DNA of 53,914 nt from Gammaproteobacteria bacterium. GTDB taxonomy: Bacteria > Pseudomonadota > Gammaproteobacteria > Poriferisulfidales > GCA-002705445. The notes beneath the pieces were generated by a model, which saw only the letters and a list, made by a program, of their open reading frames with translations, searched no databases and was not told the origin of the DNA. Below, piece by piece: positions 1 to 53,914 of the stretch. The stretch covers positions 1-53,914 of the forward strand of contig JABHAT010000007.1 of the NCBI GenBank assembly GCA_018674175.1, written 5' to 3'. The first letter of the stretch is position 1. Every line of letters begins with the position of its first letter. The position numbers and the translations under genes are program-made.

Positions 1-108
1 AACTTTCTTTTTAGCTACTTTCTTCTTAACTTTCTTTTTAGCTACTTTCTTCTTAACTTTCTTTTTAGCTACTTTCTTCTTAACTTTCTTTTTAGCTACT
101 TTTTTCTT
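1..108 (-). repeat. 27-bp tandem repeats inside the lysine-rich gene
   Basis: Three identical 27-bp units occupy 1-27, 28-54 and 55-81, and a fourth diverges after about 18 bases from 82. Each unit encodes nine residues of the K/V/A type (VAKKKVKKK register). The unit length is a multiple of three, so copy-number change would lengthen or shorten the protein without a frameshift. The array continues past the left edge, so the total copy number is unknown. Confidence 0.9.
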
Positions 109-213
109 CGCTACCTTTCTCTTAGCTACTTTTTTCTTCGCTACTTTACGAACAGCTTTTTTCTTAGAAGCCGTTTTTTTCACTACCTTTTTTTTCTTAC
201 GTTTAATGGCCAT
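1..213 (-). CDS. Lysine-rich histone H1-like / AlgP-like repeat protein (C-terminus beyond window edge)
   Basis: Read from ATG at 213-211 with a strong GGAGG Shine-Dalgarno at 224-220. The protein opens MAIKRKKKK and then consists almost only of Lys, Val, Ala and Arg in blocks such as VAKKK and VKKK. It stays open to the left edge, so the C-terminus is missing. The composition resembles bacterial histone H1-like or AlgP-type C-terminal tails, which bind DNA through charge, so nucleoid binding is likely but inferred. It has no recognisable globular domain in the 71 visible codons. The coding DNA is made of 27-bp tandem repeats, listed separately. It lies downstream of zapA and 6S RNA on the same strand but about 475 bases away, so it probably has its own promoter. 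Confidence 0.7.
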   Translation of the reverse strand, partial: MAIKRKKKKVVKKTASKKKAVRKVAKKKVAKRKVAKKKVAKKKVKKKVAKKKVKKKVAKKKVKKKVAKKKV

Positions 214-370
214 TTCAATCCTCCAAAACATTTAAAGTTAGTTATCAAATAAAAGTCTAATGATCTGAATACAAAATACAATCTTTTTTTTATTAAAAAT
301 AAAGTATATAAGGTAATTTTTATAAAATTATGTTAAATATTTTTTTTTTAATGAGATTTAACATTTTTTT

Positions 371-618
371 AATGAATTTTTTTTATTTTTCTTTTTTTTT
401 TAGTGTATTTATCAATATTTTCTTGAATTTAGCGTTTAATTTTTTTTATTTTTCTTTTTTTTAGTGTATTTATCAATATTTTCTTGAATTTTGCGTTTAA
501 TTTTTTTTATTTTACTTTTTTTATCTTTTTTTATCTTTTTTTATCTTTTTTTTACTTTTTTTATCTTTTTTTATCTTTTTTCTTACTTTTTTATCTTTTA
601 TTAATCTTTTTTATCAAT
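371..618. repeat. Low-complexity tract: 61-bp tandem duplication plus a 10-bp microsatellite
   Basis: The 214-688 stretch holds no gene that I can support. Within it, a 61-bp unit is present twice (about 374-434 and 435-494). The copies share the core TAGTGTATTTATCAATATTT and differ at few positions. From about 515 to 618 there is an imperfect 10-bp repeat of the form TTATCTTTTT. On the minus strand the 61-bp unit can be read as lysine-rich peptide, but only one copy is open and there is no start codon. The 10-bp period shifts frame in every unit. It is therefore probably noncoding or the relic of a lysine-rich gene. The rest of the stretch is plain A/T runs. Confidence 0.75.
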
Positions 619-688
619 TCTAATAAGTTTTAAAAATATATTTATATTTTTTTATAAAATGAAAAATTTTTTTTGATTTTTATTTAAG

Positions 689-870
689 AAGTAAACCGAT
701 GTACCGTTACTATTAATTTTCCTTGAACCGATGAGTTCAGGTGGGTTTAAGTTTCTTGCTTTAGGCTACCTAAAATTTAGGTTTGCACATCAGCGAATAG
801 TTACTTAATCCCTGTAAAAATATTAGGAACAAAGATATAACAATAGTATCGTATACATCAGTTGTACTTT
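689..870 (-). ncRNA. ssrS: 6S RNA
   Basis: 6S RNA mimics an open promoter and sequesters the housekeeping RNA polymerase holoenzyme. Three things support it here. First, it sits directly downstream of zapA on the same strand, the conserved gammaproteobacterial position. Second, the two ends form a long closing stem: the minus-strand segment beginning near 867 (GTACAACTGATGTA) pairs with the one ending near 691 (TACATCGGTTTAC). Third, an internal segment near 742-720 (CACCTGAACTCATCGGTTC) matches the E. coli 6S hairpin beginning CACCUUGAACC, preceded by AGCCTAAA like the E. coli AGCCUUAAA. The size, about 180 nt, is normal. A -10-like TATATT lies at 878-873. Ends are approximate. Confidence 0.8.
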
Positions 871-918
871 AAAATATATCAAATACTGGGAAATTTAACT
901 AGTGAATATAATTTGTAA

Positions 919-1221
919 TTAATCTTGTAAGATAGACTCTAGTTTTTGATTAATACTAAGAATTCTCTGTTTGATTGTTGAATTTAGTGTGTTAGTCATT
1001 TCTTTGTGACTTAGTGAGTCATTAGCAAAGTTTAAAGCTGATATTACTGCTATTCTATCGAGTCCTATAGTTTTACCTTCAGCTTTTGTTTTCATCATTT
1101 TGTCATTCAAAAGTTCTGCTGAATTAAAAAGTACGTCTTTTTCATCTTCGTAACAAGAAACCTCATAGTTTTGATTAAGAATCTTTACTGTCACAGGTAC
1201 TTTTTTATTTCTTTCTTCCAC
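919..1221 (-). CDS. zapA: Cell division protein ZapA
   Basis: ZapA bundles FtsZ protofilaments and stabilises the Z-ring in the cytoplasm. The 100-residue protein has the family head (VTVKILNQNYEVSC, residues 10-23), the segment around GLDRIAVISALNFAND (about 53-68) and a C-terminal coiled coil. The start is GTG at 1221-1219, overlapping the TAG stop of the upstream gene by one base (TAGTG), which implies translational coupling. 6S RNA follows immediately, as in other gammaproteobacteria. Confidence 0.92.
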   Translation of the reverse strand: MEERNKKVPVTVKILNQNYEVSCYEDEKDVLFNSAELLNDKMMKTKAEGKTIGLDRIAVISALNFANDSLSHKEMTNTLNSTIKQRILSINQKLESILQD

Positions 1222-1454
1222 TATTGAGTATATTCCAGTGTTCTTAGCCTATTTATTATACCTTCAACCTTGGTTTGTACTTTCTGATTTTTTTCTCTAA
1301 TTTTGAATTTTTCAGAGACTTCTAATTCTTGCCTTTCTTTAAGCAATAGATTTTCTTTCTTAAGATCTAAATATTTGTTAGACAATTCTTCTATTTTGCT
1401 TTCTAAGTCGTCTAGCTCTTTATTTAGAGAGGATATTATGTGATCATTATTCAT
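1221..1454 (-). CDS. Small coiled-coil protein of the zapA-associated TIGR02449 type
   Basis: This 77-residue protein is almost entirely heptad-patterned coiled coil, rich in Glu, Lys and Leu (for example LDDLESKIEELSNKYLDL, residues 14-31). Its size, composition and position just upstream of zapA match the TIGR02449 family seen in Pseudomonas and relatives. The family is presumed to act with ZapA in division, but its biochemical role is not settled. It overlaps zapA by one base and is the first gene of the zapA-ssrS unit. The ATG lies only about three bases from the start site predicted by the promoter below, so the transcript may be nearly leaderless. Confidence 0.75.
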   Translation of the reverse strand: MNNDHIISSLNKELDDLESKIEELSNKYLDLKKENLLLKERQELEVSEKFKIREKNQKVQTKVEGIINRLRTLEYTQ

Positions 1455-1463
1455 ATATTAGTT

Positions 1464-1492
1464 ATATTATTCTTGCAGGCATTATAGGTCAA
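1464..1492 (-). promoter_or_regulatory. Candidate sigma-70 promoter for the zapA operon
   Basis: On the minus strand TTGACC (1492-1487) and TAATAT (1469-1464) are separated by 17 bases, a good -35/-10 pair. Transcription would begin near 1457, almost at the ATG (1454). The region is divergent, with pepP starting at 1539. Seen by eye only; in AT-rich DNA such matches occur by chance. Confidence 0.4.
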
Positions 1493-1538
1493 TAGAAAAA
1501 TACTACTTTATCGAATTTATTTATTTGGTTAACAAAAT

Positions 1539-2840
1539 ATGAAATTACAAGAGCTTAAAAATAGAAGAAAAGCTTTGGTTGAGAAGATGCCAAAAAATTC
1601 TATAGCTATATTATCATCGGCTAATAGAAATTATAGAACTAGAGATGTAGAGAATCCCTATAGACAAGATAGTGATTTTTTATACATGACTGGAATTAGT
1701 GAGCCAAATTTAATTAACATAGTATTTGAAAAATCAGGTGAAATTTTTTCTGTGTTATTTAGAAATAATACTTCTGAGCATGAAAAAATATGGGATGGCA
1801 GCAGATTAGAAAATTCTGATATTTTAGAGAACTCAGGTTTTTCAGAAGTCCAAAGTTATGATGATTATGAGGAAAAGATATTAAATTATATTATTGATAA
1901 AGATAGTATTTATATAGAATCAGGCTTGAACCCAGAGTTAGATGATTTTATTTATGAGAAAATTTCTAAATCAGGAAAAAATAATAGAAAAAATTATATA
2001 TTTCCAAAAAAAATAGTCGCATTACACTCAGTTACCCAAAAACTTAGACTAATAAAATCTGATTACGAAATAGAGTTGATTAAGGAAGCAGCTAAAGTTT
2101 CTATCATTGGACATCAGGAGGCCATGAAAAAATCTAAACCTGGTATCTACGAATATGAGTTAGACGCAGAAATCAAATATGTTTTCAATAAAAATAATAT
2201 GCATTTTGCTTACATGTCAATAGTAGGGAGTGGTAATAACGCGTGCACACTTCATTATATAAAAAATAATAATCTACTAAAAGACAAAGATTTGGTATTA
2301 ATAGATGCTGCTGCAGAAAATCAAGGATATGCCTCAGATATAACTAGAACTTTTCCAGTTAACGGAAAGTATACTAAAGAGCAGGCTTTAATTTATGATT
2401 TAGTATTGAATGCTCAAGAAAAAGCCATTGAATTTATAAAGCCAGGTGTAACTTGGGAGCAAGTTCATGAAATTACAGTTGAGGAAATATCAAAAGGTTT
2501 GGTGGCTCTAAATTTATTACCTAATGATATAAATAGAGTAATAAATGAAGAGTTGTACAAAGATTTTTTTATGCATAAAACGGGGCACTGGCTAGGTTTA
2601 GATGTTCACGATGTTGGTGAATATGAAAATATACTATTTGAACCAGGAATGGTTATAACAGTAGAACCTGGAATATACATTAATTTAATAAATAAAAAAA
2701 TTCCAAAAAAGTGGAGAGGTATTGGTGTAAGGATAGAAGATGATGTATTGATAACAAAAAATGGAAACGAAGTAATAACAAAAAATTTAGTAAAAAAACG
2801 AAATGAAGTAGAGCTTATGTGCAGCGCATCAGATGTATAA
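1539..2840 (+). CDS. pepP: Xaa-Pro aminopeptidase (PepP)
   Basis: A cytoplasmic dimetal peptidase that releases N-terminal residues preceding proline. The 433-residue protein has the aminopeptidase-P N-terminal domain (about 1-165) and a pita-bread catalytic domain. The five expected metal ligands are visible: D256 (VLIDAAAE), D267 (SDITRTF), H350 (HKTGHWLG), E376 (TVEPGIY) and E400 (RIEDD). Length is close to the 441 residues of E. coli PepP. Its stop overlaps the start of the next gene by eight bases, forming the standard gammaproteobacterial pepP-ubiH-ubiF/I operon. Confidence 0.95.
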   Translation: MKLQELKNRRKALVEKMPKNSIAILSSANRNYRTRDVENPYRQDSDFLYMTGISEPNLINIVFEKSGEIFSVLFRNNTSEHEKIWDGSRLENSDILENSGFSEVQSYDDYEEKILNYIIDKDSIYIESGLNPELDDFIYEKISKSGKNNRKNYIFPKKIVALHSVTQKLRLIKSDYEIELIKEAAKVSIIGHQEAMKKSKPGIYEYELDAEIKYVFNKNNMHFAYMSIVGSGNNACTLHYIKNNNLLKDKDLVLIDAAAENQGYASDITRTFPVNGKYTKEQALIYDLVLNAQEKAIEFIKPGVTWEQVHEITVEEISKGLVALNLLPNDINRVINEELYKDFFMHKTGHWLGLDVHDVGEYENILFEPGMVITVEPGIYINLINKKIPKKWRGIGVRIEDDVLITKNGNEVITKNLVKKRNEVELMCSASDV

Positions 2841-4047
2841 AAAAACAGAGGATATAATTATAGTTGGAGCAGGCTTAACAGGTTTAGCATTCTGCAGTTT
2901 ATTAAAAGATACAAAAATAAAGTTATCTTTATTAGATACTCTGCCAAAAAAAATTTATAAATCTTTTGAAAATGAAAGGCATATCGTTTTGTCGAACTCT
3001 AGTAAATCAATACTTGAAAGCATAGGACTATGGAAAGAAATAAATAAGTACTGCTCAAAAGTTAAAAATATACATATTTCAAAAAAAAATATTTTTGGTT
3101 CTTCGGTAGTAAAGTCTGCAGATGAAAATCTAGAATCGTTAGGGTACCAAGTTCCAGTAAAGATTCTCATGAATATACTATATTCAAATATTGAAAATGA
3201 AAATAATATAAATATTATACATGGAGCCCAAGTCATGAGCGTAGATAAAGGTAAAGAAATTAATGTAAATTACAAGCTTGAGTCTATTGAAAAAAATTTG
3301 GCATCTAGATCGCTAGTATTCTCAAGTGGATCAAAAGATAAAATTTTAAATAACATATTTTCAGAAATAATTCAGAAAGACTACAAACAGAATGCAATTG
3401 TATGTGAGCTTTTATCTAATAAATATAATTCAGATACAGCATATGAAAGGTTCACAAATAACGGTGTACTGGGCGTTATTCCGAGAAAAGAAAATATTTG
3501 GACCCTAATATATTCAACAAATGAAAAGGAATCAGAAATCATAGAAAATTTAGAAAATAATGAACTTAAAAAGTATTTTCAAAACTTAATGGGAAAAAAA
3601 TGTGGAAAAATATCTGAGATAAATAATGTTAAGATTTACCCACTAAAAATGCGATATTATAAAAATTTTACAAATAAAAATATATGTTTGCTAGGCGACG
3701 CAGCACATACATTGCACCCAATAGCAGCACAAAGTTTTAATTTATCACTTCGTGATTGTGCATATCTCACAAAAATGATTAAAAAAAATGAAAAAGAAGA
3801 AATTAATAATTTCTCCCGAATATTTGATTGTTATCATAAAGAAAGAATTGGGGAACTAGAAAGGTTAGTAAAATTTACAGATTTTCTAGCATCATTTATA
3901 CATGGTGGTGGATTTTTAAAAAATAGTCTCATTAGCGCATCATTACTATTTATGGATATTAATAAGAGTTTAAGAATAAATATAATAAGATATTTATTAG
4001 GTATTAATTTTTCACAAGCATTAATTTCAAATCTAAAAAAACAATAA
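2833..4047 (+). CDS. ubiH: UbiH-type FAD monooxygenase of ubiquinone biosynthesis
   Basis: A flavin hydroxylase of the UbiH/UbiI/UbiF/Coq6 family, expected to hydroxylate the aromatic ring of a ubiquinone precursor at the inner membrane. The 404 residues carry the N-terminal dinucleotide-binding motif GAGLTG (12-17) and the second FAD motif GDAAHTLHP (288-296) followed by AAQSFNLSLRD. The first gene after pepP is usually ubiH, which fits. Which ring position it hydroxylates cannot be decided from sequence. Its TAA overlaps the next ATG by one base (TAATG). Confidence 0.85.
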   Translation: MYKKTEDIIIVGAGLTGLAFCSLLKDTKIKLSLLDTLPKKIYKSFENERHIVLSNSSKSILESIGLWKEINKYCSKVKNIHISKKNIFGSSVVKSADENLESLGYQVPVKILMNILYSNIENENNINIIHGAQVMSVDKGKEINVNYKLESIEKNLASRSLVFSSGSKDKILNNIFSEIIQKDYKQNAIVCELLSNKYNSDTAYERFTNNGVLGVIPRKENIWTLIYSTNEKESEIIENLENNELKKYFQNLMGKKCGKISEINNVKIYPLKMRYYKNFTNKNICLLGDAAHTLHPIAAQSFNLSLRDCAYLTKMIKKNEKEEINNFSRIFDCYHKERIGELERLVKFTDFLASFIHGGGFLKNSLISASLLFMDINKSLRINIIRYLLGINFSQALISNLKKQ

Positions 4048-5201
4048 TGAAAGAAGATATAATAATAGTTGGAGCAGGAATTATTGGAATGTCATTGGCT
4101 TTGTCGCTTAGTAGTAGTAACAAAAAAATAGTGATTATAGAAAAAAATTTATCAAATAGTTTAAAAATTAATAGAGTTTATTCAATTTCTAAAAAGACAA
4201 AGTCTTTTTACGAGTTGCTAGATGTGTGGAAAAATATACACGAGATAAATAATATAGATTCAATGTGTATTTATTACAGGAACTTCAATCATAAAAATAT
4301 GATTACTTTTTCTGAAAAAATTAACCAAACTAAAATTGGTTATATAGTGCAGAGTAAAAATATTTCTTTATCTTTATTAAATAAAATAGAAGAAGATGAT
4401 AATATTAAGTTATTAGATAATTATGATATTGGCGGAATAGAAAACACAGAGAAAGGTGTTAAAGTAGAGATTAACAACCATGAAAACATAGAAGCTAAAT
4501 ATTTATTCAGTTGCGAAGGTTCAAAATCAAGTATAAAGAAAAATTTACAAGAAAAGAATATATATGATGATTACAACTCTAAAGCTTTAGTTTTTAATAT
4601 CGAGCATACAATAAAAAATAATAATGCAGCACATCAAATATTTCTCAAAACTGGTCCAATTGCATTTCTACCTACCTCAAATAACAAATTTTCTATGGTC
4701 GTTAGTATAAAAAATAAATATTTAGACGATGAAATTTTTCAAGAAGAAAATATTGCGCATTTTATTGAAGAAATAACAAATAAAAAATTTGGTGAAATAA
4801 AATTAACTAATAAACCGATCTCATTTGATTTAATAGGATTTGATTCAGAAAAGTACGTAGTAGGAAATGTAGTGTTTGTAGGAGATTCAGCGCATTCTGT
4901 GCACCCTTTAGCAGGAATGGGTCTTAACTTAGGAGTATCAGATATTATTGAGATTATAGACATTGTTAATAGCAGCAACATATCTTTTAGTAGAAAAAAT
5001 CTATTTTCTAGATACGCAAGAAGACAGAAAATAATAAATATACAAGCAAGAAGACAATTAAAGTTTATTGAAAAAATATACTCGATAGATAATAAGTTTA
5101 TCGAAAGTATTGTTCAAAAGTCTATGTATACCATACAAAAATCAAACTTTATAAAGAAGAAGATTGTTACTCACGCAAATAATAATTTGAGATTTTTCTA
5201 A
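4047..5201 (+). CDS. UbiF/UbiI-type FAD monooxygenase of ubiquinone biosynthesis
   Basis: Second flavin hydroxylase of the same family (384 residues). It has GAGIIG at 9-14 and GDSAHSVHPLAGMGLNLG beginning at residue 279; the GLNLG form is typical of UbiF/UbiI/VisC. It probably hydroxylates a different ring position from its neighbour, and some lineages use only two or three such enzymes for all three hydroxylations. It ends one base before the convergent tupC gene, leaving no room for a conventional terminator. Confidence 0.85.
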   Translation: MKEDIIIVGAGIIGMSLALSLSSSNKKIVIIEKNLSNSLKINRVYSISKKTKSFYELLDVWKNIHEINNIDSMCIYYRNFNHKNMITFSEKINQTKIGYIVQSKNISLSLLNKIEEDDNIKLLDNYDIGGIENTEKGVKVEINNHENIEAKYLFSCEGSKSSIKKNLQEKNIYDDYNSKALVFNIEHTIKNNNAAHQIFLKTGPIAFLPTSNNKFSMVVSIKNKYLDDEIFQEENIAHFIEEITNKKFGEIKLTNKPISFDLIGFDSEKYVVGNVVFVGDSAHSVHPLAGMGLNLGVSDIIEIIDIVNSSNISFSRKNLFSRYARRQKIINIQARRQLKFIEKIYSIDNKFIESIVQKSMYTIQKSNFIKKKIVTHANNNLRFF

Positions 5202-5202
5202 T

Positions 5203-5898
5203 TTAGCCATAATTCATATAATTGTTTATTAAACTACAGTGTTTTTCATTAAAAAATTTAGTTACACTGTTTTGATATATTACATTTCCATTGTCTAAAA
5301 AAATTATCTCTTTCCCAATTCTATTAATCTGGGATACATCATGTGAGGTCATAAATATTTTTACGTTTAAATCTGAAAGATTCTTTATTATATTTTCAAT
5401 TTCATTCTTATACACAGGATCAAGTTGAGAAGTTGGCTCATCTAAAAAAATTATTTTGGGATCACCTATTATTGCCATTGCTATAGATACTTTTTGTCTT
5501 TCTCCACCAGATATATATCTGGTATTAACATTAGCAATATCTTTTATATTTAACTTCTCTATTATTTTTTGTACATAATTTTTTTCAGTTATATTTTTTT
5601 TATTAGCAACATAATTTAAGTTCTCATAAGTTGTTCTATTTAATAATATAGGTGTCTGGAATACCATTGTCTGATTATCCTTAACATTTTTTATTGAATA
5701 ATCTCCCCATTTAATTATATTGTCTGGAATCTCTATTAGGCCGTGAAGTATTTTTAATAAGGTACTTTTTCCTGAACCATTATTGCCAGCTATAATTGTG
5801 ATCTTTTTTTCATCACTCAATATATTTATATTGTTCAATATGTTATTTCCATTAACTGAATAGCTCAAATTATGTATTTTTAAAGGTAAAATATTCAT
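5203..5898 (-). CDS. tupC: Tungstate-type ABC transporter, ATP-binding protein (TupC-like)
   Basis: A 231-residue ABC ATPase with Walker A GNNGSGKST (38-46), Q-loop Q81, signature ISGGERQ (129-135) and Walker B IIFLDE (149-154). Specificity comes from the adjacent permease, which is of the TupB/WtpB type, so the pair should energise tungstate (possibly molybdate) import across the inner membrane. It starts exactly where the permease gene ends, so the two are co-translated. No periplasmic binding protein gene lies in this window. Confidence 0.75.
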   Translation of the reverse strand: MNILPLKIHNLSYSVNGNNILNNINILSDEKKITIIAGNNGSGKSTLLKILHGLIEIPDNIIKWGDYSIKNVKDNQTMVFQTPILLNRTTYENLNYVANKKNITEKNYVQKIIEKLNIKDIANVNTRYISGGERQKVSIAMAIIGDPKIIFLDEPTSQLDPVYKNEIENIIKNLSDLNVKIFMTSHDVSQINRIGKEIIFLDNGNVIYQNSVTKFFNEKHCSLINNYMNYG

Positions 5899-6582
5899 TC
5901 AGCTTATCTTCCTTAGAGATTTTATAATTATTGTAATAATTAATGAAATTAGAAGTAAAATTAAACCAAGTGCAACAGCTAATTCAATACTCCCTTTACT
6001 AGTTTCAAATGCTATCGCAGTTGTCATAACTCTTGTAAAGTGATTAATATTTCCACCAACAATCATAACTGCGCCAACTTCAGCACTGGCTCTGCCAAAA
6101 CCAGTTAAAGCAACTGTTAATAAAGCATATCTACATTCGTATATTAATGTTTTCAATTTCGAGAAATTACTTAAATTTAGTGAAATTAAAAGTAAATTAT
6201 ATTCTTTATTTTTTTTATAAATTTCTTCATATGTGAGAGAAATTACTATGGGTATAATTAATAATGTTTGAGCAAGTATCATTGCTGAAGGCGTATACAA
6301 TATATCAAGGAACCCAAATATTCCTTTTTTTGATACTAGTGTATAAATTAATAAACCAAGTACCACAGGTGGCATCCCCATTAATGTATTTGAAATTAAT
6401 ACTAAAAAAGATTGAAACTTATTTTTATATAGCGCAAGAAACGCTCCAATAGGAATACTTATAGATACAGCTATTATTAAAGCGGAAATTGTTACTTTTA
6501 GAGAAAGACTTATAATTTCAAATAAATCTTTATTTAAAGAAATTATTAAATTAAATGCAGTTTCAAGAATATTAATTAGCAT
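5899..6582 (-). CDS. tupB: Tungstate-type ABC transporter, permease (TupB-like)
   Basis: A 227-residue inner-membrane protein with about five or six hydrophobic segments. The coupling-loop motif GFGRASAEVGAVMIVGGNI (about 161-179) is the form found in TupB/WtpB oxyanion permeases; ModB permeases usually read GEFGAT at this place. The start overlaps the end of plsC by 11 bases. The expected partner binding protein TupA is absent on both sides and must be encoded elsewhere, if at all. A tungsten enzyme such as a formate dehydrogenase would explain the need for tungstate. Confidence 0.78.
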   Translation of the reverse strand: MLINILETAFNLIISLNKDLFEIISLSLKVTISALIIAVSISIPIGAFLALYKNKFQSFLVLISNTLMGMPPVVLGLLIYTLVSKKGIFGFLDILYTPSAMILAQTLLIIPIVISLTYEEIYKKNKEYNLLLISLNLSNFSKLKTLIYECRYALLTVALTGFGRASAEVGAVMIVGGNINHFTRVMTTAIAFETSKGSIELAVALGLILLLISLIITIIIKSLRKIS

Positions 6583-7318
6583 TTTTTTCTAAATCTTTTT
6601 TAATAATTTCGTAACACTCATTTGCAATAGATCTTCTATCTTTATTATTTGTATATACAAAATCTGATATTGTTATTTCTGCTGTAATATTATCTTGAAA
6701 TAATACTTTTAGGATATTTAAAAATAAAGAATCACCTCTGACGAATGGAACGCTGGGGTGGATATTTTTTTCTTTATAAGGGTATCTTATTATAACACAC
6801 TGAATGGGGGAATTAGTGTCTATGCAGCTAGCAAAAAGTCTAGGCTTAAATTTTAATAAGTCTTTGCCACCAGATGATGTCCCCTCAGGAAATATAGTTA
6901 CATTTCTATTATTTAATATAAATTTTGATATTCCATTTACCGCATGTGAGGCTGCATCTTTTGCCCCTCTATTTATAAATAACATGTCCACAGCTGTAGT
7001 TATTTTTCCAATAACTGGCCATCTGCTAACCTCAATTTTTGATAAAAAAGTTGTTTTAAATGTACTTCCTAAAATTATAATATCTAGCCACGAAGAATGA
7101 TTTGATATTATTAAATAATTTCCGGATTTAATCTTACCTTTGATTGTAGTTTTTACACCAATAATTTTTAATATTTTTGCAAACCATAATCTTATTTTTT
7201 CAGATTGCTTTTCATCTGCGCAAATATTAAATTCACCTATATCAGCTATTATTTTTTTTGTATTTGTAATGTGCGCAATAAATTTAAAAAGTTTATTAAA
7301 AAAAAATATTATTTTCAT
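6572..7318 (-). CDS. plsC: 1-acyl-sn-glycerol-3-phosphate acyltransferase family (PlsC-like)
   Basis: Transfers an acyl chain to lysophosphatidic acid (or another lyso-acceptor) at the inner membrane. The 248 residues contain the catalytic HX4D motif in NHSSWLD (73-79) and FPEGTS (143-148), with hydrophobic stretches near the N-terminus. It could alternatively act on ornithine lipids or other lyso-lipids, since the family cannot be separated by eye. Its ATG overlaps the TGA of the yyaL remnant upstream, which suggests the remnant once headed this operon. Confidence 0.8.
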   Translation of the reverse strand: MKIIFFFNKLFKFIAHITNTKKIIADIGEFNICADEKQSEKIRLWFAKILKIIGVKTTIKGKIKSGNYLIISNHSSWLDIIILGSTFKTTFLSKIEVSRWPVIGKITTAVDMLFINRGAKDAASHAVNGISKFILNNRNVTIFPEGTSSGGKDLLKFKPRLFASCIDTNSPIQCVIIRYPYKEKNIHPSVPFVRGDSLFLNILKVLFQDNITAEITISDFVYTNNKDRRSIANECYEIIKKDLEKNAN

Positions 7319-7731
7319 AACATGTTAATCCTGAGCATAAATTTTTTTATATCATTAATTATCTCTTCATATTTAAATTGAGTACAAACATATACTACAG
7401 TATCACTTAAATATATTTTACCATCTGTGTTTCCAGAGCTATTATTAATATTAGTTATACTATAATAATCTATATTTAAGTTATCAATTCCATTCATGTG
7501 TTCTCTCACTTACATACTTAGTATCGTTCATAATATCAGCGGATTATTGTTTTTCAAATAATTCATGCAGCACCGCATGATGCCACGATAAATTAAGTAA
7601 CTAATTGATAGTAAATTAGATTCTTTAACTTTCTCTAAAGATTTTCTCTCCCAAAAGCCTAAATTAACAGTACTTTTAGTATGCTGTTGAAGATATGGAC
7701 TGGTTTCGTTAGAGAGACGATTTATTATCAT
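7315..7731 (-). pseudogene. Gutted remnant of a YyaL / DUF255 thioredoxin-domain gene
   Basis: Two fragments of one protein family survive here. At 7731-7528 the minus strand reads INRLSNETSPYLQQH, the hallmark N-terminus of YyaL-type proteins. A frameshift follows, and in another frame the DNA reads SWHHAVLHELFEK, recognisable as the decayed thioredoxin-like motif usually written HWCHVMxHESFE with both cysteines lost. At 7509-7315 the short frame ends in VVYVCTQFKYEEIINDIKKF, like the C-terminus of the same family (AYVCxNFxCxxP). The central roughly 500 residues are gone. I therefore call an internal deletion plus frameshift rather than two small genes. The overlap with plsC marks its former operon. 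Confidence 0.65.
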
Positions 7732-7773
7732 AGCTCTGGTATTATATACATTTATAATAAAAAATTAATAATA

Positions 7774-8544
7774 ATGATACATAACATTGATCCAATTTTT
7801 ATTTCCCTAGGTGGCTTTCATATTTATTGGTATGGGGTTATGTATTTAATAGCTTTTTTTTTATCATGGTACCTCGGAAACTTCTATATAAAAAATGATA
7901 TTATAAAAATAAATAGTGATGAGTTTTCTGACTTACTATTTTATAGTTTCGTTGGAGTTTTAGTAGGAGGAAGACTTGGATATTCTATTTTTTATAATTT
8001 AGCCTATACACTAGAAAATCCTATTGCTGTATTTTATATTTGGAATGGCGGTATGAGCTTTCACGGAGGTTTTATTGGAGTATTATTAGGTATAATTTAT
8101 TTCTGTAAAAGAAAAAAAATAGCTTTTTTTGAAGTTTCAGATTTTATAGTGAAGTTAGTACCGATCGGTTTATTTACAGGAAGAATTGGAAATTATATTA
8201 ATGGCGAATTATGGGGGAAACCGACAGATAGTTTTTGGGGTGTTATATTTACTAAGGTAGATAATATTCCGAGGCACCCAACGCAAATATATGAGGCTTT
8301 GCTAGAAGGTTTATTATTATTTGTTATATTAAATATTATATTATCAAAAGAAACAAGAATATCTTTCATTACAGCATATTTTTTAATTTTTTATTCAGCA
8401 TTAAGATTTTTTGTAGAATTTTATAGGGTACCAGATTCTCATATTGGCTATCTTATCTTTAGTTGGGTTACAATGGGGCAAATTTTATGCGTACCAATGT
8501 TTTTTTTAGGTCTTTATATTTTAAAAATAAGAAAAGGTAAATAA
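7774..8544 (+). CDS. lgt: Prolipoprotein diacylglyceryl transferase
   Basis: Lgt attaches diacylglycerol to the lipobox cysteine of prolipoproteins at the inner membrane. The ATG at 7774 gives [20 protein letters not shown], aligning with family N-termini. An in-frame upstream ATG at 7681 would add 31 residues lying over the yyaL remnant and is rejected. The 256 residues show several membrane segments, the Lgt signature [13 protein letters not shown] (136-148), FHGG near residue 98 and RHPTQIYEA. It is followed after five bases by thyA, as in E. coli. Confidence 0.95.
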
Positions 8545-8549
8545 ACACT

Positions 8550-9344
8550 ATGAAGCAGTATTTGGATTTACTTAGCCATATTATAGAAAATGGAGTAGAG
8601 AAAAATGATAGAACAGGTGTTGGCACTCTTTCTACGTTTGGCTACCAGACTAGATTTGATCTTTCAAAAGGATTCCCTTTGATAACAACTAAAAAAATAC
8701 ACTTGAAGTCAGTTATATATGAACTTTTATGGTTTATAAACGGAGATAGTAATATAGATTTTTTAAATAGTAATGGGGTCTCTATTTGGGATGAATGGGC
8801 TGATGCTAGTGGTAATTTAGGTAGAATTTATGGGGTCCAATGGAGGAGTTGGAAAAAAAATGACAACTCTCATGTCGATCAATTAAAAAATTTAATTGAG
8901 AGTTTGAAAAATAATCCAAATTCAAGAAGGCATATAGTATCAGCCTGGAATGTTGGAGAAATTGATGAGATGGCCTTACCCCCATGCCACTGCCTATTTC
9001 AATTTTATTTAGCAAATAATAAGCTTTCGTGTCAATTATACCAAAGAAGTGCAGATGCATTTTTAGGAGTTCCATTTAATATTGCATCATATTCTTTACT
9101 GGTGCATATGGTTGCTCATGTTTTAAATTATGAAGTCGGTGATTTTGTATATACAGTTGGAGATTTACACCTATATAAAAACCATATTGATCAAGCAAAA
9201 ACACAAATCTTAAGAAAACCTTATGATTTGGCTAATTTAAAAATAAATAGAAAAATTGATGATATATTTTCTTTTGAATACAAGGATTTTGAAATAGTAA
9301 ATTATATGGCTCATCCTCATATAAAGGGAGCAATAGCAGTTTAG
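8550..9344 (+). CDS. thyA: Thymidylate synthase
   Basis: Converts dUMP to dTMP with 5,10-methylene-tetrahydrofolate, producing dihydrofolate. The 264 residues equal the E. coli length. Visible motifs are [15 protein letters not shown] near the N-terminus, [10 protein letters not shown] (about 91-100), the catalytic C146 in PPCHCLFQF and the dUMP-binding region [17 protein letters not shown] follows with a one-base gap, so the enzyme making dihydrofolate is co-expressed with the one reducing it. Confidence 0.97.
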
Positions 9345-9345
9345 T

Positions 9346-9828
9346 ATGAATGCATCTATTATAGTCGCTATGTCGAAAAATCGTGTTATAGGTAAAGATA
9401 ATGACATGCCTTGGCACTTATCAGATGATTTAAAAAACTTTAAGAAAATAACAATAAATAAAACCATCATTATGGGTAGACTAACTTATGATTCAATCGG
9501 AAAACCATTGCCAGAAAGAAATAATATTGTTTTATCAAGAAATTTAAAAAATTCAAAAGTCATGGTTCTTGATAATTTGGAAGAAGCACTAAATATATCA
9601 CGTAATGAAGAAGAGGTATTTATTATAGGTGGGGCAGACTTATATTCTCAAACTATAAATTTAGTAAATAAATTATATTTGACTCTAATAAATCATGAGA
9701 TAGATGGCGATAAATATTTCCCTAAATTTGACGAAGAAGAATGGGATGTAGTTGATTCTCGATTTTACAAAAAGAGTGATTCTAATAGCCATGATTTTAA
9801 ATCAGAAATATTAGTTAAAAAATCTTAG
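9346..9828 (+). CDS. folA: Dihydrofolate reductase
   Basis: Reduces dihydrofolate to tetrahydrofolate with NADPH. The 160-residue protein has NRVIGKDNDMPWHLSDDLKN (about 12-31), TIIMGRLTYDSIG and FIIGGADLYSQ, all standard DHFR motifs. It lies last in lgt-thyA-folA and its stop overlaps the convergent apaH stop by four bases. Opposed folA and apaH is also the E. coli arrangement. Confidence 0.96.
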   Translation: MNASIIVAMSKNRVIGKDNDMPWHLSDDLKNFKKITINKTIIMGRLTYDSIGKPLPERNNIVLSRNLKNSKVMVLDNLEEALNISRNEEEVFIIGGADLYSQTINLVNKLYLTLINHEIDGDKYFPKFDEEEWDVVDSRFYKKSDSNSHDFKSEILVKKS

Positions 9829-10643
9829 CAATTCACTTCATATTTCTTAAGGTCTGTATTTTTTGAAATTTCTACAGCTGTTAATTTATTTCCCCATGCG
9901 CACCCTGTGTCTATAGAAATAATATTATGTCTATTTTGAAATCCTAGTGTAGACCAGTGACCTATAATAATCTTATATTTATCATATATGTTGTTACTGA
10001 ATTCATACCAAGGAATTAAATTATCACAATTAATATTCTCAGGATGGGATTTTGTATCAAAATCTAAAGAAAAATCTTTTTTCAAATACCTCATTCTTGT
10101 AAAAACATTCACAGAAAAAATTAGCTTTTGTTCTTGGGTTAAATTTTTATCCCAATTATCTGGGCTATTACTCCATAGTGTTTTTACAAATTCTCTGCAT
10201 TTTTCACCCCTTAGAGATCCTTCAATTAAATTTGCGAGTGATAACATTTCTGTAATTTCCCAATTAGGATGAATGCCAGCATGAACTAGTATGTGTTTTA
10301 AATACTCATCAAGATGAACTATTTTTTGATTTTTTAACCAATTTATAATTTTCTCACCATCTTTATTAGAAATTATTTCTTCAAAAGAATTATTTTTGTG
10401 TGGCCAAGGGTCGATTTCATAATAAGATGCAATTAAATAAAAATCATGGTTGCCTAAAACTGTAATTGCACTTGACTCTAAGTCCATAACATATTTTATA
10501 ACATCAAAAGATTTGGGACCTCGATTAACTAAATCTCCAGCAAGCCACAAAGTATCTTTATTTTTGTTAAAATTTATTTCTTTTAATAACCTTTTGAACT
10601 CTTTGTAACAACCTTGAATATCACCTATAGCATAAGTGGACAT
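9825..10643 (-). CDS. apaH: Diadenosine tetraphosphatase (ApaH)
   Basis: Symmetrically hydrolyses Ap4A to two ADP; it also acts on Np4-capped RNA in E. coli. The 272 residues show the metallophosphatase motifs GDIQG (7-11), GDLVNRG (about 36-42), GNHD (about 65-68) and HAGIHP near residue 123. Last gene of the lptD-surA-pdxA-rsmA-apaG-apaH operon; it starts immediately after apaG ends. Confidence 0.95.
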   Translation of the reverse strand: MSTYAIGDIQGCYKEFKRLLKEINFNKNKDTLWLAGDLVNRGPKSFDVIKYVMDLESSAITVLGNHDFYLIASYYEIDPWPHKNNSFEEIISNKDGEKIINWLKNQKIVHLDEYLKHILVHAGIHPNWEITEMLSLANLIEGSLRGEKCREFVKTLWSNSPDNWDKNLTQEQKLIFSVNVFTRMRYLKKDFSLDFDTKSHPENINCDNLIPWYEFSNNIYDKYKIIIGHWSTLGFQNRHNIISIDTGCAWGNKLTAVEISKNTDLKKYEVNC

Positions 10644-11024
10644 TTAATTAAGAATTCCAGGGGTACTTAAAGAAAACAATGGAATATTTGCGTCAAACTC
10701 ATAACCATTATCTGCAACCATTTGATATGAGCCATACATAGTTCCTACAGGAGTATTTAGGACAGTCCCACTAGTATATTCAAATGATTCTTTCGGCTCT
10801 AACCTTGGTTGTTCACCAACAACCCCTAAGCCAGTAACTTCTTCAATTTTTTCATTAGAGTCCGCAATTACCCAATGCCTACTTATAAGTTTGGCAGGAA
10901 TTTTACCATTATTTTTTATGGTTACAGTGTAAGAAAAAAAATATTTCTCTTCATTAGGAATAGATTGGTATTCTAAATACTCTGTTTTAACACTAACATC
11001 AATTTTATATAAGTTTGTCATCAT
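10644..11024 (-). CDS. apaG: ApaG domain protein
   Basis: Small 126-residue beta-sandwich protein with the family core ISRHWVIAD-like segment and GEQPRLEPKESFEYTSG, followed by GTMYGSYQMV. The biochemical role is not established; the gene constantly travels with rsmA and apaH. Its start overlaps the end of rsmA by 20 bases. An in-frame ATG one codon downstream would be an equally good start. Confidence 0.93.
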   Translation of the reverse strand: MMTNLYKIDVSVKTEYLEYQSIPNEEKYFFSYTVTIKNNGKIPAKLISRHWVIADSNEKIEEVTGLGVVGEQPRLEPKESFEYTSGTVLNTPVGTMYGSYQMVADNGYEFDANIPLFSLSTPGILN

Positions 11025-11778
11025 TTTTAATATCTCTATATAATTTTATCATTTCAACTATTGATAGCTCTTCTGCTCTTTTATCAATATTATCATATAA
11101 ACCTCTATGATTTATATCTAAACAATTCTTTATTTTTTTTCTTCTAGTCTTAAATATTTCTTTCACAAAATTTAAAAAATCACTAACTTCATTTTCTTCT
11201 AATAAGATTTTTTTTAATGGGGTTAATGACATGAAAGAAGAATGAATTTTTGGTTCTGGGTAAAAATTAGAAGGGTCGATATCAATATATTTTTCAGCTT
11301 TAAAAAAAATTTGTATTAATACGGAAAGCCTACCATAAGATTTTGCTCCATGCGCAGAAGTAATTCTATCCACAAATTCTTTTTGCATCATAAAATGAAC
11401 TTGAGAAATAAAATTTTTATTTTCTATACATTTCATTAATAATTTAGTAGATATATTATATGGTATATTGCCAATTACTCTGTAATTATTTTTGAAAATT
11501 TTATTAAAATTAAAATTTAGAATATCTTCGTTTCTTATATCTATATTTTCTTTATAATTAATTTTTAAAAATTCACTTAGATTTTTATCTTTTTCCACCC
11601 CAATGTAATTTTTTGTTTTTTTAATTATATTCTTTGTTAGAGCTCCTTTTCCAGGGCCAACTTCTAGAATATAATCGTCTTTCTTGATATCCAGTATTTC
11701 TAAAATTGTATTTATAACGTATTCGTTAATTAAAAAATTTTGCCCTAGGTTTTTATTGGGCCTAATATTATCTTGCAT
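11005..11778 (-). CDS. rsmA: 16S rRNA (adenine(1518)-N6/adenine(1519)-N6)-dimethyltransferase
   Basis: KsgA/RsmA dimethylates two adjacent adenines in the 3' hairpin of 16S rRNA late in 30S assembly, using SAM. The 257 residues contain PNKNLGQNFL (7-16), the SAM-binding VGPGKGALT (about 41-49) and the catalytic NIPYNIST. Length and motif order are normal. It overlaps pdxA by 11 bases and apaG by 20. Confidence 0.96.
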   Translation of the reverse strand: MQDNIRPNKNLGQNFLINEYVINTILEILDIKKDDYILEVGPGKGALTKNIIKKTKNYIGVEKDKNLSEFLKINYKENIDIRNEDILNFNFNKIFKNNYRVIGNIPYNISTKLLMKCIENKNFISQVHFMMQKEFVDRITSAHGAKSYGRLSVLIQIFFKAEKYIDIDPSNFYPEPKIHSSFMSLTPLKKILLEENEVSDFLNFVKEIFKTRRKKIKNCLDINHRGLYDNIDKRAEELSIVEMIKLYRDIKNDDKLI

Positions 11779-12754
11779 TTTTTTGCTTTACTATTTCAAT
11801 AGCAGTTTTTATTGCGGATAATAAACTTCCTGAGTCTGCTTTATTAGTACCAGCTATATCTACAGCTGTACCATGATCTACAGAAGTTCTTATAATTGGT
11901 AGTCCTAGAGTGGTATTTACTATGTTGCCGAAGCCCAGTGTTTTTATTACTGGTAAAGCTTGGTCGTGGTACATAGCTAATATTAAATCAGCGCCTTTTT
12001 TTGTAAAGATTGTATCTGCTGGGTATGGCCCATCAATGTCATACCCTTGTTTTCTCATAGTTTTTATTGCTGGTAAGATGATATTTTTTTCTTCCATACC
12101 TATGTATCCGCCTTCGCCAGCATGAGGATTTAAACCACAAAGCCAAATTTTTGGATTTTCTATTCCAAACTTATTATTTAAATCCTTACTGATAATTTTA
12201 ATATAAGTTTCTATTCGTTTCTTATTAATTGATTTTGTGACCTTAGATAGAGGAATATGTGTGGTTAAAAGAGCTATTCTTAGTTTTTTAGAATGAAGCA
12301 TCATTATTGGTGTGCCTCCTGTTCTATGCGCTATATATTCTGTATGACCAGAAAAATCTGCACCATACTCCATTAATATATTTTTTTGTACAGGCCCAGT
12401 AACCATAGCGTCTGCTTTACTATTTATACATGCAGCAATAGCTATATCTAGTGATTTTAAAATCAAAGGCGCATGTTTAACGCTCGGCGATCCAATAACT
12501 ACTTTCTTGGTATGTTTTATATCGTGAACTAAAATTTCTCCAGGACGATTAATAGGAATATCATCATCATGTAAATTTACATTTGTTAAAATAACACTTT
12601 TTTTTAAAATTTTTGCTCTTTCTTTAAGTAGATTTATGCTGGTAACAGCAATGATTTTTGCAGGAAATTTTTTTTTAGATATTTCTAGTAAAATATCAAA
12701 ACCTATGCCAGATGGATCTCCTGGCGTAATAAGAATCTTTGGTATTTTTTTCAT
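11768..12754 (-). CDS. pdxA: 4-hydroxythreonine-4-phosphate dehydrogenase
   Basis: Catalyses the NAD-dependent oxidation of 4-phosphohydroxy-L-threonine in the DXP-dependent route to pyridoxal phosphate. The 328 residues show TPGDPSGIG (10-18), TGPVQKN, SGHTEYIA and GLNPHAGEGG, the latter two contributing metal-binding histidines. It overlaps surA by four bases. PLP made by this route is needed by two aminotransferases in this window. Confidence 0.96.
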   Translation of the reverse strand: MKKIPKILITPGDPSGIGFDILLEISKKKFPAKIIAVTSINLLKERAKILKKSVILTNVNLHDDDIPINRPGEILVHDIKHTKKVVIGSPSVKHAPLILKSLDIAIAACINSKADAMVTGPVQKNILMEYGADFSGHTEYIAHRTGGTPIMMLHSKKLRIALLTTHIPLSKVTKSINKKRIETYIKIISKDLNNKFGIENPKIWLCGLNPHAGEGGYIGMEEKNIILPAIKTMRKQGYDIDGPYPADTIFTKKGADLILAMYHDQALPVIKTLGFGNIVNTTLGLPIIRTSVDHGTAVDIAGTNKADSGSLLSAIKTAIEIVKQKNAR

Positions 12755-14103
12755 TCAGAAAAAGGATCCCATTGTTTTTGTTTTTTAATATAGTTTTTTT
12801 TATTTAAAATACTGTTTCTAGACTTATTTGAATTTTCTGTAATATATTTGACGTAATTTTTTCCCCTAAGCTCTATTATCCATGAATCTAAAACTTCATT
12901 TGACCTACTAGAGGTTAAGTATTTTCTAGCTAAATTTTTCTTCACTAACTCAGTATTATTTTGTTTCCTTTTGCCGAGGACTTCTATTATATGCCAACCA
13001 AATTGACTTGAGAATGGCTCACTCACTTTATTCAAAGGTAAAACATCAATTTTGTCATCAAATTCTGGAACAAAAGTGCCACGAGCTGCCCAAGCAAGAT
13101 CTCCTCCATCAGCTGCTGACATAGTGTCATCCGAATATGCTCTTGCAAGATCAGAAAAAAGCTCACCATTAATAATTCGTAATTTTATTTCTAAAAGTTT
13201 ATTTTTTGCAACATCGTCAGTAACAAGAGCATTTTTTTTAATTAAAATATGTCTTGCTTTTCTTTCTTCAATTTCAATGTTGCTTACCTCTTTTTTATCT
13301 TCCAAATAAAAAATATAAAAGCCATTAATGGTTTCTATTATTTCACTTATTGCCCCTTTTTCTAATGTTTCTAAACCTTCTAAAAATATTTTAGGAACTT
13401 CACTTATTTTTCTCCATCCAAGCCCACCACCTGACATAGAATTACCACTATCTGAGTAGCTTTTGGCAAGGGAAGAAAATCTTTCGCCATTATTAAATTT
13501 ATTCTGAATCATTTTAATTTTACTTTTTGCATTCATTTTTTCATTTATTGATGGAGTTTCAGGAAGTGAAATAAGGATATTAGATATCTTATATTGATTA
13601 TTTTCTTTAAAAATATGTGATTTATGTTTCAAAAAATCTTCAATTTCTTTTTTACTAATTTTTATTCTTTCGGAAATGATTCTTCTCTGAACTTCTCTTG
13701 TTGCCAACTCCTGTTTGATAACATTCCTATAAGTATTGTAGTTAACGCCATTTTGTATCATTTGCTCTCTAAATTCTGAGAGTGTAACTTTAGATTTTTG
13801 CGCCATATTTTCCATAGCTTTATCAATCATCCATTCTTTAACTTCTAGACCATTTTTTTGCGCATAGTGCATCTGAAGTCTTGTATTTACCATTTGATCT
13901 AAAATCTGTTGTCGGAATGCTTCTAAGTCATTGGGGAGAGGGTTACCAGAAAGCCTATATTGATCTATTACAAATTTTAATCTACTTTGGTATTCTGCTT
14001 GAGTAATTACATCGTTTTCAATTATGACAATTGCCTGATCTAAAACTTTAGCAAAAGAAACTGAAGTAAATAGTATTAGTATTATAAGAGTTATATTTTT
14101 CAT
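12751..14103 (-). CDS. surA: Periplasmic chaperone / peptidyl-prolyl isomerase SurA
   Basis: SurA escorts unfolded outer-membrane proteins, including LptD, across the periplasm. A Sec signal peptide covers about residues 1-18 (ends VSFA). The SurA N-terminal domain follows, then two parvulin domains (about 170-270 and 285-385; the second begins ARHILIKK and ends GWHIIEV). 450 residues is slightly longer than E. coli SurA (428). It lies four bases downstream of its classic client gene lptD. Confidence 0.93.
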   Translation of the reverse strand: MKNITLIILILFTSVSFAKVLDQAIVIIENDVITQAEYQSRLKFVIDQYRLSGNPLPNDLEAFRQQILDQMVNTRLQMHYAQKNGLEVKEWMIDKAMENMAQKSKVTLSEFREQMIQNGVNYNTYRNVIKQELATREVQRRIISERIKISKKEIEDFLKHKSHIFKENNQYKISNILISLPETPSINEKMNAKSKIKMIQNKFNNGERFSSLAKSYSDSGNSMSGGGLGWRKISEVPKIFLEGLETLEKGAISEIIETINGFYIFYLEDKKEVSNIEIEERKARHILIKKNALVTDDVAKNKLLEIKLRIINGELFSDLARAYSDDTMSAADGGDLAWAARGTFVPEFDDKIDVLPLNKVSEPFSSQFGWHIIEVLGKRKQNNTELVKKNLARKYLTSSRSNEVLDSWIIELRGKNYVKYITENSNKSRNSILNKKNYIKKQKQWDPFSE

Positions 14104-14107
14104 TTTT

Positions 14108-16393
14108 TTAGTATTCTTTATTTGTGTAACCTTTAATGCTTTCGGCGATTAAATCGCCAAGCGGGGTTCCAACATCTGTAAAACCTTTTAACATTATTTG
14201 AAATTGAATGTCTTTCTCGTAAGTGTCAGCATCGACTTTATATTTTCTTTTAACAAGTCTAGCTTTCCAGCAGCAGCTTTCATACTCTAAGCCAGCTAAT
14301 GTTTCAATATTCCCAGAATCTTCTCCATTCAAATTATTTTTAAAATCATAATTCCATCTACCAAGTAAATTTAAGCGACTGTTTATTCCCCATGCAAAAC
14401 TTAAATCACCTTGCTCAATATCATTTTTTCTATATCTGTAACTAGCATTTATCACATTGTTTCCTTCACCTCTGTATTGGAAAGAATGTATGCTTTTTTG
14501 TGTCTTATCACTCCTACCTCTCGAGTCATGCAAATAAGTAGAGGTAAATTTAGCTTTCATTGTTGGATTATATTCTAATTCAGCAACAATATTAGAATTT
14601 GATCTATTATATGTTGTATTGTTATCAACTGATACATTTCTATCCTCTAAATACAAAATTTGTCCTATGCTTAAAGTAAATAAATCTCTTGATTCATCTA
14701 AATTATAAAAACTCGAAGAAAGAGAAAATGTGAGTTGATTAGTGTCATTATTTCTATCTAAACCAGAATAGCTATTATCTCTAAATAATTGACTGTAAGT
14801 AAATTCATTAAGCCCAGTATCAAATATTGGTATGTCACTCTGATCCTCTTCTGCAGAGTAAAGATAAAACAATCTTGGTTTAATTTGATGCGCTATATTT
14901 GTATTTTTTATTTTTTTTGACAATGTCATCTCACTATCTAAAGTAAATATAGGTATTGTCTTACTGGGAGTTGAAGATAATCCTGAGGTCTGTTTATCTA
15001 AATCATAACTTGTATGTTGTATTTTTAATCTTGGGGTAATACTTAAGCCTTTCATGAGAAAAGTTTTATCAACTCCTATTTGAATATCAGCTCTTGTTCC
15101 ATCAACTTTCGAAATATGGTTCCATTTAGATAAAGATGTGCTTAAATCATAATTTAAAAATGATAAATCCCATCTTTTTCGTACTTTTATTTCTGGTAAA
15201 ACATCATATGGTTTTGCAGAAGAATTTAATTTTTTATCAAATATTTGGTACCCTAAAAATCTTGAATTTATATCCCAACCATTTATAGAATAATTTAATT
15301 TTGCATGTCTAGTTCTATATGTGGTGCTGGTTCTAGAAATACCTGTTCCAAAATCATCAAAATAGTCTTTATCTGAAAACTTATCGTAAAGCAGATCTAT
15401 CGTTATATTATTCTTAAAAGTTTGCTCATGCCTTGCATAAAAGTTATATCTATCGTTATTACTTCTTGTATCTCCTTGTATTCTTACTCTATCCTTATAT
15501 GTTGAGTCGTCATCCAAATATGTAAAGTATACAGACCCAGCATAACCTTTATTCAAATATCTATAATTAGTCTCAATCTTACTCCCTCTTTCTTGAATAT
15601 AAGAAGGCTGCACCAACATATCCATGTTTTCTGCTATATTCCAGTAGAAAGGCGCAATTACATCTGGCCCCTTTACCCAACTACCAGAGAAATCCGGAAC
15701 TAAGAACCCAGTTTTTCTTTGTTCATCCAAAGAAAATTGCATGAAAGGAGAATAGAATACAGGGATACCTTTTACTGTTAAAAATACATTTTTTCCTTTC
15801 CCAACTCCTGTTTCAAAATTTAACTCTGTTGTTTCGCTAATAAGATTCCAATCTGGGTTTATTAGATCACAAGTTGTATAAGTAGAATTTTTTAAAAACA
15901 TAGTTTTATTTTTTAATCTCACACCGTATCTAGCTTTGCCGGAAATATCTAGAGATGAATATTTATAAACAGGAGCTATAAAATCTGTCCTAGAACTTTT
16001 AGTATTATATTCTGCATAAGGAGCTTTAATAATTAAACCTTCATTTTCATATTCTACATTTCCACTTAGTCTTGCTCTATCTTTAAGTTGCAAAACATTA
16101 GTCAATTCACTTTTTAAAATCTCTGAACCCCTGACTATTTTTGTGTCACCACTAAGAATGGTTATTTGTTTATTTTCATTACGAAATGATTCATCAGCTT
16201 CTATATATATAATATCTTCAGAATTGTCTTTTAAATCGCTTTTGGCAATATCACTTTCATTATTTTTAGCAGAAGTTTTGTATAGCTCATTTACAGAGCA
16301 GCAAAAGAAATCATCATCTGAGAAATCTTGAGCCGATACTTTTGTAGAAAAAAGTACTAATATACATATTGTTAGGTTAATTATTTTTTTCAT
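14108..16393 (-). CDS. lptD: LPS-assembly protein LptD
   Basis: Outer-membrane beta-barrel that with LptE inserts lipopolysaccharide into the outer leaflet. I choose the ATG at 16393, which starts a signal peptide (MKKIINLTICILVLF); an in-frame start seven codons upstream at 16414 is less likely. The protein is about 761 residues: an OstA/LptA-like N-terminal domain (about 60-190), then the barrel. Cysteines occupy the places used for the two interdomain disulfides of E. coli LptD: a CC pair near 31-32, one in TYTTCDL and a CC pair in YESCCWKA near the C-terminus. First gene of its operon. Confidence 0.94.
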   Translation of the reverse strand: MKKIINLTICILVLFSTKVSAQDFSDDDFFCCSVNELYKTSAKNNESDIAKSDLKDNSEDIIYIEADESFRNENKQITILSGDTKIVRGSEILKSELTNVLQLKDRARLSGNVEYENEGLIIKAPYAEYNTKSSRTDFIAPVYKYSSLDISGKARYGVRLKNKTMFLKNSTYTTCDLINPDWNLISETTELNFETGVGKGKNVFLTVKGIPVFYSPFMQFSLDEQRKTGFLVPDFSGSWVKGPDVIAPFYWNIAENMDMLVQPSYIQERGSKIETNYRYLNKGYAGSVYFTYLDDDSTYKDRVRIQGDTRSNNDRYNFYARHEQTFKNNITIDLLYDKFSDKDYFDDFGTGISRTSTTYRTRHAKLNYSINGWDINSRFLGYQIFDKKLNSSAKPYDVLPEIKVRKRWDLSFLNYDLSTSLSKWNHISKVDGTRADIQIGVDKTFLMKGLSITPRLKIQHTSYDLDKQTSGLSSTPSKTIPIFTLDSEMTLSKKIKNTNIAHQIKPRLFYLYSAEEDQSDIPIFDTGLNEFTYSQLFRDNSYSGLDRNNDTNQLTFSLSSSFYNLDESRDLFTLSIGQILYLEDRNVSVDNNTTYNRSNSNIVAELEYNPTMKAKFTSTYLHDSRGRSDKTQKSIHSFQYRGEGNNVINASYRYRKNDIEQGDLSFAWGINSRLNLLGRWNYDFKNNLNGEDSGNIETLAGLEYESCCWKARLVKRKYKVDADTYEKDIQFQIMLKGFTDVGTPLGDLIAESIKGYTNKEY

Positions 16394-16460
16394 ATAAGAT
16401 ATATTATATAACAAAAGTTTGAGATAATAATTCTATTATATTAACCTAAAAGAGGATAAT

Positions 16461-17525
16461 TTGAATATTTTTAAAAATTACAAGATTCTTAAGAATCAAG
16501 GTCAATTAAGCATATTAGTGCTATTTTCTTTTGTAATTATCTCCATTCTACTTGTTGCAATTCAGCCAGAGCCAGAAGCTAATGTAAATAAGCCAGTTCC
16601 TGTGGTTGTTGACGTCGCGAAATTAAAAATGCAGAACATTTCACCTATAGTTGATTATACAGGAAGACTAGAGCCCTCAAAAAAAGCAGAATTAAAGTTT
16701 GAAATTAACGGCAGGCTGGCAAAAAAGATAGTGCAGCCTGGAGAATTTGTAAAATCAGGTAAGGTGATCTTAATTTTAGAAGAATACTATATATATAAGA
16801 AGTTATACGAATTAGCAAAAAGAAATTATGAATTGCAAACCAAAGAAGTTGAAAGAATGTCAATATTAGATAAAAAATCATTATTATCAAAATCTCAATA
16901 TGATAAAACATTACAAAAAAAAATTGAGTTAGAGGTTGCAATGTATAGAAGTAAACAAGATTTTCAGAAAACATTTATTAAAGCTAAATTTTCAGGTGTT
17001 ATTAATAAAATAAATATTAATGAAGGTGATACTGTTAGCCCTAATATGATAGTGGCTAATTTAATTGATGCTTCAAGCTTAGATCTTTATGTAGAAGTAA
17101 GAGGTGATGTTATCGACGGCCTAAAATTAAATATGAATATTGAAGTTGTTTCTAGTAATAGGAAATCAATTGGGAAATTAATAGCTTTTCAAACTAGCCC
17201 AAGCTTAGAAACTTATACACATTTATTAAGAATTAGAATCAAAGATAATAATTTAAGGTCAGGTATGTTAGCAAGTGCAAAATTTATATTGCCGAAAATA
17301 AATAAAAGCTTCGGAGTTCCAGTTTCTTCTGTTTTAAGTGATAATGGAAAAAAATTTATTTTTATTGTTAATAATAAAAAATTAGAAAAAAAAGAAATAA
17401 ATGTTTTAACTAGGTTTGATGAAATTTATGTTATTAATGGTGATATAAAATCAAACGATGTAATAGTAACAAAAGATGTATCTTCATTATCAGCAGGACA
17501 AGATATTTTAATATCTAAAAAATAA
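16461..17525 (+). CDS. RND efflux system, periplasmic adaptor (membrane-fusion) subunit
   Basis: HlyD/AcrA-type adaptor linking an inner-membrane RND pump to an outer-membrane channel. The start is TTG at 16461, with AGAGGA at 16451-16456. A single N-terminal membrane anchor covers about 17-38. A biotinyl-lipoyl-like half-motif (KKIVQPGEFVKSGKVILIL, about 90-108), an alpha-hairpin and beta-barrel segments follow. It lacks a lipobox, so anchoring is by the transmembrane helix. 354 residues. The pump gene follows after six bases; no TolC-like gene is in the window. Confidence 0.87.
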   Translation: MNIFKNYKILKNQGQLSILVLFSFVIISILLVAIQPEPEANVNKPVPVVVDVAKLKMQNISPIVDYTGRLEPSKKAELKFEINGRLAKKIVQPGEFVKSGKVILILEEYYIYKKLYELAKRNYELQTKEVERMSILDKKSLLSKSQYDKTLQKKIELEVAMYRSKQDFQKTFIKAKFSGVINKININEGDTVSPNMIVANLIDASSLDLYVEVRGDVIDGLKLNMNIEVVSSNRKSIGKLIAFQTSPSLETYTHLLRIRIKDNNLRSGMLASAKFILPKINKSFGVPVSSVLSDNGKKFIFIVNNKKLEKKEINVLTRFDEIYVINGDIKSNDVIVTKDVSSLSAGQDILISKK

Positions 17526-17531
17526 AAAATT

Positions 17532-20500
17532 ATGATAGATTATTCTATAAAAAATCCACTTGTAGTAAATCTATTTTTATTTTTAATTGTTGTAGTTGGT
17601 ATAATATCATGGCAATCAATGCCAGAAGAGATGTTTCCAGTAATAGAAAAAGATGCGATTAAAATTATTACGAAATACGATGGGGCTTCACCGGAAGAAG
17701 TTGAAAAACAGGTAACTATTCCAATAGAAGATACCTTAGATAATCTTCAAGATATAGATTTCTATTATTCCAAAAGTTCCGAAGGTGTTTCTGCTATTAA
17801 TTTAAAACTTAAGCCTGATACTGACGTTGATGAATTATTAAGAATAGTAAGGGATTTAGCTGACGCTATAGATGGTTTTCCAGAAGAGGCAGATGAGCCA
17901 GAAATATCAAGAGTTAAAACTAGATTCCCTGTAATAAGTATAAGTATTTATGGTGAAACAAGGCAAAGTCTTTTGTTTAATAATGCAAAAAATATTAAGC
18001 AAAAAATAATGCAGCTTGATGGAGTTGCCGGTGTAGGTATTGCAGGAAATAGAGATGATGAAATTTGGGTTATAATTGATCCTTCGATTATTTCGGCTAA
18101 AAAGATATCTACAAAAGAAATTATTTATGCACTTAAAAGTAATATCAGAGATCTGCCTGGCGGCTCAGTAAAAGCTCTAGAAGGAGATATTTTATTAAGA
18201 GGTTTAGGTTCCTCATCTATTAAAGCTATAGAAAATATTACGTTAAGGAATAATGACATTGGCGGACAACTGTTATTGAAAGAAGTTGCTTCTGTTGAGC
18301 AAAGATTGGAAGAAGAGAGCTCAGTAGGAAGATTTAATGGAAAGAACGCAGTTAATATGTCTGTTACAAAAACCGCAGATGCATCAGTTTTTGATGTTTC
18401 TAAAAATGTAAGAGAAATTGTAAAAAACTACTCTTTACCAGCTGGCTTAAAAGTTAGTGTTTTTAGTGATTTTTCTATAAATGTAAAAACGAGACTTGAT
18501 ACCGTTAAATCTTCAGGAATTATAGGCTTATCATTATTGCTTATTTCTTTGTATTTTTTTCTAAACTCAAGAGTTGCTTTTATAACTGCTTTTGGAATAC
18601 CAGTATCATTTTTAGTTGCTGCATTTGGGATGTATATTTTTGGCTTCACTATAAATATGGTTTCTTTATTTGCTTTCTTGGTGGCTTTAGGAATGGTTGT
18701 TGATGACGCTATTATAGTCACAGAGAATACATATAGGCATATCGAAAATGGTATGGATCCAATAGCTGCATCAAAAATTGGCGCAAAAGAAGTTTTTTGG
18801 CCAATAGTAGCATCAACATTTACAACTATTGCGGCATTCTTACCAATGCTAAGCATATCTGGAACCTTAGGTAAGTTTATAGAAGTTATACCATTAGTGG
18901 TAACCGTAGCTTTATTAGGGTCTTTAATGGAAGCTTTTATTGTCTTACCTTCCCACTGCGCAAGCTTTTTAAAAAAACCTGATAAAAATAATAAAAAAAA
19001 AGAAAAATGGAAAAAAGCTTTATCTATCTATAATAAGTACTTAAGTATAAGTATAAAGAATAGATATTTAGTATCTAGCGTCACAGTTGGAATTTTATGT
19101 GTAATTATTACTTTCGCTGTGACTAGAATTCCTTATTATCAATTTGGGAAAGTCGATAGCGGTTCATTTTTCATTAATGCCGAAGCGTCAATTACAAGTA
19201 GTGTAAAGGATAGCGAAAGATTAGCTATAAAAATGGAAAAAATTATTTTATCAGACCTTAAAGACTCTGAATTAGAATCTCTTTATACTAATGTTGGTGT
19301 CAGCTTCAAAGATTTTAGTAGATTTGATTTAGGAAGTCAGTATATTCAAATTGTTGTAAGCCTTAAAAAAAGAAGCCCCCAAGGATTTGTAGATTATATT
19401 GTAACGCCATTATTTAATATGTCTTTTGATAGTTATGGGGAAAGAGATAGAAGTGAAGAAGATATAATTAATTCTTTACGAAAAAAATTAACCTCAATAT
19501 CTGGCCTACAAAAAGTAGCAGTTAAAAAAGCATCTGGTGGACCAGGTGGGTCTGATATTGTAATTGGAGTAGTTGGTCAAGATCAAAGAATTCTCATTAA
19601 GTATGCTAAAGAGATAGAAGATTTTTTATCAAGAATTGAAGGTGTTAAGGATGTGGAGCAAGATCAAGATCCAGGAAAAGTTGAGTTCAAATATAAAATA
19701 AATAATAGAGGTAAAGAATTAGGTTTAAGTCAGGCTGATATAGCTGAATCAGTAAGGACAGGATTCTTAGGATTAGAAGCAGCGTACTTTAATCTTAAAG
19801 GCGAGCGCGTCCCAGTAAGATTAATATATTCAGAAAAATATAGAAATGATAGTAGTAAGCTCTATCAATTACCCATCGTTTTAGAGTCAGGCAAAACAAT
19901 TTATTTAGCAGAAGTAGCTGATATTCAAATGTCTAGAGGAATGAATACAGTCATGAGAAGAGACGGGCAGAGGTTAGCAAAAATTAGTGCAGATGTTGAC
20001 CCAAATATTATAACTCCTCTGGAAGTTACCGATATATTCGATAAAAAATATGAAAAGATTTTTAAAAATGATCCATCATATGAGTATATGTATTTAGGGA
20101 GTAAAAAAAGGAGTAGAGAAAATTTTGCTGATATGAAAAAAACCGCGTTCATATCTTTAGCTATTATATTTTTTATATTAGCAGTCTTATTTAAAACTAT
20201 TTTAGATCCTTTAGTAGTATTATTTTCTATACCATTTGCTGTAGTAGGTGTAATTTTAGGGCATATTTTATTTGGTTATAATTTACAATTTCTATCTGTA
20301 ATAGGACTTTTGGCGCTCATAGGTATTGTAGTAAATGATTCTTTGATACTAATCGACTTCTTAAAAAAATTAAGATCAGATGGTAAAGATAAAATAACAG
20401 CCACAATAGAGGCCTGCAATGTAAGGGCTAGACCAATCATTTTAACTTCTATAACAACATTTTTGGGTATATCACCATTAATATTTTTTGCGACTGGACA

Positions 20501-20648
20501 AACAAAATTTTTATCACCAATGGCAGTAAGTTTAGGTTTTGGCTTATTATTTGCTACTATATTAATCTTGATAGTATTACCATGTTTTTACCTAATAATG
20601 GATGACTTAAAAGAACTAATCATAAACAAGAAAAAAATTAAATTTTAG
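17532..20648 (+). CDS. RND efflux transporter, inner-membrane pump
   Basis: AcrB/MexB-fold proton-driven exporter of 1038 residues. The N-terminal helix is followed by MPEEMFPVIEKDAI, a large periplasmic domain, a membrane bundle with VDDAIIVTENTYRHIE (about 394-409), a second periplasmic domain, and a C-terminal bundle with GIVVNDSLILIDF. The fold repeats itself in two halves as expected. The substrate cannot be predicted; it resembles the large unassigned group of environmental RND pumps rather than AcrB itself. Confidence 0.9.
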   Translation: MIDYSIKNPLVVNLFLFLIVVVGIISWQSMPEEMFPVIEKDAIKIITKYDGASPEEVEKQVTIPIEDTLDNLQDIDFYYSKSSEGVSAINLKLKPDTDVDELLRIVRDLADAIDGFPEEADEPEISRVKTRFPVISISIYGETRQSLLFNNAKNIKQKIMQLDGVAGVGIAGNRDDEIWVIIDPSIISAKKISTKEIIYALKSNIRDLPGGSVKALEGDILLRGLGSSSIKAIENITLRNNDIGGQLLLKEVASVEQRLEEESSVGRFNGKNAVNMSVTKTADASVFDVSKNVREIVKNYSLPAGLKVSVFSDFSINVKTRLDTVKSSGIIGLSLLLISLYFFLNSRVAFITAFGIPVSFLVAAFGMYIFGFTINMVSLFAFLVALGMVVDDAIIVTENTYRHIENGMDPIAASKIGAKEVFWPIVASTFTTIAAFLPMLSISGTLGKFIEVIPLVVTVALLGSLMEAFIVLPSHCASFLKKPDKNNKKKEKWKKALSIYNKYLSISIKNRYLVSSVTVGILCVIITFAVTRIPYYQFGKVDSGSFFINAEASITSSVKDSERLAIKMEKIILSDLKDSELESLYTNVGVSFKDFSRFDLGSQYIQIVVSLKKRSPQGFVDYIVTPLFNMSFDSYGERDRSEEDIINSLRKKLTSISGLQKVAVKKASGGPGGSDIVIGVVGQDQRILIKYAKEIEDFLSRIEGVKDVEQDQDPGKVEFKYKINNRGKELGLSQADIAESVRTGFLGLEAAYFNLKGERVPVRLIYSEKYRNDSSKLYQLPIVLESGKTIYLAEVADIQMSRGMNTVMRRDGQRLAKISADVDPNIITPLEVTDIFDKKYEKIFKNDPSYEYMYLGSKKRSRENFADMKKTAFISLAIIFFILAVLFKTILDPLVVLFSIPFAVVGVILGHILFGYNLQFLSVIGLLALIGIVVNDSLILIDFLKKLRSDGKDKITATIEACNVRARPIILTSITTFLGISPLIFFATGQTKFLSPMAVSLGFGLLFATILILIVLPCFYLIMDDLKELIINKKKIKF

Positions 20649-20671
20649 TTCTCAAGAAAAGAGGCGATACA

Positions 20672-22516
20672 TTGAAAAAATCATTTTTAGATTTTAGCAG
20701 AATAAATTCAGAAAGGTTATTTAATAAAAGATTTGATATTTTATTAATTATTCTATCTATTCTAACTATCTTGCTTATAAGTCGCTTATATTTTTTACAA
20801 GTTATTAGTTATGACCACTTTGATACATTATCTGAAACTAATAGAATTAAATATATTCAAACTCCTCCACGCAGAGGAATAATTTATGATCGCAATAATG
20901 TAGTTCTTGCAGATAATTCATCATTGTACTCAGTAGAAATTAATATAAAAGAAGCGAGAGATATTGAAAAAATCATAAATGCTATTGATGAGCAAATAAC
21001 AATATCAAAAAAAGAAATAAAAATATTTTATAAAAAAAAATCGAAATATTCACATTATAATTCAATAACTCTCAAAGATAACTTAACGGAAGAAGAGGTA
21101 GCAAAAGTTTTGTCAATTAGGTATAAGTATGACGGCTTAGATGTTGTAGCGAGTTTATTAAGAAAATACCCTTATAAAGAAATAACGCATCATGTGCTTG
21201 GTCGTGTTGGTCTTATAGACCGTAAAGATTTGCTAACTCTAGATAAGAAAACATATAAGAATGGTCAGTACATTGGAAAAACTGGCATTGAAAAATTTTA
21301 TGAAAAAAAACTATATGGACTACCTGGATTTAAACATGTAGAGATAAATGCTAAAGGTAGGCAATTAAGAGATCTAGATGTTAAAGCAGCAACTCCAGGA
21401 GAAGATTTACATCTCACAATAGATATAAATCTTCAAAAATATATGTATTCAAAATTAGATGGATTTACTGGATCTTCCATCGCCATGAATCCAAAAAATG
21501 GAGAAATATTGGGAATGGTTAGTGTTCCATCTATCAATCCTAATAATAGATTGTGGAAAATAGATGTTTCAAAAGAAGAAAATAAAAATCTTAAAAGCCC
21601 ATTATTCAATAGATCAATCAATGGGTTATATTCTCCAGGTTCAACAATAAAACCTATTGTAGCTTTAAATGGAATTAAGAATAATATCATTAATCCATTA
21701 GAAGAATATTATGCTGGACCATTTTTTCAATTACCAACTAGTTCCAGAAGGTTTAGAGATTGGAAACCAAAAGGTCATGGGTTAGTGGATTTAGAAAAAT
21801 CCATAATTCAATCATGCGATGTATATTTTTATATGCTTGCAAATAAACTTGGTATAGAAAAAATCTCGTCATTTTTTAAATATTTTTCATTTGGCAGTAA
21901 GACTGGGATTGATATGCCTTATGAGTCTTCAGGCGTACTCCCATCCCCAGAATGGAAAATAAAAAATGATGGCAACAAATGGACAGATGGAGATACTGTA
22001 ATTACGGGTATAGGTCAGGGATATTTTTCAACAACACCTATTCAATTAGCTTATGCAACAAGCATTATTGCTAATAGAGGTACTATATCAATACCTCGGT
22101 TAAATAAAAGCTCAAGTAAAGATAAATTAAAAAAAATTTTAGAGAAAGAAGATTTCTTGAAAAATAACATTAAGAGAGAAGATTGGGAGATAATAACTGA
22201 GGCAATGTTTAAGGTAGTAAACCAAAAAAATGGAACAGCTTATTGGTCTACAGCTAATAAGAAAAATAATATATCAGGAAAAACTGGAACAGTCCAAGTT
22301 TATGCGCTTCCACAAGAAACCGATGAAAGAAAAAAAGAAAATATACCTGACCATCTAAAAGATCATTCTCTTTACATAGGTTTTGCACCAAAAGCAGATC
22401 CAGAAATTGTTGTGGTAACAGTTATAGAAAATATTGGTAGTGGAAGTAAATATGCGGCGCCCATTAGTAATAAAATTATAAATCACTATTTAGAAAACAT
22501 AAGAGAAAGATATTGA
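20672..22516 (+). CDS. mrdA: Penicillin-binding protein 2 (elongasome transpeptidase)
   Basis: Cross-links peptidoglycan during cell elongation together with RodA. The start is TTG at 20672 with GAGG at 20661-20664. There is an N-terminal membrane anchor (about 24-42), a dimerisation domain, and a transpeptidase domain with catalytic SxxK at S324-K327 (GSTIK), SCD in the SxN position (IIQSCDVYFY) and KTGT in SGKTGTVQV. 614 residues is normal. It overlaps rodA by four bases (TTGA). Confidence 0.95.
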   Translation: MKKSFLDFSRINSERLFNKRFDILLIILSILTILLISRLYFLQVISYDHFDTLSETNRIKYIQTPPRRGIIYDRNNVVLADNSSLYSVEINIKEARDIEKIINAIDEQITISKKEIKIFYKKKSKYSHYNSITLKDNLTEEEVAKVLSIRYKYDGLDVVASLLRKYPYKEITHHVLGRVGLIDRKDLLTLDKKTYKNGQYIGKTGIEKFYEKKLYGLPGFKHVEINAKGRQLRDLDVKAATPGEDLHLTIDINLQKYMYSKLDGFTGSSIAMNPKNGEILGMVSVPSINPNNRLWKIDVSKEENKNLKSPLFNRSINGLYSPGSTIKPIVALNGIKNNIINPLEEYYAGPFFQLPTSSRRFRDWKPKGHGLVDLEKSIIQSCDVYFYMLANKLGIEKISSFFKYFSFGSKTGIDMPYESSGVLPSPEWKIKNDGNKWTDGDTVITGIGQGYFSTTPIQLAYATSIIANRGTISIPRLNKSSSKDKLKKILEKEDFLKNNIKREDWEIITEAMFKVVNQKNGTAYWSTANKKNNISGKTGTVQVYALPQETDERKKENIPDHLKDHSLYIGFAPKADPEIVVVTVIENIGSGSKYAAPISNKIINHYLENIRERY

Positions 22517-23589
22517 TTAATTTTAAAAATATAGGAGTAACTGAAAAATTATTATTTTTTTCTATAATAATAATATCTGTTTTTGGATTAACTTTATTAT
22601 ATAGCGCTACAAATCAAGACATTGATATTGTTATCAGACAAGGAGTAAGATTATCATTTTGCTTTATCCTAATGATGATAATAGGCCTAATAGATATTAA
22701 TAAAATAAAAATAATAGCTCCATATTTATATTTAGTATGTATAGTTTTATTAATATTTACCATATTTTGGGGTCATGATTCTAAAGGAGCCAAAAGATGG
22801 ATAATATTTTTTGGATTCTCATTACAAGTATCTGAAATTATAAAAGTGGTGCTTCCTATTTTTCTAGCTTGGTTTCTATCTCTCTCTGAAGATAAGGAAA
22901 TTGATCTAAAGAAGTTATTGTTTAGTTTTGCAATTATTTTTTTACCTATTATATTTATAATCAAGCAACCTGATCTTGGAACATCTTTAATAGTTTTACT
23001 TTGTGGCTTAATAAGTTTATTTTTAGGTGGTGTAAAGAAAAAACACATATTGTATTTATCAGGGCTATTTTTAATTTTAGTGCCATTAATTTGGAAATTT
23101 TTATTATTACCATACCAAATACAAAGAATAATTACATTGATAGACCCTTCATCAGACCCACTAGGATCTGGATATCATATAATTCAATCAAAAATTGCTG
23201 TCGGATCTGGTGGTCTTTTTGGAAAAGGTTTTCTTAATGGAACGCAGTCACAATTAGAGTTTCTTCCTGAAAGAGGAACAGATTTTATATTCTCGGTTCT
23301 TGCAGAAGAGTTTGGGTTTTTTGGAATTTTAATATTATTTATATTTTATTTTATAATAATAGTAAGGTGTGCTCATATAACATCAAAATCAAAAACTTAT
23401 TTTTCAAAAATATTATCAGGAAGTATTACTTGTATATTTTTATTATTAATTTTGACAAATATATCTATGACTATTGGGGTTCTTCCAGTTGTTGGTGTGA
23501 CACTTCCATTATTAAGCTTGGGTGGAAGTTCTTTATTATCAATTTTTATAGCCTTTGGTATAATGTTTTCAATAAACAGGAGAAATTAA
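22513..23589 (+). CDS. rodA: RodA, SEDS-family peptidoglycan glycosyltransferase
   Basis: Polymerises lipid II glycan strands in the elongation complex. The start is TTG at 22513. The 358 residues form about ten membrane segments, with the SEDS hallmarks KQPDLGTSLI (about 153-162) and the loop GFLNGTQSQLEFLPERGTDF near residues 240-260. Its partner PBP2 is directly upstream. It is followed after one base by mltB. Confidence 0.95.
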   Translation: MINFKNIGVTEKLLFFSIIIISVFGLTLLYSATNQDIDIVIRQGVRLSFCFILMMIIGLIDINKIKIIAPYLYLVCIVLLIFTIFWGHDSKGAKRWIIFFGFSLQVSEIIKVVLPIFLAWFLSLSEDKEIDLKKLLFSFAIIFLPIIFIIKQPDLGTSLIVLLCGLISLFLGGVKKKHILYLSGLFLILVPLIWKFLLLPYQIQRIITLIDPSSDPLGSGYHIIQSKIAVGSGGLFGKGFLNGTQSQLEFLPERGTDFIFSVLAEEFGFFGILILFIFYFIIIVRCAHITSKSKTYFSKILSGSITCIFLLLILTNISMTIGVLPVVGVTLPLLSLGGSSLLSIFIAFGIMFSINRRN

Positions 23590-23590
23590 G

Positions 23591-24586
23591 ATGAGAAAAT
23601 CTATTGTTATAATATTTATCGTATCTTTAATAGTATTTTCATTTTCAAAGGCTGTTTTTTCTAGTAGCAATAAAGAATTAAATGGCTATAACAAAGAAAT
23701 CTTAGATATCTCAAATATCTTAATTAATAAGCATAAGATAGATTCAAATTATGTAAAAAAAGCTCTAGGATCGATCAAATTTCGTCAAAAAACCCTAAAC
23801 TCAATGACTAACGCACCAGAGAGAAAAGCTACTTGGGAGAGATATAAAAATATTTTTATTACAAAAGAAAGAATAGATAAAGGTATAAAATATCATAGAG
23901 AAAATTATAAAGCCTTAAAAGAGATTGAGAATAAATATGGAGTCCCCTCAGAAGTAATCGTAGCAATTCTAGGTGTGGAGACAAAATATGGTAAAGGAAC
24001 TGGTAACGTAAAAGTATTAGATTCTTTAGGTACGCTTGCGCTAAAACATCCGAGAAGATCAAAGTTTTTTAAAGCACAATTAATATCATTTATAATTTTA
24101 ACATATAAAAATAATTTAGATTACAATCAAATTTATGGATCATATGCTGGTGCTATGGGAGCCCCGCAATTTATGCCGGAAAGTTATATAAAATTAGGTG
24201 TTGACTATAATAATGATGGAAAAGTAGATTTATGGAATAGCAAGTATGATATATATGCAAGCATTGCAAACTACCTGAATAAAAAAGGATGGGAAAAAAA
24301 TCAAAAAATATATACTGACATAGTTATAAAGAAAAAATATATAAAAGAAATTTTTGAGGCTGGCGACGTCAGAACAGTAGCAATTGATAATGATAGGTTA
24401 AAAAAAATTATATTTAAAAGTAAAGATATTGGGTCAGGGAAAAAATATTTGGCTTTACTGAGTAAAAAAAATAAAAAATACAAACTTGTTAATAATAATT
24501 TTAAAATTATTATGACTTATAATATAAGTACATTTTATGCTATGGTTGTGGCAAATTTAAGTAAAGAGATAGCAGCTGGAACATGA
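23591..24586 (+). CDS. mltB: Lytic murein transglycosylase B
   Basis: Cleaves glycan strands with formation of 1,6-anhydromuramic ends, which feed the recycling enzymes encoded at 27735-29355. The 331 residues start with a signal-type hydrophobic segment but show no clear lipobox, so the protein may be soluble or membrane-anchored. The catalytic glutamate is E130 in GVETKYGKG, and AGAMGAPQFMPESY follows. It overlaps rlpA by four bases. Confidence 0.92.
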   Translation: MRKSIVIIFIVSLIVFSFSKAVFSSSNKELNGYNKEILDISNILINKHKIDSNYVKKALGSIKFRQKTLNSMTNAPERKATWERYKNIFITKERIDKGIKYHRENYKALKEIENKYGVPSEVIVAILGVETKYGKGTGNVKVLDSLGTLALKHPRRSKFFKAQLISFIILTYKNNLDYNQIYGSYAGAMGAPQFMPESYIKLGVDYNNDGKVDLWNSKYDIYASIANYLNKKGWEKNQKIYTDIVIKKKYIKEIFEAGDVRTVAIDNDRLKKIIFKSKDIGSGKKYLALLSKKNKKYKLVNNNFKIIMTYNISTFYAMVVANLSKEIAAGT

Positions 24587-25068
24587 TCCATATAAAATTC
24601 TTAATTATATTAATATTTCTCTCTCTTTGCAGTTGCACAGTAATTACAAAAAAAAATATAAACCACAAAGTAATTCCAAAAGCAGAAAAATATAGTAAAT
24701 ATGGAAATCCAAAATCATATAAGGTCTTTGGAAAAAAATACTATACTAAAAAAACTCATGTTGGATATTCTGAAGAAGGTATAGCGTCTTGGTATGGAAA
24801 AAAATTTCACGGTAGATTAACTTCTACTCGAGAAATTTATAATATGTATAAGCTTACAGCAGCCCACAAAAGTTTACCCATACCATGTTACGCAAAGGTG
24901 ACAAATTTAAGTAATAAAAAGTCTATAGTGGTAAGAATAAACGATAGGGGTCCCTTTAAAAAAGGGAGAATAATAGATTTATCTTATGCCGCAGCAAAAA
25001 AATTAGGTATTGTTTCAAAAGGAATTGCAAGAGTTCATGTGGAAACAATTGATGCAAGAAATAATTAA
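24583..25068 (+). CDS. rlpA: RlpA-like septal lipoprotein, double-psi beta-barrel
   Basis: RlpA proteins are outer-membrane lipoproteins with lytic activity on denuded glycan in some species. The 161 residues have a lipoprotein-type N-terminus (hydrophobic stretch, then LCSC, modification probably at C18). The double-psi barrel follows: GIASWYGKKFHGRLT (about 67-81), ITAAH-like LTAAHK and the catalytic-type VVRINDRGPF. There is no C-terminal SPOR domain, so it lacks the usual septum-targeting module and ends just after the barrel. Confidence 0.9.
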   Translation: MIHIKFLIILIFLSLCSCTVITKKNINHKVIPKAEKYSKYGNPKSYKVFGKKYYTKKTHVGYSEEGIASWYGKKFHGRLTSTREIYNMYKLTAAHKSLPIPCYAKVTNLSNKKSIVVRINDRGPFKKGRIIDLSYAAAKKLGIVSKGIARVHVETIDARNN

Positions 25069-25130
25069 TATTATAAAAAAGACTCTAATGATACAATATC
25101 TGCATCTAAATTTATTAATAGAGGAGCATA

Positions 25131-26276
25131 ATGTCTAAATTTTTAACAAATTTATTTCTAGTATTTTTTTTGCTGATAAACTCTGCCTACGCAGAAAAAC
25201 AATACCCATTTGCGATTCCAAACTTAGATGTATTTAGTTATGCTTTGATGGATGTTAATACAGGATCAATTATTGCAGGTAAAGATCTTGATAAAAGAGT
25301 TGAGCCAGCAAGCTTAACAAAAATCGCGACGCTTTACTTAGTATTTAAATCCTTAGAATCTAAATATATTAGCGAGGATGATTATGTAACTATAAGTAAA
25401 AAAGCTTGGAAAATGCAGGGCTCAAGAATGTTTATCGAGGTTGGCAAAAAAGTTCAAGTAAAAGACTTAGTACAGGGTGTAATAGTTCAGTCAGGAAACG
25501 ATGCGAGTGTTGCATTAGCAGAACATATAGCTGGTGGAGAAGAATTTTTTGTTACGATGTTAAATAAACTTGCTTATGACTTAGACTTGAAAAATACAAA
25601 TTTTGAAAATGTTACTGGTATGCCAGGAAAAGAGCATTATACAACTGCCAGAGATCTTGCAATATTATCTCAAAAATTAATCAATGATTTTCCATTGCAA
25701 TACAAAAGATTTTCTCAGAAAGAATATACATATAACGAGATTACCCAAAGAAATAGAAATAGATTATTACAAACTTATGACCTAGCAGATGGAATAAAAA
25801 CAGGACATACAAGTTCAGCAGGATATTGTTTATCGGCTTCAGCGAAGTCAGATAATACAAGATATGTGGCAACAATCTTTGGGGCAAATAGTTCAAAGGC
25901 AAGATTTAAATATTCTAAAACATTATTTAAATTTGGATTTAGAAATTTTACTACAGAAAAATATTTTCAAAAAAATAAAGTTATAGTAAAAGAAAGAATG
26001 TGGAATGGTGAAGAAAAATATATAGATATTGGTTTTAATAAAGATATTTATATAACATTACTTAAGCATGATGATAATGAAGTGGTACCTAAAATAAATT
26101 TAATCTCTAAAATTACTGCTCCTGTTAGAGTTAATCAAAAATTAGGGACCGTTGACTTTTTAAGGGGTGGAGAAATTATTGCTAGTGAAAATATATATTC
26201 ACTTAAAAGAATCGAAGAAGGAAATTTTTACAGAAAAATATATGATTTTATAGTTAATTTTTTTATAGAAGAGTAA
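25131..26276 (+). CDS. dacA: D-alanyl-D-alanine carboxypeptidase (PBP5/6 type)
   Basis: Trims the terminal D-Ala from pentapeptide stems in the periplasm. A signal peptide runs to about residue 21 (SAYA). Catalytic motifs are S61-K64 (ASLTK), SGN at 121-123 and KTG at 223-225; a PBP5 C-terminal beta domain follows from about 285, with a terminal amphipathic tail for membrane association. AGAGGAG lies just before the ATG. 381 residues, normal length. Confidence 0.96.
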   Translation: MSKFLTNLFLVFFLLINSAYAEKQYPFAIPNLDVFSYALMDVNTGSIIAGKDLDKRVEPASLTKIATLYLVFKSLESKYISEDDYVTISKKAWKMQGSRMFIEVGKKVQVKDLVQGVIVQSGNDASVALAEHIAGGEEFFVTMLNKLAYDLDLKNTNFENVTGMPGKEHYTTARDLAILSQKLINDFPLQYKRFSQKEYTYNEITQRNRNRLLQTYDLADGIKTGHTSSAGYCLSASAKSDNTRYVATIFGANSSKARFKYSKTLFKFGFRNFTTEKYFQKNKVIVKERMWNGEEKYIDIGFNKDIYITLLKHDDNEVVPKINLISKITAPVRVNQKLGTVDFLRGGEIIASENIYSLKRIEEGNFYRKIYDFIVNFFIEE

Positions 26277-26279
26277 GTT

Positions 26280-27140
26280 TTGAATAATAAAGTTTTTTTT
26301 AATAATAAAATCTGTGATGCTGAAAATGCAAATGTTTCTGTATTTGATAGAGGGTATTTATTTTCAGACGGAATATATGAGCTAATACCATATTTTAATA
26401 AAAAACCTTTTCTTCTTGAAGATCATTATCACAGACTTAAAAAAAGTTTAGCTATGATAGGTCTAAAAAACCCTTACGAAAAAAAAGACTGGATTAAAAA
26501 TATTGAGATATTAGTTGAAACGTGTGAATTTGATAATTTCTCATTATATATTCAGGTCACTAGGGGTGTGCCAAAAAATATAGATGATGGAGTTTTGAGA
26601 GAACACGCGGCAACTAAAAAATATAACCCCTCAGTTTGCATGTTTTGCTCGCAAATACAGAATTTATCAAAGACTAATCCTATATTAAAAAACGCTATAA
26701 CCATGGAAGATAAAAGATGGTTGAAATGTGACATAAAGTCAATCTCCCTTCTCTTTAATGCTTATGCTAAAACATTAGCTAATGATCAAGGCGCATACGA
26801 AGCTATCTTAGTAAGAAATGGAATAGTAACAGAAGGCTGTTCTAGCAATGTTTTTATAGTTAAAGATAAAATAATAAAGACGGCGCCAAAAAGTAACTTA
26901 ATATTACCTGGCGTCACTAGGTCGTTTGTAATAAACGAGCTTATAAAAAAAAACAAATATCCAATAAAAATAGATGATTATAATGAAGATGAATTAATAA
27001 ATGCTGACGAAATTTTTATAACAAATTCTACTCAAGCTATACTTCCCATAAAAAAAATAAATAATAAAACTATAAATAATGGTGAGGTAGGAAAAATTAC
27101 AGAAAAATTATATAAACATTTCCTAGAATTTTTAGAGTAA
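26280..27140 (+). CDS. dat: D-amino-acid aminotransferase (class IV)
   Basis: Interconverts D-amino acids and 2-oxo acids with PLP; the likely role is supplying D-glutamate or recycling D-alanine for the wall. The start is TTG at 26280. The 286 residues show VFDRGYLFSDGIYELIPY (about 21-38), the PLP lysine K153 in CDIKSISLL and VTEGCSSNVFIV. A branched-chain or 4-amino-4-deoxychorismate activity cannot be excluded, but the neighbour dacA and the DRGYLFxDGIYE form favour D-amino acids. It follows dacA by three bases. Confidence 0.82.
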   Translation: MNNKVFFNNKICDAENANVSVFDRGYLFSDGIYELIPYFNKKPFLLEDHYHRLKKSLAMIGLKNPYEKKDWIKNIEILVETCEFDNFSLYIQVTRGVPKNIDDGVLREHAATKKYNPSVCMFCSQIQNLSKTNPILKNAITMEDKRWLKCDIKSISLLFNAYAKTLANDQGAYEAILVRNGIVTEGCSSNVFIVKDKIIKTAPKSNLILPGVTRSFVINELIKKNKYPIKIDDYNEDELINADEIFITNSTQAILPIKKINNKTINNGEVGKITEKLYKHFLEFLE

Positions 27141-27746
27141 GTGATAAATATAATAAAACATCAGAAAAATATTTTAAAATGCAATAAGTGTAGAGATATG
27201 GTTGGAGAACCAATAGTTGGATATCCTATAAAGTCTAAAATTATATTAATTGGTCAAGCCCCAGGAATCAAAGAGGGTACTCTTAGAAAACCATTTGCGT
27301 GGACAGCAGGAAAAAATATGTTTAAGTGGTTTTCTTCTATAGGCTTAGAGGAAGAAAAGTTCAGGAAAAATATTTATATGTCAGCTGTTTGCAGATGCTA
27401 TCCAGGAAAAAATACTTCCGGTACTGGAGACAGGGTACCAACCGAAGTTGAAATCAAAAAATGTTCTAAATGGCTAGATTATGAAATTGATACATTAAAA
27501 CCAAAATTAATAATTCCAGTAGGGAAGTTGGCAATATCACAATTTATAATATTTGATAAATTAAATGACGTGATAGGAAAAAAAATAATTTACAAAAAAG
27601 ATAGTTATAAGATTAATATAGTTGCTCTACCACATCCTTCAGGCTTATCTACTTGGTATAAAAAAGAACCAGGAAAATCATTGTTGTATCAAGCTTTAAA
27701 AATAATTAAAAATGAAAAAGAATGGAAGTTAATTCTAGAAAAATAG
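27141..27746 (+). CDS. Uracil-DNA glycosylase superfamily protein (family 4-like, probable Fe-S)
   Basis: The 201-residue protein starts at GTG 27141, directly after dat. It has the superfamily motif GQAPG (38-42), a WTAGKNMF segment, and HPSGLS near 170. Cysteines at 14 and 17, at 84 or 86, and at 108 sit where family-4 uracil-DNA glycosylases bind a [4Fe-4S] cluster. It probably removes uracil from DNA, but the superfamily also contains divergent members of unknown specificity. It ends 12 bases inside the convergent murU gene. In related genomes lipB-lipA often occupy this position after dacA. Confidence 0.75.
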   Translation: MINIIKHQKNILKCNKCRDMVGEPIVGYPIKSKIILIGQAPGIKEGTLRKPFAWTAGKNMFKWFSSIGLEEEKFRKNIYMSAVCRCYPGKNTSGTGDRVPTEVEIKKCSKWLDYEIDTLKPKLIIPVGKLAISQFIIFDKLNDVIGKKIIYKKDSYKINIVALPHPSGLSTWYKKEPGKSLLYQALKIIKNEKEWKLILEK

Positions 27747-28394
27747 TTTATTAACATTTTTTAATTTTTTTACATCTCCCACGTCAAACCATATGCCAGT
27801 ATGTTCAGATCCTGAAATTTTATTTTTTATAATATTTTTTAATAAAATCTCACTTAGCTTATACTTTTTAGATTTTATACCAGAAAAAATAAGCGGATTA
27901 TAAATACCTATACCTGAGTAAGTCATAGTTTTTTTATTAGCTAATGTAATACGACCATTTATTAATGAAAAATCACCATCAATGTGATGTTCAGGATTTT
28001 TAACCATAACAATTGAAGCAAGATCATCCTTTTTTATTGAAATATTTGATAAATTACAGTTGGTATAAATATCAGCATTAATAACTAGAAAAGGGCTGCC
28101 TCCAAGTAAATAGAGAGCATTTTGAATACCTCCACCAGTTTCATATGGCTCAGGTTTTTCAATAGAATATTTAATATTAACGTTATATTTTTTACCATTA
28201 CCAAGATAATCAATAATCATATCTGATAAATGTGAAACATTTACAACTAAGTCATTAAAACCATATTTTTTGAGCAATAAAATATTATGCTCAATCAATG
28301 TAATGTCACCAAGTTTTATCAAAGGCTTAGGTAAGGTTCTAGTGATATCACCAAAGCGCTTGCCTTTACCTGCTGCTAGAATAATTGCTTTCAT
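27735..28394 (-). CDS. murU: N-acetylmuramate alpha-1-phosphate uridylyltransferase (MurU)
   Basis: Makes UDP-MurNAc from MurNAc-1-phosphate and UTP, bypassing MurA/MurB in muropeptide recycling. The 219 residues form a sugar-nucleotidyltransferase fold: LAAGKGKRFG (6-15), LPKPL (about 21-25), and VINADIYT with the metal-binding aspartate. The start overlaps the end of amgK by 29 bases, and the amgK-murU pair is diagnostic for this pathway. Without the pair it would read as a generic NTP-transferase. Confidence 0.85.
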   Translation of the reverse strand: MKAIILAAGKGKRFGDITRTLPKPLIKLGDITLIEHNILLLKKYGFNDLVVNVSHLSDMIIDYLGNGKKYNVNIKYSIEKPEPYETGGGIQNALYLLGGSPFLVINADIYTNCNLSNISIKKDDLASIVMVKNPEHHIDGDFSLINGRITLANKKTMTYSGIGIYNPLIFSGIKSKKYKLSEILLKNIIKNKISGSEHTGIWFDVGDVKKLKNVNKLFF

Positions 28395-29355
28395 TTAAGT
28401 TGCTAATGACCTCTTTGGTAAAAAAATTTAGTATCCTAAGATTAATATGGCACGAAGTAGCTTTTAAAATATAGTTAAAGGTTCGATTAAGATGTTGTAG
28501 ATAATTATGTCGATCATTTTTAATACTTAGTCTACAAAAAATACCTGAAGCTTTCATATGTCTTTGTGCAGATATTAAATTAAAATTGTATATAAGTTCA
28601 TCTTTAGAGAAATTAAATTTATTATCTTGATTAAATTCCGATAAAAAATAATTTATTAATATGTTTTTTTGTTTATGATCAATATCTCTATAACAGTCAT
28701 TTAATAGTGACACAAGATCATAAATTGGTGAACCATATAGTGAGTCCTGATAATCAATAATGGTAATTTTGTCATCCTTGAAAAAAATATTTTTTGAGTG
28801 ATAGTCTCTATGAACTAATTTATTACTTTTATTATTTATACTATTTACTAAAAAATTTAATGACTTAACTAACTTATTTTCATCTGATTTTGAGATATTT
28901 AAATTTATAAATTTTTTAATTACCCACTCGATAAATAAAGAGCTTTCAGAAAAATACTTTTCTTTTTTATAAAAACTTATATTTTTATTTTTAATTTTTT
29001 GAATATTTAAAATATTTTTAATTGCGCTTTTATATATTTTTAAGAGATTATTTTTATTAGTTTTATCGTATATTAAATTATTACCAAGATCTTCTATTAT
29101 AAGAATTTTTTTTTCACTATCTTCAGAAATAATATTTGGAACCTTTATATTATTATTTTTAAATAATTTGGTATATTTTAAAAAATTATTAAAATTTCTT
29201 TTTTCAAGACTACTATCCATTATTATTAAGCTTTTATTCTCTTCTTCTGCTCTATAATATTTTCTCTTACTAGCGTCACCTTTTATTTCACTAATTGTAA
29301 ATTTTCTGTTTTTTACCTTGCTATTAATATATTCTTTTAGTTCTAAATTATTCAT
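28366..29355 (-). CDS. amgK: N-acetylmuramate/N-acetylglucosamine anomeric kinase (AmgK)
   Basis: Phosphorylates MurNAc at C1 for MurU. It is an aminoglycoside-phosphotransferase-fold kinase of 329 residues with the catalytic loop LVHRDYHSKNIFF (about 185-197), the metal-binding IDYQD (about 205-209) and the IIMDSS/LIIEDLG nucleotide-binding strands. In many gammaproteobacteria the pair lies beside lptD; here it has moved to the end of the elongation-gene cluster. Paired with MltB and DacA nearby it closes a wall-recycling loop. Confidence 0.85.
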   Translation of the reverse strand: MNNLELKEYINSKVKNRKFTISEIKGDASKRKYYRAEEENKSLIIMDSSLEKRNFNNFLKYTKLFKNNNIKVPNIISEDSEKKILIIEDLGNNLIYDKTNKNNLLKIYKSAIKNILNIQKIKNKNISFYKKEKYFSESSLFIEWVIKKFINLNISKSDENKLVKSLNFLVNSINNKSNKLVHRDYHSKNIFFKDDKITIIDYQDSLYGSPIYDLVSLLNDCYRDIDHKQKNILINYFLSEFNQDNKFNFSKDELIYNFNLISAQRHMKASGIFCRLSIKNDRHNYLQHLNRTFNYILKATSCHINLRILNFFTKEVISNLNESNYSSSR

Positions 29356-29359
29356 TTTT

Positions 29360-29485
29360 TTAATTTTCTACAGCAGTAGCTTTTTCAATTTTTCTTTCCC
29401 CAACATTTTGATCGCATGCAACAATTATAAATGTAGATATTATTAAAAATAAGGCTATTTTTATTTTTTTATTCATATTATTCAT
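29360..29485 (-). CDS. Small 41-residue lipoprotein
   Basis: A very short gene read from ATG at 29485 to TAA at 29360, only four bases before amgK. The product is a short basic start (MNNMNKKIK), a hydrophobic helix and a lipobox ending IIVAC, with the lipidated cysteine at residue 24. A hydrophilic tail of 17 residues (DQNVGERKIEKATAVEN) follows. An alternative ATG three codons in gives 38 residues. I do not recognise a family; the size resembles LptM or entericidin-like small lipoproteins but the tail does not match. It may be co-transcribed with amgK-murU. Confidence 0.65.
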   Translation of the reverse strand: MNNMNKKIKIALFLIISTFIIVACDQNVGERKIEKATAVEN

Positions 29486-29523
29486 AATTTCATTATACTA
29501 TATATAACTCTTATATATTATGG

Positions 29524-31188
29524 ATGAATATGAAGACTTCTGATTTATTTATTAAATGTCTTGAGAATGAAGGAATTGAGTATATATTTGGGGTTCCGGG
29601 TGAAGAAAATGCAGACTTTCTCATGTCTCTTCAAGATTCTAAGAAAATTAAATTCATATTAACGCGGCATGAGCAGGGCGCAGCTTTTATGGCTGAATCC
29701 TATGGGAAATTGACCGGCAAATTATCATGCTGTTTAAGTACACTTGGGCCAGGCGCTACAAATTTACTCACAGGTGTTGCAGATGCAAATATGGATCATT
29801 CTCCGATATTAGTAATAACTGGACAAGGCTCTTCAGACAGGCTTCATAAAGAGTCACATCAAATTATGGATGTATGCAATATGTTTAAATCAGTAACCAA
29901 GTGGACTACATCAATTAGAAGTCCTAATACAATTCCAGAGATAGTAAGGAAGGCGGTTAGGCTAGCCACCTTAGAAAAACCTGGAGCCGTACACATTGAG
30001 TTGCCTGAAGATATTGCAAAGTTAGATGTTGAGACTAAGCCATTAAAATCTTTCCCATACAGAAGATCTATTGCTGAAGACGCAGTAATTTATAAAGCTT
30101 ATAAATTAATGAGTGAGGCGAATTCTCCAATATTAATAGCAGGAAATGGGGCAATACGAAAAAGGTCTTCTAGACAACTTAGAGAATTTTGTGAAAGGAC
30201 GAACATACCAGTAGTAACTACATTTATGGGTAAAGGCGCAGTTGACTGTAATTCTGATTATTGTCTGTCAACTGTAGGCTTAGGAGCTATTGATTTTGGA
30301 GATATAGCAATTAAAAATTCTGATTTAGTAATTACTTTAGGGTATGACATGGTTGAATATCACCCAAAACTTTGGAGTAGAAATTCAGAAGCGAAAATTA
30401 TACATATAGATTTTGAGGCAGCAGAAATTGATGAATATTATATCCCCGAAGTTGAAGTAGTTGGAGACTTAGCGCACTCATTATCCGTGCTAAATAATAT
30501 TATTGATAAAGAGGGAACAAAGTCTTACGATTTTAAATATGTTAAAAAAATGAGGGAAGATCTAAAAAAAGATCATGAATATTATAAAAATGATGAACAA
30601 AAGGGTTTAATAAAGCCGCAAAAATTTTTATATGACTTGAGAAAATTTTTAAATAAAGATGATATTTTAATATCTGATGTTGGAGCTCATAAGATGTGGA
30701 TTGCGAGGAATTATCCTTGCTATGAACCAAATACCTGCATAGTCCCCAATGGTTTTTGTTCAATGGGTTATGCTCTTCCAGCAGTAATAGCAGCTTCATT
30801 AACAAATAATAACCACAGAATATTTTCTATTTGTGGAGATGCTGGTTTTTTAATGAATTTACAAGAAATGGAAACAGCAAAAAGATTGAACTCTAATTTT
30901 GTAGTAATAATATGGGAAGATAAATCTTACGGCTTAATAAAATGGAAGCAGCAAGCACAATTCGGCAGATCAACTGAGCTTGATTTTGACAATCCAGATT
31001 GGGAAAAGCTTGCCAAATCATTTGATTGGAATTATCTATATGAAGATGATAGTTCAAAAATTTTTAATAAACTACAAGAGACTAATAGTCTTCAGGGCCC
31101 AACTTTATTTGTAATACCAATAGATTATTCTGAAAATGAAAAATTAACAAAATTTTTAGGAACTTTAGAAAAATCATATGATATCTAA
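29524..31188 (+). CDS. Thiamine-diphosphate enzyme, acetolactate synthase large-subunit-like
   Basis: The 554 residues carry three ThDP-enzyme domains: an N-terminal pyrimidine-binding domain with the catalytic glutamate E50 (RHEQGAAF), a central domain (about 190-320) and the ThDP/Mg-binding motif GDAGF...N...E from residue 438. E50 rules out glyoxylate carboligase, which lacks it. No small regulatory subunit (ilvH) is adjacent, and the next gene, overlapping by 11 bases, is an aldehyde dehydrogenase. This suggests a catabolic 2-oxo acid decarboxylase or carboligase rather than the branched-chain biosynthetic enzyme. The substrate is unknown. Confidence 0.8.
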   Translation: MNMKTSDLFIKCLENEGIEYIFGVPGEENADFLMSLQDSKKIKFILTRHEQGAAFMAESYGKLTGKLSCCLSTLGPGATNLLTGVADANMDHSPILVITGQGSSDRLHKESHQIMDVCNMFKSVTKWTTSIRSPNTIPEIVRKAVRLATLEKPGAVHIELPEDIAKLDVETKPLKSFPYRRSIAEDAVIYKAYKLMSEANSPILIAGNGAIRKRSSRQLREFCERTNIPVVTTFMGKGAVDCNSDYCLSTVGLGAIDFGDIAIKNSDLVITLGYDMVEYHPKLWSRNSEAKIIHIDFEAAEIDEYYIPEVEVVGDLAHSLSVLNNIIDKEGTKSYDFKYVKKMREDLKKDHEYYKNDEQKGLIKPQKFLYDLRKFLNKDDILISDVGAHKMWIARNYPCYEPNTCIVPNGFCSMGYALPAVIAASLTNNNHRIFSICGDAGFLMNLQEMETAKRLNSNFVVIIWEDKSYGLIKWKQQAQFGRSTELDFDNPDWEKLAKSFDWNYLYEDDSSKIFNKLQETNSLQGPTLFVIPIDYSENEKLTKFLGTLEKSYDI

Positions 31189-32626
31189 GAAAATTAAAAA
31201 CATTACACCTGTAAAAATTCATAACCCAAAAACTGTTGATTTATATTCTCCATGGGATTTAAAAAAAATTGCAAAAATAGAATGTATCAATAAAGATAAT
31301 GTTGATCAAATACTTGATGTTTCAAATAATGCATTTTTGAATAGGGAAAAATTCTTAAGTAAAATAGAAAGAATTAAAATATTAAAAAAAAGTAAAAATC
31401 TTCTTTTAAAAAATTCAAAGAAGTTTGCAGAAATTATTGCATTTGAAGGTGGTAAACCATTAAAGGATTCAAAAATAGAAGTTGCCAGAGCAATTAATGG
31501 TATTGAATTATGTGTTGAAGTTCTAAAAAAATCTCATGGAACTGAAATCCCAATGAACCTAAATAGTGCCTCATCCAATAAAATTGCGTTCACAAGAAAA
31601 TTTCCAATTGGTACGGTGCTGGCAATAAGCGCTTTTAATCACCCATTAAATTTGATAATACATCAGGTATGTCCTGCTGTAGCAGCAGGTTGCCCAATTA
31701 TTATTAAGCCAGCATTAGATACACCAGCTACATGTTATGAATTCATAAAATTATTAATGGAAGCAGGTTTGCCAAAAGAATTTTGCCAGATGATTAATAT
31801 TGATAATCATGCAATTACGCATAAATTAGTTAGTGATCCAAGAATATCATTTTTCTCTTTCATAGGAAGCGCAAAGGTTGGTTGGAAATTAAAGTCAATG
31901 TTATCACCAGGCACAAAATGCGCTATGGAACATGGTGGTGTAGGCTCTGTAATAATAGACAAAGGAACTAATTTAAAAAAAATTTTACCGTCTATTTTGA
32001 AAGGTGCATTTTATCATGCTGGACAAGTTTGCGTATCAATTCAAAAAGTAATTATTCATAAGGATTTAGTAGATCAATTTACTTCAATGCTAAGAGATTC
32101 TGTTAAGAAAGTAAAAATTGGGGATCCAAGAGATATAAATACTGATGTTGGACCGTTAATAAGGCCATCGGAAGTAACAAGAGTTGACAAGGTGGTCAAA
32201 AGAGCCATAAAAGACGGGGCTGAACTAATTTGCGGTGGTGCAATAAAAAGCAAAACAACTTATGAGTGCACGGTGCTTAAAGACCCTAAAGAAACTTCAG
32301 AGATAAGTAAATGTGAAATTTTTGGGCCAGTATTAAGTATATATAGTTATAGTTTGATAGATGACGCTATAAGTATGGCAAATCATAAGGAATATTCTTT
32401 TCAGTCTTCTATTTATACTAAGAATATAGACGTAGCAATGTTATGTTTTGAGAGGCTAGAAGCAAAAAGTGTTTTTGTAAATGAGCAAACAGCATTTAGA
32501 GTAGATTGGATGCCATTTGGTGGCATAAAAAATTCTGGCGAAGGAGTAGGCGGTATAGAATACTCATTTTCTGATCTTTTATATGATAAACTAATGATTA
32601 TAGATTCAAAAAATATAACTTTATAA
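31178..32626 (+). CDS. NAD(P)-dependent aldehyde dehydrogenase
   Basis: A 482-residue ALDH superfamily enzyme. The catalytic cysteine is C285 in HAGQVCVS; the general-base segment reads MEHGGVG in place of the usual ELGG, keeping the glutamate. The transition-state asparagine is in SAFNHPLNL (about 152-160). Closest in feel to lactaldehyde/phosphonoacetaldehyde/glyceraldehyde-3-phosphate (non-phosphorylating) types. Overlap with the ThDP enzyme argues that it oxidises the aldehyde that enzyme produces, or supplies its product. Confidence 0.85.
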   Translation: MISKKIKNITPVKIHNPKTVDLYSPWDLKKIAKIECINKDNVDQILDVSNNAFLNREKFLSKIERIKILKKSKNLLLKNSKKFAEIIAFEGGKPLKDSKIEVARAINGIELCVEVLKKSHGTEIPMNLNSASSNKIAFTRKFPIGTVLAISAFNHPLNLIIHQVCPAVAAGCPIIIKPALDTPATCYEFIKLLMEAGLPKEFCQMINIDNHAITHKLVSDPRISFFSFIGSAKVGWKLKSMLSPGTKCAMEHGGVGSVIIDKGTNLKKILPSILKGAFYHAGQVCVSIQKVIIHKDLVDQFTSMLRDSVKKVKIGDPRDINTDVGPLIRPSEVTRVDKVVKRAIKDGAELICGGAIKSKTTYECTVLKDPKETSEISKCEIFGPVLSIYSYSLIDDAISMANHKEYSFQSSIYTKNIDVAMLCFERLEAKSVFVNEQTAFRVDWMPFGGIKNSGEGVGGIEYSFSDLLYDKLMIIDSKNITL

Positions 32627-32639
32627 ATTATAGGAAATC

Positions 32640-33305
32640 ATGAAATATTTATTATTAACTTTACTAGTGCTATCAGTAAATTCTTACTCTGCAACAAACG
32701 AGCCTCATCCAGTAATCGATTCCAATTATATTACTAAATATTCTTATAATTTGAGCTCAATGGAGTTAAATGAATTAAAAAAAACAAAATTAAACCTCCA
32801 AAATTATTTAGATGAAAATAAGTCTTCAGTAATAAAATCAAAAGATGAAATAGATAAAAAATTACTGGCAGCGTTATTAAAATATGATGATGTGAGAATA
32901 CAGATCACAATAGTTATAGATGAAATTATCGAAGAATATAAAGTAAGCGCAGAAATTAAAGGAACATTACTGAGTTTTAAAGACACTTTTAAAAATATTA
33001 TAAAAGATAATAGGTATTTAGTTAAAAACTTGAGAGATTACAAGGCTTATGATTTCCGACTAGGTTCAGCTTATTTAGCTATGATGAGCGCATTTCATGA
33101 AACTGAAGATAGTAGAAAATTTTATAGTAGGTTAGTAAAAGACAAGAAAAATCCTAGTACAAGTATAGGAAGTTATAATAAAAAACTAAAGTTATCTCAG
33201 GTAAATGTTAACTTAGTTAAAAAAGAAATGGAGAATTTTGCAGAAATTTCTGACATTAAAAATATTCTTAAAAAAATAGATAAAGAAATATCTAGCAGAA
33301 ATTAA
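32640..33305 (+). CDS. Unrecognised periplasmic protein
   Basis: I do not recognise this 221-residue protein. It starts with a clear signal peptide (MKYLLLTLLVLSVNSYS, cleavage near residue 18). The rest is hydrophilic, mostly helical and Lys/Asp/Glu/Ser-rich with no cysteine, so it is probably a soluble periplasmic protein. A TATAGGAAATC stretch precedes the ATG. It follows the aldehyde dehydrogenase by 13 bases and may share its transcript. It ends eight bases before the convergent PGPGW gene. Confidence 0.7.
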   Translation: MKYLLLTLLVLSVNSYSATNEPHPVIDSNYITKYSYNLSSMELNELKKTKLNLQNYLDENKSSVIKSKDEIDKKLLAALLKYDDVRIQITIVIDEIIEEYKVSAEIKGTLLSFKDTFKNIIKDNRYLVKNLRDYKAYDFRLGSAYLAMMSAFHETEDSRKFYSRLVKDKKNPSTSIGSYNKKLKLSQVNVNLVKKEMENFAEISDIKNILKKIDKEISSRN

Positions 33306-33313
33306 TTTTCCAT

Positions 33314-33556
33314 TTAAAAATTCTTTTTTATAGCTTTTTTAGCCGACTTTGAGATAGAAGAAGTTGTCTCTTTAAATTTATTTAGCAATTTTTTTGCCCA
33401 AATGAATTCAGTTGCCAATACAGCCAAACCTATTGGTATTACAATTATTGCAGGACCTGGTGTAAAAAATAGTATGCATCCTATTAAAACTATAGAAATC
33501 CCTATTAAAAATATAGCTAATTTCCTAATTTGTTTATAGAGCATTTCGTATGTCAT
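33314..33556 (-). CDS. PGPGW-family small membrane protein
   Basis: The 80-residue protein has two hydrophobic helices (about 11-30 and 36-52) joined by TPGP, followed by a basic tail rich in Ser and Lys. The TPGPAIIVIPIGLAVLATEF signature matches the PGPGW transmembrane family (PF09656), whose function is unknown. It lies three bases downstream of dcd on the same strand. Confidence 0.7.
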   Translation of the reverse strand: MTYEMLYKQIRKLAIFLIGISIVLIGCILFFTPGPAIIVIPIGLAVLATEFIWAKKLLNKFKETTSSISKSAKKAIKKNF

Positions 33557-33559
33557 TAT

Positions 33560-34123
33560 TTATCTTGGTAAAGTTACCCCTGTTTGTTTTTGATATTTCC
33601 CACCCCTGTCTTTATATGAGGTTTCGCAAACAGTATCAGATTCGAAGAATAACATTTGAGCTACACCTTCATTAGCATAAATCTTTGCAGGTAAAGTTGT
33701 TGTGTTTGAAAATTCTAAAGTAACGTGTCCTTCCCATTCTGGCTCAAGAGGAGTCACATTGACAATAATTCCACATCTTGCATACGTAGATTTACCTAGG
33801 CAAATAGTTAAAACTGATCTTGGTATTTTGAAATATTCAATAGTTGAAGCTAAAGCAAAGGAGTTTGGAGGAATAATACACGTATCGCCTTCATAATCTA
33901 CAAAACTATTTGTATCAAAGTTTTTTGGATCTACAACTGCAGAATTTATATTTGTAAAAACTTTAAAATTACTGGAACATCTGACATCGTAGCCATAGCT
34001 TGATGTCCCATATGATATAACTTTATTACCAGCTAAGGATTTTATTTGATCAGGCTCAAATGGAGAAATCATATTTTCTTCCCCAGCCATTTTTTTGATC
34101 CATGAATCAGATTTTATTGTCAT
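33560..34123 (-). CDS. dcd: dCTP deaminase
   Basis: Deaminates dCTP to dUTP, the source of dUMP for thymidylate synthase. I start it at ATG 34123 ([13 protein letters not shown]), which matches Pseudomonas-type Dcd N-termini; the longer frame begins at a TTG inside the end of apbC. The 187 residues include [33 protein letters not shown] and EGVAQMLFF, all family-defining. It follows apbC by four bases. Confidence 0.95.
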
Positions 34124-34127
34124 AGTT

Positions 34128-35213
34128 TTAGTTATTATCAATTACAATTTTTGGAAACTTAGCACTATAATCTTTTCCTTGGGCAGCTAATTTGCCAGCA
34201 GCTTTTCTAGCTATTTCAGCATATATTTGCGCTACTCTTCCGTTTGGCTCAAAAACAACACTAGGTTTACCAGAGTCAGTTTGCTCTCTTATAGATATAT
34301 CTAAAGGTAATTTTCCTAGTAAATCAACTTTACTTTCATCAGCCAGAGAAGTTCCTCCTCCCTCACCAAATATTGGCTCTTCATTGCCACATTTTCCACA
34401 AATATGTAAACTCATGTTTTCAACTATACCAAGAACAGGCACTTCAACTTTTTCAAACATTTTTAAACCTTTTCTTGCATCTAGAAGAGCGATGTCTTGT
34501 GGTGTAGTTACAATAATAGCGCCACTAACTGGTATTTTTTGAGCAAGTGTTAATTGCACATCACCAGTTCCAGGTGGCAAATCTATGACCAAATAATCAA
34601 GATTTCGCCATTGCGTATCCCCTAATAGTTGCTCTAATGCTTGAGTTACCATTGGGCCTCTCCATATCATTGGAGTTTCCTCGTCTATCAAAAAACCTAT
34701 AGACATAGCTTGTATTCCATAATTCTCCATAGGTTCTAAAGATTTCCCATCTTGAGAGTCAGGTTGACCAGATAACCCAAGCATTCTTGGTTGACTTGGT
34801 CCATAAATATCTGCGTCTAATATCCCTACAGTAGCTCCTTCGCCAGCTAAAGCTAAGGCTAAATTTACTGCTGTTGTTGATTTTCCAACACCACCTTTTC
34901 CAGAGGCTACAGCAATAACGTTTTTTATATTTTGCATTGGTTGAAGACTCTTTTGGACTGAGTGACTTTCAATTTTCCAAGTTATCTCTACTGTCCCACA
35001 GTCAATGCTATCAGATGTTAAACGGTCAATTATCATATGATTAAGTGTCTCAGCATAATTCTTTGCTGGGTATCCTAAACATATATCTAAATTTGGCTTA
35101 TTATCAACTATATTTATTGATTTTATTGACTTAGTATCAACTAAGCTTTTATCTGTATTTGGATCAATCAATTTCTTGAGTGATTCAACGACCATGCTTT
35201 CAGTCAACGACAT
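34128..35213 (-). CDS. apbC: Mrp/ApbC-type P-loop Fe-S cluster carrier ATPase
   Basis: Delivers [4Fe-4S] clusters to apoproteins. The ATG at 35213 is preceded by AGGGAG and is preferred over a GTG 33 bases upstream. The 361 residues have an N-terminal MIP18/DUF59-like domain (about 1-90), then the deviant Walker [12 protein letters not shown] (about 101-111) and the cluster-ligating CGKCG. Divergent from metG, a common gammaproteobacterial arrangement. Confidence 0.94.
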
Positions 35214-35260
35214 TATTTTCTCCCTTGTTTTAAATACTTTCAACACTTCACTTTAACAAT

Positions 35261-35270
35261 ATTATATACT
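35261..35270. promoter_or_regulatory. Overlapping divergent -10 elements between apbC and metG
   Basis: The ten bases ATTATATACT contain TATAAT for the minus strand (35266-35261) and TATACT for the plus strand (35265-35270), midway in the 80-bp divergent region. No convincing -35 boxes are visible on either side, so the call rests on position and the -10 matches alone. Confidence 0.3.
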
Positions 35271-35293
35271 AGTTCGTATATTTTGGAGAGAAA

Positions 35294-37285
35294 ATGAAAA
35301 CAAAAAATAAAATATTAGTAACTAGTGCTTTGCCCTATGCTAATGGCCCAATTCACCTAGGACACCTTGTAGAATATATACAAACTGATATATGGGTAAG
35401 ATTTAAGAAGTTAACTGGAAGCGAAGTTGTGTATATATGTGCAGACGATGCACATGGCACTCCAATTATGTTGAAAGCAAAGGAACAAGGTATAACTCCA
35501 GAAAAATTAATAGAAGAAGTCAAAAAAAGTCATGAAGAAGATTTTAGAAATTTTTATATAGATTTTGATCATTACTCCTCAACAAACTCAGTAAAAAATA
35601 AAGAGCTTTGCGAAGAGATATTTACTAATCTTAATCATTCTGGGCATATCTCCCAAAAGGTAATTTCTCAGTTTTATGACGATAAAGAAAAGATATTTTT
35701 ACCAGATAGATACATTAAAGGTACTTGCCCAAAATGTAATGCAGAAGATCAATATGGCGATTCATGTGAAAGCTGTGGCGCAACTTATTCACCTACTGAA
35801 TTAATAGATCCAAAATCTATATTATCAAATACGGAGCCTAAAACTAAAGATACAAATCATTATTTCTTTAATTTAAAAGATTTTAAAGATTACTTGATAG
35901 CCTGGACTAAGAGTCATAATTTACAAACCCCCATAAGAAATAAACTAAATGAATGGTTGAATGAAAGTTTAAATGATTGGGATATAACGAGAGATGAGCC
36001 TTACTTTGGTTTTAAAATACCTGGCGAAAAAGACAAATATTTTTATGTATGGATGGATGCACCCATAGGTTATATAGCAGCTTTTGAAGAATATTCTGAA
36101 AAGAATAATAAATTTAAAGGTATATGGGATAAAGAAGAAGAGGGAGAAATATATCATTTTATTGGAAAAGACATATCATATTTTCATGCTCTTTTCTGGC
36201 CATCAATATTAAATGGGGCAGGTTACAGAACCCCAACTGGAATTTTCTGTCATGGATTTTTAACGGTCGATGGAAAAAAAATGTCAAAGTCACGCGGCAC
36301 ATTTATTAAGGCATCAGATTATTTAAAATATTTAGACCCAGAATTTTTAAGATATTATTTTTCTAGTAAACTTAATGATGGAATAGAAGATATTGATCTA
36401 AATTTTGATGATTTAACAAAAAAAATAAATAGTGATTTAGTGGGAAAATTAATAAACCTTGCTAGTAGATGTTCAGCTTTTCTAGAAAAAAATTCAGAAC
36501 TTATGTTGTCAAAAGATTTAGAAGATGAAGAAAAATTTAAAATTTTTTTAACAGATATAAATGAAATTAAAAATTTTTATGAAGAGAGAAAATTTAGTAA
36601 TGCAATAAGTAAAATAATGTTGATGACAGACAAAGCTAATCAATATATAAATGAAAAAAAACCATGGTCAATACAAGATTTAGAAGAGGTTCAAAAAATC
36701 TCCACTCAAGGGCTGAATTATTTTAGAACTTTAGTTATTTTATTGTCCCCGGTTATGCCCGATCTCCAAAAAAAGACAGAAGATATGTTGAATGAAAAAG
36801 ATTTGGTCTGGAATGATAGTCTTAAGCCGTTACTAAATAAAAAAATTAAAAAATTCGTTACGCTTAAAAAAAGGATCCAAAAAGAAGATATTCAGAAATT
36901 GAAGGATGAACTTACTAATATTAATATAAAGACTAATGTTGAGGAAAAAAGTATGGCAAATGAAATTGAATATGATGATTTTTCTAAAATTGACCTCAGA
37001 ATAGGTGAAATATTAGAGGCTATTAACGTCGAGGGCGCAGATAAACTTCTGAAACTAAAAGTTAATTTAGGTGATTTGGGAGACAAAGAAATTTTTGCAG
37101 GAATAAAAAAATCTTACAAACCTGAAGATTTGATTGGGATGAAAACTATTGTAGTGGCTAATTTAAAACCAAAAACTATGAAATTTGGAATTTCCTCTGC
37201 AATGGTTCTTGCAGCAAGTTCTGATGGAGAAATTATTGTTATAGAAGCAGATAGTAAAATTAAAAATGGATCCAAAGTAAAATGA
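35294..37285 (+). CDS. metG: Methionyl-tRNA synthetase
   Basis: Charges tRNA-Met. The 663 residues contain the HIGH-type motif HLGH (21-24), a zinc knuckle with two CxxC pairs (CPKCNAE and CESCGA, about 145-161), KMSKS near residue 330 and an anticodon-binding helical domain. A C-terminal EMAP/Trbp111-like tRNA-binding domain starts with [12 protein letters not shown] (about 558 on) and dimerises the enzyme. GGAGAG precedes the ATG. Its stop overlaps the ferredoxin gene by four bases. Confidence 0.97.
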
Positions 37286-37611
37286 GTCAAAGATCAGTAG
37301 CGTTAATAGACGAGCAAAATTGCATAGGTTGTGCGATTTGTATCGAAGTATGCCCATTTGACGCAATCATCGGTGCTCAAAATTTCTCACATAGAATTAA
37401 CTATGACGAATGTCCCGGGTGTAAAATATGTGTAGATAAGTGTCCTACTGACTGCATAAAAGTAGTAGAGATTAATCAAAGTAAAAATGATATCAAAGAG
37501 AAGGTTAAGTATAACTTTGATAGAAGAAAACTTAGAAAAGAGGGTCTGCAAAAAAAATATGAAGAAAGTATTAAAGAGCAGTTAGATAGAATATCTAATA
37601 ACTATAAATGA
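37282..37611 (+). CDS. 2[4Fe-4S] ferredoxin, RnfB-like
   Basis: The 109-residue protein has two cluster motifs, [16 protein letters not shown] (about 15-30) and [16 protein letters not shown] (about 46-61), and a charged helical tail of about 45 residues. In many gammaproteobacteria a gene of this type follows metG and is annotated as rnfB or electron-transport-complex protein; here it stands alone without other rnf genes. It is a soluble electron carrier whose partner is unknown. Its end overlaps the convergent cysG end by ten bases. Confidence 0.85.
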
Positions 37612-39020
37612 ATATTTTTTTTATTTTTTATTGAGAATGGATCAAACCATTTAAGCTTGTTATGTAGTTTTACAACATCACCAATAATTAATAAAGTCGG
37701 TGGAATAATTTTATTTTCCATTATTATTTTTGGCATATTTTCTAAATCTCCAATTATTACTTCTTGATTAACAGTTGTTCCTTTAACTATTAATGCTGCT
37801 GGCGTTGTACTTTTTAAACCATGTTTAATTAACTCTTCACATATTATTTTCGATCCATGCATGCCCATATAAAAAACTAAAGTTTGTTTTTCATGTGCCA
37901 ACATTTTCCAGTTTAAATTAACAGTACCATCTCTTAAATGACCTGTAACAAAAATACATGCCTGAGAGTAATCTCTATGAGTTAAAGGTATTCCAGCGTA
38001 ACTTGCACAGCCAGAAGCTGCTGTTATTCCTGGTACAATTTGAAAAGGTATATCGTCGTTTATCAAACTTTCAATTTCCTCGCCACCCCTTCCAAAAATA
38101 AAAGGATCTCCTCCCTTAAGTCTTAGTACTTTTTTTCCTTCAAGTGCTAGACGCGCAAGTAATTGATTTATATTTTCTTGAGGCATTGCGTGGTCAGAAC
38201 GCTGTTTTCCAACATAAATTTTTTCTGCCTCATGTCTAATTAAATTCATAATAGGTTCAGAGACTAATCTGTCGTAAATTACAACATCAGCTTTTTGCAT
38301 TAGCCTTAATGCTTTAAAACTAAGTAGTTCTGGATCTCCTGGCCCAGCTCCAACAAGGTAAACTTCCCCAGTCTTTTCGAGTATCTTTTTTTCTTTTAAA
38401 GATTTATCTAATGCCTTTTTCGCTTTAACAATATGGCCTGATAAAACCATTTCAGATATAGGTCCATCTAAAAAAATTTCCCAAAAATTTCTTCTATCAG
38501 ATATTTTCGAAAAAGTATTTTTTACTTTACTTCTATATTCCATCATCACTTCAGCTAATTTACTAAAAGAATAGGGAATTACAGTTTCGAGTTTTGTTTT
38601 AACCAATCTAGTTAAAATTGGTGAGGCTGCACCAGAAGATATTGCTATTTTTATAGGATCTCTATTTACAACTGAAGGTATTAAAGTATCTCCAATAGAA
38701 GAATTTTCTGCCATATTTGTTAAGATATTTTTATCTTTTGCTATTTTTGCTATTAGAGAGTTAGTATCTTTGCAATTAGTTGCCGCCACAATTAAGAACT
38801 GGTCATCAATATCACTTTCAACAAATTTTCTTTTTTGATACGTAAAGTTTTTATTGTCTTTAAAGTTTTCAAAAATATCATTAATAATTTCTGGCGAAAT
38901 CAATAACACGTGCATATTGGAATCGAGTATTGGAATAAGTTTTCTGCTAGCTACTTTCCCTCCCCCCACAACTAAACATTTTTTGCCAGACGTATCTATA
39001 AATAACGGCAAATAGCTCAT
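37602..39020 (-). CDS. cysG: Siroheme synthase (CysG)
   Basis: Trifunctional enzyme turning uroporphyrinogen III into siroheme. The start at ATG 39020 ([12 protein letters not shown]) has GGGGGAG just upstream; a start six codons earlier is rejected. The 472 residues comprise an N-terminal precorrin-2 dehydrogenase/ferrochelatase part ([12 protein letters not shown], about 14-25) and a C-terminal SAM methyltransferase part ([15 protein letters not shown] near 220 and [16 protein letters not shown] near 300). Siroheme implies assimilatory sulfite or nitrite reductase in this organism, or a reversed Dsr system. Confidence 0.95.
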
Positions 39021-39259
39021 TCTTTCTCCCCCACTCATTTACTATTTTTTTATTTTGTAAATATAAAAATTAATTTTCACACTTAGGGTTAATAAAAGAT
39101 ATATTGCAAAGTAGGTGTATTATCTGCAAATAAATACAGTTTTTCCTCTATTTTATACGTTTTTTTTGAAATCAAATAAAAAATAGATGGCTGTTTGCTT
39201 AAAACTATAGAATAATAAATGCCTTGAGAATCGTACTAATAATGTTTGGAGAATGAATA
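39021..39259. other. Divergent intergenic region between cysG and the C1 operon
   Basis: 239 bases of AT-rich DNA. They should hold the promoters of cysG (leftward) and the nine-gene-scale C1/serine-cycle transcript (rightward). TTGCAA (39104-39109), TTGAAA (39166-39171) and TTGCTT (39195-39200) are possible -35 hexamers, but none has a good -10 at 16-18 bases. No inverted repeat long enough to call an operator and no sigma-54 GG-N10-GC element was found by eye. Confidence 0.4.
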
Positions 39260-39892
39260 ATGACCATATCGAAAGAAGAACTAGAAAAAATAATGGAAAA
39301 AAAATCTGGAATGCGAAGAGAAGCATATGACAGAAGAGCTGCTCAAGAAAATAAAGATGAAGTAAGCGCTAAAGCTTGCGAAAGATTTATGGAGCTTCCA
39401 GAGTACAAAAGTGCTCAAGTAATAATGTGGTATATAGATTGCAGATCAGAGACAAGAACAAAACCCCATCTTATTAAAGAAGTAGAGAAAGGAGAGAAAA
39501 GAATTATTGTCCCTTATTGTACCGAAGATGAAAATGGTGACAATAAACTTGGGCTATGGCATATGACAAGCTTAGAAGAAATGGTTGTTGGAAAATGGGA
39601 TATTTTGGAACCACCTAGAGAATTATGGGGCAATCCAGATAAAGAAGTAACTCCTCAAGAATTAGATATGATAATGGTTCCGGGTACAGGTTTTGATAAA
39701 ACTGGTGGCAGAATGGGGAATGGACAAGGTTATTATGATAGAACTATGGAGCAAGTTAGACCAGATTGTTCATTGATTGCTCTTTGTTATGAATCTCAAT
39801 TGTTTGATGAAATACTTGTTGCTCCACATGATGTATATATGGATAAGGTTGTTACTGAATCTGAAGTATATAAAGGAAAAGGAAGGGTATAA
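39260..39892 (+). CDS. 5-formyltetrahydrofolate cyclo-ligase family protein, first gene of the C1 operon
   Basis: Members convert 5-formyl-THF to 5,10-methenyl-THF with ATP. The 210 residues contain the family core VPGTGFD and GGRMGNGQGYYDR (about 152-173), plus a basic N-terminus (KKSGMRREAYDRR). A TTTGGAGAA Shine-Dalgarno precedes the ATG. In E. coli and relatives the corresponding gene (fau/ygfA) follows zapA and 6S RNA; here that site is empty and the homologue heads a serine-cycle operon. It may have an altered role with the Ftr-like protein, whose gene begins three bases after its stop. Confidence 0.88.
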   Translation: MTISKEELEKIMEKKSGMRREAYDRRAAQENKDEVSAKACERFMELPEYKSAQVIMWYIDCRSETRTKPHLIKEVEKGEKRIIVPYCTEDENGDNKLGLWHMTSLEEMVVGKWDILEPPRELWGNPDKEVTPQELDMIMVPGTGFDKTGGRMGNGQGYYDRTMEQVRPDCSLIALCYESQLFDEILVAPHDVYMDKVVTESEVYKGKGRV

Positions 39893-39895
39893 CTT

Positions 39896-40819
39896 ATGAC
39901 TGCTATTATAGACGATACCTATGCAGAAGCCTTTAAGAGTATGTACTCAGAGATACTTGTAACAGCTGTCAATAGGAAATGGCTTGATCATGCTATAAAT
40001 GCTGCTACTGGAAATGCATCGAGTAGTATTCTATGTGATTGTGAAGCTGGCTTAGATAGATATGTTGGTCCAGGTGGAGATGAAAGTGTGCAGACCCCAG
40101 ATGGTAGGCCAGGAGCAATAATACAATTACATATCCCAAAATTTTGGAAAGATCCAAAAAAACTTGAAAAAGCCGCTCTAGTAAGAATAAGTCAAAATAT
40201 ACTGACTTGCCCTACAACTTCATGTTTTAATTTAATGGAAGATAGTGAAGCATACTTTAAGCTTGGTAAGAAAGTTGCTTTTTTTGGGAATAGGTACCAG
40301 AAGAGAATAGAGAGATTTGGTAGAAAGATGTGGTGGATACCAATTTTAGGTGGTGAATTTATTATGGACCGTCGTTTTGGATACACTGATGGTTTAATGG
40401 GTGGCAACTTATGGTATTTTGGTAAAAATACAGAATCTGCATTAGCAGCAGCAGAAAAAGGTGTAGAGGCAATTCTACCTATTCCAAATGTTATAACTAC
40501 ATTCCCTGGTGGTATTGCTGGAAGTGGTTCTAAAGCTGGAAGTGATTATGATTTTACTATTGCAAGTACATATGAAAAATTTTGTCCTTTGTTGCAAGAT
40601 AATCCAGATGTCGAAGCTGCTCTTCCAGAAGGAGTAAATTCGGTAATGGAAATTATTATGAATGGTAAGGATATGGCTTCTATTATTGTAGCTACTCAAG
40701 CAGCCATAGATGCTTCTAAGGAAACAGAAGATTTACTAATGATATCTGCTGGAAATTATAATGGTAAACTTGGAAAAAGTTTTATATATCTTCACCCAGA
40801 TAAACAACCTAAAATTTAA
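39896..40819 (+). CDS. Ftr/FhcD-like formyltransferase (formylmethanofuran:H4MPT formyltransferase homologue)
   Basis: Full-length homologue (307 residues; archaeal Ftr is about 297) of the enzyme that moves formyl between methanofuran and tetrahydromethanopterin. Family landmarks appear in order: IDDTYAEAF (5-13), CEAGLDRYV, QTPDGRPGA, SQNILTCPTTSCF, GGEFIMDRRFGYTDGLMGGN, FPGGIAGSGSKAGS, LPEGVNSVMEIIMNG and SAGNYNGKLGKSFIYLH. In methylotrophs FhcD works in the FhcABCD complex. Here it is alone between folate enzymes, with no fhcABC, mch, mtdB or fae in view. It may act on formyl-THF or feed an Fhc complex encoded elsewhere. The homology is strong; the substrate is unknown. Confidence 0.85.
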   Translation: MTAIIDDTYAEAFKSMYSEILVTAVNRKWLDHAINAATGNASSSILCDCEAGLDRYVGPGGDESVQTPDGRPGAIIQLHIPKFWKDPKKLEKAALVRISQNILTCPTTSCFNLMEDSEAYFKLGKKVAFFGNRYQKRIERFGRKMWWIPILGGEFIMDRRFGYTDGLMGGNLWYFGKNTESALAAAEKGVEAILPIPNVITTFPGGIAGSGSKAGSDYDFTIASTYEKFCPLLQDNPDVEAALPEGVNSVMEIIMNGKDMASIIVATQAAIDASKETEDLLMISAGNYNGKLGKSFIYLHPDKQPKI

Positions 40820-40842
40820 AATACAATAACAAAATAATAGAT

Positions 40843-41712
40843 ATGAAGCATACAGAAAAAGGAACTTTAGTATTAGATGGTAAATTTGTTGCTCAAGAAA
40901 TGCAAAATACCATCAAGAAGAAAATTGACGATGCATGTGTAGAAATTACATTAGCTACCGTTTTGGTAGGAGATGACAAACCAAGTCAACTTTATGTAAA
41001 TAATAAACATAAACAGGCAACAGCATCATCAATCAAATCAATACATGTAAATCTTTCAGGTGATATTTCTCAAAAAGAGTTAGAGGATAAAATTACTGAG
41101 CTTGGTAATGATGCTTCTATAAATGGAATTCTCATTCAAATGCCTTTACCTAAAGGATTAAATGAAGATAGCATAATAGAAATGATTCCAACAAATAAAG
41201 ATGTTGATGGCCTGAAAGAGCAAAATCTTGGAAAATTAATAGTTGGCAATGATGTCCTAAGACCATGTACTCCTTTGGGAGTTATGAAATTAATAAAATA
41301 CTATAATCTTGAAACTTCTGGAAAAAAAGCTTTAGTAATTGGAAGGTCTAGATTAGTAGGAATGCCTCAAGTGATAATGTTTGGCTCAAAAGGTGTTGAT
41401 TGCACTGTTACTCTAGCTCATTCAAGGACTAAAAATTTAGATGAACTTATTTCGGAATCTGAAATTGTGGTTCCAGCTATAGGGGTTCCAAATATTATAA
41501 ATGCAAAAAATGTCAGAAAAGATGCTATTTTGCTTGATGTAGGTATAAGTAGTGATGGAAAAGGTATTCATGGAGATGTAGATTTTAATGGTGTTGATGG
41601 TATTGCTAAAGCGGTTACGCCAATGCCAGGAGGAACGGGCCCAATGACAGTTGCATGTTTACTCGAAAATACCATGAAAGCAGCCCAACTTCAGGGTATA
41701 ATCTCAAAATAA
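40843..41712 (+). CDS. folD: Bifunctional methylene-THF dehydrogenase / methenyl-THF cyclohydrolase (FolD)
   Basis: Interconverts methylene-, methenyl- and 10-formyl-THF. The 289 residues show the catalytic YxxxK in SQLYVNNKHKQA (about 48-59), QMPLPKGL, DVDGL, RPCTPLGVM, the nucleotide-binding GRSRLVGMP and TPMPGGTGPMT. GRSRLVGMP departs slightly from the usual GRSxIVGKP, which may affect cofactor preference. The gene takes the place mtdA has in the Methylobacterium serine-cycle cluster. A candidate structured RNA begins immediately after its stop. Confidence 0.93.
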   Translation: MKHTEKGTLVLDGKFVAQEMQNTIKKKIDDACVEITLATVLVGDDKPSQLYVNNKHKQATASSIKSIHVNLSGDISQKELEDKITELGNDASINGILIQMPLPKGLNEDSIIEMIPTNKDVDGLKEQNLGKLIVGNDVLRPCTPLGVMKLIKYYNLETSGKKALVIGRSRLVGMPQVIMFGSKGVDCTVTLAHSRTKNLDELISESEIVVPAIGVPNIINAKNVRKDAILLDVGISSDGKGIHGDVDFNGVDGIAKAVTPMPGGTGPMTVACLLENTMKAAQLQGIISK

Positions 41713-41804
41713 ATTAAATCTATAATAGAAATAATTAAAGGTTGAGCCTCACATGATGCTATGGCATTATTTACGCCTTAATTTTAATAAATTATAGATT
41801 TAAT
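41713..41804 (+). promoter_or_regulatory. Candidate cis-regulatory RNA (nested hairpin) upstream of the aminotransferase gene
   Basis: Perfect 14-bp inverted repeats (41713-41726 and 41791-41804) enclose a second stem, 41733-41741 with 41776-41785 (AATTAAAGG / CCTTAATTTT, one bulge). That stem encloses a 7-bp hairpin with a TATG loop (41753-41770). The inner two stems are separated by an asymmetric loop, TTGAGCCTCAC on the left and TTACG on the right, the least AT-rich part of the element. There is no U-tract after it, so it is not a simple terminator. The 38 bases to the next ATG hold an AGGA site. A riboswitch for a folate or C1 metabolite is plausible. Confidence 0.5.
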
Positions 41805-41842
41805 TAAAATATAACGAATTTAACAACTTATAGGAAAATACT

Positions 41843-43081
41843 ATGCCTGGACAAAAACTATCATTCCCTGGAAGAAATTATTTATTTGCACCGGGTCCAA
41901 CACATATCCCTAATGTCGTACAAAATGCAATGAATGTGCCAATGGAAGATCATCGTGCTCCAGACTTTCCTGAGTTAGTTAAACCAATTCTTAGAGATTT
42001 AAAGAAAGTATTTTTAACAAAGACTGGTACTCCTTTCATCTTTCCTGCAACAGGTACAGCTGGATGGGAAATTGCATTAGCAAATACTCTGTCACCAGGT
42101 GATAAAATTCTAACTTCAAGATTTGGTCAATTTAGTCATCTTTGGTATGACTTAGCAAAAAGGATTGGGATAGAAGTTGAGTTAATTGATACAAAATGGG
42201 GTAATGGAATTGAAATAGAAAAATTTAAAAAAGCATTAGCAAAAGATAAAGATAAAAAAATAAAAGCTGTTGTTGTTTGTCATAATGAAACTGCAACTGG
42301 TGTAACAAGTGATATTGCAGGATTAAGAAAAGCTATGGATCAAGTCAAGCATCCAGCATTGCTCATGGTTGATGGTGTTAGTTCTATAGCAAGTGTTGAA
42401 TTTAGATTTGATAAATGGAAAGTAGATATTGCAGTAAGTGGATCACAAAAAGGTTTTATGCTTCCAGCTGGATTAGCAATTTTATGTTTTAGTAAAAAAG
42501 CTTTAGCTATGAGACATACTGCTGAATGTAAAAGATGCTTCCTTGATATTCAAGATCATATAAATACAAATAAGGATGGTTATTTTCCTTATACTCCTCC
42601 TGTAAATCTTTTAAGGGGTCTGAGAGTTGCTATTGATTTACTTCTAGAAGAAGGAATGGAAAATGTATTTGCCCGTCATAAAAGATTAGCGAACGGCGTT
42701 AGAGCAGCAATTAAAGCTTGGGGTTTAAAATTAGCGGCTTCGTCACCAAAATGGCAATCAGATACTGTTAGTGCAATATGGCTAGAACCAGGTTCTAAGA
42801 ATAATCCAAATGGTAAAAAAGCTATGGAAGTAATTAGTATTGCTTACCACACTTATAATATTTCGCTTGGTGCTGGTCTTACACAAGTTGCTGGAAAAGT
42901 TTTCAGAATTGGACACCTTGGTGATAATAATGAAGCTAGAATGATGGCCGCGTTGGGAGCAGTTGAAATGGCTATGATTGATGCTGGAATAAAGTTTACA
43001 CCGGGCAGTGGTACAGGTGCAGCAGCAAAATATTGGACAAGTAATCCTAATAAAGCACTGAAAAAAAAGAAGAAAAAATAA
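41843..43081 (+). CDS. sgaA: Serine-glyoxylate aminotransferase
   Basis: Transfers the amino group of serine to glyoxylate, giving hydroxypyruvate and glycine: the entry to the carbon-skeleton half of the serine cycle. The 412 residues are a class V aminotransferase with the PLP lysine K203 in SGSQKGFMLPAG, the start GRNYLFAPGPTHIPN and a lysine-only C-terminal tail. An alanine-glyoxylate activity is possible for the family, but the operon fixes the role. Codons look typical of the window. Confidence 0.92.
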   Translation: MPGQKLSFPGRNYLFAPGPTHIPNVVQNAMNVPMEDHRAPDFPELVKPILRDLKKVFLTKTGTPFIFPATGTAGWEIALANTLSPGDKILTSRFGQFSHLWYDLAKRIGIEVELIDTKWGNGIEIEKFKKALAKDKDKKIKAVVVCHNETATGVTSDIAGLRKAMDQVKHPALLMVDGVSSIASVEFRFDKWKVDIAVSGSQKGFMLPAGLAILCFSKKALAMRHTAECKRCFLDIQDHINTNKDGYFPYTPPVNLLRGLRVAIDLLLEEGMENVFARHKRLANGVRAAIKAWGLKLAASSPKWQSDTVSAIWLEPGSKNNPNGKKAMEVISIAYHTYNISLGAGLTQVAGKVFRIGHLGDNNEARMMAALGAVEMAMIDAGIKFTPGSGTGAAAKYWTSNPNKALKKKKKK

Positions 43082-43102
43082 TAATACGATAAGGATAAAT
43101 AT

Positions 43103-44050
43103 ATGAGTCATAAAATATACGAACAGACTTCTAGTAGAGTTCAAAGAAGTGAATTAGCTGTTCCAGGATCAAATCCAAAAATGTTTGAAAAAGCATTGAA
43201 TAGTGATGTTGATTTTGTTTTTTTAGATCTAGAAGATGCTGTTGCACCAGATGACAAAGAGGTAGCGAGAAAAAATGTTATTGAGGCACTTAACGATTTA
43301 GATTGGCAAGGTAATGGCAAGACAGTTTCTGTTCGAATAAATAGTATTGACACACACTATATGTACAGAGATGTGGTTGAGGTAGTTGAACAAGCTGGAG
43401 AGAATCTTGATACTATCTTACTTCCTAAAGCTGGTACAGCTTCAGATATTTATATGTTATCAGCAATGCTTAATCAGATAGAAACAGCTAAAAGCTTAAA
43501 AAAACGTATTGGAATCGAAGTTTTAATTGAAACAACTTTAGGCATGGCCAATGTGATGGATATCGCTAAAAGTGGTCGCGAAGAAAGACTTGAGGCTATG
43601 CATTTTGGAGTTGCTGATTATGCTGCAAGTTGTCGTGCGCGAACAACTGTTATAGGCGGTTTAAATCCTGATTATCCAGGAGATCAATGGCATGCAGATT
43701 TATCTCAAATGTTAGTAGCGTGTAGAGCTTATGGTTTAAGAGCTATTGATGGTCCATTTGGTGACTTTAAAGATCCAGCAAGTTACACATTAGCTGCTAA
43801 AAGAGCTGCTGCTCTTGGATTTGAAGGGAAGTGGGCAATTCATCCTTCACAAATTGAATTAGCTAATGAGGTATTCACTCCCCCACCAGCTGAAGTTGAT
43901 AAAGCAAAAAGAATATTAATTGCTTTAGACGAGGCTGCAAAAAAAGGGCAAGGAGCCGCATCATTAGATGGAAGATTAATAGATGCTGCGTCAGCAAAAA
44001 TGGCAGAGAATATTGTTGCAACTGATAAAGCAATTAATTCAAAAAAGTAA
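43103..44050 (+). CDS. mclA: Malyl-CoA lyase
   Basis: Splits malyl-CoA to acetyl-CoA and glyoxylate, the last step of the serine cycle. The 315 residues belong to the HpcH/HpaI-citE superfamily: RSELAVPGSNPKMFEKAL (about 14-31), the metal-binding FLDLEDAVAPDDK and MHFGVADYAASCRARTT. The long form with the C-terminal FTPPPAEVDKAKRI segment is that of malyl-CoA/beta-methylmalyl-CoA lyases. Preceded by ATAAGGAT and flanked by sgaA and malate thiokinase genes. Confidence 0.92.
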   Translation: MSHKIYEQTSSRVQRSELAVPGSNPKMFEKALNSDVDFVFLDLEDAVAPDDKEVARKNVIEALNDLDWQGNGKTVSVRINSIDTHYMYRDVVEVVEQAGENLDTILLPKAGTASDIYMLSAMLNQIETAKSLKKRIGIEVLIETTLGMANVMDIAKSGREERLEAMHFGVADYAASCRARTTVIGGLNPDYPGDQWHADLSQMLVACRAYGLRAIDGPFGDFKDPASYTLAAKRAAALGFEGKWAIHPSQIELANEVFTPPPAEVDKAKRILIALDEAAKKGQGAASLDGRLIDAASAKMAENIVATDKAINSKK

Positions 44051-44076
44051 ATTAATAATATAAAGGGGAATGTATT

Positions 44077-45240
44077 TTGGACATACATGAATATCAAGCG
44101 AAGGAAATATTATCAAATTATGACGTGCAAATATTAGAAGGAAAGCTTGCGGTCAAAACATCAGAAGCTGTAGATGCATTTAATAAAATAGATTCTGATA
44201 TTTGTGTTGTAAAAGCTCAAGTTCATTCAGGAGCTAGAGGTAAAGCTGGCGGAATTATACTTTGTAAGACTGAAGAAGAAATCAAAATTGCCGCAGATAA
44301 ATTGCTGGGAACATATTTAAAGACTATTCAAACAGGCGAGCAAGGTAAGATAATAGAAAAATTATATATAGAATCTGGATGTGATATAGATAGAGAGATT
44401 TATTTGGCTTTTGTAATGGATAGGGGCTCACAACGAATAGTTATGGTTGCTTCTGCTGAAGGCGGTATGTCTATAGAAGAGTTGGCAGTAGAGAAACCAG
44501 ATTCGATTAAAAAAATAGAAATTGATCCTGTGGTTGGGCTCACTAGTTTTCAAGCTAGAGAGATGAGTTTTGCATTAGAGCTTCCTAAAGAAGCTATAGC
44601 AAAATCCGTTAAACTATTAATGGGTTGTTACAAAGCTATGGTTGAATTAGATATGAATATGTTAGAAATAAACCCATTAGTTCTTACGGGAGATAAAAAT
44701 TTAATAGCATTAGATGCAAAGATAAGTTTTGATGACAATGCTTTGTTTAGACATCCAAATATTCATGCTCTTAATGATAATACTCAAAAAGATCCAAGAG
44801 AAGTGGCAGCATCTAAAGATGACCTAAGTTACATTGGTTTGGATGGTGATATTGGATGCATTATTAATGGAGCTGGTTTAGCAATGGCTTCTATGGATAT
44901 GATCAAATATTGTGGCGGCGAGCCTGCAAACTTTTTAGATATAGGTGGAGGAGCTTCTCCAGAAAGAGTAGGAAAAGCGTTCGAATTAGTTCTCGCAGAT
45001 AAAAATGTAAAAGCTATGCTTGTAAATGTATACGCTGGTATAAATAGATGTGACTGGATAGCTGAAGGTCTAGTTCAGGTTATTCCAAAAGTAGATTTAA
45101 AAATTCCTTTAATAGTAAGGTTATCGGGAACAAATGTGGAAGAAGGTATAAAAATTTTAAAAGAAAGCGGACTTCCAATTATTTTAGCTGACACTTTGAA
45201 AGATGCGGCGCAAAAAGCAGTTGATGCTGCTAAACAATAA
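44077..45240 (+). CDS. mtkA: Malate-CoA ligase (malate thiokinase), beta subunit
   Basis: ATP-grasp subunit that activates malate to malyl-CoA. The start is TTG 44077 with AAGGGG upstream; the protein begins MDIHEYQAKEILSNYDV as SucC-type subunits do. 387 residues, with an ATP-grasp domain (about 1-240) and a CoA-ligase domain (GGGASPERV near 292). By sequence alone it could be succinyl-CoA synthetase SucC; placement between malyl-CoA lyase and the alpha subunit favours malate. Confidence 0.88.
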   Translation: MDIHEYQAKEILSNYDVQILEGKLAVKTSEAVDAFNKIDSDICVVKAQVHSGARGKAGGIILCKTEEEIKIAADKLLGTYLKTIQTGEQGKIIEKLYIESGCDIDREIYLAFVMDRGSQRIVMVASAEGGMSIEELAVEKPDSIKKIEIDPVVGLTSFQAREMSFALELPKEAIAKSVKLLMGCYKAMVELDMNMLEINPLVLTGDKNLIALDAKISFDDNALFRHPNIHALNDNTQKDPREVAASKDDLSYIGLDGDIGCIINGAGLAMASMDMIKYCGGEPANFLDIGGGASPERVGKAFELVLADKNVKAMLVNVYAGINRCDWIAEGLVQVIPKVDLKIPLIVRLSGTNVEEGIKILKESGLPIILADTLKDAAQKAVDAAKQ

Positions 45241-45255
45241 TAAAAGGGGAAAATA

Positions 45256-46146
45256 ATGTCAGTTTTATTAAATAAGAATACAAAAGTTTTAGTGCAAGGA
45301 ATTACAGGAAGGATAGGTAATTTTCATGCAGAAGAAATGATTGCTTATGGAACAAACGTAGTAGCTGGTGTAACTCCAGGAAAAGGCGGAACAACTCATC
45401 TTGGTAAACCAGTTTTTAATACAGTGAAAGAGGCCGTTGAGGCGACAGGTGCTGAAGCAACTATAGTTTTCGTCCCAGCTGCAGCTGCAGCTGATGGTAT
45501 TATGGAAGCAGCCGACGCAGGAATAAAATATGCAGTTTCTATAACAGATGGAATTCCTGCTCACGATATGATTAAAGTTAAAAGATATCTACTTAGATAC
45601 AAAAAAGAAGAAAGACTAATATTAACAGGGCCAAATTGTGCTGGAACTATTACTCCAGGTGAAGCTATGATCGGTATTATGCCAGGGCATATTTATATGC
45701 CAGGAGATGTTGGTGTTATCGGAAGATCAGGAACACTAGGTTATGAAGCTGCTTCACAAATGAAAGAAGAAGGAATTGGAATTTCAACTAGTGTTGGAAT
45801 TGGTGGAGACCCAGTAAATGGAAGTTCCCATAAAGATATTTTAGAATTATTTAATGAAGATGATAAAACAAAAGCAGTTATGATAATTGGTGAAATTGGT
45901 GGGCCACAAGAAGCTGAAGCCGCTGAATACGTTCAAAAAAATATGAAAAAGCCTGTTGTAGCTTATATAGCTGGATTAACAGCTCCAAAGGGAAGAACAA
46001 TGGGACATGCGGGAGCAATTGTTTCCGGTAAAGGCGAAAGTGCAGCTGAAAAAGTAGAGCTTCTTCAAGAGGCTGGAATACATATCGTCCCAAATCCTTC
46101 GGAAATGGGAAGTAAAATGAAAGAAGTAATGGATAAACATTTATAA
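45256..46146 (+). CDS. mtkB: Malate-CoA ligase (malate thiokinase), alpha subunit
   Basis: Carries the CoA-binding fold and the phosphohistidine, H251 in MGHAGAIVSG, which relays phosphate between the two subunits. The 296 residues show VQGITGRIGNFHAEEM (about 13-28), GPNCAGTITPGE and GRSGTLGYEA. GRIGNFHAEEM is the form common in MtkB; SucD usually reads GxQGxFH. Follows mtkA by 15 bases with an AAAAGGGGAA site. Confidence 0.9.
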   Translation: MSVLLNKNTKVLVQGITGRIGNFHAEEMIAYGTNVVAGVTPGKGGTTHLGKPVFNTVKEAVEATGAEATIVFVPAAAAADGIMEAADAGIKYAVSITDGIPAHDMIKVKRYLLRYKKEERLILTGPNCAGTITPGEAMIGIMPGHIYMPGDVGVIGRSGTLGYEAASQMKEEGIGISTSVGIGGDPVNGSSHKDILELFNEDDKTKAVMIIGEIGGPQEAEAAEYVQKNMKKPVVAYIAGLTAPKGRTMGHAGAIVSGKGESAAEKVELLQEAGIHIVPNPSEMGSKMKEVMDKHL

Positions 46147-46166
46147 AATTTTAATTGGGGAAAGTG

Positions 46167-47138
46167 ATGAGTAAACCTACAGTATTAGTTACAAGAAAAT
46201 GGCCTGCAGAAGTTGAGGCAGAACTAAAAACAAAATATGACGTGACATTTAATGAAAGTGATATAGCAATGACTATACCAGAGCTTCAGAAAGCATTTCA
46301 GAACTATGATTGCGTGTGCCCAACTGTAACAGATCCTATTAACGAAGAAGTCCTTTCAGTTGAAAATAAAAAAGCTAAAATTATCGCAAGTTTTGGTGTG
46401 GGTTTTAATCATATTGATTTAGATGCAGCTAAAAAAGAAGGTTTGGTGGTTACAAATACACCAGAAGTTCTTACAGCATGCACAGCAGATATAGCAATGA
46501 CATTACTATTAAGTGCTGCTAGAAGAACAGGTGAAGGCGAAAGAGAATTACGCTCTGGAGAATGGGCTGGCTGGAGACCAACTCATCTTAGAGGCACACA
46601 GGTAACAGGTAAAACTTTGGGTTGTATTGGATTTGGAAGAATAGCCCAAGCTACAGCGGATAGAGCACACTTCGGTTTTGGAATGAAAATTATATTTTCT
46701 GACCCATATATGCCATCAGATGAAGTTATAAAAAAATATAGTGCAACTCCTTGCTCGAGTGTAGAAGAAGTACTCGAAAAAGCTGACTTTGTTTCTATTC
46801 ATTGTCCCGGTGGTGAAAGCACATATCATTTAATGAATAAAGAAAGAATTGGAATGATGAAAAAAGGTGCTTATTTAATAAATTCAGCAAGAGGTGATGT
46901 AATTGATAATGATGCGCTGATAGAGGCATTAAAAAATAAAACTATTGCTGGGGCAGGATTAGATGTATTTGAAGGAGAGCCTGAACTTAACCCAGGTTTT
47001 CTAGAATGCGAAAATGCAGTGTTACTTCCTCATTTAGGAAGTGCTTCAATTGAGACAAGAATTGCTATGGGTATGAGAGTGTTAGAAAATATGGAGGCAT
47101 ATTATAATAATAAAGAACCAGGCGATAGAGTAGCATAA
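46167..47138 (+). CDS. hprA: Hydroxypyruvate / glyoxylate reductase, D-2-hydroxyacid dehydrogenase family
   Basis: Reduces hydroxypyruvate to D-glycerate, the step after SgaA. The ATG at 46167 is chosen because GGGG at 46157-46160 sits six bases upstream; a TTG at 46155 would consume that site. The 323 residues have the Rossmann motif GFGRIAQ (about 155-161) and the catalytic Arg/Glu/His set in NSARGDV, FEGEP and LLPHLGSAS. It closes the operon; glycerate kinase, enolase, PEP carboxylase and glyA must be elsewhere. Confidence 0.9.
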   Translation: MSKPTVLVTRKWPAEVEAELKTKYDVTFNESDIAMTIPELQKAFQNYDCVCPTVTDPINEEVLSVENKKAKIIASFGVGFNHIDLDAAKKEGLVVTNTPEVLTACTADIAMTLLLSAARRTGEGERELRSGEWAGWRPTHLRGTQVTGKTLGCIGFGRIAQATADRAHFGFGMKIIFSDPYMPSDEVIKKYSATPCSSVEEVLEKADFVSIHCPGGESTYHLMNKERIGMMKKGAYLINSARGDVIDNDALIEALKNKTIAGAGLDVFEGEPELNPGFLECENAVLLPHLGSASIETRIAMGMRVLENMEAYYNNKEPGDRVA

Positions 47139-47169
47139 ATTGAATTAGATTTATTTTTGTATTAATAAG

Positions 47170-47195
47170 AAAGCTAGTTTCGACTAGCTTTTTTT
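47170..47195. terminator. Rho-independent terminator after the serine-cycle operon
   Basis: AAAGCTAGT (47170-47178), a TTCG tetraloop and ACTAGCTTT (47183-47191) form a nine-pair stem followed by Ts. Stable UUCG loop and U-tract make it the clearest terminator in the window. The leading As give it a T-tract on the other strand too, so it probably also ends transcription of the convergent mgtE, rpoN or lpt genes. Confidence 0.9.
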
Positions 47196-47206
47196 ATATA
47201 AATTTT

Positions 47207-48553
47207 CTACAAAAGAAAAAAAGTTCCTAGAGCAAGAAAAGAGAAAAATCCTATTACATCAGTAATTGTTGTTAGAATCACTCCACCACCAAGAGCTGGA
47301 TCCATACCAATTTTTTTAAAAATAATAGGAATAAGGACGCCAGATAAAGCGGCGAAAACAAGATTTGCCACCATGGCAATACCAATCACTACTCCTATTA
47401 AGTAATTATCAAACCAATATGAGGATAAAACCCCAATTACACATGCCCATAAAAGACTATTAAGTAGTCCAACTAATAGCTCTTTAATCAGTAAAGATTT
47501 TGAGTTTGCTGAGCTTATATTCCCTAAAGCTATCCCTCTAATTACTAGAGTTAATGTTTGGGATCCTGCGATACCACCCATACTTGCTACTATTGGCATT
47601 AACACTGCTAAAGCCACCACTTTTTCAATAGTATCTTGGAATAAACTAATAACTCCAGATGCTATTAAAGCAGTAATTAAATTTAAGCCAAGCCAAATTG
47701 CTCTTCTTCGTGCCGAAGGTAAAACTGGCGCAAATATATCTTCTTCATCTGTTAAACCAGCCATATTTAAAACTGCACTTTCACTTTCCTCACGGATTAC
47801 ATCCACAACATCATCAATAGTAATTCTACCTAAAAGTATATTATTTTTATCAACAACAGGAGCAGAAACTAAATCCCTATCTTCAAATATATTAACAACT
47901 TCATTCGCAAGTGCGTCCGAATTGATAGATATATAATTTTTATTCATTGACTCAGAAACAGTTTTTTCAGGATCAGCACATAATAAATTTGTTACAGATA
48001 AAGTGCCTAAAAAATGGTTATATTGATCAACAACAATAATGTTATCAGTATTTTTTGGAATTTCTTTTTTTAATCTAAGATATTTTAGAACAACATCTAA
48101 GGTTACATCAGGCCTTATTGTTATTGTATCTGTATTCATTAAACCACCAGCTGTATCCTCATTGTAATTCATTACAGCTTCTAATCTTGTTCTGTATTGA
48201 TAATCCATACCCTGCAAGGCTTGCGTGACAAGCGTTTCTGGAAGTTCATCAAGAAGGTCAGCAAGATCATCAATATCTAAACCTTTGGTTGCGGCTAAAA
48301 GAGAGGCGTCGTCCATAGATTCCATAAGATTATTTCTTACTTCCTCTCCAACTTCTAAAAGAACTTCTCCGTCAAAAGAATGATCTAGCATTTCCCAAAT
48401 CAACCTTCTCTGTCTAGTTGGAGAACTCTCAAGTAATCTAGCAATTTCTGCAGGATGTAGACCATTGAGAATCAATTTAGCTTTGAGCATAGCTCCTGAA
48501 CTCAAAGAATCAGAAATTGCATTAAGCTTAAGAATTTGACTATCTTTTGACAT
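47207..48553 (-). CDS. mgtE: Magnesium transporter MgtE
   Basis: Mg2+-gated channel-like importer of the inner membrane. The 448 residues show a cytoplasmic N domain (about 1-130), tandem CBS domains (about 135-255) and five transmembrane helices with the pore-region motif MPIVASMGGIAGSQT (about 318-332). It faces the C1 operon across the shared terminator and is preceded by a 78-base gap from rpoN. Confidence 0.94.
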   Translation of the reverse strand: MSKDSQILKLNAISDSLSSGAMLKAKLILNGLHPAEIARLLESSPTRQRRLIWEMLDHSFDGEVLLEVGEEVRNNLMESMDDASLLAATKGLDIDDLADLLDELPETLVTQALQGMDYQYRTRLEAVMNYNEDTAGGLMNTDTITIRPDVTLDVVLKYLRLKKEIPKNTDNIIVVDQYNHFLGTLSVTNLLCADPEKTVSESMNKNYISINSDALANEVVNIFEDRDLVSAPVVDKNNILLGRITIDDVVDVIREESESAVLNMAGLTDEEDIFAPVLPSARRRAIWLGLNLITALIASGVISLFQDTIEKVVALAVLMPIVASMGGIAGSQTLTLVIRGIALGNISSANSKSLLIKELLVGLLNSLLWACVIGVLSSYWFDNYLIGVVIGIAMVANLVFAALSGVLIPIIFKKIGMDPALGGGVILTTITDVIGFFSFLALGTFFLL

Positions 48554-48631
48554 TTACATATCTCTTATATAATAATTTATTGAATATTCTTTTACTATAA
48601 CTTCATAGTTTAACAATATCTGTAAAAAACT

Positions 48632-49996
48632 CTATTTAGTTTTTCTTTTTGAGGATGGCATTAAATTCAAAGATTCTCTATATTTGGCAACAGTTCTTCT
48701 TGCTAGCTTTATATTTTGATTGGAAAGAAGGTCAGTGATTTTTTCATCGCTAAATGGATTAGATTTATCTTCTGAATGAATAATTTTTTTAATTTTTTCT
48801 TTTATAGATACAGAAGAAAAATTATCTCCAAAATCATTAATAATTGAACTAGAGAAAAAAAACTTTAATTCAAAAATTCCATAAGGTGTATCAATATATT
48901 TACCATTTGTTAATCTTGAAACTGTTGATTCATGCACATTAATATCTTTTGCAACTTCATTAAGAACCATAGGTTTAACCTTTTCAATGCCACAATTAAA
49001 AAAATCAATTTGATTGCTAAGAATACTTTCTGCCAAACTTAACAAGGTATCATTTCTATATTTAATATTTTTTATAAATGATTTTGCTTCTTGTAAATTA
49101 TTTTTAACATATTCTTTATCTTCATCTGAAATTTTTAAACTTGAAATATTAATATACTTCTCATTAATTTTTATATCTGGAGAAACTAATTTATTTGGAA
49201 CAATAATCCAATCAGTTCCTTTCTTTATAACTTTTAAATCAGGTATAATGTAATCGCATATTTCATTCTTTCCTACGCATAAACCAGGTCTTGCGTTTTG
49301 TCTTTTAATAATTTTATCTATAAGAATAATTTCTTCTTTACTAATATTTAAATTTTTCATAATAATTTCAAAATTTTTGTCCGCATACTCTTTAAAATAT
49401 TCATTTATAATAAGGCATGTTTTATTTTTTATATTAGATTCTAAGTCTGAGTTTTGGACTTGAATAACTAAAGATTCTTGTATTCCGTTCGTGCCTGTCC
49501 CCTCAGGATCTAAATTTTGAATAAGATGTTGCACAGCAATTAATTCATCAATTGATATATCAGAACCATCATAAATATCATCAAAAATATCTAGAATATC
49601 TTTTATTAGATATCCATCATTATTTATGTAATCAATAATGGTCTCAGCTATTTTCTTATCTTGCTCACTTATATTTAAAAGCTGTATTTGCCAAATTAAA
49701 TATTTTTGCAAGCTATCTTCTTCTGCAATAGTTTTTTCAATAATATCTGATGTGGAGGTTATACTTTTATTTTCAGATAAATTATAATCCTTGTAATGTG
49801 AATAGTGTTCCTCACAATTATCTTCCTCATATTCTTCACAATTGTCTTCTTTTTCAATCAAAGGATTTGACTCAAAAATATTTTGTATTTCTTGATTAAT
49901 TTCTACAGCAGACATTTGCAATAGTTTGATAGCATTTTGCAATTGTGTTGATATAGATAGTTTTGACGTTTGTTTTGAAGAAAGGTTTAATTTCAT
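48632..49996 (-). CDS. rpoN: RNA polymerase sigma-54 factor
   Basis: Directs polymerase to -24/-12 promoters that need an AAA+ activator. Region I is Gln/Leu-rich (LSISTQLQNAIKLLQMS, about 13-29), region II is very acidic with a repeated EDNCEE (about 52-66), the core-binding and DNA-binding parts follow, and the RpoN box ARRTVAKYRE lies at about 432-441. 454 residues, shorter than the 477 of E. coli. It follows lptB as usual, but hpf and ptsN, which normally come next, are absent. Confidence 0.95.
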   Translation of the reverse strand: MKLNLSSKQTSKLSISTQLQNAIKLLQMSAVEINQEIQNIFESNPLIEKEDNCEEYEEDNCEEHYSHYKDYNLSENKSITSTSDIIEKTIAEEDSLQKYLIWQIQLLNISEQDKKIAETIIDYINNDGYLIKDILDIFDDIYDGSDISIDELIAVQHLIQNLDPEGTGTNGIQESLVIQVQNSDLESNIKNKTCLIINEYFKEYADKNFEIIMKNLNISKEEIILIDKIIKRQNARPGLCVGKNEICDYIIPDLKVIKKGTDWIIVPNKLVSPDIKINEKYINISSLKISDEDKEYVKNNLQEAKSFIKNIKYRNDTLLSLAESILSNQIDFFNCGIEKVKPMVLNEVAKDINVHESTVSRLTNGKYIDTPYGIFELKFFFSSSIINDFGDNFSSVSIKEKIKKIIHSEDKSNPFSDEKITDLLSNQNIKLARRTVAKYRESLNLMPSSKRKTK

Positions 49997-50018
49997 AATT
50001 AATTATTATTTAAGTTTT

Positions 50019-50744
50019 CTATATTTTAAAATTATCGCCTAAATAAACTTGCTTAACTTGCTCATTCTCTAAAATTTCTTTAGATCTTCCTTCAGCTATG
50101 ATTTTACTATTATTAAGAATATAAGATCTATCACATACATCTAGAGTTTCTCTAACATTATGATCTGTTATAAGTATTCCAATATTATTTTCTTTTAAGT
50201 TTTTTATTATTTCTTGTATATCAATTACTGATATAGGATCTATACCGGCAAAAGGCTCGTCAAGTAGTATAAATTTTGGATTAGATGCAAGAGCTCTTGC
50301 AATTTCTGCCCTTCGTCTTTCGCCACCTGATAAACTAATGCCCATTGTATTTTTTATATGTTCAATGTTGAATTTTTCTAGCAAATAAGATAATTTATCT
50401 TCCTTTTCTTTTTTGCTTATGTCTTGTCTTTGCTCTAATATAGCAAGAATATTATCACTCACACTTAAGCCTCTAAATATTGAAGGTTCTTGAGCAAGAT
50501 AACCAATACCTAAGTTTGCTCTTTCATCTATAGATAGGTTTGTTATATTTTTTTTATTTATATAAATTTTTCCTGATCCAGGTGATATTAATCCTGTTAT
50601 CATATAAAAACATGTTGTCTTACCAGCCCCATTAGGGCCAAGCAAGCCAATAACTTCTCCTGTATTAACTTCAATAGAAACATTGGAAACAATTTTTTTT
50701 GAGTCATAGGATTTCGAAATTTTTTTTATACTTAATTTATTCAT
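50019..50744 (-). CDS. lptB: LPS export ABC ATPase LptB
   Basis: Powers LptB2FG extraction of lipopolysaccharide from the inner membrane. The 241 residues have Walker [10 protein letters not shown] (about 36-44), the LptB-type [14 protein letters not shown] signature and Walker [14 protein letters not shown]. It overlaps lptA by eight bases, the conserved lptC-lptA-lptB-rpoN order. Confidence 0.96.
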
Positions 50745-51231
50745 TTTTTTTTGGCTCGAGTGTCATTTTAACTCTTGAATCGCCTTTATTGTCCCCAGCT
50801 ATAATATTTTCACTATCTGTTTTATATATAATTTTATTACTTTTAACAACATTGTTTGACTGTGTAAGAATAGCTTTTTTTAAGAAAATTATTTTAGATT
50901 GATTCATATAGTATTCAATTATTTTTGCTTCTCCATTTACTATTTTCCCTGTTCTTGTTTTTTGTCTATAAGTTGATTTTTCTCCAGTAACAATCATATG
51001 ATTTATTTCATTATTCTCTGAAGTCACAATAAGTAAATCTCCAGTAAGAAGCATAGTTCCCTGAGTAACTACAACATTTCCTCGATAAGTACTTTTTTGC
51101 GACTCTTCATCCCATTTTGCAGAGTCAGACTCTAGGAAAATTGGTTCATTTCTATCAGTTTCGTTCGCATATGCGCAATTACAAAACAAAAATGAGACTG
51201 CAAAAATTAAATTTTTAATTTTATTGAACAT
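50737..51231 (-). CDS. lptA: LPS transport protein LptA
   Basis: Periplasmic bridge protein that carries LPS between LptC and LptD. I use ATG 51231, preceded by GAGGAAA, giving 164 residues; a start seven codons upstream would lie deeper in lptC. A signal peptide ends near YANA-type cleavage (residue about 22), followed by an OstA beta-jellyroll ([26 protein letters not shown] and later strands). It overlaps lptC by 11 bases. Confidence 0.9.
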
Positions 51232-51787
51232 GCTTTCCTCTTGTTTCATCAAAAATTATAAATTCACCTTTAAGTAAGCTACTTTTCATGCCTTTACCAT
51301 TTAGAAATGAGTTATTTTTTTTTATATATACGTTAGAGTCAGTAACCGCTAACTGTTCGTTAAGATATATATATATTTCTTCAGTATTTAATTTTAAAAA
51401 AGGCTCATCAGGCTTTTCTTTAAAATACATATTGACGTCACCAAATAATTTTATATTTTTTCTTTTATAAGCTATTGAGCCAGATTGGGCAACAATCTTA
51501 GTTGGAGGTTTATTATCTCTAAATAATAATATGTTTGGACTATCCGCCTCAATAATTTCACTTTTATAAAATTGCTTCATCTTTGGGCTAGAAACTGTAT
51601 ACAAGGGAATCCCATTATTATCCATTGCAATATATTTAACTTTATTAAATAAATTATCCGGCATTGTTTTAATATCGCTAGAATTTATGCCCAATACATC
51701 TTCCGCTTTATTATTTATTGATAATGCTAATACAAAACCTAGAATGACAATAAATAAATTGAATATATTTTTTTTAATATAGTTCAC
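51221..51787 (-). CDS. lptC: LPS export protein LptC
   Basis: Bitopic inner-membrane protein that passes LPS to LptA. The 188 residues begin with a membrane helix (about 8-26) and continue as an OstA-like beta-jellyroll (YTVSSPKMKQFYKSE, VAQSGSIAYKRKNI). Sequence conservation in the family is weak, so the call leans on position between kdsD and lptA. kdsC, which usually separates kdsD and lptC, is missing. Confidence 0.88.
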   Translation of the reverse strand: MNYIKKNIFNLFIVILGFVLALSINNKAEDVLGINSSDIKTMPDNLFNKVKYIAMDNNGIPLYTVSSPKMKQFYKSEIIEADSPNILLFRDNKPPTKIVAQSGSIAYKRKNIKLFGDVNMYFKEKPDEPFLKLNTEEIYIYLNEQLAVTDSNVYIKKNNSFLNGKGMKSSLLKGEFIIFDETRGKHVQ

Positions 51788-51791
51788 GTTC

Positions 51792-52772
51792 TTAGTTTAT
51801 TCCAGAATCAATTAAGATATGCATATTTATAGCGCCAATAATTTTATTTTTTTTATCTAAGACTGGCAAAGAGTTAATTTTATTATTTTTCATAACATCC
51901 AAAGTATCAGAAGCATAATCATCTTGATTGCACGATAGGAATTTTTTTGTCATAATTTGAATAATAGAAGTATCATGAATATCAAGTAACTTTTTAATAG
52001 ATCTTCTTAAATCACCGTCAGTAAAAAAACCGACAGCTTTATTATTTTTATTAGACACTATCACACAGCCCATATTTTTCTTTGTCATTTCAATCAATAC
52101 ATCTTTAAGTTTTTTATTATCTTCTACAATAGGTATATCTTTTTCTTTTTTCATTATATCTTTAATTTTTAAATTTAGATTTTTTCCTAGGCGACCGCCA
52201 GGATGGTTCCCTCCAAAATCTTTTTCTTTAAAAGATTTCATCTTCATTAAAATAATTGCAATTATATCACCTAGCACTAATGTGACAGTTGTACTTGTAG
52301 TTGGCGCTAGGCCTAGAGGGCATGCCTCTTTTTTTACTTCTGCGATTAAGGATACATCTGATTCTTCATAAATTTTTGATTTATTATCACCACATATGCT
52401 TAGTATTATGCAGCCAATTTTTTTTAAATTAGGTAATATATGCATAATTTCTTGAGTACACCCAGAGTTAGAAATTAAAATTACAGTATCTTCTTTTGAA
52501 ATTGCGCCTATATCGCCATGCATTGCTTCACTGGGATGAATAAAAAAAGAAGGTGTTCCTGTACTCGAGAATGTAGCTGACAGCTTGTTACCAATATGCC
52601 CTGACTTACCGACACCTATAATTATTAATTTACCTTTAGAATGAAAAATTTTATTGCAAAAAGAATATAATTTCTTGCCTAAAGTCTTCTTTAAATTATT
52701 TATAGCTAAAACTTCCGAAACTATAACTTCTCTTGCTATCTTAAGTGCATCTTTTTCACTAATCTTAGACAT
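51792..52772 (-). CDS. kdsD: D-arabinose 5-phosphate isomerase
   Basis: Makes D-arabinose 5-phosphate from ribulose 5-phosphate for Kdo, the inner sugar of LPS. The 326 residues have an SIS domain (GVGKSGHIGNKLSATFSSTG, about 54-73; HPSEAMHGDIG) and two C-terminal CBS domains (about 208-326). It heads the minus-strand run and starts lptC four bases after its own end. The product is of full family length. Confidence 0.94.
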   Translation of the reverse strand: MSKISEKDALKIAREVIVSEVLAINNLKKTLGKKLYSFCNKIFHSKGKLIIIGVGKSGHIGNKLSATFSSTGTPSFFIHPSEAMHGDIGAISKEDTVILISNSGCTQEIMHILPNLKKIGCIILSICGDNKSKIYEESDVSLIAEVKKEACPLGLAPTTSTTVTLVLGDIIAIILMKMKSFKEKDFGGNHPGGRLGKNLNLKIKDIMKKEKDIPIVEDNKKLKDVLIEMTKKNMGCVIVSNKNNKAVGFFTDGDLRRSIKKLLDIHDTSIIQIMTKKFLSCNQDDYASDTLDVMKNNKINSLPVLDKKNKIIGAINMHILIDSGIN

Positions 52773-52862
52773 GGTTTTTTTACAAAAAAAATAATTAATT
52801 AATTATATAAGATAATATGAGTTATATCTCGTAAATTTTATAGAATGCTGATATAAAAGCGA

Positions 52863-52868
52863 TATAAT
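52863..52868 (+). promoter_or_regulatory. Candidate -10 element for the MMPL exporter gene
   Basis: A perfect TATAAT lies 43 bases upstream of the ATG in the 139-base divergent region with kdsD. No recognisable -35 hexamer stands 16-18 bases before it, so the assignment is tentative. Confidence 0.3.
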
Positions 52869-52911
52869 GATAAAATTATTATTATTTTAAGCAATTAAAA
52901 GCATCCTATTT

Positions 52912-53914
52912 ATGAAAATTATAGCTAAAGCAATAAATTATTACGATTATTTAATATTAAAAAGACCGTATCTATCACTATTTTCAGTGTTATTGATAAT
53001 TTCGTTTTTTTCTTTAAGTATTCAAGATTTTAAAATGGATGCCTCCGCAGATTCACTAGTCTTAGAAAATGATAAGGCTTTAAAATATTTTCGAGCCACA
53101 AGCGCTAGATACTCTACCGAAGACTTTGTAGTTATTACTTTTAAGCCTAATAATGGAATATATAATAAAGAATCACTCGTTTTACTGGACAATATATCAA
53201 AAGATATAAAATCAAACATTCCAGATGTTAGTAATGTTTTAACTATCTTAGATGTCCCACTTTTAGATAGTCCAAAAGTTGGATTTTCTGATCTTTCTAA
53301 AGAACAGAGAACACTTAGATCTAAGAATATTGATTTAAGTTTAGTAGAAAAAGAGTTTCTAACTAGTCCACTATATAAAAATTTATTAATGAGCGAAGAT
53401 TCTACAACAACTATTATTGTTGTAAATTTTTCTAAAGACGAAGAGTATTTTAATCTTCTTAATAAAAGAAACAACTTAAGAGAAATTAAATTAAGTAGAG
53501 AATTGACATCAAATGAAAAAAAACTATTAAATAATCTTGAATTAAGTTTTAAGAATTATAGTGCTAAAAACTCTGCAAGAGAAAAAGAAAATATAAAAAA
53601 AATAAGAAAAGTAATTCAAAAGTATAAAAAAAATGCTTCAATGTTTTTGGGTGGTGTACCAATGATTACATCAGATATGACAGATTTTATTGCGCAAGAT
53701 ATTAAGAAATTTGGCATTGGAGTTTTTATTTTTTTAGTGCTAGTTCTGTTTATAATTTTCAAAAGTGTAAGGTGGGTTTTTATTCCTTTGTTTGGGTGCA
53801 TTATTTCTGTTATTTTTGTAAGCGGTTTAGCTGGCTATATTGATTGGAGAATAACTGTCATATCGTCAAATTTTGCAGCAATATTATTAATTATTACAAT
53901 GTCAATGACCATTC
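52912..53914 (+). CDS. MMPL / RND-superfamily exporter, N-terminal part (runs off right edge)
   Basis: Open from ATG 52912 to the window end, 334 codons. A membrane helix (about 18-36) is followed by a roughly 230-residue extracytoplasmic domain (DASADSLVLENDKALKYF, then a charged coiled region). The second helix begins near GIGVFIFLVLVLFIIF and a third near FIPLFGCIISVIFV. This layout, with the DSLVLENDKA-type motif after the first helix, is that of COG1033 MMPL exporters, which move lipids or hopanoids in other bacteria. No Shine-Dalgarno is obvious; a TATAAT lies at 52863-52868. Divergent from kdsD. Confidence 0.75.
   Translation, partial: MKIIAKAINYYDYLILKRPYLSLFSVLLIISFFSLSIQDFKMDASADSLVLENDKALKYFRATSARYSTEDFVVITFKPNNGIYNKESLVLLDNISKDIKSNIPDVSNVLTILDVPLLDSPKVGFSDLSKEQRTLRSKNIDLSLVEKEFLTSPLYKNLLMSEDSTTTIIVVNFSKDEEYFNLLNKRNNLREIKLSRELTSNEKKLLNNLELSFKNYSAKNSAREKENIKKIRKVIQKYKKNASMFLGGVPMITSDMTDFIAQDIKKFGIGVFIFLVLVLFIIFKSVRWVFIPLFGCIISVIFVSGLAGYIDWRITVISSNFAAILLIITMSMTI

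Follow-up and report, generated by a model that had tools for sequence, protein, structure and literature searches.

A divergent formylmethanofuran formyltransferase homolog (Ftr2), encoded between a 5-formyltetrahydrofolate cyclo-ligase (FCL) and FolD, probably forms together with these two enzymes a formate-free bridge leading from the methanofuran/H4MPT pool of C1 units to the folate pool, a reading in which we infer the donor, the acceptor and the direction of formyl transfer from sequence. Formate-THF ligase and free formate connect the two pools in the model methylotroph. If the proposal is true, a methanofuran-to-folate formyltransferase would be a direct link between the two C1 cofactor systems, account for the feeding of folate in serine-cycle bacteria devoid of FtfL, shift the branch point between assimilation and dissimilation from formate to formyl-methanofuran and lend itself to synthetic C1 assimilation as a module independent of formate. 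A paralog of Planctomycetota and marine Gammaproteobacteria which family models label as ordinary FhcD would thereby be assigned a function. In the open-access literature searched, no description of a methanofuran-to-folate transfer or of a folate-linked second ftr was found, earlier notice being possible.

The gene cluster and the Ftr2 protein

The window, i.e. the whole stretch of 53,914 nucleotides analyzed here, belongs to a genome of 1.08 Mb (30 contigs, 88% complete) from the Poriferisulfidales, an order of small-genome marine bacteria related to sponge symbionts that have been described as sulfur oxidizers. It harbors the following genes:

39260..39892, + strand: 5-formyltetrahydrofolate cyclo-ligase (FCL), 210 aa; TIGR02727 126.8 bits, cut-off 84.9
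39896..40819, + strand: Ftr2, divergent formylmethanofuran formyltransferase homolog, 307 aa; PF01913 and PF02741; clade of its own
40843..41712, + strand: FolD, methylene-THF dehydrogenase / methenyl-THF cyclohydrolase, 289 aa; FolD families
41843..43081, + strand: class-V aminotransferase, probable serine-glyoxylate aminotransferase; PF00266; closest NCBIfam model BhcA 560 bits, cut-off of 650 not reached
43103..44050, + strand: HpcH/HpaI-family lyase, probable malyl-CoA lyase; PF03328 122 bits; CitE/malyl-CoA lyase models below cut-off
44077..45240, + strand: malate-CoA ligase beta subunit (MtkA); PRK14046 615.5 bits, cut-off 604
45256..46146, + strand: malate/succinate-CoA ligase alpha subunit (MtkB); PRK05678 424.9 bits, cut-off 336
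46155..47138, + strand: D-2-hydroxyacid dehydrogenase, probable hydroxypyruvate reductase (HprA); PF02826/PF00389; glyoxylate reductase model 279 bits, below cut-off

The trio recognized in the first-pass annotation is confirmed by family models and fold, with all three reading frames on the plus strand and gaps of 3 bases between FCL and Ftr2 and of 23 bases between Ftr2 and FolD. FCL scores above the equivalog cut-off and carries the GYYDR signature of 5-formyl-THF cyclo-ligases (RMGNGQGYYDR, of which GNGQGYYDR was aligned with solved structures). It is the sole copy found in the source genome and single-copy across the order, where PF01812 has one match per genome, located beside Ftr2 in every Ftr2-bearing genome; being the only copy, FCL may serve a housekeeping role as well. 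FolD aligns to 3p2o with 200 bits and retains the YVxxK motif. All 17 genomes of the order with Ftr2 contain the FCL-Ftr2-FolD trio, an arrangement that is hence not due to chance. Sequence identities to the window proteins across the order (loci L013-L019) amount to 69–78% for FCL, 70–78% for Ftr2 and 47–51% for FolD, whose lower conservation looks as though it had been replaced in some lines.

Directly 3′ of the trio and on the same strand, homologs for four core steps of the serine cycle are encoded, namely the aminotransferase, hydroxypyruvate reductase, malate-CoA ligase and malyl-CoA lyase. The trio sits where mtdA-fch would be placed in a serine-cycle cluster, as had been noted from the sequence of the window.

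Ftr2 is a full-length Ftr homolog, as claimed at first sight of the sequence: both lobes are detected (PF01913/PF02741, 144.7 and 161.2 bits), and the AlphaFold model (pLDDT 93.7) superposes on Methanopyrus kandleri Ftr (1ftr) with TM-scores of 0.88/0.91 and 2.0 Å, the only strong PDB matches of the model being four Ftr/FhcD structures. The family models are passed, narrowly so the FhcD equivalog TIGR03119 with 302.6 bits (cut-off 292.6; 410.9 bits for the true FhcD of the same genome), and PRK02114 with 320.8 bits (cut-off 297). Glu245 of M. kandleri Ftr, which we take to be its catalytic residue, aligns with Glu252 of Ftr2 and is invariant in 70 aligned sequences. Ftr2 and FhcD share this glutamate and 45 other near-invariant columns, while about 29 columns differ consistently between the two. 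These differences include a short loop inserted in Ftr2 at approximately residues 79–86, in which Pro, Lys/Arg, Phe and Lys are conserved.

Scores against a profile of the window type are bimodal, with 418–659 versus 167–229 bits and none between, and two further searches, of the Pseudomonadota and Planctomycetota samples, divide in the same way. In a tree of 127 sequences, 88 Ftr2 proteins lie on one side of a single branch (SH-aLRT 100, length 1.56 changes per column), and FhcD together with archaeal Ftr on the opposite side, so that the folate-operon copies, for which a tree had been called for, form their own clade. Its members stem from Gammaproteobacteria, Planctomycetota and one Methylomirabilis MAG. 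With midpoint rooting, the deepest branches are planctomycetotal and most gammaproteobacterial copies are nested among them, which suggests lateral transfer. A MAG labeled Pirellulaceae (L059) contains an Ftr2 of the gammaproteobacterial type (77% identity), upstream of which FCL was not found, and represents either contamination or lateral transfer.

Methanofuran genes, FCL linkage and FtfL across genomes

The neighbors of Ftr2 are FCL and FolD, and no fhcA, fhcB or fhcC is found alongside. A second Ftr, 40% identical to the window copy, is located on contig C23 of the same genome (L206) within the gene order fwdD-fwdB-fwdA-ftr-fwdC. That fhcABC, mch, mtdB and fae are missing reflects the bounds of the window, and the accompanying idea of an organism without methanofuran/H4MPT machinery finds no support, given the operon on contig C23 and mch, fae and mtdB of relatives. 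Each of the order's 11 high-quality genomes has a match in the Ftr2 range, and nearly all of them carry both Ftr copies. Mch was detected in 18/20 genomes of the order and not found in the 88% complete source assembly; in the congener G007 it is accompanied by Fae, an Mpt_N-domain dehydrogenase (MtdB/MtdA family), beta-RFAP synthase, an MptN-like ligase and an MfnD-like ligase. Since the order, with fae, an MtdB-type dehydrogenase, mch and H4MPT biosynthesis genes in relatives, possesses the H4MPT/methanofuran route, the window Ftr2 is an additional Ftr.

In G007, fwdD-B-A-ftr-fwdC is followed by genes for an FdxA-type ferredoxin, a flavoprotein oxidoreductase and a metal-independent carbonic-anhydrase homolog (L142, 6291–13821). 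Both this locus and L206 are archaeal-type formylmethanofuran dehydrogenase operons in marine Gammaproteobacteria. FwdB of G007 aligns over its whole length to the archaeal tungsten FwdB 5t5i_B (376 bits) and weakly to 6s6y_B of the M. extorquens hydrolase complex (48 bits). FwdB of the source genome contains the [4Fe-4S] motif CTFCGCCCDD and the metal-site cysteine in SVCHGPS. An FwdD-like reading frame is present in L206, and the FwdD model matches the congener with 66 bits, below the archaeal cut-off of 175. FwdB of this kind occurs in 15/18 searched genomes of the order and in 0/13 FhcD-only Pseudomonadota searched (best match 135 bits). The methanofuran branch in most of the order is predicted to be a dehydrogenase converting formyl-methanofuran to CO2 with no free formate, for the source genome because its FwdB keeps the metal-ligand motif. 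Formate absence is not general among Ftr2 genomes, since in four Ftr2-bearing gammaproteobacteria (G013, L197; G022, L198; G020, L199; G033, L200) the Fwd type is replaced by a B subunit that shows no metal-ligand motif and resembles the Fhc hydrolase; despite this, FtfL was not found in these four genomes. In the planctomycetotal genome G042 (L203, 5088–6359) an in-frame TGA lies exactly at the metal-ligand position of FwdB (TSL-TGA-HGPT), making it a probable selenocysteine FwdB, and a TGA inside a longer frame is seen in nine other FwdB matches.

Among the 86 assessable loci from Gammaproteobacteria, Planctomycetota and the Methylomirabilis MAG, FCL directly precedes Ftr2 in the same orientation in 59, and FolD follows at a distance of up to 1.5 kb in 30. 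The 27 loci in which no FCL adjoins Ftr2 belong mostly to one Gemmataceae branch. In the planctomycetotal loci inspected, Ftr2 has no linkage to serine-cycle genes. The FCL-Ftr2 pair is thus the widely conserved unit, to which FolD and the serine-cycle genes are attached in gammaproteobacterial lines.

Neither FtfL nor Fch was detected above cut-off in any of the 20 genomes of the order, including all 17 bearing Ftr2, absence counts of this kind being limited by draft genomes that may miss genes. Among 50 other Ftr2 genomes, three of which seem to be repeats of genomes of the order, two contain FtfL above cut-off. A sample of 398 genomes provided 17 Pseudomonadota with FhcD only, 16 of which contain FtfL, and the comparison of 1/29 with 16/17 yields a Fisher p of 3e-10 with relatedness ignored. 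Within the Planctomycetota sample the contrast is weak (1/12 with Ftr2 versus 13/35 with FhcD only, p = 0.08); in both comparisons the p-values overstate independence, as the genomes are related. Ftr2 is found together with a full-length FtfL in G034 (L067, Methylococcaceae UBA2778) and G047, which are either useful exceptions or mixed MAGs.

Proposed formyl transfer and rival explanations

Ordinary Ftr formylates N5 of the pterin. Ftr2 is a candidate formyl-methanofuran:tetrahydrofolate N5-formyltransferase, which would keep formyl-methanofuran as donor and accept tetrahydrofolate instead of H4MPT. Because ordinary Ftr acts on N5, the product would be 5-formyl-THF, exactly the substrate of the neighboring FCL. 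In the driving step towards assimilation, FCL would, judging from its family, convert 5-formyl-THF and ATP to 5,10-methenyl-THF, which FolD would reduce to methylene-THF, thereby supplying serine hydroxymethyltransferase and the adjacent serine cycle, while the cyclohydrolase activity of FolD could supply 10-formyl-THF. Ftr2-FCL-FolD would in this way replace FtfL-Fch-MtdA, and the branch point would be formyl-methanofuran rather than formate, with oxidation to CO2 by Fwd as one fate and transfer to folate by Ftr2 as the other. Such a single chain would account for the arrangement of the genes, for an additional Ftr and for the lack of FtfL and Fch. The retention of ordinary Ftr beside an Ftr2 of a deep separate clade argues against redundancy. 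In favor of the proposal are also the recurrent FCL linkage and the FtfL contrast with FhcD-only Pseudomonadota, whereas the weak contrast in Planctomycetota, the two genomes with both Ftr2 and FtfL, the loci without adjacent FCL, the possible housekeeping role of FCL and the B subunits devoid of the ligand motif weigh against it. Of the two roles considered in the first-pass annotation, folate-linked formyl transfer is the best reading, as FtfL and Fch are absent and serine-cycle genes adjoin, whereas hydrolysis of formyl-THF is disfavored by the missing FtfL and by an adjacent cyclo-ligase driven by ATP towards methenyl-THF. FCL, there regarded as recycling 5-formyl-THF, is more likely to catalyze a step of the pathway.

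The chain could also run backwards, with Ftr2 moving the formyl group from 5-formyl-THF to methanofuran and Fwd oxidizing folate-bound C1 units to CO2; 5-formyl-THF would then be made from methenyl-THF by serine hydroxymethyltransferase, and FCL would merely salvage the excess. Ftr reactions are near equilibrium, the order possesses the Fwd-type dehydrogenase, the ferredoxin and the flavoprotein oxidoreductase, and the planctomycetotal copies without serine-cycle linkage agree with such a flow. It is nevertheless considered unlikely, as an ATP-driven FCL alongside Ftr2 would create a futile cycle, the gammaproteobacterial trio is embedded in a serine-cycle cluster serving assimilation, and the folate pool lacks FtfL as its usual point of entry. 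Similarly improbable is a role of Ftr2 as another formylmethanofuran:H4MPT formyltransferase, possibly differing in kinetics or regulation, which lies next to FCL and FolD by mere clustering of C1 genes. The score just above the FhcD equivalog cut-off, the retained fold and catalytic glutamate and the synthesis of H4MPT in these organisms are consistent with it, but an ordinary Ftr is already there, the branch to Ftr2 is long, the FCL linkage recurs across distant groups and the loss of FtfL would be left unexplained.

Little probability is given to a different formyl donor, e.g. formyl-H4MPT directly, or a different acceptor, with Ftr2 still feeding 5-formyl-THF to FCL or removing it. The FCL linkage points to the product side only, the donor being taken from homology, and the consistent Ftr2-specific changes and the inserted loop indicate an altered surface; however, the columns common to Ftr2 and FhcD include the catalytic glutamate, which favors the donor chemistry of ordinary Ftr. 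Although family models name Ftr2 FhcD, a displaced fhcD left as the sole Ftr after break-up of an fhc cluster is ruled out by the second Ftr that this genome encodes in its fwd operon and by the position of Ftr2 outside FhcD and archaeal Ftr, and the occurrence of both copies in nearly all high-quality genomes of the order speaks against it too. The presence of fhcABC, mch and H4MPT biosynthesis genes together with a branching inside ordinary FhcD had been named as the signs of such a displacement; the first sign did turn up, with the fwd genes of this genome and with mch and H4MPT biosynthesis in relatives, and the second did not. An organism without H4MPT is likewise ruled out for the order by mch, fae and H4MPT biosynthesis genes in relatives.

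Beyond the proposed transfer from formyl-methanofuran to folate, Fwd, Ftr2, FCL and FolD might conceivably, as a long shot, constitute a CO2-to-methylene-THF module running from CO2 via formyl-methanofuran and folate into the serine cycle. If true, this would be a hybrid of the archaeal and bacterial methyl branches needing neither formate nor formate-THF ligase.

Comparison with known systems

Archaeal Ftr (1ftr, 1m5h, 1m5s) and Ftr2 have the fold, both lobes and the equivalent of Glu245 in common, at 40–42% identity. Ftr2 differs by its separate clade, the loop at about residues 79–86, the approximately 29 changed columns and its folate-gene neighbors. Bacterial FhcD of the Fhc formyltransferase/hydrolase complex (6s6y_D) is of the same family and fold (TM 0.85, 37% identity to the solved chain), whereas Ftr2 lacks fhcABC neighbors, shares its genome with a true FhcD and falls outside the FhcD clade.

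The gene order fwdDBA-ftr-fwdC with intact FwdB motifs, as in the Fwd operon described here, has also been reported for Hakuba Actinobacteria (PMC7325909), the closest counterpart in the literature. According to the parts of that report considered here, those genomes differ in that fhs is present, H4MPT biosynthesis is absent and no Ftr2-FCL pair is described. The Alphaproteobacteria of the TMED127/Methylaequorales paper, which are said to match M. extorquens, are a different group.

In M. extorquens the branch point between assimilation and dissimilation is formate (review, PMC8879981). The FtfL-Fch-MtdA route of the Methylorubrum extorquens serine cycle resembles the Ftr2-FCL-FolD route proposed here in its serine-cycle neighbors and in the methylene-THF that would be produced at the expense of one ATP. 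In contrast to that route, FtfL and Fch are absent here, and the C1 unit would enter as formyl-methanofuran instead of formate.
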